Source: Leeuwenhoekiella sp. MAR_2009_132
GTDB taxonomy: Bacteria; Bacteroidota; Bacteroidia; Flavobacteriales; Flavobacteriaceae
Length of the DNA: 64,000 nt
Direction of reading: 5' to 3'
Assembly (NCBI RefSeq): GCF_000687915.1
Contig: NZ_JHZY01000004.1
Span: forward strand, 1,560,001 to 1,624,000
Shown here: positions 1 to 64,000 of the stretch, piece by piece
How positions within the stretch are numbered: the first letter of the stretch is position 1
How the letters are laid out: each line of letters starts with the position of its first letter
Position numbers and translations under genes: made by a program
The notes under the pieces: generated by a model
Database searches by the model: none
Seen by the model: the letters and a program-made list of their open reading frames with translations, nothing else
Told to the model about the DNA's origin: nothing

Positions 1-663
1 AATGCCGAACGTCAGCAACGATCGTATGGCAATCCTGGCGGCGGAAGAGCACAGTATAGCGGAGGCTATGATTCGGGCGATTTTTCAGACTTTTTTGGTT
101 CTATGTTTGGCGGCGCAGGCGGTTCTCGTGGAGGACGTGCTGCGCAGTATAGAGGTCAGGATTTTAATGCAACACTTCAATTAAACCTCGAAGAGGTTTT
201 TAAAACCGAAAAACGCACCATTACCATTAATGGTAAAAATATACGACTTACCATACCTGCAGGGGTAGAAAACGGGCAAACCATAAAAATAAAGGGCTAT
301 GGTGGTGAAGGTGTAAATGGAGGACCTAAAGGTGATTTGCTGCTTCAATTCTCAATTGCAAATAATTCTGCTTTTAAGCGTGATAAAGCAAATTTATATA
401 AAACGGTAGATCTTGATTTATATACTGCAATTTTAGGTGGAGAACTTATCGTAGACACGTTTGATGGGAAAGCAAAATTAAAAGTTGCTGCGGGCACTCA
501 AAGCGGTACGCAGGTTAAATTAAAAGGAAAAGGGTTTCCTGTATATAAAAAGGAAAATCAATTTGGAGATTTGTTTATTACCTATGCCATTAAAGTACCC
601 ACAAATATATCAGAAAAAGAAAAAGAACTATTTGAAGAACTCTCAAAATTACAATCCTCATGA
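1..663 (+). CDS. cbpA: DnaJ-type co-chaperone, CbpA-like, 5' truncated
   Basis: The reading frame is open from the first base, so the J domain lies outside the window. What remains is a Gly/Phe-rich linker (SDFFGSMFGG and GGAGGSRGG) followed by the two beta-sandwich substrate-binding domains of the DnaJ C-terminal region (LTIPAGVENGQTIKIKGYG, then LKVAAGTQSGTQVKLKGKG). There is no CxxCxGxG zinc-finger repeat, which separates it from canonical DnaJ and fits the CbpA/type II group. It should act as an Hsp40 that delivers clients to DnaK in the cytoplasm. Its stop overlaps the ATG of the next gene (ATGA), a CbpM-like modulator, which supports the CbpA assignment. Start codon and promoter are not visible. 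Confidence 0.88.
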   Translation, partial: NAERQQRSYGNPGGGRAQYSGGYDSGDFSDFFGSMFGGAGGSRGGRAAQYRGQDFNATLQLNLEEVFKTEKRTITINGKNIRLTIPAGVENGQTIKIKGYGGEGVNGGPKGDLLLQFSIANNSAFKRDKANLYKTVDLDLYTAILGGELIVDTFDGKAKLKVAAGTQSGTQVKLKGKGFPVYKKENQFGDLFITYAIKVPTNISEKEKELFEELSKLQSS

Positions 664-950
664 GCCATTCAGACTACATACCCGTTCCCGAACTTTGCAA
701 ACATTATTGTATAAAGCAAACCTTTTTTGAAGAATTACACGATAAAGGCGTGCTTGAGATTGTGAGTATAGCGCATACAAATTGCCTGCATCACGAGAGC
801 ATACCCACATTTGAGAAAATAGTGCGTATTTCTGAAGAATTGCATATTAATATTGAAGGAATTGATGTGATTCTAAATCTTTTAGACACGGTAGATGACC
901 TCAGAAATCAGCTAACTGCAACACAAAACCGATTGAGGTTATATGAATAA
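660..950 (+). CDS. cbpM: Chaperone modulator CbpM-like (MerR-type fold)
   Basis: This 96-aa protein starts at an ATG overlapping the stop of the DnaJ-type gene, so the two are translationally coupled. The N-terminal half resembles a degenerate MerR-type helix-turn-helix (YIPVPELCKHY... then FFEELHDKGVLEI). The C-terminal half is a helix ending in a short coiled coil (DTVDDLRNQLTATQNRLR). CbpM proteins bind the J domain of CbpA and restrain it. The position directly after a CbpA-type gene is the main support, since the family is short and divergent. A DNA-binding MerR regulator is the alternative, but it lacks an effector domain. Confidence 0.75.
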   Translation: MSHSDYIPVPELCKHYCIKQTFFEELHDKGVLEIVSIAHTNCLHHESIPTFEKIVRISEELHINIEGIDVILNLLDTVDDLRNQLTATQNRLRLYE

Positions 951-951
951 A

Positions 952-980
952 AAAACCAGACCTTTTTGAGATCTGGTTTT
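952..980 (+). terminator. Bidirectional terminator between cbpM and the aldo/keto reductase
   Basis: A 9-bp perfect stem (AAAACCAGA / TCTGGTTTT) with an 11-nt loop lies between two convergent genes. An A-run precedes it and T-rich sequence follows, so it can terminate transcription from both sides. Confidence 0.75.
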
Positions 981-1004
981 ATCTAATTCTATAAGTTGTA
1001 AAAT

Positions 1005-2039
1005 TTAAGGAGCCGGGTTTGGAATTGCCTTATGTACCGTTTCTATCTCTTCTAAAATTTCTTCAGAAAGAGAGACGTTAATACTGCCTATATTTTCTTT
1101 AAGTTGCTCTAATGAGGTAGCACCTATAATATTTGCAGTCATAAACGGGCGATCTGTTACAAAAGCCAGTGCAAGTTGGGTAATAGATAAACCGTGTTTC
1201 TCTGCGATTGCTATATACTGCTTTGTTGCTGCTACTGCATTATCATTTGAGTATCTATTATACTGCGGAAATTGATTCACCCGAGAATCTTGTGCATCTG
1301 TACCTTTAATATATTTCCCGGAAAGTGTGCCAAAACCAAGCGGTGAATACGCCAGTAATCCTACTTCCTCGCGGTGTAAGAGCTCTGTTAATCCTACTTC
1401 ATCCTTTCGGTTTAATAAATTATAGGGGTTTTGAACCGTTATCATTTTAGGCAATCCTTTACGGGCTTCTTCTAGATATCGAGACAATCCGTAAGGTGTT
1501 TCGTTACTTACACCTATATGTCTTATCAATCCTTCTTTTACAAAGTCCTGTAAACCTTCAAGAATTTCAGCAAAATTATCCTGCCATTTTTCGTTCTCAT
1601 CGTGCGTGTAACCTAGCTTTCCGAAGTAATTGGTATTGCGCTCTGGCCAGTGCAATTGATACAAATCAAGATAATCTGTCTGAAGACGCTTTAAACTTTT
1701 GTGAATGGCATCTTTAAACTCTGCTTTTGTAAAGCCACCAGTACGAATGTGTTTAGACATTGCTGCCGGACCTGCAATTTTAGATGCAATAACCAGATCA
1801 TCACGTTTCCCTTTTTTAGCTAACCATGTACCAATAATACGTTCTGTGCTTCCCTGTGTTTCAGGCTTGGCAGGAACGCTGTATAGCTCTGCAGTATCAA
1901 TAAAGTTTACTCCTTGTTCTATTGCGTAGTCAAGTTGTGCGTGACCTTCGGCTTCGGTATTTTGTTGACCGTACGTCATTGTTCCCAGGCATATCTTACT
2001 CACTTTTACAGTGGTATTGGGGAGCGTTGTGTAGCGCAT
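1005..2039 (-). CDS. NADP-dependent aldo/keto reductase, Tas-like
   Basis: A 344-aa TIM-barrel aldo/keto reductase. The N-terminus reads LGTMTYGQQNTEAEGHAQLDYA, typical of the Tas/YghZ branch. The catalytic tetrad is visible as FIDTAELY (Asp and Tyr), a Lys in VIASKIAG and a His in YQLHWPERN. The C-terminal NADP-binding part contains AYSPLGFGTLSGKY and IIGATSLEQLKENI. It is a cytosolic, NADPH-dependent carbonyl reductase whose substrate cannot be read from the sequence. The full length matches the family. It is followed by a bidirectional terminator and separated from the upstream Rieske gene by another terminator, so it is probably monocistronic. Confidence 0.92.
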   Translation of the reverse strand: MRYTTLPNTTVKVSKICLGTMTYGQQNTEAEGHAQLDYAIEQGVNFIDTAELYSVPAKPETQGSTERIIGTWLAKKGKRDDLVIASKIAGPAAMSKHIRTGGFTKAEFKDAIHKSLKRLQTDYLDLYQLHWPERNTNYFGKLGYTHDENEKWQDNFAEILEGLQDFVKEGLIRHIGVSNETPYGLSRYLEEARKGLPKMITVQNPYNLLNRKDEVGLTELLHREEVGLLAYSPLGFGTLSGKYIKGTDAQDSRVNQFPQYNRYSNDNAVAATKQYIAIAEKHGLSITQLALAFVTDRPFMTANIIGATSLEQLKENIGSINVSLSEEILEEIETVHKAIPNPAP

Positions 2040-2120
2040 ATTCTTTAATTTTTTTGAATTTTGTAAAAGTAAAGAAGTGAATTTTTAGGAATTAATTTTT
2101 GTGAAAAAATTTAAGAAGAA

Positions 2121-2154
2121 ACTAAAAGAGCCTGCAAACGCAGGCTCTTTTAGT
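2121..2154 (-). terminator. Terminator of the Rieske lipoprotein gene
   Basis: A 14-bp perfect inverted repeat (ACTAAAAGAGCCTG / CAGGCTCTTTTAGT) with loop CAAACG lies just past the stop of the minus-strand Rieske gene. Confidence 0.8.
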
Positions 2155-2181
2155 TTTGTATAATTATGTAAGTACTATTAA

Positions 2182-2643
2182 TTATGCTTTTCGAGCTGTT
2201 ATAGAAGATCCGTTTATAGTCGTTGTATAAATTTTTAAAGCACGCACACTACCCGATGAATTTTGTGGGCCACGTATAATACCACCATCTACCTCAAAGC
2301 GAGCAGCGTGTAATTGACACTCAATTAAATTAGCGCTTCCCTGAAAGAGTAAACGTCCTCCCTGATGGGGGCATAATGATTCTGTAGCAACAAATGATGC
2401 TGAGGTTTCTCCCTCGCTAATACGTATAAATAAAACACCGTTTTGTGTTTTTTGAGCTCCTACAGTGGCGAGGTCACTTAGATTAACCGTAACATCTACA
2501 GGGTTTCCACCGGTACCACCATTAGTATCTGGCACGTTAGAGCCACCATCATCGCCGGTGCTGCATGCAGCCAGGAGACAAGAGCCGGAACACGCCAGAA
2601 ATACACCCTTTCCTACTGTAATCAAAAAGTCTTTTCTATCCAT
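2182..2643 (-). CDS. Rieske [2Fe-2S] lipoprotein
   Basis: A 153-aa protein with a lipoprotein-type N-terminus: a basic start, a hydrophobic segment and the lipobox LLAAC, so it is probably exported and lipidated. After a Gly/Asn-rich linker comes a compact Rieske fold with both ligand pairs: CPHQG (Cys, His) and about 17 residues later CQLH (Cys, His). The first and last ligands are spaced as in Rieske ferredoxin-like domains. It should carry a [2Fe-2S] cluster and transfer electrons in the periplasm or at a membrane, partner unknown. No oxygenase subunit or cytochrome bc component is nearby. Flavobacterial genomes often carry such orphan Rieske lipoproteins. Start chosen at the only ATG. Confidence 0.85.
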   Translation of the reverse strand: MDRKDFLITVGKGVFLACSGSCLLAACSTGDDGGSNVPDTNGGTGGNPVDVTVNLSDLATVGAQKTQNGVLFIRISEGETSASFVATESLCPHQGGRLLFQGSANLIECQLHAARFEVDGGIIRGPQNSSGSVRALKIYTTTINGSSITARKA

Positions 2644-2801
2644 AATAAACTCGTTTTTATTTATAATCGTTAATTAAATACTACGTTTAAAGCAAACCGA
2701 AAACTGGTGCTTTTCAATCTTAAGTATTGTATTTTAAAAGTTTAGTGGTTGTATTTTAGGTATATACGAAGTATTGTTAAAAAAGGTTTAAAACAAAAAA
2801 A

Positions 2802-2824
2802 TCCGCTTGCAAATTGCAAGCGGA
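2802..2824 (-). terminator. Terminator of the OmpA-like gene
   Basis: Stem TCCGCTTGC / GCAAGCGGA with loop AAATT, followed on the minus strand by a T-run (the A-run at 2794-2801 on the plus strand). It lies 27 nt past the OmpA-like gene's stop. Confidence 0.8.
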
Positions 2825-2850
2825 CTACTAAATATTAAAACTGAAAAAAG

Positions 2851-3810
2851 CTAGATCTCGTTAAGCAATTTTGTTACCTCGTCAAGTTGAGGGGTTAGAA
2901 TTACTTCGATTCTTCGGTTTTTTGCTTTTCCTTCTGCTGTAGTATTAGGCGCTACGGGAGCATATTCTCCACGACCTGCAGCCGTTAAGTTTTGTGGGTT
3001 AATAGCAGAATTCTGACTTAAAATCTCAACAATAGCTGTTGCTCTTTTTGTAGATAAATCCCAGTTATTGTTTATTGTGCCACTGCCGTTATAAGGTACA
3101 TTATCTGTATGCCCTTCTATGAGTACAGCAATTTCAGAATTATCTGCAAGTACAGACCCTAACTGCTGTACCGCTTTGCGGCCGTTAGCTCCTACCGTCC
3201 AGCTACCGCTGTCAAAAAGCAATTTGTTTTCTAACGAAATATAAACCTTACCATTACGCTGTTCTACCGTTAAACCTTTTCCTTCAAAATCTACAAGAGC
3301 TTTTGAAATCGCATCTTTTAATGCACGCATTTTTGCATCTTTAGCAGCAATCATAGACTCAAGCTCATCTACACGTTGCGAACGTTCTGCAAGATCCCGC
3401 TGAAGTTTTTCAAGACGGGCCTGCTCTGTTGCAAGGGCGAGTTGTTTTTCATCAAGTTCACTTAATAATTCTCTGTTTTTCTTAGAATTTTCGGCAAGAC
3501 TCTTTGAGCTGTTTGCTTCTAAGGCATCGTACGATTTTTGTAAATTTTCAAGATTGCTCTTGGCAGCTGCATACTGGCTCGCGAGTTGGTCACGCTCTGC
3601 TGTTGCACTTTCAAGTTCTTCACGCAAGCGGGAAGATTCGGTTTCAAACTGATTTTTTAATCGGTTTGAAGTAGCAAGATCTCTATCTAGATCTTGATTT
3701 TCGGCTTTAAGACCGGCATAGCGCGCTTCTAGATCTTTGTAAACTTTTGCAGAAACACACGAAGTAAGTGTAGCAGCGCTAAATAGAATAACGCAAAACT
3801 TTTTTAGCAT
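2851..3810 (-). CDS. OmpA-family peptidoglycan-binding lipoprotein with coiled coil
   Basis: A 319-aa protein with a lipoprotein signal (LTSC at about residue 18). A long coiled coil spans about residues 25-170, rich in Glu, Lys, Leu and Ala heptads. The C-terminal OmpA/MotB domain follows at about 190-315, with LLFDSGSWTV, the binding motif LIEGHTDNVPY, and NRRIEVIL. It is expected to be anchored in the outer membrane by its lipid and to bind peptidoglycan through the OmpA domain, acting as an envelope spacer. The coiled-coil plus OmpA architecture is common in Bacteroidota. It has its own terminator. Confidence 0.88.
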   Translation of the reverse strand: MLKKFCVILFSAATLTSCVSAKVYKDLEARYAGLKAENQDLDRDLATSNRLKNQFETESSRLREELESATAERDQLASQYAAAKSNLENLQKSYDALEANSSKSLAENSKKNRELLSELDEKQLALATEQARLEKLQRDLAERSQRVDELESMIAAKDAKMRALKDAISKALVDFEGKGLTVEQRNGKVYISLENKLLFDSGSWTVGANGRKAVQQLGSVLADNSEIAVLIEGHTDNVPYNGSGTINNNWDLSTKRATAIVEILSQNSAINPQNLTAAGRGEYAPVAPNTTAEGKAKNRRIEVILTPQLDEVTKLLNEI

Positions 3811-3882
3811 AATTATAAAGTGATTAAGTTGTTTTTCAGTAACGCAGGCATTGTTAATTTATTGGTGATCTACCTAATAAAA

Positions 3883-4653
3883 TTATTTGCCTGTATAGTT
3901 TAGTTCTAAAAGGGCAGGGCAATGGTCACTGTGCTTAGCATCGGGTAAAATTACGGCTCTGGAAATCGCGTCTTGTAACGGTTCACTTACCATATTGTAA
4001 TCAAGACGCCAGCCTTTGTTATTAGCGCGTGCATTTGCACGGTAACTCCACCAGCTGTATTGCTCTACATTTGCATTAAGGTGTCTAAAACTGTCTGTAA
4101 AGCCACTATTTATAAGACCACTCATCCACTCGCGTTCTACAGGTAAAAAGCCACTTACATTTTTAAGACGTACCGGGTCGTGAATATCTATAGGCTCATG
4201 ACAAATATTGTAATCTCCGCCTATTACCAGATTAGGTCGTGTTTTGCGCAGCTCATCTGCATACTTTTGAAAATCTGCCATATACTTAAACTTATGCTCA
4301 AGTCTATCTGCATTTGTACCGCTGGGCAGATACATACTCATAATGCTAAGGTCACCAAAATCTACACGTAAATTACGCCCTTCAAAATCCATATAATCAA
4401 TGCCGGTGCCGTGAACAACATTGTCGGGTTCGTTTTTAGTAAGTATTGCAACACCACTATATCCTTTTTTCTGTGCGCTAAACCAGTAATCGTGATAGCC
4501 GGTTTCTTTAAGAAAGTCAATTTCTACCTGCTCTTTATTTGCTTTGGTTTCCTGCAACAATAATACATCTGGGTCTGTCTGCTTAATCCAGTCAAGAAGT
4601 CCTTTTTTAACCGCTGCGCGTATTCCGTTTACATTATAGGTTATGATTTTCAT
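3883..4653 (-). CDS. xth: Exodeoxyribonuclease III
   Basis: A 256-aa exonuclease III / AP endonuclease of the endonuclease-exonuclease-phosphatase fold. Visible motifs in order: ITYNVNGIRAA (Asn), LLLQETK (metal-binding Glu), the GGDYNICH motif carrying the catalytic Asp and Asn, WSYR and the C-terminal SDHCPALLEL (Asp-His). It is full length with no extension. It removes nucleotides 3'->5' from duplex DNA and incises abasic sites in base-excision repair. It stands alone between the OmpA-like gene and a divergent outer-membrane gene. Confidence 0.96.
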   Translation of the reverse strand: MKIITYNVNGIRAAVKKGLLDWIKQTDPDVLLLQETKANKEQVEIDFLKETGYHDYWFSAQKKGYSGVAILTKNEPDNVVHGTGIDYMDFEGRNLRVDFGDLSIMSMYLPSGTNADRLEHKFKYMADFQKYADELRKTRPNLVIGGDYNICHEPIDIHDPVRLKNVSGFLPVEREWMSGLINSGFTDSFRHLNANVEQYSWWSYRANARANNKGWRLDYNMVSEPLQDAISRAVILPDAKHSDHCPALLELNYTGK

Positions 4654-4795
4654 GCGTTTGTTTTGTATTTAGGGCGAAGTTAATTATTTAGGTTTAATCT
4701 ATATTCAATAGATAGATGACATCAAGCAGTATTAAGCAGCGCCAAAGTTAAGAACGCAGGTATGCTTTGTACTTTTTCATGTAGTTTTATAGCCG

Positions 4796-7700
4796 ATGCG
4801 CAACCTTGCCTGTTTATTACTATTTTCTCTGTGCTTAAGCAGTTTTGCTCAGGATCGCGGTTTTGCAGAAATCAAGACCAAAACGTATGCGGTACGCGAT
4901 ACAATACGTATCGATTCAGTAAGTATTAATCCGGCATTGTTTAGAGTTACCAGCCAAGAAGGGAACTTAATAGACAGCACCGCCTACACTATAGATTTTG
5001 GTACTTCATTACTTGTTTTTAAAAAGAACGAGAACCTACCAGATTCCATACGAGTGCACTATAGAACATATCCAGAATTTTTAACCAGGCGTTATTTTGA
5101 ATACGATCCTGATTTAGTTGTACAAAGTTCTGGAAATCTGGAGAAGGTATATGCGCTCAAAAAGGAAAATTCAAAGCAAGAGATTGTACCATTTGATGGG
5201 CTTGATGTTACGGGAAGTTTAGTACGTGGTGTCACCTCTGGCAACAACCAGAACAGCACTTTAAACAGCGAATTAGACCTTCAGATTACAGGTAAACTGA
5301 GTGAACGTGTCTCCTTGAGGGCGTCGTTACAGGATGCTAATATTCCGCAGCAAGATGGCGGCTATTCACAGCGTCTAGATGAGTTTGACCAGATATTTAT
5401 TGAACTTTATAGCGATGACTGGAGTATACGAGCCGGTGATATTAATTTAGAAAATAACACTTCTTATTTTGGCAGATTTTCAAAAAAGGTACAGGGGCTT
5501 TCGCTTCGCGGAACTTTAAATCACTCAACAACCGAAACAGATTTATTTGCGACCGCTGCACTCGTACGCGGAGTATTTACACAAAGCCGATTTACGGGAC
5601 AGGAAGGTAATCAAGGACCCTATAAATTAACGGGGCCTAACGGAGAATTATATGTGCTCATTGTGAGTGGCAGCGAGCGTGTTTTTGTAAACGGAGTCTT
5701 GCTGAAGCGCGGTGAGACAGCAGATTATGTGATAGACTACAATGCCGGTGAATTGCGCTTTAATCCCACGTTTCCCATTACGAGTGAGATGCGTATTTCG
5801 GTAGAATATCAATACAGTGAGCAAAACTTCACCAGAATTATTGCATATGCAGGAGGTGATCACAAGACAAATGATGACCGCCTGCAGTTAAATGCTCATG
5901 TGTATTCTGAAAGCGATGCTAAAAATCAGCCTCTCTTACAAAATTTAAATGCAGATCAAGTAGCTGTTTTGCAGCGTGCAGGAGATGACACATCTCAAAT
6001 GTTTGCTCCCGGGGTAAACCCCGAAACCTATAACGAGAACAAAATTTTATACCGAAAGGAAACACGCAATGGGCAGGATGTTTATATTTTTTCAAATAAT
6101 CCTGAAGATGCATTGTTTAATGTGCGTTTTACGCAAGTAGGGCCTAATGAGGGAGATTACCGCCTGAGTACGGCTACAGCGGTTAATCGTATTTATGAAT
6201 TTGTAGCGCCTTTAAATGGGGTTTCACAAGGTGATTTTGCACCGGTAGTGCGTCTTTTTGCCCCAACACAATTGCAGATGGCAGTTGTGCAAGGCTCGTA
6301 CAACGCTTCAGACAAAACAGCGATTTCCTTTGAAGGCGCAGGCAGCAAACGCGATCTTAATTTATTTTCAGATTTAAATGATAAGGATAATACGGGTTTT
6401 GCCGGTAAACTTGATGTGCGACATCGTGTACTAGGCAACAGCAAGGCAACGTCTTTAGATGCTTTTGCAACAGTAGATTATATACAAGATAACTTTGAAA
6501 ATATAGAGCGTACGTATGCAATTGAATTTAGCAGAGACTGGAATTTACCGGTATTTCCTAAAGGAAACCAGGCTTTAATTACGACAGGTTTACAGCTAAG
6601 AGACTCTGCGCGCGGATTTCTAGATTATCGGTTTGAAAATCTCAGCTATTCAAATACATATACAGGAAACCGAAACAGTATCGTGGCTAATTACAGGCAT
6701 AAGAACTTACGTACTTTTTTAAACACAAGTTATCTCAAAACCGAAGCAGATACGTCAAAAACCGAATTTTTCAGACTGAATAGCACTACTGTTTATGGTC
6801 ACAAGAAATCGTGGATTGGCGCAAAATTGAGAGCAGAAAACAATGTAGGTACCCAAACGCTAACGGGGAGATTAGATCCTTTAAGTCAGCGATTTCAGTC
6901 GGTTGAAGCTTTTGTGGGACGCGGAGACAGTACTCAGGTTTTTGTTGAATTAGGCTACAGACACCGGGTAAACGACAGTTTACGCGGTCCTGGTTTAGCG
7001 CGTGTAAATCACAGCAATACCTACTACTTAAAATCACAATTAATAAAATCGAAAACCACGTCTCTGGGTCTTTTTGTAAACTACAGGCAATTGGTTTTTT
7101 CTGAAAAAACTAAAGAGACTGAGCGGTCTTTAAATTCAAGATTACTTTTTGATCAGCGTCTTTTTAAAAATATTATGCGCTTAAATACGGTTTTTGAAAC
7201 CAGCAGCGGCACCCTTCCACAGCAAGAATTCACCTATGTAAAAGTTGATGAGGGACAAGGTGTCTACACGTGGAATGATTATAATGGTGATGCAATACAA
7301 CAACTTCAAGAATTTGAAATTGCACAATTTAAAGACGAGGCCGACTTTATAAAAGTGTTACTCCCCAATCAGATTTTTATAAAAACGCATCAAAATAAAT
7401 TCAGTCAGCTGCTGACTTTAGATTTTCAGCAATGGAGCGGGCAGAGTGGTTTTAAAAAATTTGTCTCTCATTTTTACAACCAGACAAGTTATCTAATAGA
7501 CCAGAAGATTTTGAGAGCGGGAGATTCTTTTGATTTGAATCCGTTTAATGAGCGGGAAGATGCTTTAGGATTGAATCTCAATTTTAGAAATACCTTATTT
7601 TTTAATAGAGGGAAGCAGAAATACACGACCAGTTATACTTACTTAGCAAATACAACGCGTAATTTAGTTTCGTTAGGATTACAAACTAATGAATTACGCA

Positions 7701-8215
7701 GCCATCAATTTAATTTTTTACACAAGGTTAAAGCGAGTTACCTGTTTAATTTAAAAGCAGATTTGGGATCAAACTCGAGTACTTCAGCAAATTTTGAGCA
7801 GCGTAATTTTGATGTTTCCAGCGTAGCGGTTAACCCCAAAATAGCTTATTTATATAGTGATAATTCTAGAATTGAGGCGTTTTACGGTATTGCGACTAAA
7901 GAAAATACACTTGGAGAACAGGAGTATTTAAAGCAGCAAGATTTGGGTCTTTCGTTCTCGTATAGCAACACCGAAAAAGTCTCGTTAAATGCAGAGGCAA
8001 AATACATTAGTAATGCATTTAGCGGGAGTGCATTTTCTCCTGTTGCGTATTTAATGCTCGAAGGCTTGCAGCCAGGCGCTAATTTTACGTGGACGGCATT
8101 GGCGCAAAAAAGAATCACAAAATTTTTAGATCTCAATCTGGCTTATTTTGGCAGAAAAAGTGAGACCTCAAAAACAATACACACGGGAACTGTACAACTA
8201 CGCGCCTTTTTTTAA
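4796..8215 (+). CDS. Large predicted outer-membrane beta-barrel protein, function unknown
   Basis: An 1139-aa protein with a Sec signal peptide ending SSFAQ. The mature part has an N-terminal beta-rich region with RVHYRTYP and TYTID-like strands. A module around residues 270-345 (GPYKLTGPNGELYVLIVSGSERVFVNG then ADYVIDYNAGELRFNPTFPI) resembles a motif I know from large Bacteroidota surface proteins, including SprA-like ones. The remaining 750 residues are long alternating amphipathic strands ending in a terminal Phe-Phe, as expected for a barrel inserted by BAM. No plug, TonB box or T9SS tail is seen. It may be a surface protein or translocon-like barrel, but no specific function is claimed. 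The stop overlaps that of the convergent T9SS gene. Confidence 0.7.
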   Translation: MRNLACLLLFSLCLSSFAQDRGFAEIKTKTYAVRDTIRIDSVSINPALFRVTSQEGNLIDSTAYTIDFGTSLLVFKKNENLPDSIRVHYRTYPEFLTRRYFEYDPDLVVQSSGNLEKVYALKKENSKQEIVPFDGLDVTGSLVRGVTSGNNQNSTLNSELDLQITGKLSERVSLRASLQDANIPQQDGGYSQRLDEFDQIFIELYSDDWSIRAGDINLENNTSYFGRFSKKVQGLSLRGTLNHSTTETDLFATAALVRGVFTQSRFTGQEGNQGPYKLTGPNGELYVLIVSGSERVFVNGVLLKRGETADYVIDYNAGELRFNPTFPITSEMRISVEYQYSEQNFTRIIAYAGGDHKTNDDRLQLNAHVYSESDAKNQPLLQNLNADQVAVLQRAGDDTSQMFAPGVNPETYNENKILYRKETRNGQDVYIFSNNPEDALFNVRFTQVGPNEGDYRLSTATAVNRIYEFVAPLNGVSQGDFAPVVRLFAPTQLQMAVVQGSYNASDKTAISFEGAGSKRDLNLFSDLNDKDNTGFAGKLDVRHRVLGNSKATSLDAFATVDYIQDNFENIERTYAIEFSRDWNLPVFPKGNQALITTGLQLRDSARGFLDYRFENLSYSNTYTGNRNSIVANYRHKNLRTFLNTSYLKTEADTSKTEFFRLNSTTVYGHKKSWIGAKLRAENNVGTQTLTGRLDPLSQRFQSVEAFVGRGDSTQVFVELGYRHRVNDSLRGPGLARVNHSNTYYLKSQLIKSKTTSLGLFVNYRQLVFSEKTKETERSLNSRLLFDQRLFKNIMRLNTVFETSSGTLPQQEFTYVKVDEGQGVYTWNDYNGDAIQQLQEFEIAQFKDEADFIKVLLPNQIFIKTHQNKFSQLLTLDFQQWSGQSGFKKFVSHFYNQTSYLIDQKILRAGDSFDLNPFNEREDALGLNLNFRNTLFFNRGKQKYTTSYTYLANTTRNLVSLGLQTNELRSHQFNFLHKVKASYLFNLKADLGSNSSTSANFEQRNFDVSSVAVNPKIAYLYSDNSRIEAFYGIATKENTLGEQEYLKQQDLGLSFSYSNTEKVSLNAEAKYISNAFSGSAFSPVAYLMLEGLQPGANFTWTALAQKRITKFLDLNLAYFGRKSETSKTIHTGTVQLRAFF

Positions 8216-11200
8216 CGCACAATAATTTTTTTAGATTGGCCGCCTTTGCTATTGCCTATACGTACAATATAAACTCCACTTGCGGCGTACGACATGTCGA
8301 GATCGTATTTAAAACTTCCGTATTCATTTTTAATCCAGTTTTCTGCAAGTTTTTGTCCTGAAATTGAGAAAACGGTGACCGCCATTTTATCCCTTACTTC
8401 TGTTGTACTCAGCGATACTTGAAATTGATTTTTATCAGTTTCTATAATGACCAGGTCTCCATCTGGAAATATATTTTCTTCCACGGAAAGACTGTTAAAA
8501 ATACGTACGCTAAAATCTGTTATACGACCGTATGCGATATCATCACAAGGGTCTAGCAAGTCACCTCCAAATTCGCTGTCTTTACTACGTAAGCGCATTC
8601 TGTACGTGCCTAAACTTACTCCTGCTGGCAGTGTAAGTTCAAAAGGTGTATTTCTATTCGCTAAGGGAATAGTGTTATTAGAAACCAGTTCTGAGGCTTC
8701 AAACGTGCCGTTGTTGTTTAAGTCTATAAAAATAGCATAACCTGTATTTTCAAAACCGGCTTGCAATTGACCGGTGTAGGGGTTGCTCTGTATATCAAGG
8801 TCAAATATAATATCTGTATTGTCGCTATAACCGTCTGAAGTACATGTCGTGGTTATCGTTGTGCCTTCTAAGCTTATACTTGTAATACCGTCATTGGCCA
8901 GGGTACAGTTTGCCATAGGAGTACAATATGAACTTATAATTTCTTGAGTAATACTATTATTCGCAGCATTACTATCTGTGGCTAAATTAGTACCGGTGCT
9001 TATGGTATAAGGGCGTAATTCTGAAAAGTCTTCTGATGCGGTGAATGTATAATTTGCTGTAGATTCTGCAGCAATTGTTGCCGTAAAGGTTTCGGTTACA
9101 CGTGCGCCGTTATCTACCTCATAATATACCGGAAAATTTGTTTGCGGGGCAGTCCCAAAGTTTGTGATTTCAATAGAAATACTTTCACTGTTACCCAGTC
9201 GCGTTTGAGATTGTGGTTTTAACAGCGCTGTTACCCCTAAGTCATTTTGCCATAGATGTTCTACAGCTTTTACAACCGCATCATTAGAGGTGTCCTCATC
9301 TGTAGGGAGAGCAGTTTGAGCCGAAATCGTGTAGCGTTGACCCATGCTAGATAAATCTGCAGTTTGCATAAATGTGTATGTTGCAAATTCATTAAAAGCG
9401 AGAGTTCCTGTAAATGTTTCAGTAATTACGCTGCCATTATTTATGCTATAGGATATTGGGAAATTAGATTGTGTTGCAGTCCCTGCATTACGCAGTGTTA
9501 CCGTAATAGTTTCCGTATTTGTTAGGGTACCTTCTTCTGGAGTATCTATAGAAACCACCTGCAAATCATTTGCAAGATCTGGAGCGAGCTTAAAAACACT
9601 TATTAAGTCTTTACGTTCTGCATTAAAATATTCTGTAATAAACCAGAATGTATTTCCGTCTACAGGATCTACAGTTAAATGTGTATAATCTGCATAGCGT
9701 TCTGAAGCACTAACCCCTGTACTGGCTCTAATGAGCGCTTCGGGAACAGACATTTGTCCTAACGGGTCGTTTGCATAGCGCCCCGTGTAATTTATGGTGA
9801 CAGGTGTACTTGTACTTACCGTTGTATACCCCATCCCTATAGTTCCTTGTGAGTCCATCGCCATACTGGCTGCAAAAGCATTATTTCCGGTAGGTGATAC
9901 ATAAGTGCCTTCCTGAAAAACAGTCCATGGTTGGCCATCACCGGTTTGTCTCATTTCGTACCAGCGTATTCCAGCTTGTTCCTGACCGGCCGGTGCGACA
10001 TTTACAGCAAAGTTGAAAACAGCTGAATTATAGGTAGGAAATTTTCTAAACTGAGCTTGATTCATTATCGTCCCCTGCAAGGCATCAATATCTGGTCCTG
10101 CGGGCTGCGGAAGATTTGAAAAAGCGCCTCCATCAAATACGCTGTTAAAATCTGAAACGGTAATGATGCGAGGTTGTGAAATTGCCGAATTTTGAGGAGT
10201 CGTCCAGTCAACATTCACATCCCATAATTTGAGGTGATCATCTGTAACGCCAGACCAGGAATCATCTTGTAAAAAAACGACTGTTGCGGGCCCACTTGCA
10301 GGAGCTTCCGGACTACTAACATTAAAAAACTGCGGACTAAAAAAGCCATTGGTTTGCAGAGTGGGTAAACTGAAGCCTAAAAAACCAACATTTGTAAGAC
10401 CTTGTAACATTTTTTCGCGTTCCATAACAAATATGGCGTCACTTTGATTTCCCTGTCGGTCTGTATTTATGGTAATATTTGAGGTGATATAATAGCCATC
10501 GTGCCACACCGAATATTTAGGATAATCAGGAAATTCACCGGTTTCAAAACCTGCTGTATATACATACCAGCCATCATTAACCGGGTCTGGACCTTTACAG
10601 ATTGCTATATTTAAACCATTAACGCCACCCGAATCATTGTCTTTCTCAAACTCTGTTATTATAAATCGATCTGCAGGTGCATCATATAAAACAATAGGGT
10701 CACCTTCGGTATTGCCTTCAAACAGCGTTCCTAAAGAAGCCTCGTCTACTAAAAGATTTCCTTGTTTATCATAGATTTTAAAACCGGCATTCCAGGCAGC
10801 TACATAATGATTAGGCCCTACTGCTCCTGTAGGATCTGAAGGTGTGAAGCGAGAGGTATTGGCTTCAAAAACCCGAATAGGTTCTGGAATATAAGATTTT
10901 GTAGGACTTTTGCTTTTCTGGGTTTTTAGCAGAGGATCACCATCTTTAGGAAAACCTTTACCAGGAACAACTTGATTTGTGGTACGTCTTTTAGGGTTTA
11001 TTTCCTGAATTTCGGTAGCTTTTAAAGGAGTTTGAAAAATTCCCTTTTCGATTTGAGAGGTTAAACTTGGTACTTCCTTCACAAATTGAATTGATCTTAT
11101 TAGTGAAGGGCCTTCAATTTCCTGAGCTTTTAAGGATTCTGAAACAAAAAAGAATAGGCTAAATAGCGGAATTAGTAAATAGGCTTGCTTCTTAAATAAA

Positions 11201-11220
11201 AACCTGTAAATCTTTATCAT
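8212..11220 (-). CDS. T9SS type A secreted protein with CARDB-like repeats and GEVED domain
   Basis: A 1002-aa protein. After a signal peptide comes a large region (about 90-545) with FTPSDPTGAVGPNHYVAAWN near its start, a pattern typical of secreted Bacteroidota proteins and probably a beta-propeller-like fold. Two repeats resembling CARDB/APHP adhesion modules follow at about 553-650 and 657-760 (LQVVSIDTPEEGTLTNTETI and LGVTALLKPQSQTRLGNSES). A GEVED-type domain begins near residue 763 (YCTPMANCT) and runs to about 905. The final 80 residues are a type A sorting tail (SISGQKLAENW, then ASGVYIVRIGN, then KKIIVR). It should be exported by Sec, moved across the outer membrane by the type IX system and cleaved at the tail. 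The substrate is unknown. Confidence 0.85.
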   Translation of the reverse strand: MIKIYRFLFKKQAYLLIPLFSLFFFVSESLKAQEIEGPSLIRSIQFVKEVPSLTSQIEKGIFQTPLKATEIQEINPKRRTTNQVVPGKGFPKDGDPLLKTQKSKSPTKSYIPEPIRVFEANTSRFTPSDPTGAVGPNHYVAAWNAGFKIYDKQGNLLVDEASLGTLFEGNTEGDPIVLYDAPADRFIITEFEKDNDSGGVNGLNIAICKGPDPVNDGWYVYTAGFETGEFPDYPKYSVWHDGYYITSNITINTDRQGNQSDAIFVMEREKMLQGLTNVGFLGFSLPTLQTNGFFSPQFFNVSSPEAPASGPATVVFLQDDSWSGVTDDHLKLWDVNVDWTTPQNSAISQPRIITVSDFNSVFDGGAFSNLPQPAGPDIDALQGTIMNQAQFRKFPTYNSAVFNFAVNVAPAGQEQAGIRWYEMRQTGDGQPWTVFQEGTYVSPTGNNAFAASMAMDSQGTIGMGYTTVSTSTPVTINYTGRYANDPLGQMSVPEALIRASTGVSASERYADYTHLTVDPVDGNTFWFITEYFNAERKDLISVFKLAPDLANDLQVVSIDTPEEGTLTNTETITVTLRNAGTATQSNFPISYSINNGSVITETFTGTLAFNEFATYTFMQTADLSSMGQRYTISAQTALPTDEDTSNDAVVKAVEHLWQNDLGVTALLKPQSQTRLGNSESISIEITNFGTAPQTNFPVYYEVDNGARVTETFTATIAAESTANYTFTASEDFSELRPYTISTGTNLATDSNAANNSITQEIISSYCTPMANCTLANDGITSISLEGTTITTTCTSDGYSDNTDIIFDLDIQSNPYTGQLQAGFENTGYAIFIDLNNNGTFEASELVSNNTIPLANRNTPFELTLPAGVSLGTYRMRLRSKDSEFGGDLLDPCDDIAYGRITDFSVRIFNSLSVEENIFPDGDLVIIETDKNQFQVSLSTTEVRDKMAVTVFSISGQKLAENWIKNEYGSFKYDLDMSYAASGVYIVRIGNSKGGQSKKIIVR

Positions 11221-11273
11221 AACGTATAAATAGGGTCTATAAATGTACGAAAGTTACCAGTATACGGATTAAA

Positions 11274-11295
11274 AAAAGCCCCGTTAAGGGCTTTT
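11274..11295 (-). terminator. Terminator of glycyl-tRNA synthetase gene
   Basis: Stem AAAAGCCC / GGGCTTTT with loop CGTTAA, 22 nt past the stop. The A-run on the plus strand gives the minus-strand transcript its T-run. Confidence 0.75.
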
Positions 11296-11317
11296 AATAA
11301 AAATATATTGCTTAGAA

Positions 11318-12856
11318 TTAAGATTTCATCCAATTTTTGAAATCGATCTTATCATGAAGTATTGTATTTAATTCAGAAATTTTCACTCGTTTCTGTTCCA
11401 TAGTATCCCGGTCACGTATGGTTACGCTGTCGTCTTCTAAGGTGTCGTGATCTACAGTTATACAAAATGGTGTTCCTGCAGCATCCTGACGGCGGTATCT
11501 GCGACCTACAGCATCTTTCTCGTCGTAAGCAACGTTAAAATCCCACTTAAGATCATCTATGATTTTACGGGCCACTTCGGGTAGACCGTCTTTTTTAACA
11601 AGTGGTAAAATAGCTGCTTTAACAGGAGCTAATATTGCCGGTAATTTTAAAACCGTACGCGTAGAACCGTTTTCTAATTCTTCTTCTTCAAGAGATTGTG
11701 AGAAGACAGCTAAGAACATACGGTCCAGACCTATTGAGGTTTCTACCACATAAGGCACATAGCTTTCGTTTAATTCAGGATCAAAAAATTGTAGTTTTTT
11801 ACCCGAATGCTCTTCGTGAGCTTTAAGGTCAAAGTCTGTACGACTATGTATTCCTTCTAATTCTTTAAAACCAAAAGGGAAATTAAATTCGATATCTGCA
11901 GCTGCGTTTGCGTAGTGAGCAAGTTTCTCGTGATCGTGAAAACGGTAATTTTCTCTTCCTAAACCTAAAGATAAATGCCAGTTTAAGCGTGTTTCTTTCC
12001 AGTGCTCATACCACTTAAGTTCTTCACCAGGACGTACAAAAAATTGCATTTCCATTTGTTCAAACTCGCGCATTCTAAAGATAAATTGTCTTGCAACAAT
12101 CTCGTTTCTAAAAGCCTTACCGGTTTGAGCAATCCCAAAAGGAATTTTCATTCTACCGCTTTTCTGAACATTTAAGAAGTTTACAAAGATACCCTGAGCC
12201 GTTTCCGGTCTTAAGTATAAATCTGTTGCTGTCTCTGCAGAAGCACCTAATTTTGTACCAAACATGAGGTTAAATTGACGCACATCTGTCCAGTTTTTTG
12301 AACCTGTGTCAGGATCTGCAATTCCTAGTTCTTCAATTAGAGCTTTAACATCAGCAAGATCTTCAGCTTCTAAAGAACGCGCCATACGTTTTAAGATGGT
12401 TTCCTGCTCTTCGCGGTATCTAAGAACTCTTGGGTTTGTACTTACAAATTCGGCTTCATCAAAAGCATCGCCAAAGCGCTTTTTAGCTTTCTCGATTTCT
12501 TTTTGTGCCTTCTGATTTATTTTTTCGGCATAATCTTCAATTAAGACATCTGCGCGGTATCTTTTTTTAGAATCTTTATTATCTATAAGTGGGTCGTTAA
12601 ATGCCTCAACGTGACCTGAAGCCTTCCAGGTAGTAGGATGCATAAAAATCGAAGCGTCAAGGCCTACAATATTTTCATTCATTTGCACCATACTTTTCCA
12701 CCAGTAATCTCTAATGTTTTTCTTAAGCTCTGCTCCGTTCTGACCGTAGTCATATACCGCGCTTAACCCATCATAAATTTCACTGCTTCCAAAAATGTAT
12801 CCGTATTCTTTAGCGTGAGATATTACCTTTTTAAAATGATCTTCCTGTTGTGCCAT
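11318..12856 (-). CDS. glyQS: Glycine--tRNA ligase (single-chain, class II)
   Basis: A 512-aa homodimeric-type glycyl-tRNA synthetase. The N-terminus (GYIFGSSEIYDGLSAVYDYGQNG) and class II motifs are clear: motif 2 in AFRNEIVARQFIFRMREFEQMEMQ and motif 3 in SIGLDRMFLAVF. The anticodon-binding domain occupies the last about 110 residues (LPAILAPVKAAILPLVKK... AVGRRYRRQDAAGTPFCIT). It charges tRNA-Gly in the cytoplasm. Length and domain order are as in Bacteroidota and archaeal/eukaryotic-type enzymes, and not the bacterial alpha2beta2 form (hence glyQS rather than separate glyQ and glyS). Confidence 0.96.
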   Translation of the reverse strand: MAQQEDHFKKVISHAKEYGYIFGSSEIYDGLSAVYDYGQNGAELKKNIRDYWWKSMVQMNENIVGLDASIFMHPTTWKASGHVEAFNDPLIDNKDSKKRYRADVLIEDYAEKINQKAQKEIEKAKKRFGDAFDEAEFVSTNPRVLRYREEQETILKRMARSLEAEDLADVKALIEELGIADPDTGSKNWTDVRQFNLMFGTKLGASAETATDLYLRPETAQGIFVNFLNVQKSGRMKIPFGIAQTGKAFRNEIVARQFIFRMREFEQMEMQFFVRPGEELKWYEHWKETRLNWHLSLGLGRENYRFHDHEKLAHYANAAADIEFNFPFGFKELEGIHSRTDFDLKAHEEHSGKKLQFFDPELNESYVPYVVETSIGLDRMFLAVFSQSLEEEELENGSTRTVLKLPAILAPVKAAILPLVKKDGLPEVARKIIDDLKWDFNVAYDEKDAVGRRYRRQDAAGTPFCITVDHDTLEDDSVTIRDRDTMEQKRVKISELNTILHDKIDFKNWMKS

Positions 12857-12961
12857 TTAGTATGTTGCTTTTGTAATTGGTATAAGAGGTCTCTCCATTG
12901 AGAAACAGCCGGTAAAAATAAAAAAACCGGAGCAATGAAGTGGAATTTTAAAGGATTGTTT

Positions 12962-13843
12962 TTATTCTAATTCTAAGACGCTATTACTTAATAAACGGTC
13001 GTTTTCAAATAAATTGATGCGGTAAATTCCCGGTAAAAATTCATCTATAGCCGGGTTTATGAGTACACACGATTCTACTTCTTCATTTTGATAAGCGATT
13101 TCCTGATAAGCGCTGTAGATTAAAATGTTTTCGCCAAAGGCTAAAGAAATACGTTCTCCCATAACATTGTTACGAGGATCTATAACCTGAATGTAAAAAT
13201 CGTGATCGCCGGCTCTGGCATATTCATTTGCGTTTACAGTATAACAAATCTCTAGTTTATCTATGCGGTTTGCGCGATCATTAGGTAATCGTTTACCGCT
13301 ACGTCGTAAAATAACTCCTGCAGAAGTAAACCTGCTAACTGTAAGCTGAGAACCTTTGGCAAGGTCATCTTTTAGGGTATTGTTTTGAACTTGTAATGAA
13401 TCTAATTGAACTACACTCTGATCAAAAGCTGCTTCTACCGTAGTTTTTTGAGATACCAGGAGCGCATTTGCAAGCATTAAACTATCTGTTTTTTTACGTA
13501 AGACATCTCGTTCATTCCGAAGAATACTCAATTCTCTTCGGTAATTTTGAATGGTAGTTTGAGAAGTCGTAGAATTTTCTAAACGATTCAGTAAATTTTG
13601 GATTCGTGATCTGGCTTCGCGCAGCTCTTTGCTCATAAGTTTACTGCTTTCAATTTCAGAGTTATACGTGACGAGCAGGTCACTTAATTCATTTTGAAGT
13701 AGTAACTTCTCTTCAGATAATGCGACTTTATTCGCAGTTAGCTCTTGATAGAATGAATAGGTATAAACTCCTAAGCCTAAAAGCAGAAAAAAAAGTATAC
13801 CGATTAGAATCTTTAAAGCATTGTTATTGCGATTAGCACTCAT
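12962..13843 (-). CDS. Membrane-anchored coiled-coil protein, unknown function
   Basis: A 293-aa protein. I place the start at the ATG at 13843 (MSANRNNNALKIL). An upstream in-frame TTG at 13888 would add 15 residues that do not look like a protein start. A short basic N-terminus is followed by one transmembrane segment (ILIGILFFLLLGLGVYTYSFY). A periplasmic coiled coil runs to about residue 165 (repeated LxxELxxLR-type heptads), and a C-terminal beta-rich domain of about 120 residues reads LEICYTVNANEYARAGDHDFYIQVIDP. It is divergent from the ComF-like gene, with starts 55 bp apart. I recognise the architecture from Flavobacteriia but not a function. It may link the inner membrane to an envelope partner. 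Confidence 0.65.
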   Translation of the reverse strand: MSANRNNNALKILIGILFFLLLGLGVYTYSFYQELTANKVALSEEKLLLQNELSDLLVTYNSEIESSKLMSKELREARSRIQNLLNRLENSTTSQTTIQNYRRELSILRNERDVLRKKTDSLMLANALLVSQKTTVEAAFDQSVVQLDSLQVQNNTLKDDLAKGSQLTVSRFTSAGVILRRSGKRLPNDRANRIDKLEICYTVNANEYARAGDHDFYIQVIDPRNNVMGERISLAFGENILIYSAYQEIAYQNEEVESCVLINPAIDEFLPGIYRINLFENDRLLSNSVLELE

Positions 13844-13897
13844 GCAAACGATTTTATATCTTAGTGTGAAGTTATAATTTTTAATCAAAATGAGATA

Positions 13898-14572
13898 ATG
13901 TCGCTACTCAAACTCTTTTATCCAGATCAATGTAGTGCTTGTGATGAATTACTCGGTATCGGAGAAAAACTCATTTGCACATCCTGCCGGCATGCGTTAC
14001 CTCTTGCTCATTTTCATACTACAACGTACAATCCTATATTAAAATTATTATACGGTAGAACTTCAGTAGAAAATGCTGCAGCTCTGTTTTATTTTGATAA
14101 AAAAACACGCGTACAACATCTTATTCACAATTTAAAATATAAGGGGCAGGAGCGGGTAAGTGCTTATTTAGGAGAATGGCTGGGCAGCGAGTTAATGGCT
14201 ACGGAAGCATTTAAAACTATTGATTGTGTGATTCCTGTACCATTACACAAAAAAAGACTGAAAGCTCGCGGATACAATCAAGTGGCCGGTTTTGGAAAAG
14301 CAATTGCTACTGCCTTGCAAAAACCATATTTAGATGATGTTTTGTATAGAACCAAAGCCACAAACACACAGGTTTTTTTAGGCAGAAGTTTTAGGAGTAC
14401 CGAAGTTATAGATTCGTTTGCGCTGCGCGAAAACAACACACTTGCAGGAAAACATATACTTTTAGTTGATGATTTAATAACAACAGGAGGTACAGTAGAA
14501 GGCTGCGCATTAGCATTAAATACCACAACAAATATTAAGTTGAGTGTAGCGGTCATGGCAATAGCCGTTTAG
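13898..14572 (+). CDS. ComF family phosphoribosyltransferase-like protein
   Basis: A 224-aa protein with an N-terminal four-cysteine zinc knuckle (CSACDELL... CTSC) and a type I phosphoribosyltransferase domain. The PRPP-binding loop reads ILLVDDLITTGGTV, and CVIPVPLHKKRLKARGYNQ is the usual ComF signature. ComF proteins act in DNA uptake during transformation in competent species. In other bacteria the role is less certain, and no other competence gene is in the window. Length and domains are complete. Confidence 0.9.
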   Translation: MSLLKLFYPDQCSACDELLGIGEKLICTSCRHALPLAHFHTTTYNPILKLLYGRTSVENAAALFYFDKKTRVQHLIHNLKYKGQERVSAYLGEWLGSELMATEAFKTIDCVIPVPLHKKRLKARGYNQVAGFGKAIATALQKPYLDDVLYRTKATNTQVFLGRSFRSTEVIDSFALRENNTLAGKHILLVDDLITTGGTVEGCALALNTTTNIKLSVAVMAIAV

Positions 14573-14678
14573 AAAGCCACGTTACTAAATGAAAATAGAT
14601 TTTTTATAGGTGTTTGCTAAAGTCTCAAAGCAGGTTTCTAGTATTAATCTTTAAAAATAATTGTTACTTTGCGCTGCT

Positions 14679-16295
14679 ATGTTTAAAAAAGGTTCACAGC
14701 TGTTTATCGTCTCGCTACTACTTCTCTTAGTAGTAAATTGTGCAAAAAGAGGTACACCTACCGGTGGCCCTAAAGATGAGACGCCTCCCGTTCTGGTAAG
14801 TGCAGATCCTCCTAACTATTCTACAAATTTTGAAGGGGATGAGATTCGCATTTATTTTGATGAATTTATTAAGCTGAAGGACCTAAATAAAAACCTTATT
14901 GTTTCTCCTCCTATGGATCCTAAGGCCTCCATAACACCTATGGGAAGCGCTTCTCGATTTATAGATATAAAAATTATGGACACTCTGATAGCGAATACAA
15001 CCTACGTATTCAACTTTGGGGAAAGTGTTACTGATAATAACGAAGGAAATCCGTTTTCCTTTTTTAAATATGTTTTTTCTACTGGTGATTATATAGATTC
15101 ATTAAAGGTAGTGGGTGTTATACGTGATGCACTTTTTCAAAAAGCAGATAATTATGTAACCGTTATGCTTTATGAAGCAGACTCTACATATACAGATTCT
15201 GTGGTTTATAAAAAAGTACCACGATATGTTACCAATACGTTAGACAGTTCTAATGTTTTTGAAATCACAAACGTGAAAGCAGGTCGCTACCGGTTAGCGG
15301 CTTTAAAAGATGCAGATAACAATTATACTTTTCAACCTGCAAAAGATAAAATTGCATTTTACGACTCATTTATAGAGGTGCCTACAGATTCTGTGTATGT
15401 GCTCAATCTTTTTAACGAAGAATTAGCGCCAGAAGTTAGCAGGCCTAAGCAAGCTGCTGCACAACGTATCGCATTCCCCTATAAGGGTAATCCAGACAGC
15501 ATAAATGTCGAGTTAATAAGTGCGCGTCCAGAAGGCTTTAAATCATTAATTACCCGCAAGAAAGATCAGGACTCTTTACAATACTGGTTTACTCCAAAAG
15601 TGCAGACAGATTCTCTTATTTTTAAAACACTAACAAGCAAAAAAACAGATACGGCTTACCTGCGTTTACGTAACTTAAAGCCAGATTCGTTGCAGATCAA
15701 CCCCGTTTCTACAGGTCTGGTTTTAGAAGAAGATTTTATATTAAACAGTACTATTCCTGTTGTCGCTGTTGACACTACAAAAATTTCAATACAACGTAAA
15801 GATTCAACATTTGTAAGCGATTTTAAGGTTGAGGTGTTTCCTAAAAAATTACAACTGAGTCTTAAATTTCTTACTGAAGAAAAGGAATCTTACGCAATCA
15901 CGATGCTTCCGGAGGCTCTTACAGATTTCTACGGAAGTAAAAATGACACGTTACGCTTCAGAGCCACCACTAAAGAATATTCAGATTATGGGGAATTTGA
16001 TATTACCTTAAAAGGGGCAGCAGAAGTACAACATATTGTACAACTCGTTACCGAAAAAGGTGATGTCAAACGTGAGCAAATAGGAGCAGTAGGGCAGTTA
16101 GAATTTAAATTTGATCGAATAGAGCCCGGCAAATATTTTGCACGAATAATCGTAGATCTTAATGCTAACGGAAAATTTGATACCGGTAATTTCTTAGAAC
16201 AACGACAGCCAGAGGAGGTTTTATATTACCCCAAGGAACTAGATATACGATCAGGATGGTATCCTAAAGAGACGTTTATTCTCAATCAGGAGTAA
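14679..16295 (+). CDS. Ig-like (Big_5/SbsA-type) domain lipoprotein
   Basis: A 538-aa protein starting at the ATG at 14679. The frame also has a TTG at 14661, but the ATG version gives a clean lipoprotein signal (MFKKGSQ, hydrophobic core, lipobox VVNC). The mature N-terminus RGTPTGGPKDETPP and ADPPNYSTNFEGDEIRIYFDEF are the start of a bacterial Ig-like domain of the SbsA type. More beta-rich domains follow, including a prealbumin-like stretch (VKAGRYRLAALKDADNNYTFQ). The end contains IEPGKYFARIIVDLNANGKFDTGN, another Ig/prealbumin-like unit. It is an envelope lipoprotein of unknown role. A TTACTTTG box sits 7 nt before the ATG, so the mRNA may be almost leaderless. Confidence 0.82.
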   Translation: MFKKGSQLFIVSLLLLLVVNCAKRGTPTGGPKDETPPVLVSADPPNYSTNFEGDEIRIYFDEFIKLKDLNKNLIVSPPMDPKASITPMGSASRFIDIKIMDTLIANTTYVFNFGESVTDNNEGNPFSFFKYVFSTGDYIDSLKVVGVIRDALFQKADNYVTVMLYEADSTYTDSVVYKKVPRYVTNTLDSSNVFEITNVKAGRYRLAALKDADNNYTFQPAKDKIAFYDSFIEVPTDSVYVLNLFNEELAPEVSRPKQAAAQRIAFPYKGNPDSINVELISARPEGFKSLITRKKDQDSLQYWFTPKVQTDSLIFKTLTSKKTDTAYLRLRNLKPDSLQINPVSTGLVLEEDFILNSTIPVVAVDTTKISIQRKDSTFVSDFKVEVFPKKLQLSLKFLTEEKESYAITMLPEALTDFYGSKNDTLRFRATTKEYSDYGEFDITLKGAAEVQHIVQLVTEKGDVKREQIGAVGQLEFKFDRIEPGKYFARIIVDLNANGKFDTGNFLEQRQPEEVLYYPKELDIRSGWYPKETFILNQE

Positions 16296-16308
16296 CAAAA
16301 AAACGGAA

Positions 16309-17076
16309 TTATTTAAGTTCAAATGCATCTTGATCTGCTAAAAAATTTAGGTGCTCCCGCGTTTCAGTCAAATGAGCTTTAGATAATTCTGCATATATGG
16401 TTTTTTCTTCAGCTTCCGCGAAAGCTAAAGTTGCTCCCAGACTGTCGTAAATTCCGCTGTAACCATTGTACTCATAGTTATTGCCATCTAAACCTACTCT
16501 ATTTACACCTATAGTGTAACACATATTTTCAATAGCTCTTGCTTTAAGCAAGGTATCCCAGGCAAAAATTCGTTTTTTAGGCCAGTTTGCCACATAGATA
16601 GCCACGTCATAATTAGTTGTATTACGTGCAAAAACCGGAAATCTCAAATCGTAACATACCTGTGCTAAAATCTGCCATCCTTTATAACTTATAACAACAG
16701 GCTTGTCACCACGTTCATAAACTTTATGTTCGCCCGCAAGAGTAAACCGGTGTCGCTTGTTATAAGTAGTAGCCTCACCTTCTGGCGTAACAAAATAAAA
16801 GCGATTGTAGTACTGCTCGTTTTCAAAAACCATAAGACTTCCTGCCAATGCACAATTTTGATCAGCTGCTTTAGCAAGCATCCAGTTTAAGGTTTCTCCC
16901 TGGTCTGCAATTCCTTGAGGTTGCATGCTAAAACCTGTCGAAAACATTTCTGGTAGCACAATAAGATTTACCTCGTGTTTAAGACTGTCAATTTTTTTAT
17001 CAAAATACGATCTGTTAGCTTCTGGATCTTCCCATTTTAAATCGGCTTGAATTGCGGCTACTTTTAAAGTCTTCAT
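16309..17076 (-). CDS. Nitrilase-superfamily amidohydrolase, omega-amidase (YafV/Nit2)-like
   Basis: A 255-aa carbon-nitrogen hydrolase. The catalytic triad is visible: Glu43 in LIVLPEMFSTGF, a Lys in YNKRHRF and the nucleophile Cys in AQVCYDLRFP. The combination of EMFSTGF with CYDLRFPVF is typical of the YafV / omega-amidase branch. That branch hydrolyses alpha-ketoglutaramate or alpha-ketosuccinamate to the ketoacid and ammonia, a repair step after transamination. It is full length for the family. The gene is convergent with the Ig-like lipoprotein gene, 13 bp apart. Confidence 0.88.
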   Translation of the reverse strand: MKTLKVAAIQADLKWEDPEANRSYFDKKIDSLKHEVNLIVLPEMFSTGFSMQPQGIADQGETLNWMLAKAADQNCALAGSLMVFENEQYYNRFYFVTPEGEATTYNKRHRFTLAGEHKVYERGDKPVVISYKGWQILAQVCYDLRFPVFARNTTNYDVAIYVANWPKKRIFAWDTLLKARAIENMCYTIGVNRVGLDGNNYEYNGYSGIYDSLGATLAFAEAEEKTIYAELSKAHLTETREHLNFLADQDAFELK

Positions 17077-17154
17077 AAACTTTATTTTTAATTACAGGAG
17101 TTTATAAGCATTTTTGAATACATTAAAAACGCTCTCATACTAGGTATAAAGTTA

Positions 17155-18309
17155 ATGTTATTAACCCGTAAACGTCAAATTCAATTTTGCCTCACTCTGC
17201 TTATACTCTTAAATTGGGTGTATGTGTTTAAGTATGGTTTTCGTTATTTTGAAGTTGTTGAGGTTACACTTATAGCCTTTTTATATACCGGGTTAGTAGT
17301 GGTATTAGTGGTTAAGTTTCCGAAGCGATTTAAACCTGTTCAACATATAGCAAACCATATCTTTTATGGACTTGTCGTATTGTTTTTTGCAATTACTATT
17401 TATATTAATCTTAAAGTAAATGGGTACGCTCTTCATATAGATCGCTGGTCTGCAATGACCGAAGGTATAGCAGCATTATTAAATGGAAATTATCCCTATA
17501 GCGCATTAGATCATCTAGGTGGCAGAACCTCTAATTTACCAACACTCTTTCTCATAGGATTGCCATTTTATCTTTTAGGAGATGTAGGGCTTTTACAGAG
17601 TTTTACCTTTTTAGTTTTTGCCGGTATTATTTATAAACTAATTAAATCACACGCAATACGCATCGTAAGTTTATTGTTGCTTATGAGTTCGTTGTGGTAT
17701 TTGTATGAGATTGTAGTAAAAAGTGATCTCGTGAGCAATACAATTCTTGTATTAGCAGGTCTTGTTTATCTATTTAAACTGACCAATAACGAAGGCCTAA
17801 AAAGAGCATTTTTGTTAGGTATTTTAGCGGGAATGCTAATTTTTACCCGTCTCGTTTTTGCGTTACCTGTTGGGATATTGTTTACTCTACCTTTTATAAA
17901 AGCATCTTTAAGTGAGCGAATTAAATTCCTTTTAGGATTTTTTACAGCGGCGATTTGCTTAGGAGCTTTGGTATTTTATACGTGTCCGTCTTTTGAGGTT
18001 TTCTATGCTGAAAATCCATTTACACTACAAAACAGGCAACTACCGTTGTGGCTGAGTTTGCTTTTAGCAGGGTTGTCTATTTATTTTTTAAGTAAATTAA
18101 AAACAGTTGAGCAACTTTTACGCAATAGCTTTGTGGCGCTTGCCATCCCGGTTGTCGTTGCTTTTTTTATTATTGTAAATGATACGGGATTTAAAGGCGC
18201 AATTATAGATTCTCATTTTGATATTACCTATTTCAACTTATTTACACCTTTTTTAGTGCTGTATCTTTCTTTACAACTTGATGCAAAGTATGTTGACAAT
18301 CACGCATAA
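17155..18309 (+). CDS. Polytopic membrane protein, possible GT-C-type glycosyltransferase
   Basis: A 384-aa protein with about ten hydrophobic segments. The loop after the second or third segment reads HIDRWSAMTEGIAALLNGNYPYSA. That Asp and the NGNYPY pattern recall the first periplasmic loop of mannosyltransferase-like GT-C enzymes (DUF2029/PMT type). Later loops are short, and no lipid-donor motif is recognisable. It probably transfers a sugar from a polyprenyl carrier in the inner membrane, but that is inferred from topology. It ends 2 bp before a strong bidirectional terminator shared with the cold-shock gene. Confidence 0.65.
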   Translation: MLLTRKRQIQFCLTLLILLNWVYVFKYGFRYFEVVEVTLIAFLYTGLVVVLVVKFPKRFKPVQHIANHIFYGLVVLFFAITIYINLKVNGYALHIDRWSAMTEGIAALLNGNYPYSALDHLGGRTSNLPTLFLIGLPFYLLGDVGLLQSFTFLVFAGIIYKLIKSHAIRIVSLLLLMSSLWYLYEIVVKSDLVSNTILVLAGLVYLFKLTNNEGLKRAFLLGILAGMLIFTRLVFALPVGILFTLPFIKASLSERIKFLLGFFTAAICLGALVFYTCPSFEVFYAENPFTLQNRQLPLWLSLLLAGLSIYFLSKLKTVEQLLRNSFVALAIPVVVAFFIIVNDTGFKGAIIDSHFDITYFNLFTPFLVLYLSLQLDAKYVDNHA

Positions 18310-18310
18310 A

Positions 18311-18338
18311 AAAACCCGCTACAGGTGAGCGGGTTTTT
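18311..18338 (+). terminator. Bidirectional terminator (membrane protein / cold-shock gene)
   Basis: A 10-bp perfect stem AAAACCCGCT / AGCGGGTTTT with loop ACAGGTG, flanked by A- and T-runs, sits between convergent genes. Confidence 0.85.
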
Positions 18339-18365
18339 GGAATCTTAAATATACTTATATATATC

Positions 18366-18563
18366 TTAGTCGTTTAGCACGCGTACTTGCGCAGCTACCT
18401 TACCTTTTCTTCCTTCTTCTTCGATGTACTCTACTTGGTCACCTTCTTCTAATACTTCACCGTTTAAACCGGTTGCGTGTACGAAGATGTCTTTTCCTGT
18501 CTCATCGTCAGTAATGAATCCGTAACCTTTTGATTCATTAAAAAATTTAACTGTACCTTTCAT
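18366..18563 (-). CDS. Cold-shock domain protein (CspA-like)
   Basis: A 65-aa single cold-shock domain. RNP1 is visible as KGYGFI and RNP2 as DIFVHAT, with the start MKGTVKFFNESKGYG. The many acidic residues (EEGDQVEYIEEEGRKGK) are normal for the Bacteroidota versions. It binds single-stranded RNA and DNA as an RNA chaperone in the cytoplasm. A TAGCTTTG (-7 type) element at 18593-18600 on the minus strand gives a short leader of about 25 nt. Confidence 0.96.
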   Translation of the reverse strand: MKGTVKFFNESKGYGFITDDETGKDIFVHATGLNGEVLEEGDQVEYIEEEGRKGKVAAQVRVLND

Positions 18564-18592
18564 TGTAAAATTGTAAAAAATTAATATTGATA

Positions 18593-18600
18593 CAAAGCTA
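18593..18600 (-). promoter_or_regulatory. -7 element of the cold-shock gene
   Basis: TAGCTTTG on the minus strand matches the Bacteroidota consensus TAnnTTTG and lies 30 nt before the start codon. No clear -33 TTG is at the right distance. Confidence 0.5.
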
Positions 18601-18650
18601 AGAGTTTATAGAACATATAGGTTAACTAAATGTAAATAAATTTCCAAAAA

Positions 18651-18923
18651 TTATTGATTTTCAGGTTTTTTACGAGATTCTTTGCTGTCATTGAACGCTC
18701 TCATTTTCCTTATGTTATCTTCGTCTAGCATGTAATCTTTAACTTTTCGGTCTTTCCAACGGTGGTATAAAAACAGAGGCATTACAATAAACGATACGGC
18801 TAGTATTGTAAGTCCTAAAAAACGATCTCCAGTAAGTACGTCATCTGTAAAATAGCGCAGGTAAAAACCATAGGCCAGGGTGAGACAGCAAATACAGAAA
18901 AGAATTATGATGAGGTTGCGCAT
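18651..18923 (-). CDS. Small two-helix membrane protein, unknown
   Basis: A 90-aa protein with two transmembrane segments: about residues 3-23 (LIIILFCICCLTLAYGFYL) and about 37-55 (LGLTILAVSFIVMPLFLY). A charged cytoplasmic tail follows (RWKDRKVKDYMLDEDNIRKMRAFNDSKESRKK). It sits between the ClC channel gene (27 bp away) and the cold-shock gene. The spacing suggests the ClC and this gene are co-transcribed. No family function is recognised. Confidence 0.65.
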   Translation of the reverse strand: MRNLIIILFCICCLTLAYGFYLRYFTDDVLTGDRFLGLTILAVSFIVMPLFLYHRWKDRKVKDYMLDEDNIRKMRAFNDSKESRKKPENQ

Positions 18924-18950
18924 AACTTGTTTTTGGGTAAAGTATGTTTA

Positions 18951-20741
18951 TTATTTTCTTGAAAAACTAACCAACATACGACGATACGCGGTTAGTAATT
19001 TTGATTTTGATATAAAACCGTGATATTTTCCGTCTTTAATCACCGGCAAATTCCACGCGCCACTTTCCTGAAATTTACGCATTACCACCTTTGCAGGGTC
19101 AGATTCTAAATAGATATACTCTGGCGCAGCGTGCATTAAACTTCCTATGGTAGTGGTATCGTACAACGTGGCATCAAACATTATCTCACGTATATCATCT
19201 AAGGTTATTACACCTACGAGCTCATCATTTTCATTAACTACCGGAAATAAATTACGGGCAGATTTTGCAACTGCATTTTTTACCATTTCACCTAAAGTCA
19301 TTTCGGGGCGTACGCGAATAAAATTAGATTCAATTACATCATTTACGTTAAGCAGCGTAAGTACAGCCTGGTCTTTATCGTGTGTTATGAGTTCACCTTT
19401 AAGTCCCAGCTCCATGCCATAAACAGAGTGAGGCAAAAAGTATTTATTAATCCCGTAGGCTATTGCGGCGGTAACCATTAATGGGATAAAAAGACCATAG
19501 CCACCAGTAATTTCTGCAATAAGAAAGATCGCCGTTAATGGGGCATGTAGCACACCTGCAAGCAAACCAGTCATCCCTACGAGGGTGAAATTTGTTTCAG
19601 AAATATAAACACCGTCGAGCCCCAGGTTGTTAATAATCTTAGCCAGGCAATTACCCATAACGCTTCCCATAAAGAGTACAGGAGCAAAAATACCACCTAT
19701 ACCACCACCGGCAAATGTAATTGCAGAGGCGATAACTTTAAAAAACACAAGGCCTGCGAGTAAGGCAATAACCACCCAGACATTATCTAAATAATCATTA
19801 AAAAAGGTTTCGCCTAAGGCATTTACGGCCTTGCCATCTAGCAACTCGTTTATCATGTCAAAACCTTCGCCGTATAGCGGCGGAATCAAAAACAACAGTA
19901 TTCCTAAAGAGCCCCCGGCTACTAGTAAACGTATGAGAGCAGAATCCCATCGCTTATACAGTTTACTGGTTTTAAAATAGGCTTTGCTAAAATATACCGA
20001 AACTAATCCGGCAACCACTCCTAATATCATATAATACGGAAAGTCTGCAATAGTAAAGGCATCCTTCAATTCAAAAGGTAAAATAGTGTCTGAACCAAAA
20101 AAGAAATACGAAGTTAATATGGCAGAGAGTGAAGCCAAAAGCAAGGGCATTAAGGAGAGCAAGGTAAGGTCAAGACTAAAAACTTCTACTGCAAAAATGA
20201 TTGCAGCGATAGGTGCCTTAAAAATACAGGACATCGCGCCTGCAGCAGCACAGCCCAGTAAAAGTGTGCGGTTTGCCTGATCCATATGAAAAATACGAGA
20301 TAGGTAGGAGCTAATCGCCGCGCCGGTGACCACCGTAGGGCTTTCTAGACCTACCGAACCTCCAAAACCTACCGTAATAGGAGCTGTTAATAACGATCCG
20401 AATATTTGATAATTTTTGAGAAGACCTTTACGCTTCGAAATTGCGCGTAAGGTCATAGGAACTCCGTGACTTAATGGATTACGTATTACATATTTTACGA
20501 TGAGAACGGTAATCGCAAGACCTATTATAGGAAATAAGAAATAGAAACCGTAGCGGTAATTTTCTACAAGTTTACCCTCAAGTAACATTTGTATTATGTG
20601 TGTGATATTTTTAATAAGAACCGCACCTAATCCTGCCAGCAACCCGGTAAGTATTGCTAGAAAGTAAATAAATGTTGTCTTAGAAATATGCTTATAGCGC
20701 CAGGCATGAAAGCGGTGTAAGAGAGGTTTTTTACCAGGCAT
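18951..20741 (-). CDS. ClC-family chloride channel/antiporter with CBS pair
   Basis: A 596-aa protein. The frame also has a TTG at 20750, but the first ATG is 20741 (MPGKKPLLHRFHAWRYKH). The ClC core has the filter-region motifs LSHGVPMTL, GSVGLESP (the Glu corresponds to the gating glutamate of GxExP) and GGGIGGIFAPVLFMGS. After about residue 445 come two CBS domains (VIESNFIRVRPEMTLGEMVK... GVITLDDIREIM and APEYIYLESDPAKVVMRKF... YHGFISKSKLL), which usually bind adenine nucleotides and gate transport. It moves chloride or another anion across the inner membrane. Whether it is a channel or an H+ exchanger cannot be read here. Confidence 0.92.
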   Translation of the reverse strand: MPGKKPLLHRFHAWRYKHISKTTFIYFLAILTGLLAGLGAVLIKNITHIIQMLLEGKLVENYRYGFYFLFPIIGLAITVLIVKYVIRNPLSHGVPMTLRAISKRKGLLKNYQIFGSLLTAPITVGFGGSVGLESPTVVTGAAISSYLSRIFHMDQANRTLLLGCAAAGAMSCIFKAPIAAIIFAVEVFSLDLTLLSLMPLLLASLSAILTSYFFFGSDTILPFELKDAFTIADFPYYMILGVVAGLVSVYFSKAYFKTSKLYKRWDSALIRLLVAGGSLGILLFLIPPLYGEGFDMINELLDGKAVNALGETFFNDYLDNVWVVIALLAGLVFFKVIASAITFAGGGIGGIFAPVLFMGSVMGNCLAKIINNLGLDGVYISETNFTLVGMTGLLAGVLHAPLTAIFLIAEITGGYGLFIPLMVTAAIAYGINKYFLPHSVYGMELGLKGELITHDKDQAVLTLLNVNDVIESNFIRVRPEMTLGEMVKNAVAKSARNLFPVVNENDELVGVITLDDIREIMFDATLYDTTTIGSLMHAAPEYIYLESDPAKVVMRKFQESGAWNLPVIKDGKYHGFISKSKLLTAYRRMLVSFSRK

Positions 20742-20814
20742 ACCATTCAATAGTTTAGTGGTTCAAAAGTAAACTCAAATTCTTAGAACCAATGTAACAC
20801 AACATACATAAAAT

Positions 20815-20850
20815 AAAAAAATCCCTACTTTAACGAGTAGGGATTTTTTT
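20815..20850 (-). terminator. Terminator between bacilliredoxin and ClC genes
   Basis: Stem ATCCCTACT / AGTAGGGAT with loop TTAACG, extended by A6/T7 flanks, just downstream of the minus-strand bacilliredoxin gene. Confidence 0.85.
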
Positions 20851-20869
20851 ATTTCTAACTGCCAGTTAA

Positions 20870-21280
20870 TTAGCAATATTCGTTGAAAGCATCAATTAGA
20901 TTGTCTGCAATAAGGTTTGCAGGACGCCCTTCAATGTGATGACGCTCTAACATATACACTAATTCCCCATCTTTAAAAACCGCCATAGAGGGTGATGAAG
21001 GAGGAAAAGGTACCATAAAGCTGCGTGCAAGATCTGTAGCCTCGCGGTCAACACCTGCAAATACAGTATATAAATTATCTGGAGTTTTAGCATTTTGAAG
21101 AGCCATACGCGCTCCTGGTCTTGCATTAGCTGCGGCACAACCACAAACCGAATTTACAACCACAAGAGTTGTACCTTCTTTTTTCATTGCTGCCTGTACA
21201 TCTTCTGTTGTATGTAATTCTGTGAAACCTACAGAAGTAAGGTCTTCACGCATAGGTTTTACTAATTCTGCTGGATACAT
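20870..21280 (-). CDS. BrxA/BrxB family bacilliredoxin
   Basis: A 136-aa thioredoxin-fold protein with the atypical redox motif Cys46-Gly-Cys48 in NSVCGCAAANARPG, the hallmark of the YphP/YqiW bacilliredoxins. The remainder (YTVFAGVDREATDLARSFMVPFPPSSPSMAVFKDGELVYMLERH) matches the family closely. In Firmicutes these proteins remove bacillithiol from mixed disulfides. Bacteroidota carry homologues, and bacillithiol use here is inferred. The protein is cytoplasmic and full length. Confidence 0.92.
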   Translation of the reverse strand: MYPAELVKPMREDLTSVGFTELHTTEDVQAAMKKEGTTLVVVNSVCGCAAANARPGARMALQNAKTPDNLYTVFAGVDREATDLARSFMVPFPPSSPSMAVFKDGELVYMLERHHIEGRPANLIADNLIDAFNEYC

Positions 21281-21378
21281 AAGTTCTGTTTTAATTTAAG
21301 ATTACAAAGATACAAAATAATAGTCGGCTACTTTTTGCAAACCCTACATAAGCTTTATTGATTTTTTTTGATTTTTTA

Positions 21379-21469
21379 GCGCAACCCATAGGGTCGGGCT
21401 TTCAGCCGTCGCTGTATGATTTGCTCGGGCAAATCATACGAGCTTCACAAAGGCTTCAATCCCTTGCGC
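21379..21469. repeat. REP-like palindromic intergenic element
   Basis: The 312-bp gap before the J-domain gene holds a GC-richer unit with inverted ends GCGCAA (21379-21384) and TTGCGC (21464-21469). An internal 11-bp hairpin, GTATGATTTGC / GCAAATCATAC with loop TCGG, lies at 21414-21439. Motifs GGGTCGGGCTTTC and GGCTTCAATCCC resemble the hairpin elements dispersed in many Flavobacteriia genomes, which are thought to be mobilised by REP-associated transposases. A 74-codon open frame across it is a by-product. Nothing else is seen in this gap. Confidence 0.6.
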
Positions 21470-21592
21470 AGGTAATACCGGGTAACATTTTCGCTGTTTT
21501 AAAGACCTACAAGTTACAAAGGCGTTATTTTTGCACCGCACAGAATAAGTTTACATCAGCACAAGTTTTGATGTCATTATAAAGAAGATTAA

Positions 21593-22339
21593 ATGATTAA
21601 ATATATAGGAGCCATTATAGGCTTTGCATACAGAGGTTTATTAGGGGCAGTTGCAGGTTATGTTATAGGTACACTTTTAGATAGTTTGTTTTTTAATAAA
21701 AAAGAAACGACAGCTACAGGTGGTAGATCACCTTTTAGCAGAGCAGAACAAACTGTTACTCCAGGTGATTTTGAACTCAATTTACTTTCGCTGTGCTCTA
21801 TTGTAATCAAAGCAGACGGGCAGGTGAGTCAACGAGAGATGGATTATGTACGTCAATATTTTGTGCAGGCCTACGGTAAAGACAGAGCTAATGCAACTTT
21901 TAGAACATTTAATGAAGTTATAAAAAAGCGTGAAATTAATGTAGAGCGTATATGCACCTATTTGACCCAGCGTACGCGAAGAGAAGTGCGTTTACAAATC
22001 GTACATTTTCTATTTGGTATTGCACAGGCAGATGGTACGGTATCAACTTCAGAGGTTAATCAAATCTCTCAAATAGCCGGTTATTTAATGTTGAGTCGTG
22101 GCGAATTTGAAAGCATAAAAGCTATGTTCTTTAAAAATGCGGAAAGCGCCTATAAAATTCTCGAAATTGAGAAATCGGCTACAGATGCAGAAGTTAAGAA
22201 AGCATACCGTAATATGGCAAAAAAATACCATCCAGATAAACTACAGCATATGGATGAAGCGTATCGTCAGGGAGCAGAAGAAAAATTCACTAAGGTTCAG
22301 GAAGCGTATGAGACGATTCAGAAAGAGCGGGGAATGTAA
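21593..22339 (+). CDS. DjlA-like protein: membrane anchor, TerB-like and J domains
   Basis: A 248-aa protein. A Gly-rich hydrophobic N-terminus (GAIIGFAYRGLLGAVAGYVIGTLLDSLFF) anchors it in the inner membrane. A TerB/DjlA-type helical domain (about 58-165) contains CSIVIKADGQVSQREMDYV and GIAQADGTVSTSEV, a pair of acidic motifs. The C-terminal J domain (about 183-248) has the HPD motif in AKKYHPDKLQHM. It should recruit DnaK to the membrane. The final 67 coding bases are repeated at 23822, past the next gene, which marks this site as a recombination point. Confidence 0.85.
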   Translation: MIKYIGAIIGFAYRGLLGAVAGYVIGTLLDSLFFNKKETTATGGRSPFSRAEQTVTPGDFELNLLSLCSIVIKADGQVSQREMDYVRQYFVQAYGKDRANATFRTFNEVIKKREINVERICTYLTQRTRREVRLQIVHFLFGIAQADGTVSTSEVNQISQIAGYLMLSRGEFESIKAMFFKNAESAYKILEIEKSATDAEVKKAYRNMAKKYHPDKLQHMDEAYRQGAEEKFTKVQEAYETIQKERGM

Positions 22340-22341
22340 TA
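22274..22341 (+). repeat. 68-bp direct repeat, copy A (3' end of the J-domain gene)
   Basis: Bases encoding AEEKFTKVQEAYETIQKERGM plus stop. Copy B lies at 23822-23889 with 65 of 68 bases identical by eye. The two copies bracket the unknown secreted protein gene. Confidence 0.85.
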
Positions 22342-22363
22342 TTTTAATAGACTAATTTAAATT

Positions 22364-23776
22364 TTGATTTTGACCAGGTATATTTTTTCAGTTATTGTAA
22401 TTTTAAGTGCAAATACCTTTTCTCAGGAAATTGCCTCTATACCTTTAATAGACAAAATAAATGCCTACAATATAGACGAAGAACTAAATCTGATAAAAAG
22501 TCGAGATAGCCTTTTATATGTAGTGCAACGAGTCGCATCAGATGTTAAGATTACCACATTTGATGCTGAATACAATCAAGTCAAACAGGTAAATTTAACC
22601 GATTCCCCTTTTAAAAATTACAAAATTTTATCTTCTGCATCTGTTGATAATTCAATGCTTTTTTTGCTTTCGGGCGGAATATTTAAAAATAGGTTTTCAC
22701 TCATTTCGTATAATTTTCAGAATCAAAAGTTTGAAGAAATTCTGCAGCTTCAAAAGTTTATAAACGAAGAATTTTTAGGCTCATTTTTTATTAAAGATAA
22801 GTTGCACTTACTTACTGTGAGCCTCGATAGTCAGGAGTTGTCGATTTACACAATTAGTAAAGCCAGTAAAATCTCCAAAAAGAGCTATGATTTTTCTCAT
22901 TATAAGTTCAAAGCTCCAGGTTTTAGTGACGAGAAGCTCAAATATCTCTTTTATCAAAAAGGAATAAGTCCTATTGAAAACAATGAGATAGATTCGTTTC
23001 TTGGAGCTTCATTAAAAAATAAAAGCTATGTGTTCAATCAGGAATTGTGGTTAACTTTTGATCAGGATCCCGAACTTACGAGACTAATTAAATTTAATCT
23101 GGATAATGGGAAAATGGCTTTACAGGATATTCCAAAGCCGCTATCAAGTGAAGGTCGAATGAGGGAATCTAATTCGTTTATAAAAGATAAATATATTTAT
23201 CAGCTCGCGTTAAATAAAAAAGAAATGATCTTAGAAGTTAAAAATCTGGAATCAGGACTTATGGATTATCGATTTAGTGTAAAAGAAGATGAGAATATAG
23301 GTATTAGAAACACTGAAGTAAGACTTAGAGGCGCTGCCTATGTCAAAGAACGGGTGTTAGAAAAAACTTCACAATTCATAAGAAAAGTGGTTTCCTCAGA
23401 ATCGGCAATTTTCGTTAGAAAAATTAATGATACCATACAGATGCGTATTGGCGCAAACAGAAGTTCTTATCCCGGGGTCATAATGGCAGGGGCAGTCAAT
23501 TTTGATGGGGCACCTCAAAATTATTTATATAGTAACCCCTTGCCTATAAGTGATTTAAGTGCGGTAAGTGATAGATGGATTTCTTTTAGTGCTGTCTTCG
23601 ATTCGAATTTTAATCATTTGGATACTGAAACAATCCCCAACTTATATGATAAAATCAAAGATTTTAAAGAATCAAAAGATTTAAAAAAGGATATTAAAGA
23701 TGCATTAATTTTTTTTGGAGAAAACTACATATATTCTTACGTCGACAAGGGCTTTGTAAAGTTGGTAAAGTTTTAG
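22364..23776 (+). CDS. Secreted protein of unknown function, TTG start
   Basis: A 470-aa protein. No ATG precedes the signal peptide: an in-frame stop lies at 22358 and the only candidate starts are TTG at 22364 or 22370. The signal peptide ISVIVILSANTFSQE-like segment is clear (RYIFSVIVILSANTFSQ). The rest has beta-rich repeats of about 40-50 residues that suggest a beta-propeller-like fold (LLYVVQRVASDVKITTFDAEYNQ, then LLSGGIFKNRFSLISYNFQNQKF). No catalytic motif is recognised. It is noticeably Lys/Asn/Ile-rich and AT-rich compared with its neighbours. It lies between two copies of a 68-bp repeat of the J-domain gene's 3' end, which suggests insertion by recombination. Confidence 0.7.
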   Translation: MILTRYIFSVIVILSANTFSQEIASIPLIDKINAYNIDEELNLIKSRDSLLYVVQRVASDVKITTFDAEYNQVKQVNLTDSPFKNYKILSSASVDNSMLFLLSGGIFKNRFSLISYNFQNQKFEEILQLQKFINEEFLGSFFIKDKLHLLTVSLDSQELSIYTISKASKISKKSYDFSHYKFKAPGFSDEKLKYLFYQKGISPIENNEIDSFLGASLKNKSYVFNQELWLTFDQDPELTRLIKFNLDNGKMALQDIPKPLSSEGRMRESNSFIKDKYIYQLALNKKEMILEVKNLESGLMDYRFSVKEDENIGIRNTEVRLRGAAYVKERVLEKTSQFIRKVVSSESAIFVRKINDTIQMRIGANRSSYPGVIMAGAVNFDGAPQNYLYSNPLPISDLSAVSDRWISFSAVFDSNFNHLDTETIPNLYDKIKDFKESKDLKKDIKDALIFFGENYIYSYVDKGFVKLVKF

Positions 23777-23821
23777 ACTTTAAAAATTAATAGGGGCTAA
23801 ATTGAATCTTCTGGCGCCCCT

Positions 23822-23889
23822 GCAGAAGAAAAATTCACTAAGGTTAGGGAAGCGTATGAGACGATTCAGAAAGAGCGGGGGATGTAATA
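23822..23889 (+). repeat. 68-bp direct repeat, copy B (orphan J-domain gene tail)
   Basis: Differs from copy A at three bases. It would read AEEKFTKVREAYETIQKERGM plus stop if it were translated, with one Gln to Arg change and one synonymous change. No J-domain sequence precedes it, so it is a gene remnant. Confidence 0.85.
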
Positions 23890-23970
23890 GCTTTTAAAAA
23901 TAATTAACGTTAACAATTAGAGTTGAAGATTGTTAATATTCAGGCAATTATGGGGTGTAATTAGCGTTAA

Positions 23971-23986
23971 GTACTAACTTTAGTAC
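23971..23986. promoter_or_regulatory. Palindrome upstream of the T9SS type B gene
   Basis: GTACTAA / TTAGTAC separated by CT, 36 bp before the start of the 1351-aa gene. Its TAACTTTA core is one base from the -7 consensus TAnnTTTG, so it could be an operator over the promoter. No regulator is identified. Confidence 0.35.
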
Positions 23987-24022
23987 ACTAGTTATTTAAA
24001 AATTGTAAGAGCCCCCACAATA

Positions 24023-27000
24023 ATGCTTCGATTAATACTCTGTTTAATAGCTTTAATAAGTCTCAGCTTAAACGCTCAGCAAGTAACCGTTAGTAATCCA
24101 CGCCCTGCAGGGGAGTTGGTTGATTTGCTATTCAACGATTCTTGTGCAGAAATTTCAAATGTTTCCATATCATCAATCCAGGCAGCAGGATCTTTTTCTA
24201 ATAATGGAGGTGCCTTTCCATTAGCTAACGGAGTTGTTTTACGCACGGGAATAGCAACTCTTACCGGAGGGGCATATACAGGCAATACCGCAGATTTAAG
24301 CAGTGAATTAAACACAAACTCAGATACCTATCTTCAAAATTTGAATGATGCATCCGGTAGTGGTGCTCAGATTAACGAAACCTCATTTTTAGAATTTAAC
24401 TTTACACCGCTTTCCAGTAATTTTAGTTTCGATTTTATTTTTGCCTCTAATGAATACGGGGAGTGGCAGTGTTCCTCTCAAGATATTGTTGCTTTTGTAT
24501 TAACAGATTTGAGTACAGGTAATGCTCAAAATCTTGCAATTACCGCTTCTGGAGAATCTGTATCGGTGCGTAATATTAGAGATCAGCGTTTTAATCCTAC
24601 GTGCAATTCTGTAAATGAAAATCTTTTTGACTCGTACGAAGTCACAAATGCACAGTCTACCATAAATATGCGGGGTTATACTCAGGTTCTCAATGCCGCA
24701 TCTACCTTAACTCCGGGAACACCCTATAATGTGCGTATTGTTATAGGAGATTCTAATGACACAAATTTTGATTCGGCTATTTTTCTTGCCGGCGGAAGTT
24801 TTAATACTAGTGTAGATCTGGGGCCAGACCGTACATTGTGTAGCGGCGATCAGGCAACTTTAGAAACCGGTTTAGATGCTTCGGTTTATAACCACAGTTG
24901 GCTTTTTAATGGCACAGTAATTCCTAATCAAAATGCAAGTAGCATAACGGTTAACAGAAGTGGAACTTACACGGTACGCATTACCAATAATGGGTGTGAA
25001 GTAACAGATGATTTAACGATAAACGAACTCACGGTCACTCCGCCAGTAAATCTTGAAGAATGTCCTAATGGTGGAGATCCTTCCATATTTGATTTGACAC
25101 AAAATGATGCAGATGCTTTAGACGTAGATTCTTCTCAGTTTGAAGTTATGTATTATGCATCGCTTTCAGATTTAAATGCAAATAATCCTATTCCTGCAAA
25201 TCAAACTACAGCATTCTCGAGTACAGGGCAAACTATCTATTTGAGATTACGTAATTTAATAAGCGGCACTATTTGTGGCGCTACCTATAATTTTGATCTT
25301 GATGTTTTACCCGCCATTACTATAACTCAACCTGCACCAATTGAGGTTTGTACCATCCCGGGAAGTGACCTAACTATAAATCTAAATCAAATAGACAACC
25401 GCATTCTCAATGGTCAAAATCCTGCGCTTTTTACGATTACCTACTATGCAAATCAGAATGATGCAAATGCCGCACAAAATGCGTTAAGTGCTACTTATGT
25501 TATTGAAGATGGAAATTCTAGAGAAACACTTTGGGCACGGGTTTCATATGCGTCTAATGAGCGTTGCTTTAGAACGGTAAGTTTTGATATTATTATCAAT
25601 GATTTGCCACCGGTAGATCAATTGGGTAATGTAATTACCTGTAATGCTTACGAGTTAGAACCGCTTACAAACGGAAATTATTTTAGTGGATCTAATGGTA
25701 CTGGGGTTCGGTATAATGCAGGAGATATAATTACAGCAGATATAGATCTATTTATTTTTAATGGGCCTGATGCTAATGGGTGTAGCAACGAGTCTTCTTT
25801 CAGTATTACATTTGTTACAGAGTTTGATTTAAGCGAAGTAGAAGCTTGTGGCGAATTTAGTATTCCTCCTACTCCGGCAGGTGCATTTTACACGCAGCCT
25901 AATGGGCCAGACGGAACAGGAAGACGTCTAAATACCGGGGAAGCATTAACTACCTCTCAAACTATTTATTTTTATTTCAATGAGAATAATTCAGTGTGTA
26001 GAGATGATGCTTTTGACATCATTGTATACCCCTTGCCGCTCGTAGATATGCCTGCAAATGTGGTGGCTTGCAACAATTTTACCCTTCCGGCATTAACAAA
26101 TGGGAACTATTTTACAGAACCCGAAGGACAGGGAACACCACTAAACGCAGGTGATTTAATTGAAGAAACACAATCTGTGTACATATTTGCAGATGATAGC
26201 CGCTGTACTAATGATTATGAATGGCGCATTTTTATTGTAGAAGAGTATACAGATATGACGGTTTGTGGCAGCTTTACAGTTCCCACTGTCGAAGCAGGTG
26301 ATTTTTATACTGCTGCATTAGGTGGCGGTATACTTATACCGCAGGGAACGGTATTAAATATATCACAGCGTATTTATTATTACGTAAACACAACAGATGG
26401 TCCTAATTGTACCAATAATTCCTTTTTTGAATTAGAAGTGATAAATACTCCACCAGTTGATACGTTGTCAGATCAATTATTATGTGAAGGTGATACGTAT
26501 ACCTTACCTACACTAACAAACGGGGAGTATTTTGAGGGTCCGGGGAGATCAGGTGCGCAGTATTATGCAGGAGATGTCATTAATACGACACAAACGATTT
26601 ACATTAATAATCAGGTACGTATTTGTGAAAATGAAACACAGTTTACAGTTGAAATTAGACCATCATTGCCTGTAGATAATCTAACCTTTGTATTCTCTTG
26701 TGAAGCGTACACATTACCCGATTTAAATAACGGGAGGTATTTTACTGAATCACAGGGACGAGGAACGGAGCTTTTTTCGGGAACTGAGATTACAACAACA
26801 CAAACCATATTTGTTTATAATGCATACGATGATTTCCCGTCTTGTTATTCAGAAAACAGGTTTACCATAAATATCCTGGGAGTTGAAGTAGAAACCTTTA
26901 ATGATGTGATATCATGTGATAGCTTCACATTGCCGGCAATTAGCTCAGGAAACTACTACACAGCATCTGGTGGTCAGGGTACGCCGTTAAATGCAGGTGA

Positions 27001-28078
27001 TATCATAACGACCACGCAGGAGATTTTTATTTATGCCCGTAACGGAACGCGGTTTTTTTGTGAAGATGAAAGTAGTTTTACCGTGACCATTTCAGAAACT
27101 CCGGTTTTAATTCCTGAAGCAGATGTTGAGGTTTGTGGGGTTTATAGATTACCAGACTTACCACAAGATGTGTTCGCTCAGGGCTATTATTTAAGCCGAA
27201 ACAAACAAAATCCCATCCCTGTTTCTGAATATGAATTACAACCGGGAACTTACACGATTTTTAAATATGCAGAAGCATTAAACAATGCAACCTGTTTTGC
27301 TGAAGATTCTTTTGAAGTCATTGTGTATCCTCTTTTAGATTTTACTGTTGACGGTGGTACTGTTTGTAGAAATGCAGCCACAGGAGCGGTAGAAAGTGGT
27401 GTTTTATTAGATTCGGGACTCGACCCGGCAGAATTTTTAGTAAGTTGGTTTTTAAATGGTCAGGAAGTTAATCAGGGCTCAACATTTGCAGTAGAACAGG
27501 CCGGTATTTATACTGTTTCAACCCAGAAACTCACTCCAGACGTGGGTGCGGCTTGTAATTACAACCCCACAACTGTCGAAGTTTTTGAATCTGCAGAGCC
27601 TGTTGTAGAAGTAGAAATTACCCGGCCTTTTGAAGATGTTTCAGGAATACGGGTTGCGATTATTCAGGGGTATGGGGATTATGAGTATCAATTAGACGAC
27701 CAGGCTTTTCAAAACACACCCGAGTTTATAAATGTGTTGCCGGGGCCACATACCGTTACTGTACGCGGCATTAACGGCACGTGTGGAGTTACAATTGTTG
27801 AGGTGCAGGTTATAGATTTTCCGAAGTATTTTACACCTAATAATGATGGGTATCACGATACCTGGAACATTACAGCGCTCGAAGACTACCCCGAGGCACA
27901 AATTTTTATATTTGACCGGTTTGGGAAACTTATAAAAAACATCTTTCCATCTGGCCCGGGCTGGGATGGGACCTATCGAGGGGTAAATATGCCTTCAGAC
28001 GATTACTGGTTTAGAGTTGAGTATATTTTTGAAGATCGTCCAGCTGAGTTCAAATCACATTTTACGCTAAAACGGTAA
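24023..28078 (+). CDS. Giant T9SS type B surface protein with choice-of-anchor L domain
   Basis: A 1351-aa protein with a signal peptide ending LNAQQ. An N-terminal choice-of-anchor L domain spans about 25-255 (FLEFNFTPLSSNFSFDFIFASNEYGEW, VRIVIGDSNDTNFDSAIFLAGG). An Ig/PKD-like unit follows at about 262-332. Then come spacer domains and eight related Cys-anchored repeats from about residue 540 to 1100 (pattern C.x.LP.LTNG.YF...G.GT.L..GD.I..TQ.IYI). The last 85 residues form a gliding-motility-associated (type B) C-terminal tail: FTPNNDGYHDTWNI, IFDRFGKLIKNI and GWDGTYRGVNMPSDDYWF. It should be secreted by T9SS and remain on the cell surface, where it may act as an adhesin. Neighbouring genes give no operon partner. 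Confidence 0.86.
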   Translation: MLRLILCLIALISLSLNAQQVTVSNPRPAGELVDLLFNDSCAEISNVSISSIQAAGSFSNNGGAFPLANGVVLRTGIATLTGGAYTGNTADLSSELNTNSDTYLQNLNDASGSGAQINETSFLEFNFTPLSSNFSFDFIFASNEYGEWQCSSQDIVAFVLTDLSTGNAQNLAITASGESVSVRNIRDQRFNPTCNSVNENLFDSYEVTNAQSTINMRGYTQVLNAASTLTPGTPYNVRIVIGDSNDTNFDSAIFLAGGSFNTSVDLGPDRTLCSGDQATLETGLDASVYNHSWLFNGTVIPNQNASSITVNRSGTYTVRITNNGCEVTDDLTINELTVTPPVNLEECPNGGDPSIFDLTQNDADALDVDSSQFEVMYYASLSDLNANNPIPANQTTAFSSTGQTIYLRLRNLISGTICGATYNFDLDVLPAITITQPAPIEVCTIPGSDLTINLNQIDNRILNGQNPALFTITYYANQNDANAAQNALSATYVIEDGNSRETLWARVSYASNERCFRTVSFDIIINDLPPVDQLGNVITCNAYELEPLTNGNYFSGSNGTGVRYNAGDIITADIDLFIFNGPDANGCSNESSFSITFVTEFDLSEVEACGEFSIPPTPAGAFYTQPNGPDGTGRRLNTGEALTTSQTIYFYFNENNSVCRDDAFDIIVYPLPLVDMPANVVACNNFTLPALTNGNYFTEPEGQGTPLNAGDLIEETQSVYIFADDSRCTNDYEWRIFIVEEYTDMTVCGSFTVPTVEAGDFYTAALGGGILIPQGTVLNISQRIYYYVNTTDGPNCTNNSFFELEVINTPPVDTLSDQLLCEGDTYTLPTLTNGEYFEGPGRSGAQYYAGDVINTTQTIYINNQVRICENETQFTVEIRPSLPVDNLTFVFSCEAYTLPDLNNGRYFTESQGRGTELFSGTEITTTQTIFVYNAYDDFPSCYSENRFTINILGVEVETFNDVISCDSFTLPAISSGNYYTASGGQGTPLNAGDIITTTQEIFIYARNGTRFFCEDESSFTVTISETPVLIPEADVEVCGVYRLPDLPQDVFAQGYYLSRNKQNPIPVSEYELQPGTYTIFKYAEALNNATCFAEDSFEVIVYPLLDFTVDGGTVCRNAATGAVESGVLLDSGLDPAEFLVSWFLNGQEVNQGSTFAVEQAGIYTVSTQKLTPDVGAACNYNPTTVEVFESAEPVVEVEITRPFEDVSGIRVAIIQGYGDYEYQLDDQAFQNTPEFINVLPGPHTVTVRGINGTCGVTIVEVQVIDFPKYFTPNNDGYHDTWNITALEDYPEAQIFIFDRFGKLIKNIFPSGPGWDGTYRGVNMPSDDYWFRVEYIFEDRPAEFKSHFTLKR

Positions 28079-28195
28079 TAGTTTTATCTTCAATAGATTT
28101 TGGTTATAAAATCATAGCTGTTACAAACTATTTAATATGATTCTAAAATTTATACGTTGCGTTAATGTTGAAGTGTTCTTACTTAAATTTACCCT

Positions 28196-28597
28196 ATGCA
28201 AAAAATCGCTACCGCAATTTTATCGGTTTTTATACTTGCCCAAAGTTTCAATGTAAGTTTTGGGGATTTTTTGCATATAGATGATTTAATCGCGCACTAT
28301 GAGTATCACCAGGAGACTTTTGGCGATACTATAATCACGTTTATTGATAAGCATTACGGCGAACTTAAATCAGAACACAACAGAGAACATCAGGAAGAAC
28401 GCGAAGATCACGAGAAGTTACCTTTTGAACATCAACACAGTTGTGTGCATTCTGTAGTCGCTTTTTTTGATCAAAATGATTTGGAGGTTATTCCTAAGAT
28501 TATTCCTGCAGATCAAGTTTCTTCAAATTTTGAATATCACAATTCGTATTCTCATGCGGTAGATTCAAGCATTTTTCAGCCGCCCAAAAACGCTTAA
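28196..28597 (+). CDS. His-rich small secreted protein upstream of the RND pump
   Basis: A 133-aa protein with an N-terminal signal-like hydrophobic stretch (TAILSVFILAQSFNVSFG). It has about 12 His residues, most between about residues 27 and 90 (ELKSEHNREHQEEREDHEK and FEHQHSCVHS), plus a single Cys. The composition suggests metal binding in the periplasm. It lies 92 bp upstream of the RND gene with a hairpin between. Similar small proteins precede CusA/CzcA-type genes in other Flavobacteriia, to my knowledge, but the function is not established. Confidence 0.65.
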   Translation: MQKIATAILSVFILAQSFNVSFGDFLHIDDLIAHYEYHQETFGDTIITFIDKHYGELKSEHNREHQEEREDHEKLPFEHQHSCVHSVVAFFDQNDLEVIPKIIPADQVSSNFEYHNSYSHAVDSSIFQPPKNA

Positions 28598-28606
28598 AAC
28601 AGTTGT

Positions 28607-28633
28607 TTTGGCTATTAGCCAAAGCCTTTTTTT
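28607..28633 (+). terminator. Hairpin with T-run between the His-rich gene and the RND gene
   Basis: Stem TTTGGCT / AGCCAAA with loop ATT, then GCC and a run of seven T (28627-28633). It could act as a partial terminator or attenuator that sets the ratio between the upstream gene and the pump. Confidence 0.5.
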
Positions 28634-28689
28634 AATCTTATCCCTACCGGTTTAAGAATAGTATGTTTTAACGTTTTTATTTTAATGCT

Positions 28690-31600
28690 ATGCTTAATGC
28701 AATTATAACTTTTAGCATCAGGAATAAATTAATTATCCTGTTGTTTACCACCGCGATTGTGGCTTTTGGGCTGTATTCGCTAACCCAACTTTCTGTAGGT
28801 GCCGTTCCTGATGTTACTAACAATCAGGTACAGGTAATCACCACATCACAAAATCTTTCTACGGTAGATATGGAGCAATTCATTACCTATCCTGTAGAAT
28901 TACAAATGGCAAATTTACCCGGCGTAAAAGAAATACGCTCGGTTTCAAAATTTGGTCTTTCGGTAGTAACCGTGGTTTTTGAGGATGAAATGGGTACTTA
29001 CTTACCCAGACAACTGCTCGCCGAAAAAATTAAATCTGCTTCAGAACAAATTCCGGCTAGTTTTGGAACTCCGCAAATGGGACCCATTACCACGGGTCTG
29101 GGAGAAATTTACCAGTATATTCTAGATGTTAAACCCGGTTATGAAAACAAGTACACCGCTACAGAACTACGCACTATACAAGACTGGGTTGTTAAACGCC
29201 AGCTTTCTGGTATTCCCGGGGTAGTAGAAATCAATTCATGGGGTGGTTACTTAAAACAGTACGAGGTTGCTATAAACACTCAGAAATTAAATGCAATGCA
29301 TATTTCTGCAGCTGAGGTTTTTACTGCTTTAGAAAAAAATAACAGTATCGCCGGGGGTGGATATATCGAGAAAGCTAATCAATCGTATTTTATACGTGGC
29401 GAAGGACTTGCAAGTTCTCTTGAAGATATTGAGAATATGGTGGTTGCTAACCAAAATGGTATACCTGTTTATGTTAAAGATGTAGCAACGGTAGGTTTTG
29501 GTTATGCAACACGCTTTGGCGCAATAACTGGTAATGGTGAAGGCGAGAAAGTACTGGGGCAGGTAATGATGCTTAAAGACGCCAACTCAAATCAGGTGAT
29601 TCAGGCGGTTAAAGATCGGGTTGAAGAGATAAGCGGCTCTTTACCCGAAGGGGTTTACATCAATGCCTTTTTAGACCGAAGCGAACTTATTGCAAAAACC
29701 ACATTTACTATTGGTGAAAATCTGGTTCTTGGTTTTCTCATCGTGATTTTTGTTGTCGTTCTGCTTTTAGGGAACTGGCGTAGTGGTCTGGTTGTCGCTT
29801 CGGTAATACCGCTTTGTTTATTGTTTGCCATATCACTTATGAATATTTTTGATGTTGATGCAAATTTACTGAGTCTTGGGGCGATAGATTTTGGAATTAT
29901 TATAGACGGCGCAGTAATTATTGTAGAGTTTGTGGCTTATAAAATGGCACAAAAACAAAACACGATAAGAGAACTTACCACTACGGAAACCCGCCAACTT
30001 AAAGATGAGATTACAACAGACGCGGCGTCAACGATGATGAATTCGGCGGTATTTGGTCAATTGATTATTTTAATCGTTTTTATCCCCATACTTTCCTTAA
30101 GTGGTGTAGAAGGCAAGATGTTTAAGCCTATGGCACTGGTTTTTAGCTTTGCAGTCGTTGGAGCAATGCTGTTATGTTTTACTTATGTGCCTGTAGCAGC
30201 CTCATTATTTTTAAAGGCGGAAGCCCCTTCAGACCGAAACATTTCGGTACGATTGGTTAATTTTTTAAAGCAGAAGTACGAGCGCGTTATTCACTGGGCA
30301 TTAGATTCCCGAAAACTGGTTGTAGGGCTTTCAGTAGGCTTGCTTGCAGCATCGGTATATTTATTTACCACAATGGGCGGGGAGTTTGTTCCGCAATTAG
30401 ACGAGGGAGATTTTGTAATTCAGCCAGTGCTCAAAACAGGAACTTCGCTTAGTGGAGCAATAGCGCGTACCACGCAGATTGAACAAATACTCCTTGATAG
30501 TTTTCCTGAAGTTAAACAGGTGGTGAGTCGCATAGGCGCGGCCGAAGTACCTACAGACCCTATGTCTATGGAGGAAAGCGATGTGATTGTAACGCTCAAA
30601 CCAAAAGGAGACTGGGTTTCTGCAGAAACTAAAGATGAGCTGGCAGACCGCTTTAAAGAGGCGTTAAGTGTTATTCCCGGAATGGAAATTGAATTTACAC
30701 AGCCTATCGAGATGCGTTTTAATGAGTTGATTACCGGCGTGCGGGCAGATATCGCTATTAAAATCTTTGGTGAAGATCTTGATATTCTCAATAAAAAAGG
30801 TAATGAAATTCGGGATTTAATTCAGGATGTAGAAGGTGCCGCAGACATTTCGGTAGAGAAAGTTACCGGTTTACCCCAAATGAGCGTAAAGTATAACCGG
30901 GCAAAAATAGCCCGCTACGGTCTCAATATTTCAGACCTTAATGACGTAGTGAAAATGGGATTTTCGGGACAAACCGTTGGGAATATTTTTGAAGGGGAAA
31001 AACGATTTGATCTGGTCGTACGACTGGAACAAAACCAGCGTAAAGATATTGATAACCTTCAGAATTTATATGTGGATACACCGCTAGGGGCAAAAGTGAG
31101 ACTTAGCGAACTCGCCGAAATAAGTTATACAAAAGGTGCCGCGAAAATCTCACGTGATGAGACTAAACGTCGCATTGTTGTAGGTGTAAATGTGCGTAAC
31201 CGCGATCTACAATCTGTGGTTGATGAGATTCAGGCGCTTGTAACTCAAAATATAAAACTACCTACCGGCTATTCTATAGATTATGGGGGCCAGTTTGAAA
31301 ATCTACAAAGTGCTACCTCCCGTTTGCAAATAGCGGTTCCTGTGGCGTTGCTGCTCATTTTTATAATGTTGTATTTCGCTTTTAATTCAGTTAAAGAAGC
31401 CTTGCTGATTTTTACAGCAATCCCACTTTCGGCAGTGGGTGGTATCGTTTTATTATGGCTGCGCGGTATGCCTTTTAGTATTTCGGCAGGTGTTGGGTTT
31501 ATTGCGCTGTTTGGCATTGCTGTACTTAATGGTATTGTAATGCTCGAGCATTTTAAAGAACTTAAAAACCAGGGAATCACAGATATGCGGGAGCTTATTA

Positions 31601-33018
31601 CTAAAGGTGCGACAGATCGTTTGAGAGCGGTATTGCTTACGGCAACTGCAGCTGCACTGGGTTTTTTACCTATGGCGGTATCTACAAATGCCGGGGCAGA
31701 GGTACAACGCCCACTAGCAACAGTGGTTATAGGAGGCCTTATTTCAGCAACATTATTAACACTGGTGGTATTACCGGTTCTGGTTTCCTGGTTTGATAAC
31801 GATTTAAAAAATGAAGGCGGAATGAAATTTAAAAACAAAGGAATTTCAATACTCCTGATTTTGATTTTGATGGGAGGTTTTGCACAGGCTCAGGAAATAA
31901 ACAGTTTTGAGCAGGTACGCGATCTCGCATTTAAAAACAATGCGGGTATAAAAGCTGCCGGTTTGCGCAGTGAAGAAGCAACTGCAGCTATAGGAAATGC
32001 ATTTACATTTGATAAAACTGAAGTGTATTATCATTTTGATGAAAACAACCTTGCGTCAAACAACCGGCCTATAGATGTTTTTGGGGTGAGTCAGACTTTT
32101 TTGTTTCCTACGGTGTATTTTGCGCAAGCTAAGGTGAATAAGGCCAATTATAATCTGGTCGCGACTCGCGCCGAACTTACTAAAATAGAGTTAGAGCGCA
32201 GCCTTGCAAGTTCGTATTACAACCTGCAGTATGTAAATGAAAAATTTCGGTTGTATGAGAATCTGGACAGCATCTATCAGAATTTTGCCTATGCGGCAAA
32301 ACGCCGGTTTGAGTTGGGCGAAAGCAATTATCTCGAGAAAATTTCGGCGCAAGCCAAACAAAAAGAGATCGAAACGCAGCTCAAACAAGTGCGTGAAGAA
32401 CTGAAAGCGGCTGCTATTAACCTAAATCGTTTGATGCAAGTAGATAATTTTCACGTTCAATTTAAACCTTTAGATCGTTTGATCCCCAAAATAAATTATG
32501 AAACGATGGGAACGGCAAACGCATACTATGATTCTAAAATTAGTTTAGCTGAAGCCCAACGTCAATACAGTAGTCAACAGCTTTTGCCAGATCTAACTTT
32601 AAACTATTTTCAGGGTACCAACGACGGTTTAAATAAAAATCTGATCGGGTATCAGTTTGGCGTAAAGATTCCTTTGTTTTTCTCAGGAGCGGCAAGCCAA
32701 ATAAAAACGGCCAGAATTTCTGCCGAAGCGGCACAACAGGAAGCGGTTAATTATAAAATTCAGTTACAGGCTAAGCAAGAAGAATTGATAAGTCATTTAT
32801 CTAAATATACAGAGACACTTGCATATTACGAGCAGGAGGGAAATGCATTGGCAGACGAACTTGAAAAAACAGCGATTACCAGCTATAAAAACGGGGAGAT
32901 AAACTTTTTTCAATACATACAAATCCTGCAACAGGCGTATGATATTAAACTCGCATATCTGGAGAGTCTTAATAACTACAATCAGGTGGTTATTCAGCTC
33001 AATTACAGTGTTCTATAA
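28690..33018 (+). CDS. CusA/CzcA-type heavy-metal RND pump fused to TolC-like outer-membrane factor
   Basis: A 1442-aa protein in one uninterrupted frame. Residues 1 to about 1040 are a heavy-metal-efflux RND permease: the first helix and TNNQVQVIT, the transmembrane motif IDFGIIIDGAVIIVEF with its acidic proton-relay residue, and FTQPIEMRFNELITGVRADIAIKIFG as in CusA/CzcA. From Met1045 (31822) a second polypeptide begins, KFKNKGISILLILILMGGFAQAQE. This is a perfect signal peptide, followed by about 390 residues of TolC-like outer-membrane factor (EEATAAIGNAFTF, LQQAYDIKLAYLESLNNYNQ). The fusion is known in Bacteroidota. The pump takes metal, probably Cu or Zn/Co/Cd, from periplasm or cytoplasm through the envelope. 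The adaptor follows 41 bp downstream. Confidence 0.88.
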   Translation: MLNAIITFSIRNKLIILLFTTAIVAFGLYSLTQLSVGAVPDVTNNQVQVITTSQNLSTVDMEQFITYPVELQMANLPGVKEIRSVSKFGLSVVTVVFEDEMGTYLPRQLLAEKIKSASEQIPASFGTPQMGPITTGLGEIYQYILDVKPGYENKYTATELRTIQDWVVKRQLSGIPGVVEINSWGGYLKQYEVAINTQKLNAMHISAAEVFTALEKNNSIAGGGYIEKANQSYFIRGEGLASSLEDIENMVVANQNGIPVYVKDVATVGFGYATRFGAITGNGEGEKVLGQVMMLKDANSNQVIQAVKDRVEEISGSLPEGVYINAFLDRSELIAKTTFTIGENLVLGFLIVIFVVVLLLGNWRSGLVVASVIPLCLLFAISLMNIFDVDANLLSLGAIDFGIIIDGAVIIVEFVAYKMAQKQNTIRELTTTETRQLKDEITTDAASTMMNSAVFGQLIILIVFIPILSLSGVEGKMFKPMALVFSFAVVGAMLLCFTYVPVAASLFLKAEAPSDRNISVRLVNFLKQKYERVIHWALDSRKLVVGLSVGLLAASVYLFTTMGGEFVPQLDEGDFVIQPVLKTGTSLSGAIARTTQIEQILLDSFPEVKQVVSRIGAAEVPTDPMSMEESDVIVTLKPKGDWVSAETKDELADRFKEALSVIPGMEIEFTQPIEMRFNELITGVRADIAIKIFGEDLDILNKKGNEIRDLIQDVEGAADISVEKVTGLPQMSVKYNRAKIARYGLNISDLNDVVKMGFSGQTVGNIFEGEKRFDLVVRLEQNQRKDIDNLQNLYVDTPLGAKVRLSELAEISYTKGAAKISRDETKRRIVVGVNVRNRDLQSVVDEIQALVTQNIKLPTGYSIDYGGQFENLQSATSRLQIAVPVALLLIFIMLYFAFNSVKEALLIFTAIPLSAVGGIVLLWLRGMPFSISAGVGFIALFGIAVLNGIVMLEHFKELKNQGITDMRELITKGATDRLRAVLLTATAAALGFLPMAVSTNAGAEVQRPLATVVIGGLISATLLTLVVLPVLVSWFDNDLKNEGGMKFKNKGISILLILILMGGFAQAQEINSFEQVRDLAFKNNAGIKAAGLRSEEATAAIGNAFTFDKTEVYYHFDENNLASNNRPIDVFGVSQTFLFPTVYFAQAKVNKANYNLVATRAELTKIELERSLASSYYNLQYVNEKFRLYENLDSIYQNFAYAAKRRFELGESNYLEKISAQAKQKEIETQLKQVREELKAAAINLNRLMQVDNFHVQFKPLDRLIPKINYETMGTANAYYDSKISLAEAQRQYSSQQLLPDLTLNYFQGTNDGLNKNLIGYQFGVKIPLFFSGAASQIKTARISAEAAQQEAVNYKIQLQAKQEELISHLSKYTETLAYYEQEGNALADELEKTAITSYKNGEINFFQYIQILQQAYDIKLAYLESLNNYNQVVIQLNYSVL

Positions 33019-33059
33019 ATCAACTAATCCGTCTTAAAGGCGCTTTTATAAAAATTCTA

Positions 33060-34199
33060 ATGAAAAATTTAATTAAACGATACGCACAAATTTGCTCGCT
33101 TTTTATAGTGTTAAGCTGTGGAAGCAAAGAGAAAAATGCTGAAGAAGAACCCAGGGTAAATAAGGCAGATATTACGGTGACTCAAAAGCAGTTTAGTAGT
33201 GCCGGTCTTGAACTCGATAAGTTAAAGGAGGCTACATTCCCAGAATGGGTAGAAGCTAGCGGAATGATTGATGTCCCACCCGAAAACAGAGCCGTAATTA
33301 CGTCTTTTATGGGAGGCTATATTAAAGACAACCCGTTGTTGATAGGTGATGCCGTTAAAAAAGGACAGGTGTTGATCACGCTTGAGAATACCGAGTTTGT
33401 TGCGCTACAACAAGAATTTCAGGAACTGGCAGAGCAATTAGCGTATTTAAAGTCAGAATATGAGCGGCAACAAGCTTTAGTAGCCGAAAAAATTACTTCA
33501 CAAAAAAACTTTTTAAAAGCTGAAAGTGAATACAAAAGAAGTGTGGCAACCTATAACGGACTTCAGAAAAAATTGCAGATGCTCAACATTAGCACCGCGC
33601 AGGCTTTGCAAGGAAACTATACCTCGCTGGCACGTATTTATGCACCCATAACCGGTACCATTTCTGAGACTTTTGTGAGTAAAGGAAGCTATGTTTCTCC
33701 CGCAGATCCTATTATGGAAATTATAGACGTAGACCACATACATCTCGAGCTTTCGGTATTTGAGAAAGATATGCTTAACGTGCAGAAAGGGCAGGCGATA
33801 CAATTTAAAATCCCGGAATCTTCAAACACAATGTATAAAGGAGAAGTACATCTAATAGGAAATTCGCTTAGTGAGCAAGGTCGTACGGTAAAAGTACACG
33901 GGCATCTGGAGCACGAGAACGACACCCCAACATTTGCGGTAGGAATGTTTGTTGAGGCTAAGATTGAAACCGGAGAAGCCACGCGAATGGCGTTACCTCA
34001 GACCGCTGTTGTAAATCTTGGAGAAGCGTATTATGTACTTAAATTAAAAAGTAAGGAAAATGGCGCATATTTATTTGACCAGATAGCGGTAGAACCCGGA
34101 AAAACCGCAAATGGATTAACCGAAATTTTAAATGCAGATCAGCTCGATAAAAATGCGCAATATCTTACTAAAGGTGCTTTTGAGTTAATACAGGAATAG
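33060..34199 (+). CDS. RND periplasmic adaptor lipoprotein (CusB/CzcB-type)
   Basis: A 379-aa membrane-fusion protein with lipobox LSCG near residue 20, so it is anchored by lipid. After GMIDVPPENRAVITSFMGGYIKDNPLLIGDAVKKGQVLI (half lipoyl motif) comes a helical hairpin (ALQQEFQELAEQLAYLKSEYERQ). The second half-lipoyl/barrel region is IYAPITGTISETFVSKGSYVSPADPIMEIIDVDHIHLELSVFEKDM. It joins the inner-membrane pump to the fused outer-membrane factor. It is the second gene of the pump operon and is terminated by the hairpin at 34221. Confidence 0.92.
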   Translation: MKNLIKRYAQICSLFIVLSCGSKEKNAEEEPRVNKADITVTQKQFSSAGLELDKLKEATFPEWVEASGMIDVPPENRAVITSFMGGYIKDNPLLIGDAVKKGQVLITLENTEFVALQQEFQELAEQLAYLKSEYERQQALVAEKITSQKNFLKAESEYKRSVATYNGLQKKLQMLNISTAQALQGNYTSLARIYAPITGTISETFVSKGSYVSPADPIMEIIDVDHIHLELSVFEKDMLNVQKGQAIQFKIPESSNTMYKGEVHLIGNSLSEQGRTVKVHGHLEHENDTPTFAVGMFVEAKIETGEATRMALPQTAVVNLGEAYYVLKLKSKENGAYLFDQIAVEPGKTANGLTEILNADQLDKNAQYLTKGAFELIQE

Positions 34200-34220
34200 T
34201 ATCAAAATACTTAAATTGAA

Positions 34221-34262
34221 AAATAAACCTCAACGGATTTTAATTTCTGTTGAGGTTTATTT
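34221..34262 (+). terminator. Terminator of the RND operon
   Basis: A 14-bp stem AAATAAACCTCAAC / GTTGAGGTTTATTT with a 14-nt loop, 22 nt past the adaptor gene, ending in TTGTTTT. Confidence 0.8.
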
Positions 34263-34309
34263 GTTTTAAACTGTATTTTTCAGTTTTTAAAACTTTTAGA
34301 ACCATTTAA

Positions 34310-34897
34310 ATGAAACACTTTTTATTGATTGCCTGCTTCCTTTTTGCAAGCTTCACGATACACGCACAGAACTATAAAAGCACTATAAAAAGTACTTTTT
34401 CAGAATATCTGGATGCGATTGTAAACTCAGACTTTGAGAAAGCGATGGATTATATGTTGCCCGAATTCTTCGATATTATCCCTAGAGCGCAACTCGTGAG
34501 CATTATGGAGCAGACGTTTAATAACCCGCAAATGTCTTTTAAAATTCGTAATCCTGAAGTGTTGCGTGTTGAGGATGCACAGGAGATAGAAGATAAATTT
34601 TATGCAATGCTCACCTATGCAAATGATATGGATATGCAACTTAAAGGTGAAGAAAACGAGACCGAAGAACAAAAAGCTATGCGTACGGGGCTTACACAAG
34701 CTGCATTTGCACAATCATTTGGTAAAGATAATGTGAAGTATAAAGACTCTACAGATAGTTATACCATACACGCAGAAAAAGAGGTTATCGCAATCTCAAA
34801 TAATGGCACCACAGATTGGAAATTTATCGTTCTCGAAAACCGCCAAAATGGGATGTTAGAAAAATTAGTTCCGGCAGCTTTACTCGAGCAAAACTAG
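34310..34897 (+). CDS. Secreted protein of unknown function
   Basis: A 195-aa protein with a signal peptide ending FTIHAQ. The mature part is mixed helix and strand (STFSEYLDAIVNSDFEKAMDYMLPEFFDIIPRAQL), which recalls NTF2-like secreted proteins, although no ligand motif is seen. It follows the RND terminator and is convergent with crtY, 21 bp apart. It is not clearly part of the efflux operon. No function is assigned. Confidence 0.7.
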   Translation: MKHFLLIACFLFASFTIHAQNYKSTIKSTFSEYLDAIVNSDFEKAMDYMLPEFFDIIPRAQLVSIMEQTFNNPQMSFKIRNPEVLRVEDAQEIEDKFYAMLTYANDMDMQLKGEENETEEQKAMRTGLTQAAFAQSFGKDNVKYKDSTDSYTIHAEKEVIAISNNGTTDWKFIVLENRQNGMLEKLVPAALLEQN

Positions 34898-34918
34898 ATT
34901 TTAACCCTTCCGGTATTT

Positions 34919-36067
34919 TTATTTCAACCCAAAAAAAGACTTTATAAATTCTTTTTTAGGCAGACTCCAGATGATTTGTAAGTCTTCTTTTACGGTGCTG
35001 GTGCCGTCCAGAAATCTAAATATTTTAGCAATCTCATTCTTTTTAAACATCTGTGTAAAAAGAGCCGCTCCCTGATCATTATTGCGGTACAAAACATCTA
35101 GAAATAGCTTGTCATACCAGCGGTATCTATCGTTTAGCGAAAGCTTTCTAAAGTCACTTTCTTGCTTTAAAAAGCGAATCAATTCAGCTGTTCTTTTCAC
35201 GGTATAGCTAAAGGTATAACCGGTGCTACCACGCGTCCAACCGCCTGCTGTGCCTATATGCATTAGGCTTTTCGTATTGTGTTGTTCAAACGGATAGGCC
35301 GTCATCGGGATGCTGCCTTGTTCTACGGCTGTGACTTCATATTGTGACGCGCCCAGACCTTCCATATAATCTTCTATTGCCGCTTCATATTCTGCTTTGG
35401 GCAGAAGATGTTCAGAAAAAAGGGTGTACTCTACAAGGGCTTGATTTTTCGCCGTAGGCAACACATACATAAAACGCGTATTGCCATTTTGCTTGATAGA
35501 AAAATCCATAAAAGTGGCAACTTCAGGATCAAAAACAGATTCCTGAGTTTTTACTTCCCAGCCTATAAAATGCTGTTGTAAAACTGGAAATGCAGTTTGA
35601 TTTTTTAGCCGTTCTGGCGGAAGAATACTGCTAAACGCTTTAGAAGCCGTATAGGTATTTTGATCTGTAGTGACCTCAACACCTTGTTTTGTTTCGGTTA
35701 AGTCTTGAAAATTTTCAGTTTTAAAAGTTATTTGTTTGGAAGCCCGAAGGATTTCAAAAACCGAATTGTAAAAATCGATGCCTTCAATCTTATTATAACT
35801 GTATTCTTTCAGCGGAATTTCAGCATCAAATGCACTGCCTTTAAACCGTATTTTATTCCATTTTTTAGAAATTACCGCATCCCAGTTATGTGAATTTTCA
35901 CTCCAAAAACACCAGGTACGGTCATTCTTATTTTTTTCAGATTTATCAATAAGAAGGATGCTTTTATCTGAAAAGTAAGGATCACTAACTAATGATTTTG
36001 CAACCATCAATCCAGATAGCCCGGCGCCCAGTATGATGTAATCAAAATGTAAAGAAGTCTTTTGCAT
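34919..36067 (-). CDS. crtY: Lycopene beta-cyclase
   Basis: A 382-aa FAD-dependent lycopene cyclase of the CrtY type. It has an N-terminal dinucleotide-binding motif IILGAGLSGLMVAKSL, the characteristic NDRTWCFW, the IPMTAYPFEQ region and GTAGGWTRGSTGYTFSYT near the flavin-binding C-terminus. It converts lycopene to beta-carotene, a step toward zeaxanthin-type pigments and retinal. The other carotenoid genes (crtE, crtB, crtI, crtZ) are not in this window, so the pathway is dispersed. It is the third gene in a minus-strand run after the TonB receptor and thioredoxin-like protein, with 51 bp separating it from the latter. Confidence 0.94.
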   Translation of the reverse strand: MQKTSLHFDYIILGAGLSGLMVAKSLVSDPYFSDKSILLIDKSEKNKNDRTWCFWSENSHNWDAVISKKWNKIRFKGSAFDAEIPLKEYSYNKIEGIDFYNSVFEILRASKQITFKTENFQDLTETKQGVEVTTDQNTYTASKAFSSILPPERLKNQTAFPVLQQHFIGWEVKTQESVFDPEVATFMDFSIKQNGNTRFMYVLPTAKNQALVEYTLFSEHLLPKAEYEAAIEDYMEGLGASQYEVTAVEQGSIPMTAYPFEQHNTKSLMHIGTAGGWTRGSTGYTFSYTVKRTAELIRFLKQESDFRKLSLNDRYRWYDKLFLDVLYRNNDQGAALFTQMFKKNEIAKIFRFLDGTSTVKEDLQIIWSLPKKEFIKSFFGLK

Positions 36068-36118
36068 AGCGGTTTAAAGCTAGAACTTATTGAGCTATCG
36101 CACAAAATGATTTTAAGC

Positions 36119-36586
36119 TTAGTCGTCTAAAAAACCAAGCAATAAACCTGAGGTATAATATTCAAAAATGCGTTTTTCTACGGTGAAGTCTTTATTAAAA
36201 ATCAAGGTTACCGGTAATGAGAAGGGTTTATTAGGTCGCGTAGCTTGTAGGAGTGGGAGCTCGTGAACACCATTTCGTTTAGTGAGATGTTGTTTGTTTG
36301 TAAAGATTTGACCATCAAAATGTATGGTGTCTGTGGTTTCTACATTCATGCGTAGGGCATAAAATTCTTTATTTATTTTTTTGATCACTTCAGGCTTAGT
36401 AAATACAACACGGTCTATTTTTTTACAATATGCACACCAGTCGGCGTGAAAGAAGATGAATGTTTTTTTGGGTTTTTCAACTAAAGAATCTTCTAGTTGT
36501 TCCCAGCTAATCCAATTGATTTGCGCCCGATCCTGAGCGGCAAGGCTTCCGCAGCATACAATAAGAAGAAGAATAAATCTTTTCAT
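36119..36586 (-). CDS. Secreted thioredoxin-like protein (WCAYC)
   Basis: A 155-aa protein with a signal peptide (LLLIVCCGSLAAQ) and a thioredoxin fold of the Thioredoxin_7/DUF953-like type. The redox motif is in FFHADWCAYCKKIDRVVF. A cis-Pro-like segment is LPLLQATRPNKPFSLPVTLIF. It should act in the periplasm as a disulfide reductase or isomerase. It lies 30 bp after the TonB receptor gene, and the receptor's plug has a CxxC, so the receptor or its partner is a candidate substrate. Confidence 0.85.
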   Translation of the reverse strand: MKRFILLLIVCCGSLAAQDRAQINWISWEQLEDSLVEKPKKTFIFFHADWCAYCKKIDRVVFTKPEVIKKINKEFYALRMNVETTDTIHFDGQIFTNKQHLTKRNGVHELPLLQATRPNKPFSLPVTLIFNKDFTVEKRIFEYYTSGLLLGFLDD

Positions 36587-36616
36587 AACAATCTATTTTG
36601 CCCGTGTGGCCCGCAA

Positions 36617-38971
36617 TTAGAAGTCGCCAAAACGTATTCCGAAGAAAACAGTGCGCGGTCTATTAGGACCATAAATATAATTTGAGTCTCTAAGCGCGCC
36701 TTGGTCAAAGTCGTTTTGATAGCTGTTAAACACATTTTGAACCCCACCACTTAATTCTATATGCAGGTGTTCTGTCAGGTCAAAATGATAGGTAATTTTG
36801 GATGTAACATCCATAAAAGATGGGGTGTCTTCCAGTTTTATAAAGCCACTTTCGGTAATCACGTGAGGGGCAATCATAGTGCCGGTATAACTTCCGGTAA
36901 AGTCAACCTTTAAGGCTTCATTTACCGTCCAGTTGGTATTAAAAAAGCCATATACATTAGGCGATCGTACAAATTGATCTGTCAAAACATCAGACTCATT
37001 GGGGTTGCTTCCATCGGCTTCAAAGAGAATTTGGTTTTCGTTGTAAATAGATTGTTGGTAGGTAATTCCTGCCTGAAACAACAAAGCCTTGTTTGGAGAT
37101 ACATTAAATTCAATATTAGTACCTGCTACGTAGGCGCCGTTACCGTTACGAGATTCTTCAAGAATAGAACCATTGGGTAATGAAGCACCCGTGCTCACCA
37201 GAGTAAATGGGTTTTCTAGTGTGGTGTAAAAGCCTTCTACCAGCAAACTGGTTTGTACTTTATTGAACTCTTTTGTGAAATTTAAAGATGCTGTATAAGC
37301 ATTTGAGAATTCGCTTTCCAGATCGTTTGATAAAATTACGAAGCGTTGCTCACCACCTACCGAACTGATGTGCAGATCTTCATTAAAAGCTTGCGGAGCT
37401 CGAAAGCCGCGTGCGTAACCTCCTCTAAACTGAAGGTCATCTGTAAAGTTGTAAAGCAAGGTTAATCGCGGACTGAAAACTGCTTGAGAAACTGTTGAGG
37501 TGCGGGAAACATTTTGAATTTGATAAAACCCATCAATAGTAATGTGGTCTAGCCGCGCGCCTATTAATGTGGTAAAACGCTCTGTAGGTTTCCACTCATA
37601 CTGACTGTAAAAACCTAAGCTATTCACTTCTTGATCAACTACACGATTATAACCTAAAATAGCATCCTCGGTATCGTTAAGTTGATACTCTAAGCCTGAG
37701 GTGAGCACATCATTATTCTTAAATGTATGTGTGAATTTAGTGCCAGCCACAAAAGCAATATCTGTAGTTTTTCCGAAAGAATTGTTTGCAGCAGTAGAAT
37801 CTACTCGCGTTCGGCCGCCGCCTAATCCGCCGTAATAACTGTCCCGATTGGTGTGTTGTATCGAAGCGTAAGCCGTAAGATTATTGGTGCGAGAGTCATT
37901 AAACAACTCATAATCTACACCCGCAAAAATCGTATTGTGGTCTAGCTCTTCAGTGATATCTGTAAATTGTGGTGCCAAATCAAGCCGATCTCCACCACGC
38001 CTGTATTCTTTAATCGCTGTAAAATCTAAGCCCAGCTTACTATTATCGTTAGGACGATAAAATGTTTTCATTCCAAATGAATTATTAGTGAGTTTCGTTA
38101 TTTCACTAAAATCGTCATCATTAGCATCAAATGCATCACGATTGCGATACATTCCGTAAAGTGTAATTCCGGCGGTCAAATCTTCGCTTACAATTGATGA
38201 ATTTATATTGAGGTTACGGTCTGGAGTTTCACCATTTATTAAACCAAGACTGCTGTTTACTTCCCAGCTGTTGTTAATGGGTTCTTTAGTAATAATATTT
38301 ATCGTTCCGGCGATTGCGCTAGACCCAAAAAGTGCAGAGCCACCACTACGTACCACTTCTACACGGTCGATGATACTAACCGGAATTTGTTCAAGACCAT
38401 ACACGCCATTAAGTGCGCTAAAAACTGGGCGACTATTCAATAAAACCTGTGTGTATTGACCACCCAAACCATTAAGGCGCACCTGCGTAAATCCGCAATT
38501 TTGACAATTGGTTTCTACCCGAACGCCCGGTTGATAATTTAAACCGTCTGCAAGCGAAATAGATTGTGTTGCTTTAAACAGTTTCGGACTTAAGACATTT
38601 ACAATTACTGCCGCTTTTTTCTTGCTTATTCTATTCCGCGTAGCGCTAACCACCACCTCTTCTAAACTCAGTAAATCTTCAGTAAGGTTGATATTAAGTG
38701 GCTTTTCAACAAACTCTGCGGGATTAATTGTTTTTTTTAAAGTTTTAATACCTACTGCTTGAATCACTAATGTGATGTATTTATCAGGAACATCAAGTTG
38801 AAAAAACCCGTTTTCATCTGCAGCAACTCCGATTGTTGTATCACTAACCAGAATCGTCGCAAAGGGTAGTTTTGTGTTATTATGCGAGATGTTGCCGTGT
38901 ATTGTGATGGTTTCTTGTGCAAAAGTCACGCAGTAAATGCTTAAAAATAGAATCCTAATCAAATACCTCAT
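36617..38971 (-). CDS. TonB-dependent outer-membrane receptor, metal-regulated
   Basis: A 784-aa receptor. After the signal peptide (ITVYCVTFAQE-like end) comes a carboxypeptidase-regulatory-like beta-sandwich at about 20-110 (TLVIQAVGIKTLKKT), then the plug at about 115-230 with VRLNGLGGQYTQVLLNSR and VEVVRSGGSALFGSSAIAGTINI. The 22-strand barrel follows and ends with the typical FFGIRFGDF. The plug contains NCQNCGF, a CxxC near the TonB-proximal end. Its divergent neighbour is a DtxR-type regulator, with a palindromic box between them, so it likely takes up iron, manganese or a metallophore. The substrate is not determined. Confidence 0.9.
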   Translation of the reverse strand: MRYLIRILFLSIYCVTFAQETITIHGNISHNNTKLPFATILVSDTTIGVAADENGFFQLDVPDKYITLVIQAVGIKTLKKTINPAEFVEKPLNINLTEDLLSLEEVVVSATRNRISKKKAAVIVNVLSPKLFKATQSISLADGLNYQPGVRVETNCQNCGFTQVRLNGLGGQYTQVLLNSRPVFSALNGVYGLEQIPVSIIDRVEVVRSGGSALFGSSAIAGTINIITKEPINNSWEVNSSLGLINGETPDRNLNINSSIVSEDLTAGITLYGMYRNRDAFDANDDDFSEITKLTNNSFGMKTFYRPNDNSKLGLDFTAIKEYRRGGDRLDLAPQFTDITEELDHNTIFAGVDYELFNDSRTNNLTAYASIQHTNRDSYYGGLGGGRTRVDSTAANNSFGKTTDIAFVAGTKFTHTFKNNDVLTSGLEYQLNDTEDAILGYNRVVDQEVNSLGFYSQYEWKPTERFTTLIGARLDHITIDGFYQIQNVSRTSTVSQAVFSPRLTLLYNFTDDLQFRGGYARGFRAPQAFNEDLHISSVGGEQRFVILSNDLESEFSNAYTASLNFTKEFNKVQTSLLVEGFYTTLENPFTLVSTGASLPNGSILEESRNGNGAYVAGTNIEFNVSPNKALLFQAGITYQQSIYNENQILFEADGSNPNESDVLTDQFVRSPNVYGFFNTNWTVNEALKVDFTGSYTGTMIAPHVITESGFIKLEDTPSFMDVTSKITYHFDLTEHLHIELSGGVQNVFNSYQNDFDQGALRDSNYIYGPNRPRTVFFGIRFGDF

Positions 38972-38988
38972 AGTTGTTTATGTATTGT

Positions 38989-38996
38989 CAAAAATA
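38989..38996 (-). promoter_or_regulatory. -7 element for the TonB receptor operon
   Basis: TATTTTTG on the minus strand matches TAnnTTTG and lies 18 nt before the receptor start. The operator at 39000-39015 sits immediately upstream, between the expected -33 and -7. Confidence 0.6.
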
Positions 38997-38999
38997 AAG

Positions 39000-39015
39000 T
39001 TTAGGTAAACCTAAA
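39000..39015. promoter_or_regulatory. DtxR/MntR-type operator in the divergent promoter
   Basis: TTTAGGTAAACCTAAA: 7-bp arms TTTAGGT / ACCTAAA with a two-base centre. The arms resemble the TTAGGTTA half-site of DtxR/IdeR boxes. It lies between the two divergent -7 elements, where binding would block both promoters. Confidence 0.7.
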
Positions 39016-39018
39016 AAA

Positions 39019-39026
39019 TATATTTG
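39019..39026 (+). promoter_or_regulatory. -7 element for the DtxR-type regulator
   Basis: TATATTTG on the plus strand matches TAnnTTTG, 3 bp from the operator and about 40 nt before the start codon. This implies autoregulation. Confidence 0.6.
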
Positions 39027-39066
39027 AATATTTTGACGTATTATTGTGGTATAATTAAATATAAGT

Positions 39067-39717
39067 ATGACTTTTTCTGAAGAAAATTATTTAAAATCGA
39101 TTTACGCCTTGCAAAAAGATAGTCCTAAGGGTGTGAGTACGACGGTTTTATCTCAGTATTTAGAGACAAAACCGGCATCGACTACAGAAATGATTAAAAA
39201 ACTAAATGATAAGGATTTAGTGAATTATCAGCCGTATCAAGGAGTGCTTTTAAATAAAAAAGGAGAAGAAATCGCCTTGCGTGTGGTTCGGAAACACCGC
39301 CTCTGGGAAACTTTTTTAGTACAGAAATTAGATTTTAGTTGGGATGAGATTCATGACGTGGCAGAGCAGCTTGAACACATAAAATCTGAAAAGTTGATAC
39401 GAGAACTAGATCGTTTTTTGGGGTTTCCCAAGCACGATCCGCATGGAGATCCCATTCCTGATGCAGATGGAAATATCATAAAAATGGAAAAGAAGCGTGT
39501 TTCTCAATTAGTTCCCGGAGATGTGGGAACCTGTATTGGGGTTAATGACACCTCGTCGTCTTTTTTGCAGTTTCTCGATCAGCAAAATATACGGTTAGGG
39601 AGCGTTTTAGAAATTTTAAATATTCAGGAGTTTGATAAAAGTATGCGGGTGCGTATAGAGGAGCGTGAATTGTCCTTATCACAAATCGCCACAGAACATA
39701 TTTATGTGCGTATTTAA
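39067..39717 (+). CDS. DtxR/MntR-family metal-dependent regulator with FeoA-like tail
   Basis: A 216-aa protein. The N-terminal winged helix (about 1-60) reads NYLKSIYALQKDSPKGVSTTVLSQYL and EMIKKLNDKDLVNYQPYQGVLL. The dimerisation and metal-binding domain (about 60-140) has KHRLWETFLVQKLDFSWDEIHDVAEQLEHIKSEKLI and GFPKHDPHGDPIP, with the expected His, Glu and Asp ligand candidates. A C-terminal FeoA/SH3-like domain (about 150-216) follows. Such proteins repress metal-uptake genes when Fe(II) or Mn(II) is bound. The operator and the divergent receptor, plus the ZIP transporter 42 bp downstream, make metal uptake and homeostasis its likely regulon. Confidence 0.92.
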   Translation: MTFSEENYLKSIYALQKDSPKGVSTTVLSQYLETKPASTTEMIKKLNDKDLVNYQPYQGVLLNKKGEEIALRVVRKHRLWETFLVQKLDFSWDEIHDVAEQLEHIKSEKLIRELDRFLGFPKHDPHGDPIPDADGNIIKMEKKRVSQLVPGDVGTCIGVNDTSSSFLQFLDQQNIRLGSVLEILNIQEFDKSMRVRIEERELSLSQIATEHIYVRI

Positions 39718-39759
39718 AAGTATTAAAAAGTAAGTTTTAGATTTTAATTCTACTGTAAA

Positions 39760-40581
39760 ATGAATGAAATAATAGATTATTTTGAAACCTTAGACCCGGT
39801 TATGGGTGCTTTTTTAGCGACACTTTTTACGTGGGGTGTGACCGCTTTAGGCGCCTCTCTGGTTTTCTTTTTTAAAGGGATGAATCGTAAGGTTTTTGAT
39901 GCAATGTTAGGATTTGCAGGAGGCGTCATGGTTGCCGCTAGTTTCTGGAGTTTACTGGCACCGGGAATCGAAATGAGCCCCGGGGAAGGTTTTATAAAAG
40001 TGATACCCGCAGCAGTGGGATTTGCTCTGGGTGCTGCATTTTTGTTTGGTTTAGACAAAGTATTGCCACATTTACACGTAAACTTTAAAGAGGAAGATAA
40101 AGAAGGTATTCGCAGTCCCTGGCATAAATCGGTATTGTTAACGCTGGCGATAACGCTTCACAACATCCCCGAAGGTCTTGCGGTAGGGGTGTTGTTTGGT
40201 GGTGTTGCGGCCGGTTTTGATGGCGCAACCATAGGGGGTGCCGTGGCGCTTGCCATAGGTATAGGTTTGCAAAATTTCCCGGAAGGTTTTGCAGTTGCCG
40301 TACCCTTACGCAAACAAGGTTTCAGTAGATGGAAGAGTTTTCACTACGGTCAGCTTTCTGCGATCGTTGAGCCTATTGCAGCAGTAATAGGTGCCTATGC
40401 GGTAATGACTTTTAAACCTATTTTACCGTATGCTTTAGCTTTTGCCGCAGGAGCCATGATTTTTGTGGTAGTAGAAGAAGTAGTTCCCGAATCGCAACAA
40501 GGGAGTAATACAGATATTGCCACACTAGGCTTTATAGGAGGATTTATTCTAATGATGACACTTGATGTAGGGCTAGGATAA
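39760..40581 (+). CDS. ZIP-family metal transporter
   Basis: A 273-aa ZIP protein with eight predicted helices. Helix 4 contains HNIPEGLAVGVLFGG and helix 5 contains GIGLQNFPEGFAVAVPLRKQG, the metal-binding motifs (the His of helix 5 is replaced by Gln-Asn). It resembles the ZupT/GufA branch, which carries Zn, Fe or Mn. It follows the DtxR-type regulator at 42 bp and shares its likely transcript, suggesting metal-responsive control. Confidence 0.92.
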   Translation: MNEIIDYFETLDPVMGAFLATLFTWGVTALGASLVFFFKGMNRKVFDAMLGFAGGVMVAASFWSLLAPGIEMSPGEGFIKVIPAAVGFALGAAFLFGLDKVLPHLHVNFKEEDKEGIRSPWHKSVLLTLAITLHNIPEGLAVGVLFGGVAAGFDGATIGGAVALAIGIGLQNFPEGFAVAVPLRKQGFSRWKSFHYGQLSAIVEPIAAVIGAYAVMTFKPILPYALAFAAGAMIFVVVEEVVPESQQGSNTDIATLGFIGGFILMMTLDVGLG

Positions 40582-40635
40582 TTGCAACGGTACAGCTTTT
40601 ATTTGAGTCTTTATTAAATAACTCACAATTGTATT

Positions 40636-41073
40636 ATGAAAAAGCTAGCACTTATATTATTCAGTTTGTTTAGTGTGGTATCTACAGCGCAAACAATTGT
40701 TATATCTAATGATTCAATAAGTGCTAAAAAGCAGGTTCCTGAACCTCAATTTGTGGTACTAGTACCCTTTGGTAAACTTACTTCTTTTGGGGATGTGGCA
40801 ATCAAAGTTACTAAAGTTGTAGATTCCAGATGTCCTAGTGACGTAATCTGTGTTTGGGCAGGAAACGTAGGTGTTGAGTATTCAGTATATAGAGATGGAA
40901 AATTTGTGGAAGACTGCAAAGCGATCTTAGGGGCAAAAGAAGAGTTTGTTAGTTTGCTAGATACTGCCGGTACAAGTCTTGCTGCACTTTCTGTACATCC
41001 TTATCCTAAAACTTCCGAAGAAAGAATATCCCAAAAAGATTATATTTTTAGTGTAGTTTGGAAGCAGAATTAG
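40636..41073 (+). CDS. Secreted protein of unknown function
   Basis: A 145-aa protein with signal peptide ending VSTAQT. The mature part is beta-rich, with RCPSDVICVWAGNVGVEYSVYRDGKFVEDCKA, a pattern with three Cys that I know from small secreted Flavobacteriia proteins of unknown role. It lies 54 bp after the ZIP gene and may be in the same transcript. The last four bases overlap the antiparallel Cys-rich peptide gene. Confidence 0.75.
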   Translation: MKKLALILFSLFSVVSTAQTIVISNDSISAKKQVPEPQFVVLVPFGKLTSFGDVAIKVTKVVDSRCPSDVICVWAGNVGVEYSVYRDGKFVEDCKAILGAKEEFVSLLDTAGTSLAALSVHPYPKTSEERISQKDYIFSVVWKQN

Positions 41074-41210
41074 TGACAGCCACAGTTATCGCTTCCACAG
41101 GATTTATCACCCGATTTGCTGCTTAAAAATGCTGGTTTCCAAACATATTTAGTTACAAGATATCCTACAGCAACTAAAAAAATAAGAAGTACTATTATAT
41201 TCTGTATCAT
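41070..41210 (-). CDS. FeoB-associated Cys-rich membrane peptide (46 aa)
   Basis: A short ORF read from 41210: MIQNIIVLLIFLVAVGYLVT forms one transmembrane helix, then KYVWKPAFLSSKSGDKSCGS and DNCGCH, a Cys-rich tail. This single-helix plus Cys-rich layout matches the FeoB-associated Cys-rich membrane family. It lies 47 bp downstream of feoB on the same strand. Its stop overlaps the stop of the convergent secreted-protein gene by four bases. It may handle or chelate iron for FeoB. It is below the length usually called automatically. Confidence 0.75.
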   Translation of the reverse strand: MIQNIIVLLIFLVAVGYLVTKYVWKPAFLSSKSGDKSCGSDNCGCH

Positions 41211-41235
41211 AATAATTTTGTTTTTAATGGTTTGC

Positions 41236-41251
41236 TTTCGCTAAAGCGAAA
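41236..41251. repeat. Palindrome downstream of feoB
   Basis: TTTCGCT / AGCGAAA with AA between. It resembles the TTTCGCGAAAGC-like palindrome frequent in Flavobacteriia; a near copy (AGCTTCCGCGAAAGCT) lies at 16411-16426 inside the nitrilase gene. No T-run follows on the minus strand, so a terminator role is not supported. Confidence 0.4.
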
Positions 41252-41257
41252 AAACAC

Positions 41258-43360
41258 TTAAATCAATACTTGATAAGCAATTAAAGCAACTACATAGGCA
41301 AAACCACTCATAATTACGACTTGTAGTATGGGCCACTTCCAGGTATTGGTCTCTCGTTTAACAATTGCCAGAGTACTCATACATTGCATTGCAAAAGCGT
41401 AAAATAATAGGAGGGAAACACCACTTGCCAGATTAAACAGCGGGCCACCTAAAATAGGATTTACTTCGCCTGCCATTCTGTTTTTAATAGTTTCTTCTTC
41501 GTCACTACCTACGCTATAAATGGTTGCTAGCGTGCCTACAAATACTTCACGGGCTGCAAATGAACTTACAATAGCGATGCCTATCTTCCAATCGTAACCT
41601 AAAGGACGCACAACAGGTTCTATAGCTTTACCCATATAGCCAATGTAGCTGTATTCCAGTTTTTCTGAAGCGATGTGTTTATCGAGTTCGCTTTCTGGGA
41701 AATCTCCGGCTTGCATGCGTTCAACAGCATTTGCTTCGGCATTATTAAAAGCATCTCCGGGACCATTAGAAGCTAAAACCCACAGCACAATAGAGATTGC
41801 AAGAATTATTTTACCGGCACCTACGATAAATGATTTTGTCTTTTCGATCACATTATAAGCAACGTTTTTAAACAACGGAAGCTTATAGTTAGGCATCTCA
41901 ATAACAAAAAAGGTACGGCTTTTAATTTTAAGTATTCGATCTAAAAGCCAGGCAGAAAGTATTGCGGTACCAAACCCAATGAGGTATAACCCCATAAGTA
42001 CTAAACTCTGTAGATTGAAAATGTAAAGTACTTGTTGGTCTGGTATAACTAATGAGATGATGATAAGATATACCGGCAATCGTGCGCTACAGGTTGTAAA
42101 TGGGGTGACGAGAATGGTAATAAGGCGTTCTTTCCAGTTTTCGATATTACGGGTAGCCATAATCGCAGGAATCGCACAGGCAGTACCCGAAACCAGTGGT
42201 ACAACGCTTTTTCCGCTTAGGCCAAAACGACGCATAATACGATCCATCAAAAAGACCACACGACTCATATACCCACTTTCTTCGAGTATAGAAATAAAGA
42301 GAAATAAAAAGGCAATCTGCGGAATAAAAATTACAATACCTCCTAAACCGGGTATGATTCCTTCGGCGATAAGACTTGTAAACGCACCCGGTGGCATCGT
42401 ATTACGTACCCATTCTCCCATTGCGGCAAAAGACTCATCAATAAGGTCCATAGGGTAGGAAGACCAGTCGTAAATCGCCTGAAAAATAAGCAGTAAAATC
42501 GCAAAAAATATGATGTATCCCCAGAATTTATGAGTAAGCACGCGATCTAGTCTGCTGCGCAAATCTTTAGCTGCCAGATGATCTATACTCAGTGTTTCTT
42601 TTAGAACACCATTTATAAACTGGTAGCGTACAATAGTTTCTTTTTGCTGTAAACGTTTAAGATTAGATTTACTTTCGGTTTGAAAACTGGTAATACTTTG
42701 CATTTCATTACGGTCAAGTTTACCAAAATTTACATCCTGGGTAATAACCAACCATAATTTGTACAAATCCTGTTTCGGAAATGCTTTGCGTAAGCGATCA
42801 AAGTATTCTGGCGCAATTACCGAAGCATTTACACAAGGTTCAACAGAGAGTTCTTTATAATTTGTAATTAGTTCTTTAAGATTCTCAAAGCCGGTGTTTT
42901 TACGCGAGCTCACCAGTGCAATTTTGGTCTGCAGACGCTCTTCAAGCTTTTCAATATCTAGCGTAATGGCTTTACGCTGCATACGATCTGCCATATTGAT
43001 AACCAGAATCGTAGGTATTTTTAAATCTTTAATTTGAGTAAACAGCAGCAGATTCCGTTTTAGGTTTTCTACATCAGAAACCACAACGGCGACGTCTGGA
43101 TAATCTTTATCGTTTTTATTTAAAAGTAATTCTATAACCACATTCTCATCAAGAGAGCTGGCATTAAGGCTGTAGGTACCAGGAAGATCAAGTATATGTG
43201 CTTTAACCCCTCGAGGAAGTTTGCATATACCTTCTTTCTTTTCTACCGTAATTCCCGGGTAGTTTCCTACCTGTTGTTTAAGACCGGTTAATTGATTAAA
43301 AACGGAAGTCTTACCGGTATTAGGGTTTCCTATAAGGGCTACGTTTAACTGTTTACTCAT
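41258..43360 (-). CDS. feoB: Ferrous iron transporter FeoB
   Basis: A 700-aa protein. The N-terminal G domain has G1 GNPNTGKTSVFNQLTG, the switch regions (VGNYPGITVEKKEG, DLPGTYSL) and the NxxD motif NMAD. A helical regulatory region follows, then the membrane domain with two Gate motifs (PFTTCSARLPVYLIII and SSFAAREVFVGTLATIYSVG). It takes up Fe(II) across the inner membrane. It overlaps feoA by ATGA (43357-43360). It is full length and is followed by the Cys-rich peptide gene. Confidence 0.97.
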   Translation of the reverse strand: MSKQLNVALIGNPNTGKTSVFNQLTGLKQQVGNYPGITVEKKEGICKLPRGVKAHILDLPGTYSLNASSLDENVVIELLLNKNDKDYPDVAVVVSDVENLKRNLLLFTQIKDLKIPTILVINMADRMQRKAITLDIEKLEERLQTKIALVSSRKNTGFENLKELITNYKELSVEPCVNASVIAPEYFDRLRKAFPKQDLYKLWLVITQDVNFGKLDRNEMQSITSFQTESKSNLKRLQQKETIVRYQFINGVLKETLSIDHLAAKDLRSRLDRVLTHKFWGYIIFFAILLLIFQAIYDWSSYPMDLIDESFAAMGEWVRNTMPPGAFTSLIAEGIIPGLGGIVIFIPQIAFLFLFISILEESGYMSRVVFLMDRIMRRFGLSGKSVVPLVSGTACAIPAIMATRNIENWKERLITILVTPFTTCSARLPVYLIIISLVIPDQQVLYIFNLQSLVLMGLYLIGFGTAILSAWLLDRILKIKSRTFFVIEMPNYKLPLFKNVAYNVIEKTKSFIVGAGKIILAISIVLWVLASNGPGDAFNNAEANAVERMQAGDFPESELDKHIASEKLEYSYIGYMGKAIEPVVRPLGYDWKIGIAIVSSFAAREVFVGTLATIYSVGSDEEETIKNRMAGEVNPILGGPLFNLASGVSLLLFYAFAMQCMSTLAIVKRETNTWKWPILQVVIMSGFAYVVALIAYQVLI

Positions 43361-43590
43361 TGCGAGAGCTTTTCTACAAGGATATGACTGGCAGTTTCTT
43401 TACGTATTGCCAGGTGACTACCATTGATGTTGAGATACATGGGGTCTTTAAACGGTGCAATCTGAACCAATTCTACTTCATTACCGGGCAGGCAGCCCAT
43501 TTCTAAAAGCTTAAGAGGTACCATATCTAAGGTAAACTCTTTAATTATAGCTTTCTCGCCACGCTTCAGAAGATCTAATGAAATAATCAA
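43357..43590 (-). CDS. feoA: FeoA domain protein, TTG start
   Basis: A 77-aa SH3-like FeoA protein. The start codon is TTG at 43590: in-frame sequence upstream soon reaches a stop and no ATG is available. The core LLKRGEKAIIKEFTLDMVPLKLLEMGCLPGNEVELVQIAPFKDP matches FeoA closely. It is a cytoplasmic regulator of FeoB. Its stop overlaps the feoB ATG, so they are translationally coupled. A TACTTTTG -7 element at 43619-43626 (minus) lies 28 nt upstream. Confidence 0.92.
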   Translation of the reverse strand: MIISLDLLKRGEKAIIKEFTLDMVPLKLLEMGCLPGNEVELVQIAPFKDPMYLNINGSHLAIRKETASHILVEKLSQ

Positions 43591-43618
43591 AATTTATTTA
43601 GATTGAATTTAAACAAGG

Positions 43619-43626
43619 CAAAAGTA
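43619..43626 (-). promoter_or_regulatory. -7 element of the feoAB operon
   Basis: TACTTTTG on the minus strand, TAnnTTTG consensus, 28 nt before the TTG start. No DtxR-type palindrome like 39000-39015 is seen beside it. Confidence 0.5.
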
Positions 43627-43687
43627 ATGGAAAAGCAACAGACTCGAAAAGATTTGAGGTATAAAGTATGCTTAAAATAGCAGGTAT

Positions 43688-44368
43688 TTAGTCGTAAACC
43701 CGACTTTCAATTTGTTGAAGTATAGCAATGTCTTCTAGCAATTGCTCAATAGCTTCGGGATCTGTACCGTCATAAAAGCCTCTAATTCGTTTTTCAGAAT
43801 CAATGAGCATAAAATTTTCAGTATGTATCATATCATATTTATCGCCATTTCCCGCAGTTTTTACAGCCAAATAACTCTTTCGCGCCAGCTCATAAATTTC
43901 TTTTTTGGGTCCTGTAACGAGATTCCATTGTGCATCATTAACCCCTTTTTCTATAGCATAGCGTTTTAATTGAGCTACGGTATCTGTTGCAGGTATCACC
44001 GTGTGTGAGAGTAGTTTTACTTTGGGATTGTTTTTAAGCTTTTCCTGTATTTGCACCATATGTTCGGTCATAATAGGGCAAATCGTCTGGCAGGTGGTAA
44101 AGAAAAAATCGGCTACGTAAATCCCGGGATAGTCTTTTTGAGTAATGGTATCTCCGTTTTGATTAACCAGTTTAAAGTCGGCAATTTTGTGGTATTTTTT
44201 TACAAACTGAACCGTGCTGTCTACAAGTGTATTATCTACCATCGTAGGTTGGTAAATAGGCAGGCTGGGTTCTGGTTTAAGAAGGGTATAAAATATGTAA
44301 AGAATTACTGCGGAAAGGATCACCATTACAATGGCAAACTTTTTGTACTTAGCAAAAAACTGAAGCAT
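43688..44368 (-). CDS. SCO1/SenC-family copper chaperone
   Basis: A 226-aa protein with an N-terminal transmembrane anchor (IVMVILSAVILYIFYTLL) and a thioredoxin fold. The copper-binding CxxxC is in FFFTTCQTICPIM, with a distant His in MIHTENFMLID. It usually delivers copper to the CuA site of cytochrome oxidase or handles redox thiols. No oxidase gene is in this window. Divergent from rseP; a -7 box TACTTTTG lies at 44414-44421 (minus). Confidence 0.9.
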   Translation of the reverse strand: MLQFFAKYKKFAIVMVILSAVILYIFYTLLKPEPSLPIYQPTMVDNTLVDSTVQFVKKYHKIADFKLVNQNGDTITQKDYPGIYVADFFFTTCQTICPIMTEHMVQIQEKLKNNPKVKLLSHTVIPATDTVAQLKRYAIEKGVNDAQWNLVTGPKKEIYELARKSYLAVKTAGNGDKYDMIHTENFMLIDSEKRIRGFYDGTDPEAIEQLLEDIAILQQIESRVYD

Positions 44369-44470
44369 AAACTGCGTTTTAGATTACAAAATTACAACCC
44401 GAATCGCGCCTGGCAAAAGTATTCTAAGGCTATCTTTTTAAATGCCCGCTGCAGCACGCTGTAAATACTT

Positions 44471-44499
44471 TTGTATGCGGATGTAAAAGGTTACTTTTG
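44471..44499 (+). promoter_or_regulatory. Likely promoter of rseP
   Basis: TTG (44471-44473), 18 bp, then TACTTTTG (44492-44499): both Bacteroidota promoter elements. A second TACTTTTG lies at 44466-44473. The start codon follows 113 bp downstream, leaving a long leader. Confidence 0.5.
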
Positions 44500-44612
44500 T
44501 GCACTTTTTAAGGCCCCTTGCCTTTTAATTAATATAGTATTTTTAGTTTTTAAGGTATCTTTTATTCCCTGTAATACGTGATTAGATTGATACCTTTAGT
44601 TATATAAAATTT

Positions 44613-45947
44613 ATGGATCCATTTTTTGTAAAAGGTGCTCAGCTTTTTCTGAGTCTTTCAATATTAATCGTACTTCACGAGTTTGGTCATTTTATACCGG
44701 CCCGTTTATTTAAAATACGTGTAGAGAAATTCTTCCTGTTTTTTGATGTCAAATTTGCCCTGTTTAAAAAACAAATTGGGGAAACAGTTTATGGTATAGG
44801 CTGGTTGCCTCTGGGTGGTTATGTAAAAATCGCCGGGATGATAGATGAGAGTATGGATAAGGAGGCTATGGCTCAGGAACCTAAAGAATGGGAATTTCGT
44901 TCTAAGCCGGCCTGGCAGCGACTTATCGTTATGATAGGTGGAGTTACCGTAAATATTGTGCTAGGATTCTTTATCTACATAATGATCATTGCAACTTATG
45001 GGGATGAGTATTCTACACCAGAAGATTTAAAATACGGCTTTGGTTTCACCCCTACGATGGAGCAGTATGGCTTTGAACAGGGAGACAAAATACTTGCTGT
45101 AAATGGTGAAGAATTAGAAGATCAGTTAGCGTTTCCGCAAATGTTAATGATGCGTGATGTTTCTAAAGTTACGGTACTTCACGAAAACGGAAGTCAGGAA
45201 GAATTAAGCCTTCCTGATGATATTGGGATGCAGTTGTTTAAATCTGGTGAGATGTTTGGGGTTAACTTTCCGCGTACACCGGTCTATTTAGATTCGGTTT
45301 TTGGAGGTGCAGAACAAGCAGGAGTACTGGGGACCGATGAATTATTGAAAATAAATGATTACCCCATAAAATATAAAAGTGATGCGAGTTACGCCTTGCA
45401 GGCTAAAAAAGATAGTATCGCAACCATTACCGTTTCTCGGGACGGAGTAGAGCGCAAATTTGAAATCCCTATGGGTGATCAAAAAATGGTAGGAGTAGGT
45501 TTTGGCTTTGCAGATAAAGACTATTTAATGCCAGAACGTCGTAAGCGGGAATATGGTATTGGAGAAAGTATTAGTAGAGGTGTAGGTTATGGGTATGATA
45601 AATTGAGGGACTATGTAACTCAGTTTAAATATGTGTTTACTTCTAAAGGAGCCTCTCAGGTAGGTGGTTTTGGAGCGATTGCAGGCCTTTTTCCTGACAC
45701 ATGGAACTGGTTGTCCTTTTGGGAAACTACCGCGTTTATATCGATCATACTGGCGTTTATGAATATTTTACCTATACCGGCATTAGATGGTGGGCACGTA
45801 ATGTTCTTATTGTATGAAATTATTACCGGAAGAAAACCTAGCGACAAATTTTTAGAATATGCGCAAATGATAGGCTTCTTCTTGCTAATTGCCTTAGTAT
45901 TATATGCTAACGGAAACGATGTGTATCGCTGGATCACGGGTGGATAA
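44613..45947 (+). CDS. rseP: RIP metalloprotease RseP (site-2 protease)
   Basis: A 444-aa intramembrane protease. The zinc motif H22-E-F-G-H26 is in LSILIVLHEFGHFIPARLF, with the second catalytic Asp in NILPIPALDGGHV. Between them lie one or two PDZ domains (FEQGDKILAVNGEELED and GTDELLKINDYPIKY). It cleaves membrane-bound anti-sigma factors or signal peptide remnants. It is followed by a 16-bp hairpin terminator and then tRNA-Asn. Confidence 0.94.
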   Translation: MDPFFVKGAQLFLSLSILIVLHEFGHFIPARLFKIRVEKFFLFFDVKFALFKKQIGETVYGIGWLPLGGYVKIAGMIDESMDKEAMAQEPKEWEFRSKPAWQRLIVMIGGVTVNIVLGFFIYIMIIATYGDEYSTPEDLKYGFGFTPTMEQYGFEQGDKILAVNGEELEDQLAFPQMLMMRDVSKVTVLHENGSQEELSLPDDIGMQLFKSGEMFGVNFPRTPVYLDSVFGGAEQAGVLGTDELLKINDYPIKYKSDASYALQAKKDSIATITVSRDGVERKFEIPMGDQKMVGVGFGFADKDYLMPERRKREYGIGESISRGVGYGYDKLRDYVTQFKYVFTSKGASQVGGFGAIAGLFPDTWNWLSFWETTAFISIILAFMNILPIPALDGGHVMFLLYEIITGRKPSDKFLEYAQMIGFFLLIALVLYANGNDVYRWITGG

Positions 45948-45954
45948 GCTTAGA

Positions 45955-46001
45955 AAAACAATTTTTAAAATGCTTTAAAAAAGTTTTTTAAAAATTGTTT
46001 T
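45955..46001 (+). terminator. AT-rich terminator of rseP
   Basis: A perfect 16-bp inverted repeat AAAACAATTTTTAAAA / TTTTAAAAATTGTTTT with a 15-nt loop. The 3' arm overlaps the -33 TTG (46000-46002) of the tRNA promoter. Confidence 0.75.
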
Positions 46002-46028
46002 GTGGGTTTAAATAGTTGTGTATATTTG
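46000..46028 (+). promoter_or_regulatory. Promoter of tRNA-Asn
   Basis: TTG (46000-46002), 18 bp, TATATTTG (46021-46028): a consensus Bacteroidota promoter. The roughly 90-nt leader holds GTTCTTTAAGACAT (46044-46057), similar to rRNA leader boxA-like sequences, and a hairpin TCAACAT / ATGTTGA (46078-46095). Confidence 0.75.
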
Positions 46029-46124
46029 CATCCGCTTTCAGCAAATAAGCGAAACGTTCTTTAAGACATAACAAACTTCAACATTGCGATGTTGATAGAT
46101 GATTTTAAAAATTTAAAGATAAAT

Positions 46125-46198
46125 TCCTCCTTAGCTCAGTTGGTTAGAGCATTTGACTGTTAATCAAAGGGTCCTTGGTTCGAGCCCAAGAGGGGGAG
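46125..46198 (+). tRNA. tRNA-Asn (GTT)
   Basis: A cloverleaf of 74 nt. The acceptor stem is TCCTCCT / AGGGGGA with one G-T pair, the D arm GCTC/GAGC, the anticodon stem TTTGA/TCAAA with anticodon GTT at 46159-46161, and the T arm CTTGG/CCAAG with TTCGAGC. The discriminator base is G, and CCA is not encoded (GCA follows). It is a single gene with its own promoter and terminator. Confidence 0.95.
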
Positions 46199-46205
46199 CA
46201 AAATT

Positions 46206-46237
46206 AAGCCTTAACTAATTCTAGTTGAGGCTTTTTT
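46206..46237 (+). terminator. Terminator of tRNA-Asn
   Basis: Stem AAGCCTTAACTA / TAGTTGAGGCTT with one G-T pair and loop ATTC, then a T-run, 8 nt past the tRNA. Confidence 0.85.
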
Positions 46238-46386
46238 GTTTTTAGGCGGTTTGGTTTATCTAACCGTTTATCTAAAATAGATTAGACAGCAGAAGAAAAA
46301 GGTAGCTCTTCTTATGAGTTGGCTAATATTGCAATGAGTTTAAGTTTAATGGAAGCTAGATAAGCTTTAAGTGAAATTTAAATTTT

Positions 46387-47367
46387 CTAACCTAGAAAAA
46401 CCTCTTGATTATGCCAAGCTAAAGCTTCAACAGAAGGTAGATACTTTTCATATTTAGGCAATTTAATTGGAAATCCACTAAGATCTAGAAGCTCTCTCGT
46501 AGATTCAGATTCATTTATAGAAGAAGAGATTTGCACTTTATACTTTAAGTCTATCGTTATGAGACCTCTATCAAATGCTCTATGCAAAGTAGGGCTTAAG
46601 GATATGCCATTGCTTATAGTATCATCCTGACTTTGACTAAAAGGAATTATGTGGCAGGCGTCAACCATCTGAAAATTATGATTGGAAATGACTTTTAATC
46701 CTGAAATACAACAAGTATAGTCATATATCTTAGGTACTGTTTTTTTGAATACACCTCCTCTAACAAATAATTCCTCTTCAAAATTAGTTTCTTCAAGTTT
46801 AGCTTTAATACTATTCAATTTTAATACGTATTCAGCTCTTGAATCATTTAATATTTGTTGCTCTATTATGTTTTCTAAATATCCTTGTTTATTAGCTTGA
46901 AGAGCAAGTGTATGTCCCGGAAAGTATGACTCTAATAGAAATTTCTTCATTATAATTCTATAGGACTGTATTTGAAGTAATTCAAATAATTCCTTGTCAA
47001 TTTCAGCAAAGGCAACTAGTTCAATAAGTTTGTAAATGCTTTTTGCACTTTTCATTTTATCAAACGTTCTTTCAAAACCCATTCGAGGAATTAATCTATA
47101 AAAAGGTTCACTTTTCATGTGGAAAAAAGGAAGGGCAAAATTATCGTGATGCCCTGTTTCAACTAAAGCAGCAAAATATTCTTTAAATCTTAATACCAAT
47201 TCTGGAGTAATGTCAAATCTATTACTAGTTAATAGACCTCTTTCAGCAATATCTATGATAGAAATCAGAAGAATAGGCTTGTGAGGAGCTTTGCCAAAGC
47301 CAGGATTAAAACCTCTATTCAATTTCTTGAAATGGTTTAAATATTTTACTAATAATTCTTCCATCAT
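46387..47367 (-). CDS. HNH endonuclease with N-terminal sulfur-binding-like domain
   Basis: A 326-aa protein. The N-terminus (residues about 5-100) reads KLNRGFNPGFGKAPHKPIL, then ITPELVLRFKEYFAAL and FALPFFHMKSEPFYRLIPR. This matches the start of the restriction-type proteins in which an SBD reads APHKPLLLL... FWRL and binds phosphorothioated DNA. The C-terminal HNH domain (about 215-300) has CCISG, DACHIIPFSQS, DTISNGISLSPTLHRAFDRGLITID: a Cys, the HNH His pair and Asn, all present. It is likely a standalone modification-dependent restriction enzyme. It is more AT-rich than its neighbours and lies beside tRNA-Asn, suggesting horizontal acquisition. The SBD assignment is from memory of family sequences. 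Confidence 0.75.
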   Translation of the reverse strand: MMEELLVKYLNHFKKLNRGFNPGFGKAPHKPILLISIIDIAERGLLTSNRFDITPELVLRFKEYFAALVETGHHDNFALPFFHMKSEPFYRLIPRMGFERTFDKMKSAKSIYKLIELVAFAEIDKELFELLQIQSYRIIMKKFLLESYFPGHTLALQANKQGYLENIIEQQILNDSRAEYVLKLNSIKAKLEETNFEEELFVRGGVFKKTVPKIYDYTCCISGLKVISNHNFQMVDACHIIPFSQSQDDTISNGISLSPTLHRAFDRGLITIDLKYKVQISSSINESESTRELLDLSGFPIKLPKYEKYLPSVEALAWHNQEVFLG

Positions 47368-47543
47368 TGTTTAAGTCCATTATTGAAATTTAAACTTTTC
47401 ATCATGAATTAAAGAAAATGATGTAGAAAAAATCTGATAATAAAAGGCCTCTTTGTTCTTATACATTTCGTTTTCATCTCCTTACCACTCTCAACTTACC
47501 CTATCAATACTTTACACAAAAATTCGATTTTCATAAATTTCTC

Positions 47544-47565
47544 AATGTAAAGCTTGCTTTACATT
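47544..47565. promoter_or_regulatory. Operator 1 of the XRE pair
   Basis: AATGTAAAGC / GCTTTACATT with TT between: 10-bp arms. The -33 TTG (47554-47556) of the promoter falls in its centre. Confidence 0.75.
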
Positions 47566-47577
47566 TGAAAATAGGTT

Positions 47578-47585
47578 TATATTTG
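47578..47585 (+). promoter_or_regulatory. -7 element of the XRE pair
   Basis: TATATTTG, consensus TAnnTTTG, 21 bp after TTG at 47554-47556. It overlaps the left edge of operator 2. Confidence 0.65.
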
Positions 47586-47601
47586 TAAAGTGTACTTTAC
47601 A
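47584..47601. promoter_or_regulatory. Operator 2 of the XRE pair
   Basis: TGTAAAGT / ACTTTACA with GT between: 8-bp arms. It shares TGTAAAG-N4-CTTTACA with operator 1, centre to centre 38 bp, and overlaps the -7 box and the likely transcription start. Confidence 0.75.
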
Positions 47602-47622
47602 TTAATCAAAAAACAATCAATT

Positions 47623-48012
47623 ATGAAATCAAAACAGAAATTTTCAAAAAAGTATCTTCTAATGTGGGCATTAGCCTGGGTGTGTACCACAGCCCTGGTA
47701 ACCTTTGGCTCTATGTATTTATGGGAATCATCACTGCTTACGGGCATTGCTATTATACTAAGTCTGGCTGTGGGAGTAGGTATGGTGCTTGCTAATAGAA
47801 AATTTGTAAACGCGGCTGATGAGTTGCAACGTAAAATTCAATTAGAATCTATGGGGCTTACGCTTGGGCTCACCGTTGTGGTAGGTCTTGCCTATTCTCA
47901 ATTAGATACTACCGGCTTACTCAATTCTGATGCTGAGATTAGCACCCTGTTGTTGTTTATGGGGGTGACGTATATAGTTTGTACTGCCATTAATAGCCGA
48001 AAGTACTCATGA
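47623..48012 (+). CDS. Four-helix membrane protein coupled to an XRE regulator
   Basis: A 129-aa protein. I take the ATG at 47623 (MKSKQKFSKKY). The GTG at 47590 lies inside operator 2 and upstream of any plausible leader. There are about four transmembrane segments (LMWALAWVCTTALVTFGSMYL, LLTGIAIILSLAVGVGMVLA, LGLTLGLTVVVGLAYSQL and LLFMGVTYIVCTAINS). The last codons overlap the start of the XRE gene (ATGA). It resembles membrane proteins that partner with small HTH regulators in Firmicutes and Bacteroidota. Its function is unknown. Confidence 0.78.
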   Translation: MKSKQKFSKKYLLMWALAWVCTTALVTFGSMYLWESSLLTGIAIILSLAVGVGMVLANRKFVNAADELQRKIQLESMGLTLGLTVVVGLAYSQLDTTGLLNSDAEISTLLLFMGVTYIVCTAINSRKYS

Positions 48013-48203
48013 AAAACAACATCAAAACGCTAAGAGCCACGTTTGATTTCACTCAGGAAGATTTGGCAAACCGCATAGAAGTCTCGCGGCAGACGATTAA
48101 TGCCATAGAAAAAGGTAAATTTGACCCAAGTTTACCTACCGCTTTTAGACTCGCAGCTGTATTTAAATGTACCATAGAAGAGCTGTTTGTCTATGAGCCC
48201 TAG
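48009..48203 (+). CDS. Small XRE-family regulator
   Basis: A 64-aa helix-turn-helix protein: NIKTLRATFDFTQEDLANRIEVSRQTINAIEKGKFDPSLPTAFRLAAVFKCTIEELF. The recognition helix lies in SRQTINAIE. There is no other domain. Its start overlaps the membrane gene stop, so both come from the promoter with operators at 47544 and 47584. Autoregulation by this protein is the simplest reading. Confidence 0.9.
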   Translation: MKNNIKTLRATFDFTQEDLANRIEVSRQTINAIEKGKFDPSLPTAFRLAAVFKCTIEELFVYEP

Positions 48204-48217
48204 TCTAAAATGTTACC

Positions 48218-48931
48218 ATGCAGAAATTTATCTCAAATAATCTACCTAAACTGGTTTCGGTCTTGCTGTTTTTAAGTCTGGTACTGGCCTATTTTTTTAT
48301 CCCAGATGTGCAAACCTTTTTTAATAAGGCCTGGCAGATTTTAACCAGTGGCGATGAGCAGCGTATTGAGAAGTGGGTCTCTTCCTTTGGCTGGGTAGGA
48401 CCTGTTGTGTTAATTGTAGCCATGATCGCCCAGATGTTTTTAATTATAATTCCCTCTGTAGTACTTATGGCTGTTTGTATTCTTGCCTACGGGCCCGTCT
48501 GGGGAAGTTTACTCGTGTTTGTGGCTATAGGGTGTGCTTCTAGCGTAGGGTATCTTTTGGGTAAAAAATTAGGATCTGGATTAATTAATAAATTGATAGG
48601 TTCTTCTACCGAAGCTAAGCTCGAAGATTTTATTGAGGATTATGGCTTTTGGGCTATTGCAATAACACGCTTAAATCCGTTTTTATCTAATGATGCAATT
48701 AGTTTTGTAGGCGGAATATTAAAAATGAATTATCTGCGATTTATAAGCGCCACACTTCTTGGGGTAGCGCCATTAACAGTCTTTATTGCAATAATGGGAG
48801 AGCGCTCTGAAGGTATGAAAACCGGACTTTTATGGGGTTCTGTAGTAAGTCTTGTGATTTTTGGCCTGTATGTGTATTGGAGTAAACGTCGTAAAAAGAA
48901 ACTCAATAAATCACCAGAGTCTAAGAAATAA
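48218..48931 (+). CDS. TVP38/TMEM64-family membrane protein
   Basis: A 237-aa polytopic protein of the VTT/SNARE-associated group. The conserved core reads GPVWGSLLVFVAIGCASSVGYLLGKKLG, then FWAIAITRLNPFLSNDAISFVGGILKMNYLRF. The R-x-N-P and SND-type motif are typical of this family. Members may act in lipid scrambling or cation transport. It starts 14 bp after the XRE gene and is probably co-transcribed. Its 3' end overlaps the convergent gene by 21 bp. Confidence 0.86.
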   Translation: MQKFISNNLPKLVSVLLFLSLVLAYFFIPDVQTFFNKAWQILTSGDEQRIEKWVSSFGWVGPVVLIVAMIAQMFLIIIPSVVLMAVCILAYGPVWGSLLVFVAIGCASSVGYLLGKKLGSGLINKLIGSSTEAKLEDFIEDYGFWAIAITRLNPFLSNDAISFVGGILKMNYLRFISATLLGVAPLTVFIAIMGERSEGMKTGLLWGSVVSLVIFGLYVYWSKRRKKKLNKSPESKK

Positions 48932-49273
48932 TAAAGTGCCTAAAAGCATACTGTTGTAAAATACAAATTCAGAAAAATCAAAGCCGGCAAAAAAGCCCCT
49001 AAATCTTCCGGTGTAATCTGTAGCGCTTACTGAAGTATTTACGTAAAATGCTTCAAAAGGCCAGAAACCGTCAGACGTATGCTCTAAATACCCAACTTGT
49101 TGCAACTGGGACTTTAAGCCGATCTCTGAATCTGTTAACAAAAAAATCTCCACCGTCTTATGTTCTGCAGTAGCCTTTATTTTTGGGGAGATACCAAAAT
49201 AATTAACGCTTAAGGCAACACAGTTCATGAGCACCAGAAAAACAGTAATTCGTATTTTAAGAGATCTTTTCAT
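48911..49273 (-). CDS. Small membrane-anchored protein, unknown
   Basis: A 120-aa protein with an N-terminal hydrophobic segment (ITVFLVLMNCVALSVNYFG), a soluble middle (TVEIFLLTDSEIGLKSQLQQVGYLEHTSDGF) and a second hydrophobic stretch at the C-terminus (YNSMLLGTLLFLRL). It overlaps the TVP38-type gene tail to tail. No family is recognised. It could be real, but the overlap leaves doubt. Confidence 0.55.
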   Translation of the reverse strand: MKRSLKIRITVFLVLMNCVALSVNYFGISPKIKATAEHKTVEIFLLTDSEIGLKSQLQQVGYLEHTSDGFWPFEAFYVNTSVSATDYTGRFRGFFAGFDFSEFVFYNSMLLGTLLFLRLW

Positions 49274-49393
49274 TTCTATTTCTTAATAGCGAAGATACAG
49301 GAGCATGCTTAGGTGTGTTAGGGGGTTTCTCCCCAGAAATGGGTATGCTTTCAATTGAGACCAATCGGGTTTATTTTAAACAATCATTATCTT

Positions 49394-49401
49394 TAAATTT
49401 G
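49394..49401 (+). promoter_or_regulatory. -7 element upstream of the acyltransferase
   Basis: TAAATTTG matches TAnnTTTG, 44 nt before the start codon. No -33 TTG at the usual distance. Confidence 0.4.
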
Positions 49402-49445
49402 TAGGTTTAGCGCGAAGTCTTTTCTTTGCCTTCAATGTTTGCACG

Positions 49446-50198
49446 ATGAGAAAACTAATAGCATACCCCTTAAGTATTATCTTCTATCTCGCTTTTGGCC
49501 TGGTAATCGTAATTTTTCATCCCATACAATGGTTGTGTTATAACCTTTTAGGATATCAGGCGCATAAAAAGAGTGTAGATTACCTCAATTTTATGATTAT
49601 GCGTACGCTCAATCTATTGGGCACACGTTTTAGTTTTGAAAATAAGCATACGATAAAGCGCGATCAGCCTATAATTATTGTGGCAAACCATCAGGGGCAG
49701 TGGGATATTCCGCCTATAATCTGGTATTTAAGACGTCTTCACCCTAAGTTTGTAAGCAAAGTAGAGCTGGGCAGGGGTATTCCCAGTATCTCATATAACC
49801 TGCGTAAAGGAGGTTCAGCATTAATAGACCGAAAAGACAAAAGACAATCTATACTTGCAATACGGGATCTCACTAAAACATTGAATGCGACAAACAGATC
49901 TGTTGTAATTTTTCCGGAAGGAACACGCAGTAAAACCGGTATCCCAAAGGAATTTGCTAAAGGAGGTTTAGTTACATTGTTTAAATCTATGCCCACAGCT
50001 TTAATCGTGCCTGTCACCATTAATAATTCGTGGAAGTTGATGCGCTGGGGAGGTTTTCCGCAAGACATAGGGGTTCACGTAAAGCATCACGTACACACAC
50101 CTATTCCGGTAGCAAATCACGATCCTGAAGAATTGGTGAAAATTGTACAGGCCGTGGTTTTGGCAGACTTTAAAGAAATACGACAGCACAGATCTTAA
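49446..50198 (+). CDS. 1-acyl-sn-glycerol-3-phosphate acyltransferase (PlsC-like)
   Basis: A 250-aa acyltransferase. An N-terminal membrane segment is followed by the catalytic NHxxxxD in VANHQGQWDIPP and the acceptor motif FPEGTRSKTG. Length and order match the PlsC family. It transfers an acyl chain to lysophosphatidate to make phosphatidate in the inner membrane. The HD hydrolase follows 16 bp downstream and may be in the same operon. Confidence 0.93.
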   Translation: MRKLIAYPLSIIFYLAFGLVIVIFHPIQWLCYNLLGYQAHKKSVDYLNFMIMRTLNLLGTRFSFENKHTIKRDQPIIIVANHQGQWDIPPIIWYLRRLHPKFVSKVELGRGIPSISYNLRKGGSALIDRKDKRQSILAIRDLTKTLNATNRSVVIFPEGTRSKTGIPKEFAKGGLVTLFKSMPTALIVPVTINNSWKLMRWGGFPQDIGVHVKHHVHTPIPVANHDPEELVKIVQAVVLADFKEIRQHRS

Positions 50199-50214
50199 TT
50201 TAAAATATCTTCAA

Positions 50215-50892
50215 TTGAACGCGCTTTTACACTTACATAAATCAGACATCGAACTCATTGAGAAAACCAGTGTTTTTGTAAAAACAACGCTTTTAAATGC
50301 TGAAGGGGGCCACGACTGGTTTCATACCTTACGTGTTTATAAAAATGCGTTGCATATCGCACAGGGCGAAACGTGTAATATTATGGTTGTTGCCCTAGGC
50401 GCTTTACTGCATGATATTGCAGATTCAAAATTTCACGATGGTGATGAGCACGTAGGTCCACGAGTTGCACGGGAGTTTTTAAAAAAAGAAAATGCTGCAG
50501 AAAGTCTCATTGAGGCTGTGATTCTTATTATTGAAAATATCTCGTTTAAAGGCGGAAACCGAAAGACAGAGCATAACAGTATTGAGCTAAAAATCGTGCA
50601 GGATGCAGACCGACTAGATGCGATAGGAGCTATTGGGATAGCGCGAACTTTTAATTATGGCGGCTTTAAAAATCGAAAATTATACGATCCTGCTATACCG
50701 CCAAAACTAGATATGACTGTTGAAGAATATAAGAAGTCTGATGCGCCCACCATTAACCACTTCTACGAGAAGCTTTTACTTCTTAAAGACCGTATGCATA
50801 CTGAGACGGCAAAAAAAATAGCGGCAAAGCGGCACGAGTTTATGGAAGATTTTTTAACTCAATTCTATGCAGAATGGGAGGGAAGCTTGTAA
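50215..50892 (+). CDS. HD-domain phosphohydrolase
   Basis: A 225-aa protein. I take the TTG at 50215 (MNALLHLHKSDIELIEKTSVFVKTTL). An upstream TTG at 50143 lies inside the plsC gene and no ATG exists. HD motifs: GGHDWFHTLRVYKNAL (His), ALLHDIADSKFHDGD (His-Asp), and a C-terminal Asp in VQDADRLDAIGAIG. It is probably a metal-dependent phosphohydrolase acting on nucleotides, like YedJ-type proteins. The substrate is not known. Confidence 0.85.
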   Translation: MNALLHLHKSDIELIEKTSVFVKTTLLNAEGGHDWFHTLRVYKNALHIAQGETCNIMVVALGALLHDIADSKFHDGDEHVGPRVAREFLKKENAAESLIEAVILIIENISFKGGNRKTEHNSIELKIVQDADRLDAIGAIGIARTFNYGGFKNRKLYDPAIPPKLDMTVEEYKKSDAPTINHFYEKLLLLKDRMHTETAKKIAAKRHEFMEDFLTQFYAEWEGSL

Positions 50893-51339
50893 TTATTGCC
50901 CTGTTTAGATTTTCGGTTTAGATTGCTTTTTAACACTAAAAAACGACAAGGGGCTAAAGTGAATTACTTAATCTATAAGGAAGCTTGTAACTGTTAAAGT
51001 TTAGTACTCTTCTTGATAAGAAAATAGCATTTTTAATAACTTTTTCAGCCTAAAAAAAGCTCAGGTAAAACACTTTTAAACGCCTGTAATTGCACTTGCT
51101 AAGGAGCTTTTTAGAGGTTAAAAAACGGTATATTTCTAAGTATTATATATTGGTATAATTACCTCGTTTTCAAGTTTTTGCAATGGTTTTCTGCATGTTG
51201 TAGGTAAATTCTTGTTTATGCTCAATGTTGAAAACTTTGTTGAAAACGTCAGGCCGCTTTTCGGCTTTAACCCTTCTTTTTTTTTGATATTTGTTAGTCC
51301 CTAATTATCGGTACTTAATCACTAAAAAAATAGACGGAC
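50893..51339. promoter_or_regulatory. 447-bp intergenic region upstream of nrdB
   Basis: No gene is seen. It holds a direct repeat TGTTGAAAAC at 51226-51235 and 51238-51247, and an inverted GTTTTCAA at 51166-51173. A long-range AAAAAGCTC (51054-51062) / GAGCTTTTT (51101-51109) pair could form a stem. No consensus TAnnTTTG with a TTG is found, and no match to an NrdR box. Confidence 0.4.
51226..51247 (+). repeat. Direct repeat TGTTGAAAAC upstream of nrdB
   Basis: Two copies of TGTTGAAAAC (51226-51235 and 51238-51247), start to start 12 bp, with an inverted GTTTTCAA at 51166-51173. They lie 92-114 bp upstream of nrdB and are candidate regulator-binding sites. Confidence 0.45.
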
Positions 51340-52326
51340 ATGAGTAATGCAGTAGAGCCAATTTTACAGGAAAACAAAAATCGATTTGTGATTTTTCCAA
51401 TACAACACCCTGATATCTGGGAGTGGTACAAAAAATCTGAAGCGAGTTTTTGGACTGCAGAAGAGATTGATCTACACCAGGATCTTTCAGACTGGACCAC
51501 TAAGCTAAATGCAGATGAGCGTTACTTTATAAAACATATTTTAGCATTCTTTGCCGCTTCAGACGGTATCGTAAATGAAAATCTTGCAGAAAACTTCGTA
51601 AATGAAGTACAATATTCTGAGGCTAAATTTTTCTACGGCTTTCAGATTATGATGGAAAATATTCATTCTGAAACGTACTCGTTGCTTATTGATACCTACG
51701 TTAAAGATGAAAAAGAAAAAGATCAGCTATTCAATGCGATCGAAACCTTTCCTGCAATCAAGAAAAAAGCAGACTGGGCTTTAAAATGGATTGACAGTCC
51801 TTCTTTTGCTGAGCGTTTAATCGCTTTTGCAGCCGTTGAAGGTATTTTCTTTTCTGGGGCATTTTGTTCAATCTTCTGGTTAAAGAAAAGAGGACTTATG
51901 CCAGGTCTTACGTTCTCAAATGAGTTGATTTCCAGAGATGAGGGTGTACATTGTGATTTTGCGGTGCACTTGCACAACAATCACTTGATAAATAAAGTTC
52001 CTAAAGAACGCATTCGCGAGATTATTGTTGATGCTTTAAATATTGAGCGTGAGTTTATTACAGAGTCACTTCCTGCTAGTTTAATAGGAATGAATTCTAA
52101 ATTAATGACACAATATCTTGAGTTTGTTACAGATAGATTGCTTGTAGAGTTAGAGTGCGAGAAGGAGTACAATACCACAAATCCATTTGATTTTATGGAT
52201 ATGATTTCCCTTCAGGGTAAAACTAACTTCTTTGAGAAGCGTGTAGGTGAGTACCAGAAGGCAGGTGTTGCAAGCGGAAGCGGCGGCACCGAAGGTCAAA
52301 AAATTAGCTTTGATGCTGATTTTTAG
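51340..52326 (+). CDS. nrdB: Ribonucleotide reductase small subunit NrdB
   Basis: A 328-aa class I beta subunit. The metal ligands appear in the usual spacing: HQDLSDW (Asp), [42 protein letters not shown] (Glu, His), EGIFFSGAF (Glu), and [15 protein letters not shown] (Glu, His). The radical Tyr is expected near AEKFFYG. It generates the radical for NTP reduction. It is followed by nrdA after 147 bp on the same strand, so it is probably the same operon. Confidence 0.96.
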
Positions 52327-52473
52327 ATTATAATTTTCATTTTGGCTTAGGCCAAATACACAATACCATATTTATTTTAATTCAGGTTAAAATGTATTTC
52401 ATTTTGACCCATAAACCACTTTTTTCAAAATTTCGCCAAAATAATTTTGAAAAATCTTTAAAACTGAAGCCTT

Positions 52474-55002
52474 ATGTATGTAGTAAAAAGGGATGGCCGC
52501 AAAGAGCCGGTAATGTTTGACAAGATCACTGCACGTATTAAAAAACTGTGTTATGGTCTAAACCCGCTGGTTGATCCGGTTAAAATTTCGCTTCGTGTTA
52601 TTGAAGGTTTATATGATGGTGTAACCACCAGTGAGCTTGATAATTTAGCTGCAGAAGTTGCGGCTACAATGACGACATCTCACCCAGATTATGCCAAGTT
52701 AGCTGCTCGTGTTTCTGTATCTAACCTGCATAAAAACACCAAGAAAACCTTTAGTGAGGTGGTGACAGATTTGTATGAGTACGTGAACCCACGTACCGGT
52801 AAAAAAGCGCCGCTTATTGCAGATGATGTATATGCAGTAATTAGCAAGCATAAAGAAGAACTTGATTCTTCAATAATTTACAGCAGAGACTTTGGTTACG
52901 ATTATTTTGGCTTTAAAACATTAGAACGTTCTTATTTATTAAAGATAAATGGTAAGATAGCAGAGCGCCCGCAGCATATGCTTATGCGCGTTGCTGTAGG
53001 TATTCACTTAGACGACCTTGCTTCGGTAAAGGAAACGTATGAGTTGATGTCTAAAAAGTTCTTTACGCACGCTACACCTACCTTATTCAATTCGGGTACA
53101 CCTAAACCTCAAATGTCTTCTTGTTTCTTACTTACAATGCAAGATGACAGTATAGATGGTATTTACGATACCTTAAAGCAAACGGCGAAAATTTCGCAGA
53201 GTGCAGGAGGTATAGGCTTGTCTATTCATAATGTTAGAGCTACAGGGTCTTATATAGGGGGTACTAACGGTACTTCAAATGGTATTGTCCCTATGTTGCG
53301 CGTTTATAACGACACCGCGAGGTATGTAGATCAGGGCGGTGGAAAGCGTAAAGGTTCGTTTGCAATGTATATTGAGCCATGGCACGCAGATATTTTTGAC
53401 TTCTTAGATTTAAAGAAGAACCACGGTAAAGAAGAGATGCGTGCACGTGATTTATTTTATGCAATGTGGATTCCAGATTTATTTATGGAGCGTGTTCAGA
53501 ATAATGATACCTGGACGCTGATGTGTCCTAACGAGTGTCCTAACTTATTCAATGTTCACAGTGAAGAGTTTGAGCAGTTATACTTAAAATATGAATCTGA
53601 AGGTAAAGGGCGCAAGACCATAAAAGCACGCGAACTTTGGGAGAAAATTTTAGAATCTCAGATTGAGACAGGAACCCCTTATATGTTGTATAAGGATGCT
53701 GCTAACCGTAAGTCAAACCAGCAAAATTTAGGTACCATACGTTCTTCTAACTTATGTACTGAAATTATGGAATATACAAGCCCTGATGAAGTTGCGGTTT
53801 GTAACCTTGCTTCTATAGGTTTGCCTATGTTTATTAAAGACGGGCAGTTTGACCATAAAGAATTATATAGAATTACAAAACGAGTAACCCGTAATTTAAA
53901 TAGAGTTATAGACCGTAATTACTACCCGGTTAAAGAAGCAGAAAACAGTAACCTGCGTCACCGCCCTATTGGTTTAGGTGTTCAGGGTCTTGCAGATACA
54001 TTTATAAAATTACGTTTACCATTTACCTCTGATGAAGCGAAGAAACTGAATCAGGAAATTTTTGAAACCCTTTATTTTGCAGCAGTAACCGCATCAAAAG
54101 AAATGGCACAAGAGGAAGGAGCATACTCTACATTTGAAGGTTCGCCTATTTCTAAAGGAGAATTTCAGCACAACTTATGGGGAATTAAAGATGAAGAATT
54201 AAGCGGTCGCTGGGATTGGGGTAAACTGCGTGCAGAAGTTATGGAGCACGGTGTGCGTAACTCGTTATTGGTTGCACCTATGCCTACTGCTTCTACCTCA
54301 CAGATTTTAGGAAATAATGAAGCATTTGAGCCGTATACTTCTAATATTTACACAAGACGTGTACTCTCTGGTGAGTTTATTGTTGTAAACAAACACCTCC
54401 TTGAAGACCTGGTTGAATTAGGCTTATGGGATGAAGAATTAAAGCAAGCGATTATGCGTGCAAATGGTTCTATACAGCACATAGATGGTATTCCGGAAGA
54501 TTTAAAAGAGCTTTATAAAACCGTTTGGGAATTAAGTATGAAAGACATTATTGATATGTCTCGTCATCGTGGATATTTTATTGACCAGTCTCAATCACTC
54601 AACCTGTTTATGGAGAACGCAAACTTCTCTAAGCTTACTTCAATGCACTTCTATGCCTGGAAAAGTGGTCTTAAAACAGGAATGTATTATTTAAGAACGA
54701 AGTCTGCAGTAGATGCGATTAAGTTCACACTTAATAAAGAATCAAAGCAAGAGCCCGTTCAAGAAATACATGTAGCTCAGCGCGCTGCTGAAACGCTAAA
54801 AGCTACGGCAGGACCCATTCATAGACCTGACTCTGTTGAAGAGCGTGCTAAGCCTTACGAAGTAAAAGAAGCGGCATCTGTAGAGGTAGCTGTAGAAAAA
54901 GAAATAAACACAGAACCTATGAGTGCTGCAGAAATGAAAGCAATCATAGCGCAGGCAAAAGCAGCCGAAGGTGATGATGATTGCCTAATGTGTGGTTCTT
55001 AA
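52474..55002 (+). CDS. nrdA: Ribonucleotide reductase large subunit NrdA
   Basis: An 842-aa class I alpha subunit. An N-terminal ATP-cone at about 1-90 ([23 protein letters not shown]) provides allosteric activity control. The active site contains [16 protein letters not shown] (Cys) and [23 protein letters not shown] (Asn, Cys, Glu). A C-terminal extension of about 60 residues carries the terminal CxxC in DDCLMCGS. It reduces ribonucleoside diphosphates to deoxyribonucleotides. It ends before a strong terminator at 55031. Confidence 0.97.
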
Positions 55003-55030
55003 TAACAATTTAAGTAGTTAATTGAAAATC

Positions 55031-55063
55031 GCCCTTTCTATTCGTTTAGAGAGGGCTTTTTTT
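55031..55063 (+). terminator. Terminator of the nrd operon
   Basis: Stem GCCCTTTCTA / TAGAGAGGGC with one G-T pair, loop TTCGTT and a T7 run. Confidence 0.85.
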
Positions 55064-55122
55064 ATGCGGAATAAGTAGTGTTTTGCTAACATTGTAAAAC
55101 TCAAATTAAACTAAAATTTAGC

Positions 55123-55962
55123 ATGGAAAGGGAAAAAAGGGGATGGGCTCGTGTGCTGCTCTTTATACTGCCTTATATATTTATTGCTGGTGGGATACAG
55201 ATACTGGGTGCTTATGTGTGTGGTATTGAATATCCATCAAATGAGCATACGTATATAGAGCAATTTCTACTGAAATTTTTCGAGTTTTTAGGAACCTTAT
55301 TGGCCTTATGGATTTTCATGAAATACGTAGATAAGAGGCCTTTTGTAGCATTAGGCTTCTCTTTTAAAAACCGAAGAAAAGAACTTTTAGCAGGTTTTTT
55401 ATTAGGTACACTTATTATGGCTTTTGCATTTAGTTTTCTTACTGTTTTAGATGAAATTATTTTTAAGAGTATAGATTTTAATAGGAGGGATGCTCTTGTT
55501 TCTATACTTCTATTTGCCGTAGTTGCGGTCGCAGAAGAGGTCGTGTTGAGAGGTTATGTATTGCGCAATTTAATGTTGAGTTTTAATAAATATATAGCAC
55601 TTATTGTTTCTTCTGTGCTATTTGCAGCAATGCACGGGTTAAATCCCAATCTTGATGATATGGCATTTATAAACCTGTTTCTTGCGGGTGTACTTTTAGG
55701 CATTTCGTATGTATATACGAGAAATCTATGGTTTCCTATAGGCTTGCATTTTAGCTGGAATCTCTTTCAGTCCTATTTTGGGTTTAATGTAAGTGGTCAG
55801 GATTTCTACTCCATCGTTAAATTTGATATTCAGGATGCTAATCTTTTAAATGGCGGTGCATTTGGTTTTGAAGGATCAATTCTGGCTGTGTGTATTCAAA
55901 TTTTCGCAATAGTTTTTATATATAAATACTATAAGTGCAGGAAAGCTATCAACGATATTTAG
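55123..55962 (+). CDS. CPBP-family intramembrane metalloprotease
   Basis: A 279-aa polytopic protein. The ABI/CPBP motifs are present: EEVVLRGYVLRNL (EExxxR), HGLNPNLDD and LHFSWNLFQSYFG. Its role is usually intramembrane proteolysis or maturation of a small peptide. It is divergent from nothing and stands alone with its own terminator at 55981. Confidence 0.88.
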   Translation: MEREKRGWARVLLFILPYIFIAGGIQILGAYVCGIEYPSNEHTYIEQFLLKFFEFLGTLLALWIFMKYVDKRPFVALGFSFKNRRKELLAGFLLGTLIMAFAFSFLTVLDEIIFKSIDFNRRDALVSILLFAVVAVAEEVVLRGYVLRNLMLSFNKYIALIVSSVLFAAMHGLNPNLDDMAFINLFLAGVLLGISYVYTRNLWFPIGLHFSWNLFQSYFGFNVSGQDFYSIVKFDIQDANLLNGGAFGFEGSILAVCIQIFAIVFIYKYYKCRKAINDI

Positions 55963-55980
55963 TTGGTTTTGGCACAAAAT

Positions 55981-56017
55981 AAAAAAGCCGAAAACACAAT
56001 GCGTTTTCGGCTTTTTT
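55981..56017 (+). terminator. Bidirectional terminator (CPBP / PiT genes)
   Basis: Stem GCCGAAAAC / GTTTTCGGC with loop ACAATGC, flanked by A6 and T6, between convergent genes. Confidence 0.85.
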
Positions 56018-56031
56018 ATGAAGTAAATAAA

Positions 56032-58278
56032 TTACTTCATGAGCTTCTTGTGTTCTATATAATAGTGCTCTAAGATATTCATGGTAGCTACAATAAGATC
56101 TTGAGTTTCCTGAAGTAAGCTAAAATAAAGCATCGTATTTTTAGGGCTAGAATCGCTGTTTCTAGTACGTTCTACCTGCTTTTCAATCTTGCTTGAAACG
56201 CTATCTAAAAGATCTTGTTTTTCTTCTAAAATAGGTACAATGGCATCAAAGTTTTTAGCTTTAAAGGTATCTTCAATTTTACTGAAAAGTGTATCAAGTT
56301 TTTCTTCGATTTCCTTTAAATCTTTAAGCTGTGTAAACTTTAAGCCTTTATGATTGTTGTTAAGGTGATTGTAGCTAGAGGTAACTACAAAGTCTATAGA
56401 TTGGGTTACATCTTGTAAATAACCTAAAACGTCTATGTAAAAACGACTGGCCTGTACATGAGATTCATCGAGATTTTTTATAAAATAATAAAGGCTGTTA
56501 CGTAGTTCCTCAACTTCAGCATTTAATTTTGTAATACCTTTTTTACTTTTTCGCAGCTTACCGAGATCTACTTTAGCAAGCCCTTCAATCGCACCTACAT
56601 ACACTTTACTTCCTCTTTTGAATGCTGAAGCTACGTTTGTAGTACTTTCATTAATAATACCCTGTATAGAGCTGCTAACGGCACGCATTAGACGTCCTTC
56701 TTCAGCTTCAGCTTCAGAACGTTTTTTATGATTCATGTAGTTACGCACTAATATTGCGATGGCAATTGCAAAAAGTAAAAAGAGCGCAACACTTCCACCC
56801 TCATAAAGAATAAAGGCCATAATTGCAGCTGCGGTAAATGCACTGATTGCAGTCATAAACCAGCCTCCTATAACATTAAGAACACCGGCCACACGATACA
56901 CTGCGCTATCACTACCCCAGGCACGATCTGCTAATGAGCTACCCATAGCCACCATAAAGGTTACATAAGTAGTAGATAAGGGTAATTTTAATGATGTTGC
57001 AACAGAGATAAGAACACTGGCGATCATCAGGTTTACTGCGGCCCGTACAAGATCAAAAGCAGGCATGTCTATCGCTGCAACACGTATAGATGACTTAGGC
57101 TTAGAAAACCGAACTTCTATGTAATCTTTTATATTTTGAGGTAGAATTGCATTGAATCCTACATTTAATTTCATTGCTCCACGTACTAAAGCACGAGAAA
57201 CCATATTTGATTTAAAACGCTCCTGGCCTTCATCCTGACGCGATAAATCTACAGAAGTTTTTACCACTCTTCGTGCTTTCTTAGAAAACCAGAGTGTAAG
57301 TATCATGACCAGACCGGCAAATAATAAGAGTAACGGTTGAGTAGGTACTTTTTCTGCAAGTGACTCCATTGTAAAAGAGCTTGCAGGTTCGCCACTCGCC
57401 ATCCATATTTCGTATGAATTGTAGGCAGCCATAGGTACGCCTATAAAGTTTACCAGGTCATTACCGGCAAATGCCATTGCCAGAGCAAAAGTACCTACTA
57501 TAATTACCAGTACGTAAACATTAAGTTTAACGAGTTTAATGAGAATGTAACTTAGTATGAAGTAAACGACAAAACTTAATCCTATAAACGGCCATACATT
57601 AGCATTTGCCCAATCTAGAAAAGCTCCCTGAACAAAATCTGCACTTTTTAGACCTTTAATAATGATAAAGTAACTTATAGAGGCTATTGCTATTCCACTA
57701 AATGCGGCAGCATTCCATATAGGACGTTTTTTGAAATCAAATGTAAGTAAGAGTCGTGTAAAAAACTGGACGAGGGCACCTACTGTAAATGCGATGACGA
57801 CCGAGAGGAGAATTCCGGTTATAATTTCTATAGCCTTGTCTGAATTTATGTATTCTCCCAGATGTAAGAGCGTGTCTGAGCTTCCGGCCAGTTTTATAAA
57901 AGTCATACAGAATGCAGCTCCCAGTAATTCAAATACAATAGAAACCGTTGTAGAGGTAGGTAATCCTAAAGTATTAAAAAAGTCAAGAAGAAGAATATCG
58001 GTAAGCATCACGGCCATAAAAATGATCATGATTTCGTCAAAGTAAAACTTTTCGGGTACAAAAATTCCTTTACGGGCAACTTCCATCATTCCGCTTGAAG
58101 ATAGCGCACCAAAAGCGATACCCACACTGGCAACAATGATTATAGTTTTAAAGGAGACTGCTTTAGATCCTATAGCAGAATTTAAAAAGTTGACAGCGTC
58201 ATTACTCACTCCCACAACAAGATCTGCAATAGCTAAAATAGCTAGAGCAATAAGCATAATCAGGTAAATATTATCCAT
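56032..58278 (-). CDS. PiT-family inorganic phosphate transporter with PhoU-like C-terminus
   Basis: A 748-aa protein. I take the ATG at 58278 (MDNIYLIMLIALAILAI). A TTG at 58305 would add nine residues with no clear role. The PiT signatures GVSNDAVNFLNSAIGSKA and AGNDLVNFIGVPMAA are present, with about 10-12 helices. The C-terminal part from about residue 530 is cytoplasmic and helical (SSIQGIINESTTNVASAFKRGSKVYVGAIEGL and the following PhoU-like helices). It takes up phosphate using a cation gradient. It is typical of Bacteroidota and is regulated in cis by its own PhoU-like domain. Confidence 0.93.
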   Translation of the reverse strand: MDNIYLIMLIALAILAIADLVVGVSNDAVNFLNSAIGSKAVSFKTIIIVASVGIAFGALSSSGMMEVARKGIFVPEKFYFDEIMIIFMAVMLTDILLLDFFNTLGLPTSTTVSIVFELLGAAFCMTFIKLAGSSDTLLHLGEYINSDKAIEIITGILLSVVIAFTVGALVQFFTRLLLTFDFKKRPIWNAAAFSGIAIASISYFIIIKGLKSADFVQGAFLDWANANVWPFIGLSFVVYFILSYILIKLVKLNVYVLVIIVGTFALAMAFAGNDLVNFIGVPMAAYNSYEIWMASGEPASSFTMESLAEKVPTQPLLLLFAGLVMILTLWFSKKARRVVKTSVDLSRQDEGQERFKSNMVSRALVRGAMKLNVGFNAILPQNIKDYIEVRFSKPKSSIRVAAIDMPAFDLVRAAVNLMIASVLISVATSLKLPLSTTYVTFMVAMGSSLADRAWGSDSAVYRVAGVLNVIGGWFMTAISAFTAAAIMAFILYEGGSVALFLLFAIAIAILVRNYMNHKKRSEAEAEEGRLMRAVSSSIQGIINESTTNVASAFKRGSKVYVGAIEGLAKVDLGKLRKSKKGITKLNAEVEELRNSLYYFIKNLDESHVQASRFYIDVLGYLQDVTQSIDFVVTSSYNHLNNNHKGLKFTQLKDLKEIEEKLDTLFSKIEDTFKAKNFDAIVPILEEKQDLLDSVSSKIEKQVERTRNSDSSPKNTMLYFSLLQETQDLIVATMNILEHYYIEHKKLMK

Positions 58279-58491
58279 ATTAAGATGAATCAGTTCAGCC
58301 TGCAAATTTGATACTTATTTTTAGGCTGTATGTTACGATAAAGTTATAAGTAGTGCATGTTGAGGTCTATAATTTAGTTAAAAAACACAATTAAACTCCC
58401 GTGTTACCTAAGTTTATGATAAAAAAACCAGTTTAAAATATTGATATACAGTTAATTAAACTTTAAATGTTAATTTAATGTTACCTAAACA

Positions 58492-58522
58492 TTGCTATAT
58501 GTTTAAATTATTCATAGATTTG
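58492..58522 (+). promoter_or_regulatory. Promoter of the MORN-like secreted gene
   Basis: TTG (58492-58494), 20 bp, TAGATTTG (58515-58522). The start codon follows 32 nt later. Confidence 0.7.
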
Positions 58523-58554
58523 TAAAGTAAAGTTTAACCCAAATACTGTTTATT

Positions 58555-58917
58555 ATGAAAAAGTTACTAGTTGTTATTGCCTTAATGGGTGTTGTAAGTT
58601 TTGCATCTGCACAAGAGAAGCAAAAGAATGTTTACGAGAAAGACGGTAATTTGATTAAAGCAACTTTGTTTCATAACAACGGAGAAATTAGTCAGAAGGG
58701 TTATTACACAGAAGATGGTAAGTTAACTGGTGAGTGGGTGAGCTATGATGAAAATGGCTCTAAAACAGCTGTTGCAAATTATGACAACGGAGAGAAAACA
58801 GGTAAATGGTTTTTCTGGAATGAAAACACATTACGTGAAGTTGATTACAGCGGGTCAAAAATTACAGCAGTAAATACATGGAAACTTTCAGGTGATCGTG
58901 TAGTAAGTAACGAATAA
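58555..58917 (+). CDS. Secreted MORN-like repeat protein (YwqK-type)
   Basis: A 120-aa protein with signal peptide ending SFASAQ. The mature part has about three MORN-like repeats: LIKATLFHNNGEISQKGYY, KLTGEWVSYDENGSKTAVANY and KTGKWFFWNENTLREVDY. Such proteins are often annotated as YwqK antitoxin-like, but MORN repeats only show a structural role. It has a consensus promoter and terminator, so it is a well-expressed monocistronic gene. Confidence 0.85.
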   Translation: MKKLLVVIALMGVVSFASAQEKQKNVYEKDGNLIKATLFHNNGEISQKGYYTEDGKLTGEWVSYDENGSKTAVANYDNGEKTGKWFFWNENTLREVDYSGSKITAVNTWKLSGDRVVSNE

Positions 58918-58963
58918 AACTAAATTCTTTAGTTAGAACAAATCGTTCTTTAAAAAAAATTAG

Positions 58964-58993
58964 AAAGCCGTTAATCGCGAGATTAACGGCTTT
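58964..58993. terminator. Bidirectional terminator
   Basis: A 13-bp stem AAAGCCGTTAATC / GATTAACGGCTTT with loop GCGA between convergent genes, flanked by an A8 run on one side and T-rich sequence on the other. Confidence 0.85.
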
Positions 58994-59015
58994 TCTTTTA
59001 CACAGTAGCAATATA

Positions 59016-59309
59016 TTATCGCTTACTTATTTTGTTATGGGTAATTTGTTTCTGTCTGGTACTTTTAAAGGTGCCTTTCTCAAAACTACGTTTAGCCGCA
59101 TGTTTCGTAGCTCTCCCCTGTACCCGCTCGCGCCACATTTTAAAACTAGATGGTTTCATCTGGCGACGCATCAATTCGATTACCTCCTGCTCTTTTAAAC
59201 AAAATTGAAATTCGATTGCATCAAAAGTTGTACGATCTTCCCAGGCCATTTCAATAATTCGGTCTATCTCACGATCGCTAAACTTCTCTGAATAGTTAGT
59301 AGTACTCAT
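59016..59309 (-). CDS. TIGR03643-type small protein
   Basis: A 97-aa protein. It matches the family through DREIDRIIEMAWEDRTTFDAIEFQFCLKEQEVIELMRRQMKPSSFKMWRERVQGR, with a helix-turn-helix-like appearance, and ends in a basic tail (SFEKGTFKSTRQKQITHNKISKR). The function is unknown. The basic tail suggests nucleic-acid contact. Confidence 0.85.
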   Translation of the reverse strand: MSTTNYSEKFSDREIDRIIEMAWEDRTTFDAIEFQFCLKEQEVIELMRRQMKPSSFKMWRERVQGRATKHAAKRSFEKGTFKSTRQKQITHNKISKR

Positions 59310-59533
59310 TAATAATTCTTTTTAACAATTAGTTTTTAAACAAAGATATTCAATAGGTTTTATTTAAATTTTAAAATTGCGTTAACCTTAATTTTTAGGG
59401 GGTTAAGTTTATTTGAAATCAAAAAGTCTCTTAAAGATTTAGCTAAAGTTTAAGTAATTTTTATATTATCAAAACGTTTAGTTCTGAGTATCTCTTTTAA
59501 TTTTACTTTTATATACATTTAAAAAAAAACATT

Positions 59534-60145
59534 ATGAAATATATAAGTTTAACCGCCACCGGTTTATTAGTGACTTTAGCCTTTATAGGTTGTAAAAATG
59601 ATGCAGATAAAGAAGCGCAGGTAAATGAAGCAACAGAAGAAGTGCAAAATGTAAAAGACAGCGCCGTAACAGAAAAAGAGCGTTATGCAGATGCAGGAGT
59701 AGATGATCTGGGGTCTATAGAAAAGCCTGCTATGCCAGACGATTACTCAATTAACTGGGATCAGGTAGATGTAGATCCTAAATTAAAAGCAGACGTCGAT
59801 GGATGGAAAAATCTAAAAACTTTTTCTAACAGCGTTAAGGCACTAGATTTGAAAGAAGTTCCGCAAGCGGAAATTAAAGATTACATCACACAATTAGAAG
59901 AAGAAGCATCTAATCTTGAGACTACAATACCTAAATCATTACTTACTGAAGAAGTACAGGAAGATTTAAAAGATATCAAGGAAGAAGTAGCAGATTTAAA
60001 AGCTGTAATTGCTAAATCAGGTACAGATAAAAATAAAATTGAAAATCAAGTAGAGGAGTTGATGGAAGCTTATGCAGATTTAAATGAGGAGCTTAAAGAA
60101 ACAGTTTCTAAAAACGGTAAAACTATTCTTGACGATAATCAATAA
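59534..60145 (+). CDS. Lipoprotein, tandem family member 1
   Basis: A 203-aa protein with lipobox AFIGCKND. It is a helical, Glu/Lys-rich mature part with the shared pattern DGWKNLKTFSNSVKALD, a middle helical stretch (TIPKSLLTEEVQEDLKDIKEEVADLKAVI) and a C-terminal VEELMEAYADLNEEL. The next two genes have the same plan. It is an envelope protein of unknown function. It is longer than its neighbours because of an acidic N-terminal linker. Confidence 0.72.
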   Translation: MKYISLTATGLLVTLAFIGCKNDADKEAQVNEATEEVQNVKDSAVTEKERYADAGVDDLGSIEKPAMPDDYSINWDQVDVDPKLKADVDGWKNLKTFSNSVKALDLKEVPQAEIKDYITQLEEEASNLETTIPKSLLTEEVQEDLKDIKEEVADLKAVIAKSGTDKNKIENQVEELMEAYADLNEELKETVSKNGKTILDDNQ

Positions 60146-60165
60146 GGTTATTGATTTATCTCAAT

Positions 60166-60201
60166 GAAAAAAACGCCTGCTCTACAGCAGGCGTTTTTTT
60201 T
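60166..60201 (+). terminator. Terminator after lipoprotein 1
   Basis: An 11-bp stem AAACGCCTGCT / AGCAGGCGTTT with loop CTAC and a T8 run, 20 nt past the gene. Confidence 0.85.
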
Positions 60202-60332
60202 AACAGTGTTTTAATAAAAGATACTTGTTTTTAGAATTTTACAGCTAATTATTAGGAATACTTTATTAATATAAAATTCTTAAGAATAGTGCATTATCTT
60301 AATTTTACACCTTGAAATAACATGATTTTTTA

Positions 60333-60776
60333 ATGAAAAACAAATTGTTCATAGTATTACTAATTTTTGCCTCGATAGTATCGTGTAAAAACTCGGGTAC
60401 AGAAAGGTCTCAAAATTTGGTGTTAAAAGCTAATGTTGAACAATTAGAACCCAATGCTAAAGAAGCGGTTAAAAAGTGGGATGGATATTTAGCATTAGAA
60501 AAAACAATAATTCTAATTTCTAATACAAATGCATTGAATGCCGTAGATATGCGCAATAAGCTCGCCGAAAATTGCGACTCAATGATAAAAAATATCCCTG
60601 ACGATTTAGAGCTACCTGAAATTAAGAATCAAGTTGAGAAAGTTAAAAAAGAAGTGAATGAATTTTATGCCGAAGTAAATCGCGATGAGATTCGAGAGCG
60701 TGTAGTAGAAGATCATTTAAAAACAATTTATCAAGCTTTTGATACGCTCAATAAAGAAATCAATCACATTATGTGA
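60333..60776 (+). CDS. Lipoprotein, tandem family member 2
   Basis: A 147-aa protein with lipobox IVSCKN. It shares with its neighbours the W-x-x-[YF]-LALE region (VKKWDGYLALEKTIILISNTNALNAVD), a stretch of the form NIPDDLELPEIKNQVEKVKKEV, and the final helix HLKTIYQAFDTLNKEI. It is preceded by a terminator, so it has its own promoter. The function is unknown. Confidence 0.72.
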   Translation: MKNKLFIVLLIFASIVSCKNSGTERSQNLVLKANVEQLEPNAKEAVKKWDGYLALEKTIILISNTNALNAVDMRNKLAENCDSMIKNIPDDLELPEIKNQVEKVKKEVNEFYAEVNRDEIRERVVEDHLKTIYQAFDTLNKEINHIM

Positions 60777-60795
60777 TCATATTATACCAGTTAAT

Positions 60796-60821
60796 AAGCT
60801 CCTTTTTAAGGGGCTTTTTTT
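60796..60821 (+). terminator. Terminator between lipoprotein 2 and 3
   Basis: Stem AAGCTCCTT / AAGGGGCTT with one G-T pair, loop TTT, and a T7 run ending exactly one base before an ATG at 60822. Confidence 0.75.
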
Positions 60822-60848
60822 ATGGAAAGCTTTGCGTATTTTTGGGCT

Positions 60849-61448
60849 ATGAGATTTACAATTTTAGCCTTTCTTCTACTCACTGTGCTTTTTGCTTCCT
60901 GCAACAAAAAACAAGAAGTTGCAGTAGACCCTCGTTTAGCCACAGACACTTTATCAATCAAGATGCAGCCTCAAATAAAACAGGAGATCTTTTTAACCAC
61001 TACGGCTCAAGAAGAGATAGAATCGTGGAAAGAATTTAAATTTCTTACAGAACATGTTAATGCTCTAGACACGATAACACTGTATTATTTACGTAAACAG
61101 GGAAGTGAGTGGATTAAAAACGCCGCAAATGCGCAGAAGGAGGTAAGTGATAGTATTGTTAACCCGGCAATTCAATCCCGACTTAATGTTCTTTTTTCTA
61201 AAACCAATACACTCGTTCAGGAAGCATCTAAAGTTAAAATAGACACAGCACTTGTAAATAAAGAAGCCACAGAATTCTTTAATGCTTTTCAAAATCTAAA
61301 GCTTCAAATAAATTTAAAGTATCAGGAGTCTATTGAAGAGTTATTAGAAAAATATGAGATCAAAGCAGATTCCTTATCTGTTTCTCGAGATTCAATAAGA
61401 AAAGCAGCAACACTTTCTAAATTAACACCAGCGCAGGGGCTAAAATAA
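60849..61448 (+). CDS. Lipoprotein, tandem family member 3
   Basis: A 199-aa protein with lipobox LFASCNK. The ATG at 60849 is preferred over 60822. The latter sits at the end of the terminator T-run, and TATTTTTG at 60837-60844, a -7 box, lies between the two. The mature part shows EEIESWKEFKFLTEHVNALDTITLYYL, a long central helix and EATEFFNAFQNLKLQINLKY, matching members 1 and 2. Function unknown. The next gene starts 10 bp downstream and is likely co-transcribed. Confidence 0.7.
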   Translation: MRFTILAFLLLTVLFASCNKKQEVAVDPRLATDTLSIKMQPQIKQEIFLTTTAQEEIESWKEFKFLTEHVNALDTITLYYLRKQGSEWIKNAANAQKEVSDSIVNPAIQSRLNVLFSKTNTLVQEASKVKIDTALVNKEATEFFNAFQNLKLQINLKYQESIEELLEKYEIKADSLSVSRDSIRKAATLSKLTPAQGLK

Positions 61449-61458
61449 AACACGAATT

Positions 61459-61959
61459 ATGCGACTAAAGTTTCTTTTTATTTTCACCTTATTAGCAGGG
61501 TCTTTAGTTGCTCAGCAACGAGATACTTCAGAAATGGCTATTAATTCGCAGTTAGAAAACTGGCATAAGGCAGCTGCAGACGCAAACTTTGATGCCTATT
61601 TTGCGCTTATGACTCGCGATGCTGTTTTTATAGGTACCGATGCAGAAGAAAATTGGCAGTTAGATCAATTCAAAACATTTGCTAAACCATATTTTGAGGC
61701 GGGCAAAGCCTGGAGTTTTACAACATTAGAACGCACAATATACCATCCCAAAAAATCAAAAATAGCCTGGTTTGACGAGCTGTTAGATACCCAAATGGGA
61801 ATCTGCAGAGGATCTGGAGTCATGCGTTTTGAAGATAATAATTGGAAAGTGCAACACTATGTACTCTCTATAGCTGTGCCTAATGAAAATGTTTCAGAAG
61901 TTACAGCACTTAAAAAAGAACACGACAGCTTGCTTATTACAAAGCTGCGTGCTAATTAA
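61459..61959 (+). CDS. Secreted NTF2-like (SnoaL-type) protein
   Basis: A 166-aa protein with signal peptide ending SLVAQQ. It has an NTF2-like fold: INSQLENWHKAAADANFDAYFALMTRDAVFIGTDAEENW, then AWFDELLDTQMGICRGSGVMRFEDNNWKVQHYVLSIAVP. It resembles DUF4440/SnoaL-like proteins that bind a small ligand. No catalytic residue can be named. It follows lipoprotein 3 by 10 bp and precedes the metallopeptidase by 32 bp. Confidence 0.85.
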   Translation: MRLKFLFIFTLLAGSLVAQQRDTSEMAINSQLENWHKAAADANFDAYFALMTRDAVFIGTDAEENWQLDQFKTFAKPYFEAGKAWSFTTLERTIYHPKKSKIAWFDELLDTQMGICRGSGVMRFEDNNWKVQHYVLSIAVPNENVSEVTALKKEHDSLLITKLRAN

Positions 61960-61991
61960 TTTATAATAAACCCTAATTTCAAAAATGATTT

Positions 61992-64000
61992 ATGAATAAA
62001 ATCGTTCGAATGATAATCCCGGTTTCGGTTGGGATTTTAAGTTTAACGGCCTGTAAAGAGGAAGTTAAAAAGCAGGAGATAGCCGAGGTTAAAATACCAG
62101 CGCTCGACCTTGCAAATATGGATACACTCGTAAAACCTCAAGATAATTTTTACGATTTTGTAAATGGTAATTGGATGCGTAACACCGAGATTCCTGAAGA
62201 AGAATCTACCTGGGGAGGTTTTAGTGTATTACGTAAAAAAACCCGTGAAGATGTACTTACAATTATTGCAGATGCGCAAAAAGAAGGCAAGTATGGGCCA
62301 GAAACAGATCAGGCAAAAGCACTTGCTTTATACGAAGGTCAGTTAGATACGGTTGCTCGTAACGAAGCCGGTTTAAAGCCGCTTCAGCCTGCATTAGAAA
62401 GTATTGCTGCTATCACTTCTGTTTTAGACATACAGAAAGTGAGTCAGGAACGTAACGGTACGGTTTCACCATTTGTAAACTTCAGCGTGTTTTCAGACTT
62501 TTCAAACAGTAAGATGAACGCGGGCTATATCGCTCCGGGAAGATTAGGTTTGCCAGACCGTGACTATTACGTAGAGCAGGATGCAAAATCAAAAGAAATA
62601 CGTGAGCAATACAAAGCATATATTAGCTGGGTATTGCAATATGCGGGAGATGATGAGGCTACTTCAAAAACCGAAGCAGACCGTATCTTAGCATTAGAAA
62701 CTCAACTTGCAGAACCGCGTTTAGATAAGGTTGCACGCAGAGATGCGCGTAATATGAATAACCCACGTAGCGTCGCAGAACTTCAAAAGATGACTTCAGC
62801 AATAAACTGGAAAGCATATTTTGAAAATCAGGGTCTGTCTAAAGAAGTTGATACGGTTATTGTATTGCAAACACAATACATGAAGTCACTTCAAAATGTA
62901 TTGACAAAAACACCATTAGACGATCTTAAATTACTAATGCGATGGGCAACACTTAACTCATGGTCAGATGCGCTAACTACAGAGTTAGAATATGCAAACT
63001 GGGAGTTTTACAGCAAAACTTTAAACGGTACACCTAAGCAAAAACCGGCAGACGAGCGCGCTCTAGAGACCGTAGACAATACACTGGGAGAAGCTTTAGG
63101 TAAATTGTATGTTGATAAAGTGTTTCCGCCAGAGGCGAAAGCTAAAGCAGAAGCGATGATAGACAATATCAAAGAAGCCTTTAGAGATCGTATCAACAAC
63201 CTGGAGTGGATGACCGATTCTACAAAACTTCAGGCGATAGACAAACTGAATAAATTTACTGTAAAAATAGGTTACCCTGATAAGTGGGAAGACTATTCTA
63301 AACTCGAAATAACTGCAGATAAAACTTTCTTTGAAAACTTACTTGCAGCAGGATCCTGGGCAGAAGATAAAAACAATGCAGACTATAAAGAGCCTGTAGA
63401 TAAAACAAGATGGGGTATGTCTCCACAAACGGTAAATGCATATTTTAATCCTTCATTTAACGAGATTGTATTTCCTGCAGCCATATTACAACCCCCTTTC
63501 TATAATTATCAGGCAGATGAAGCGGTGAATTATGGTGGTATAGGAGCGGTTATAGGTCACGAGATTTCTCACGCTTTTGACGACAGTGGTTCGCGTTTTG
63601 ATGGTGATGGTAACTTAAAAAACTGGTGGACCGATGAAGATTTAAGTGCATTTTCAGAACGTAGTGGTGCTCTTGCAGAGCAGTATAGCGCTATAGAAGT
63701 TGCAGACAGCTTATTTATAAACGGAAAATTTACCTTGGGCGAAAACATAGGGGATTTAGGAGGCGTACTAGCGGCCTATACCGGTTTACAGAAATTCTAT
63801 GAGAAGAATGAGAAACCTCAACCTATAGATGGTTACACAGCAGAACAGCGTTTCTTTATCAGCTGGGCAACTATCTGGCGTACAAAGATGCGTGATGATG
63901 CTTTAAGAACACGTATTAAAACAGATCCTCACTCTCCGGGAATGTACCGAGCTTACGTACCACTTCAAAATATTGATGCATTCTACGAGGCATTTAATAT
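61992..64000 (+). CDS. M13-family (neprilysin-like) metallopeptidase, 3' truncated
   Basis: The frame opens with ATG at 61992 and runs off the window end (669 codons seen). A lipoprotein signal (LSLTACKEE) precedes the M13 domain: LVKPQDNFYDFVNGNWMRN at the start, the zinc motif HEISH (H523, E524, H527) in GHEISHAFDDSG, and the third ligand Glu584 in GENIGDLGG. The C-terminal part matches family length so far. It is a secreted zinc endopeptidase of the neprilysin type. It may be co-transcribed with the NTF2-like gene. Confidence 0.95.
   Translation, partial: MNKIVRMIIPVSVGILSLTACKEEVKKQEIAEVKIPALDLANMDTLVKPQDNFYDFVNGNWMRNTEIPEEESTWGGFSVLRKKTREDVLTIIADAQKEGKYGPETDQAKALALYEGQLDTVARNEAGLKPLQPALESIAAITSVLDIQKVSQERNGTVSPFVNFSVFSDFSNSKMNAGYIAPGRLGLPDRDYYVEQDAKSKEIREQYKAYISWVLQYAGDDEATSKTEADRILALETQLAEPRLDKVARRDARNMNNPRSVAELQKMTSAINWKAYFENQGLSKEVDTVIVLQTQYMKSLQNVLTKTPLDDLKLLMRWATLNSWSDALTTELEYANWEFYSKTLNGTPKQKPADERALETVDNTLGEALGKLYVDKVFPPEAKAKAEAMIDNIKEAFRDRINNLEWMTDSTKLQAIDKLNKFTVKIGYPDKWEDYSKLEITADKTFFENLLAAGSWAEDKNNADYKEPVDKTRWGMSPQTVNAYFNPSFNEIVFPAAILQPPFYNYQADEAVNYGGIGAVIGHEISHAFDDSGSRFDGDGNLKNWWTDEDLSAFSERSGALAEQYSAIEVADSLFINGKFTLGENIGDLGGVLAAYTGLQKFYEKNEKPQPIDGYTAEQRFFISWATIWRTKMRDDALRTRIKTDPHSPGMYRAYVPLQNIDAFYEAFN

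Follow-up and report, generated by a model that had tools for sequence, protein, structure and literature searches.

A single accessory gene at the 3′ end of djlA in Leeuwenhoekiella sp. MAR_2009_132, probably inserted by recombination anchored in the gene end

We analysed a stretch of 64,000 nucleotides from Leeuwenhoekiella sp. MAR_2009_132, called here the window. The locus of interest consists of a djlA-like gene, a gene that we call X, and a direct repeat of 68 bp (copies A and B) on either side of X:

20870..21280, minus strand: upstream neighbour, a gene of the disulphide isomerase / YphP type, PF06491 (Pfam 2.4e-63)
21593..22339, plus strand: djlA-like gene with TerB and a C-terminal J domain, intact (Pfam TerB 6.8e-23, DnaJ 1.9e-17)
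22274..22341, plus strand: copy A, the djlA 3′ tail and 2 further bases, in frame, the real djlA end
22361..22372, plus strand: X start region, reading I-L-I-L against M-L-I-L in the homolog P0004, with TTG as the likely start
22370..23776, plus strand: X, the inserted gene, 468 aa, with a signal-peptide-like N-terminus and a predicted beta-propeller fold
23777..23821, no strand: spacer from the X stop to copy B, with an abrupt joint at 23821/23822
23822..23889, plus strand: copy B, a non-coding and apparently decaying copy of the djlA tail, followed by right-hand sequence like the native spacer of L. aequorea (G008)
24023..28078, plus strand: native downstream neighbour, 1351 aa, with a CHU_C (type IX secretion) domain (PF13585, 8.8e-13)

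The two copies are identical at 65 of 68 positions (BLAST E 8e-28) and lie 1548 bp apart; an ungapped search of the window with a seed of 14 reported no other direct repeat of 40 nt or longer. In the whole genome, a 111-base query around the djlA tail had two matches. The repeat had been noticed in a preliminary description of the window, and its position and three differences are as given there: CAG in copy A is AGG in copy B (two bases, Gln to Arg), and GGA is GGG, which is synonymous. Its count of 67 coding bases has to be corrected, as 22274-22339 comprises 66 coding bases with the stop counted in, and two further bases after the djlA stop belong to the repeat.

As had been remarked, X has no ATG start and opens with TTG, at 22364 or 22370; the window frame from 22361 reads I-L-I-L-T-R-Y, and the N-terminus of P0004 is M-L-I-L-N-K-Y. 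We read the signal-peptide-like N-terminus as that of a secreted protein, and the structure model, with four-stranded blades repeated in a ring, identifies the product as a predicted beta-propeller; a first model, with a pLDDT of 64, was superseded by this later one. Pfam gave no match for X, and the lack of a PADLOC match spoke against a known defence gene. The reported AT-richness of X is real on overall GC (32.1%). Its third-position GC (29.0%, compared with 21-38% in the other window genes) and codon usage are, however, unremarkable, so that the AT-richness appears to reflect amino-acid content, and the idea that X is foreign by codon usage was unsupported. X had no match in plasmids and phages, two X peptide patterns had none in viral contigs, and one exact pattern of the djlA tail was absent from the viral contigs searched; X as phage or plasmid cargo was rejected on these grounds. 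The gap between djlA and X is 30 bp, and the two genes are perhaps co-transcribed, which stays a guess because the start of X overlaps promoter-like sites, of which the region has 10 against 7.5 expected by chance. As to the wider propeller family, 27 of the 29 loci examined in Flavobacteriaceae (L084-L112) have metG no more than 1.5 kb from the family gene, a conserved neighbourhood; in a Dokdonia MAG (L127:10322-12639) two family genes are direct neighbours, with about 25% identity of the first to the second, whose ORF was read in part.

The locus was compared with those of 12 congeners: L. aequorea (G008), L. palythoae (G010), L. polynyae (G009), L. aestuarii (G002), L. parthenopeia (G003), L. 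marinoflava (G005), L. blandensis (G011), L. nanhaiensis (G004), Flavimarina sp. Hel_I_48 (G007) and the MAGs G001, G006 (9% contaminated) and G012 (81% complete). All 12 have djlA (77-88% identical), and the PF06491 gene adjoins it in 11 loci; in the twelfth, that of G004, this gene is present but cut by the locus end. On the other side, djlA is directly followed by the counterpart of the gene at 24023 in eight congeners (G008, G010, G003, G004, G011, G001, G012 and G007), with about 153-345 bp from the djlA stop to the start of that gene. Other DNA separates the two genes in G005 (2.5 kb) and G002 (6.1 kb), and the 24023 gene is absent within 16.3 kb (G009) and 17.2 kb (G006) behind djlA. 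Because djlA directly precedes the 24023 gene in 8 of the 12, this comparison identifies X together with copy B as an insertion. The clean junction that the preliminary description had suggested looking for in relatives was thus found, and its proposal of an insertion behind an intact djlA was borne out by this empty site and by the patchy occurrence of X.

Relatives of X were present in 3 of 60 genomes: the own genome, G006 (24% identical) and G031 (23%). G006 carries the only X homolog among the 12 congeners, the other 11 lacking one, and with P0002 as the query X was again found in two of 13 genus genomes (the own genome and G006). The protein database held four close X sequences, the own one included; the others were P0002 (78%), P0003 (71%) and P0004 (65%). 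A search of named genomes with one X protein gave no match. The suspected patchy distribution was therefore confirmed, with one homolog in 12 congeners and four close database proteins. These data also bear on a local origin of the repeat, in which a tandem duplication starting at 22274 would have doubled an older djlA-X order and loss of the second X would have left copy B. Such an origin would explain why the tail and X make up one repeat period of 1548 bp, but X is missing from 11 of 12 congeners, and copy B meets native-like spacer directly, so that the second X would have to have been lost exactly at the tail end; we give a tandem duplication only a slim chance.

P0002 comes from Leeuwenhoekiella sp. 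NPDC079379. Its longest contig is 180048 bp, as is that of the djlA protein P0012 (98% identical), so that the two are presumably on one contig in this strain, from which adjacency does not follow. Another djlA protein of 98% identity, P0013, comes from Leeuwenhoekiella sp. W20_SRS_FM14; no X from that strain was among the listed matches, an absence that hinges on the completeness of its genome. P0003 and P0004 have the source 'lgn', taken to mean Logan assemblies, and lie on contigs of 1529 and 1560 bp, which exceed the gene by only 116 and 144 bp. By comparison, all 38 djlA rows with 'lgn' as the only source, among the 120 listed, have a longer flank (189 or more), and the contig of P0007, a distant propeller-family member from 'lgn' only, is 9228 bp long. 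The short contigs of P0003 and P0004 are consistent with contigs ending just outside X, whether at a repeat or at a presence/absence border, and prove neither.

The relationships of X were also considered with regard to a move within the chromosome, in which X would be a metG-linked propeller gene that had relocated to djlA. We regard this as improbable: the tree separates X and its three close relatives, as one clade, from the other sequences by a branch of 2.1 changes per column, and it places the metG-linked copy of the congener G006 with another genus. A propeller-family member does lie about 2-4 kb from djlA in 4 of 80 djlA loci, all of them from Dokdonia, but there the gene has the opposite orientation. 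A relocation would agree with the metG linkage at 27 of the 29 propeller-family loci examined and with the situation in the host, where metG is 62 kb from djlA and the gene next to metG is one that we take to be tex-like, with no propeller gene between these two.

Copy B had been described as a diverged allele of a foreign lineage, a reading that our comparisons do not support. Copy B matches copy A at 63 of 66 positions and the 12 congeners at 48-53 of 66 (copy A matches the congeners at 50-55 of 66). Moreover, its Arg replaces a Gln that is invariant in all djlA compared, namely in 15 of 15 aligned djlA proteins, the own one included (the best 15 of 120 listed), and in 24 of 24 readable family loci (29 tried). 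Since copy B is nearest to copy A and has Arg at this invariant position, it looks like a drifting, non-coding relic of the djlA tail of the same lineage, although it may come from a very close, unsampled strain. The change from CAG to AGG may also have arisen through loss of C and gain of G, in other words through two frameshifts tolerable only in non-coding DNA. This speaks against copy B as a working foreign allele. The preliminary description had set two findings against its own account, that copy B is closest to copy A and that gene X is universal; the former is what we observed, whereas X is far from universal. Copy B was rejected as a structured RNA or terminator (fold z-score of -0.23, no terminator-like site), and Rfam gave no match there at the gathering threshold.

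The loci read for the 12 congeners contain no second copy of the respective djlA tail. The same holds for 80 named djlA loci of the family (the 80 best among 316), in which no further tail duplication appeared within about 6 kb; 79 of them had at least 500 bp downstream, and one gave a 19-bp inverted match. As none of these 80 loci repeats the tail, the scar is so far unique. That gene-tail scars might be a genome-wide habit was considered and rejected: in a scan of 464 kb, about one tenth of the genome (the window and 400 kb, with 2.5 kb masked as N), for repeats of 35-599 bp at least 80% identical and less than 30 kb apart, the djlA tail was the sole case outside one repeat cluster to the left of the window.

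The two sides of the insertion differ. On the left, no seam is visible where copy A runs into X. The joint on the right, at 23821/23822, is abrupt: the bases to the left of copy B are unlike those to the left of copy A, and copy B continues into sequence resembling the djlA-24023 spacer of G008, the nearest congener. The spacer 23777..23821 showed neither a terminator-like nor a cassette-type end. X is the sole ORF of at least 80 aa between A and B; no integrase or transposase occurs among ORFs of this size there, and no inverted repeat of at least 20 nt was found at the borders of A-X-B. The locus thus has neither the integrase between repeats that marks an integrase-borne genomic island, nor the transposase and terminal inverted repeats (at least 20 nt, at the borders) of a transposon or IS. 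An integron-type cassette was likewise rejected, there being no complementary GTT.../...AAC boxes around X. What the locus does have is a duplicated gene end with one seamless and one abrupt joint, as left by single-crossover integration or homology-facilitated illegitimate recombination (HFIR).

Integrases acting at 3′ ends duplicate gene ends and leave the gene intact. An intact gene with a duplicated end is typical of their products, and the integrative elements concerned share with our locus the intact gene end and the direct repeat at both borders. The djlA 3′ end could then be an attachment site, with A and B bordering an element that was reduced to X or moved by an integrase encoded elsewhere, and a phage-integrase fragment does lie behind djlA in G009. 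Here, however, a single gene of 1.4 kb is enclosed and no integrase was found between A and B; the djlA tail has only two matches in the genome, its pattern is in no viral contig, phages and plasmids gave no match, and 0 of 12 congeners have a second djlA tail in the loci read. Site-specific integration thus seems unlikely to us.

On balance, we consider it probable that gene-end-anchored recombination brought X, a single accessory gene, to the djlA 3′ end. The seamless left side, the abrupt right side, the duplicated gene end and the lack of a mobility gene inside argue for an integration driven by homology to the gene end, and the earlier suggestion of recombination at the gene end that left the host gene intact remains the best account, djlA being intact. 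The insertion, the intact djlA, the tail copy and the abrupt right joint are shown directly by the locus and its comparison with the congeners, and the steps leading to them would have been as follows. In the incoming DNA, X would have directly followed a djlA tail, and one homologous crossover in the djlA end would have linked the host djlA, undamaged, to X. The other end would have been joined illegitimately within the tail, either through circularisation of a linear fragment and a single crossover or, alternatively, through one-sided HFIR. Copy B would be the 68 bp of djlA tail that remained, untranslated as djlA and free to drift, and X alleles would afterwards have been swapped among close strains by homologous recombination. 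The donor order, with X directly behind djlA, was not seen in the data examined.

A precedent is found in E. coli, where 56 of 60 clones scored as one-sided gave a PCR product diagnostic of lacZ-end duplication and 14 sequenced clones confirmed a duplication of 109-950 bp; the authors of that study name as the cause a single crossover of a circular molecule with part of the homologous end lost (PMC3240628). Our locus shares with these integrants the homology to the gene end at one side, the added foreign DNA, the duplication of part of the gene end and the dispensability of an integrase. It differs in that the E. coli duplications of 109-950 bp were obtained by experimental conjugation, whereas here a natural scar of 68 bp is the trace from which the event is reconstructed. 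By this analogy, we infer that the same kind of event took place at djlA.

The later history of X was approached by comparing its alleles. Between the window and P0002, 64 of the last 67 residues of X are identical, against 302 of the preceding 401, and the best breakpoint lies at residue 405 (97% identity to the right, 75% to the left), a value reached by 6 of 1000 shuffles. The last 67 residues are not simply conserved, because the five other X pairs are only 61-69% identical across them. However, identity also falls sharply in three of these five pairs, from about residue 367 on, a drop matched by 0 or 1 of 1000 shuffles; since X identity is uneven in general, as in these three pairs, the shuffle figure alone does not show recombination, and the sharp change may come partly from uneven constraint. 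In the relative whose djlA is 98% identical, 22% of X differs, but the last 67 residues are almost the same. Such a pattern, in which near-identical sequence (on the left, djlA at 98%) flanks a divergent middle, suggests that X alleles were probably exchanged later among close strains by homologous recombination.

Allelic replacement could also be taken as the whole explanation, the A-X-B block having arrived from another lineage by a double crossover in djlA and the 24023 gene. It draws on the uneven identity of the window and P0002 in X and on the variability of the DNA behind djlA across the genus; it accounts for the spread of X but not for the origin of the scar, and it is compatible with gene-end recombination. 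As the only process involved, it has little probability. Equally doubtful is the idea that X with its own djlA tail forms a self-docking single-gene unit of about 1.55 kb. We likewise give little credence to its proposed cycle, in which recombination between A and B would free a circle with one tail, which RecA alone would re-dock at any djlA end. If true, the tail would serve as a portable address without an integrase, and the unit would account for the 98% identity of djlA against 78% of X and for the 'lgn' X contigs of 1529 and 1560 bp, close to the unit length.

The position behind djlA is occupied by other genes elsewhere in the genus: a DUF4062 gene and other ORFs in G002 (L038:10186-16330), HigBA in G005 (L042:5560-8010), and Shedu, DMP19 and a phage-integrase fragment, together with a match to a group II intron (RF01999), in G009 (L039:10900-16350). 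The minimal mobile element of Neisseria is defined as a stretch bounded by two conserved genes that holds different whole genes in different strains and acquires them by homologous recombination alone (PMC3898611). The djlA and 24023 genes, adjacent in 8 of 12 congeners, delimit such a region, and different whole-gene cassettes occupy it in different species (X here, HigBA in G005, DUF4062 and other ORFs in G002). As to the mode of incorporation, there is no integrase beside X, the right joint looks non-homologous, and G009 has the integrase fragment and the group II intron; integron-like ends mark the inserts of other species, and the definition includes no tail copy. From this comparison, the djlA-24023 spacer behaves like a minimal mobile element (PMC3898611), with mobile remnants in the inserts of other species.

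In the own genome, 7-16 kb to the left of the window (L074:4172-13380, C4 about 1544172-1553380), we observed a series of small genes with imperfect repeats of 120-200 bp, some with hairpin-like AACCGC...GCGGTT; this cluster looks like an integron-type cassette array. Exact complementary GTT.../...AAC boxes of 7-10 nt accompany 7 of 18 suspected cassette genes (4 of 8 behind djlA in G002, G005 and G009, 3 of 10 in the cluster), compared with 0 of 38 control genes of the window with a 7-nt box and 3 of 38 with a 6-nt box, in a test run after the motif had been noticed. A complete integron in Bacteroidetes has been described from Salinibacter, only lone integrases having been known before, according to PMC9024848. 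A separate observation within the window (46125-47367) is a tRNA-Asn adjoining a lone AT-rich gene on the opposite strand with an HNH endonuclease domain (31% GC, third-position GC of 21%); the tRNA-Asn has no further copy in the window beyond a 12-base match.

Among the papers listed, titles and abstract beginnings contained no account of a single gene in Bacteroidota bracketed by the tail of a core gene. The insertion of X looks like the docking of an accessory gene at a core-gene end without an integrase of its own, and it leaves a readable scar of that process. In other species of the genus, toxin-antitoxin and defence-type genes occupy the same place behind djlA. Should the tail copies permit exchange to recur, X would be a natural test system for integrase-free gene mobility in marine Bacteroidota.
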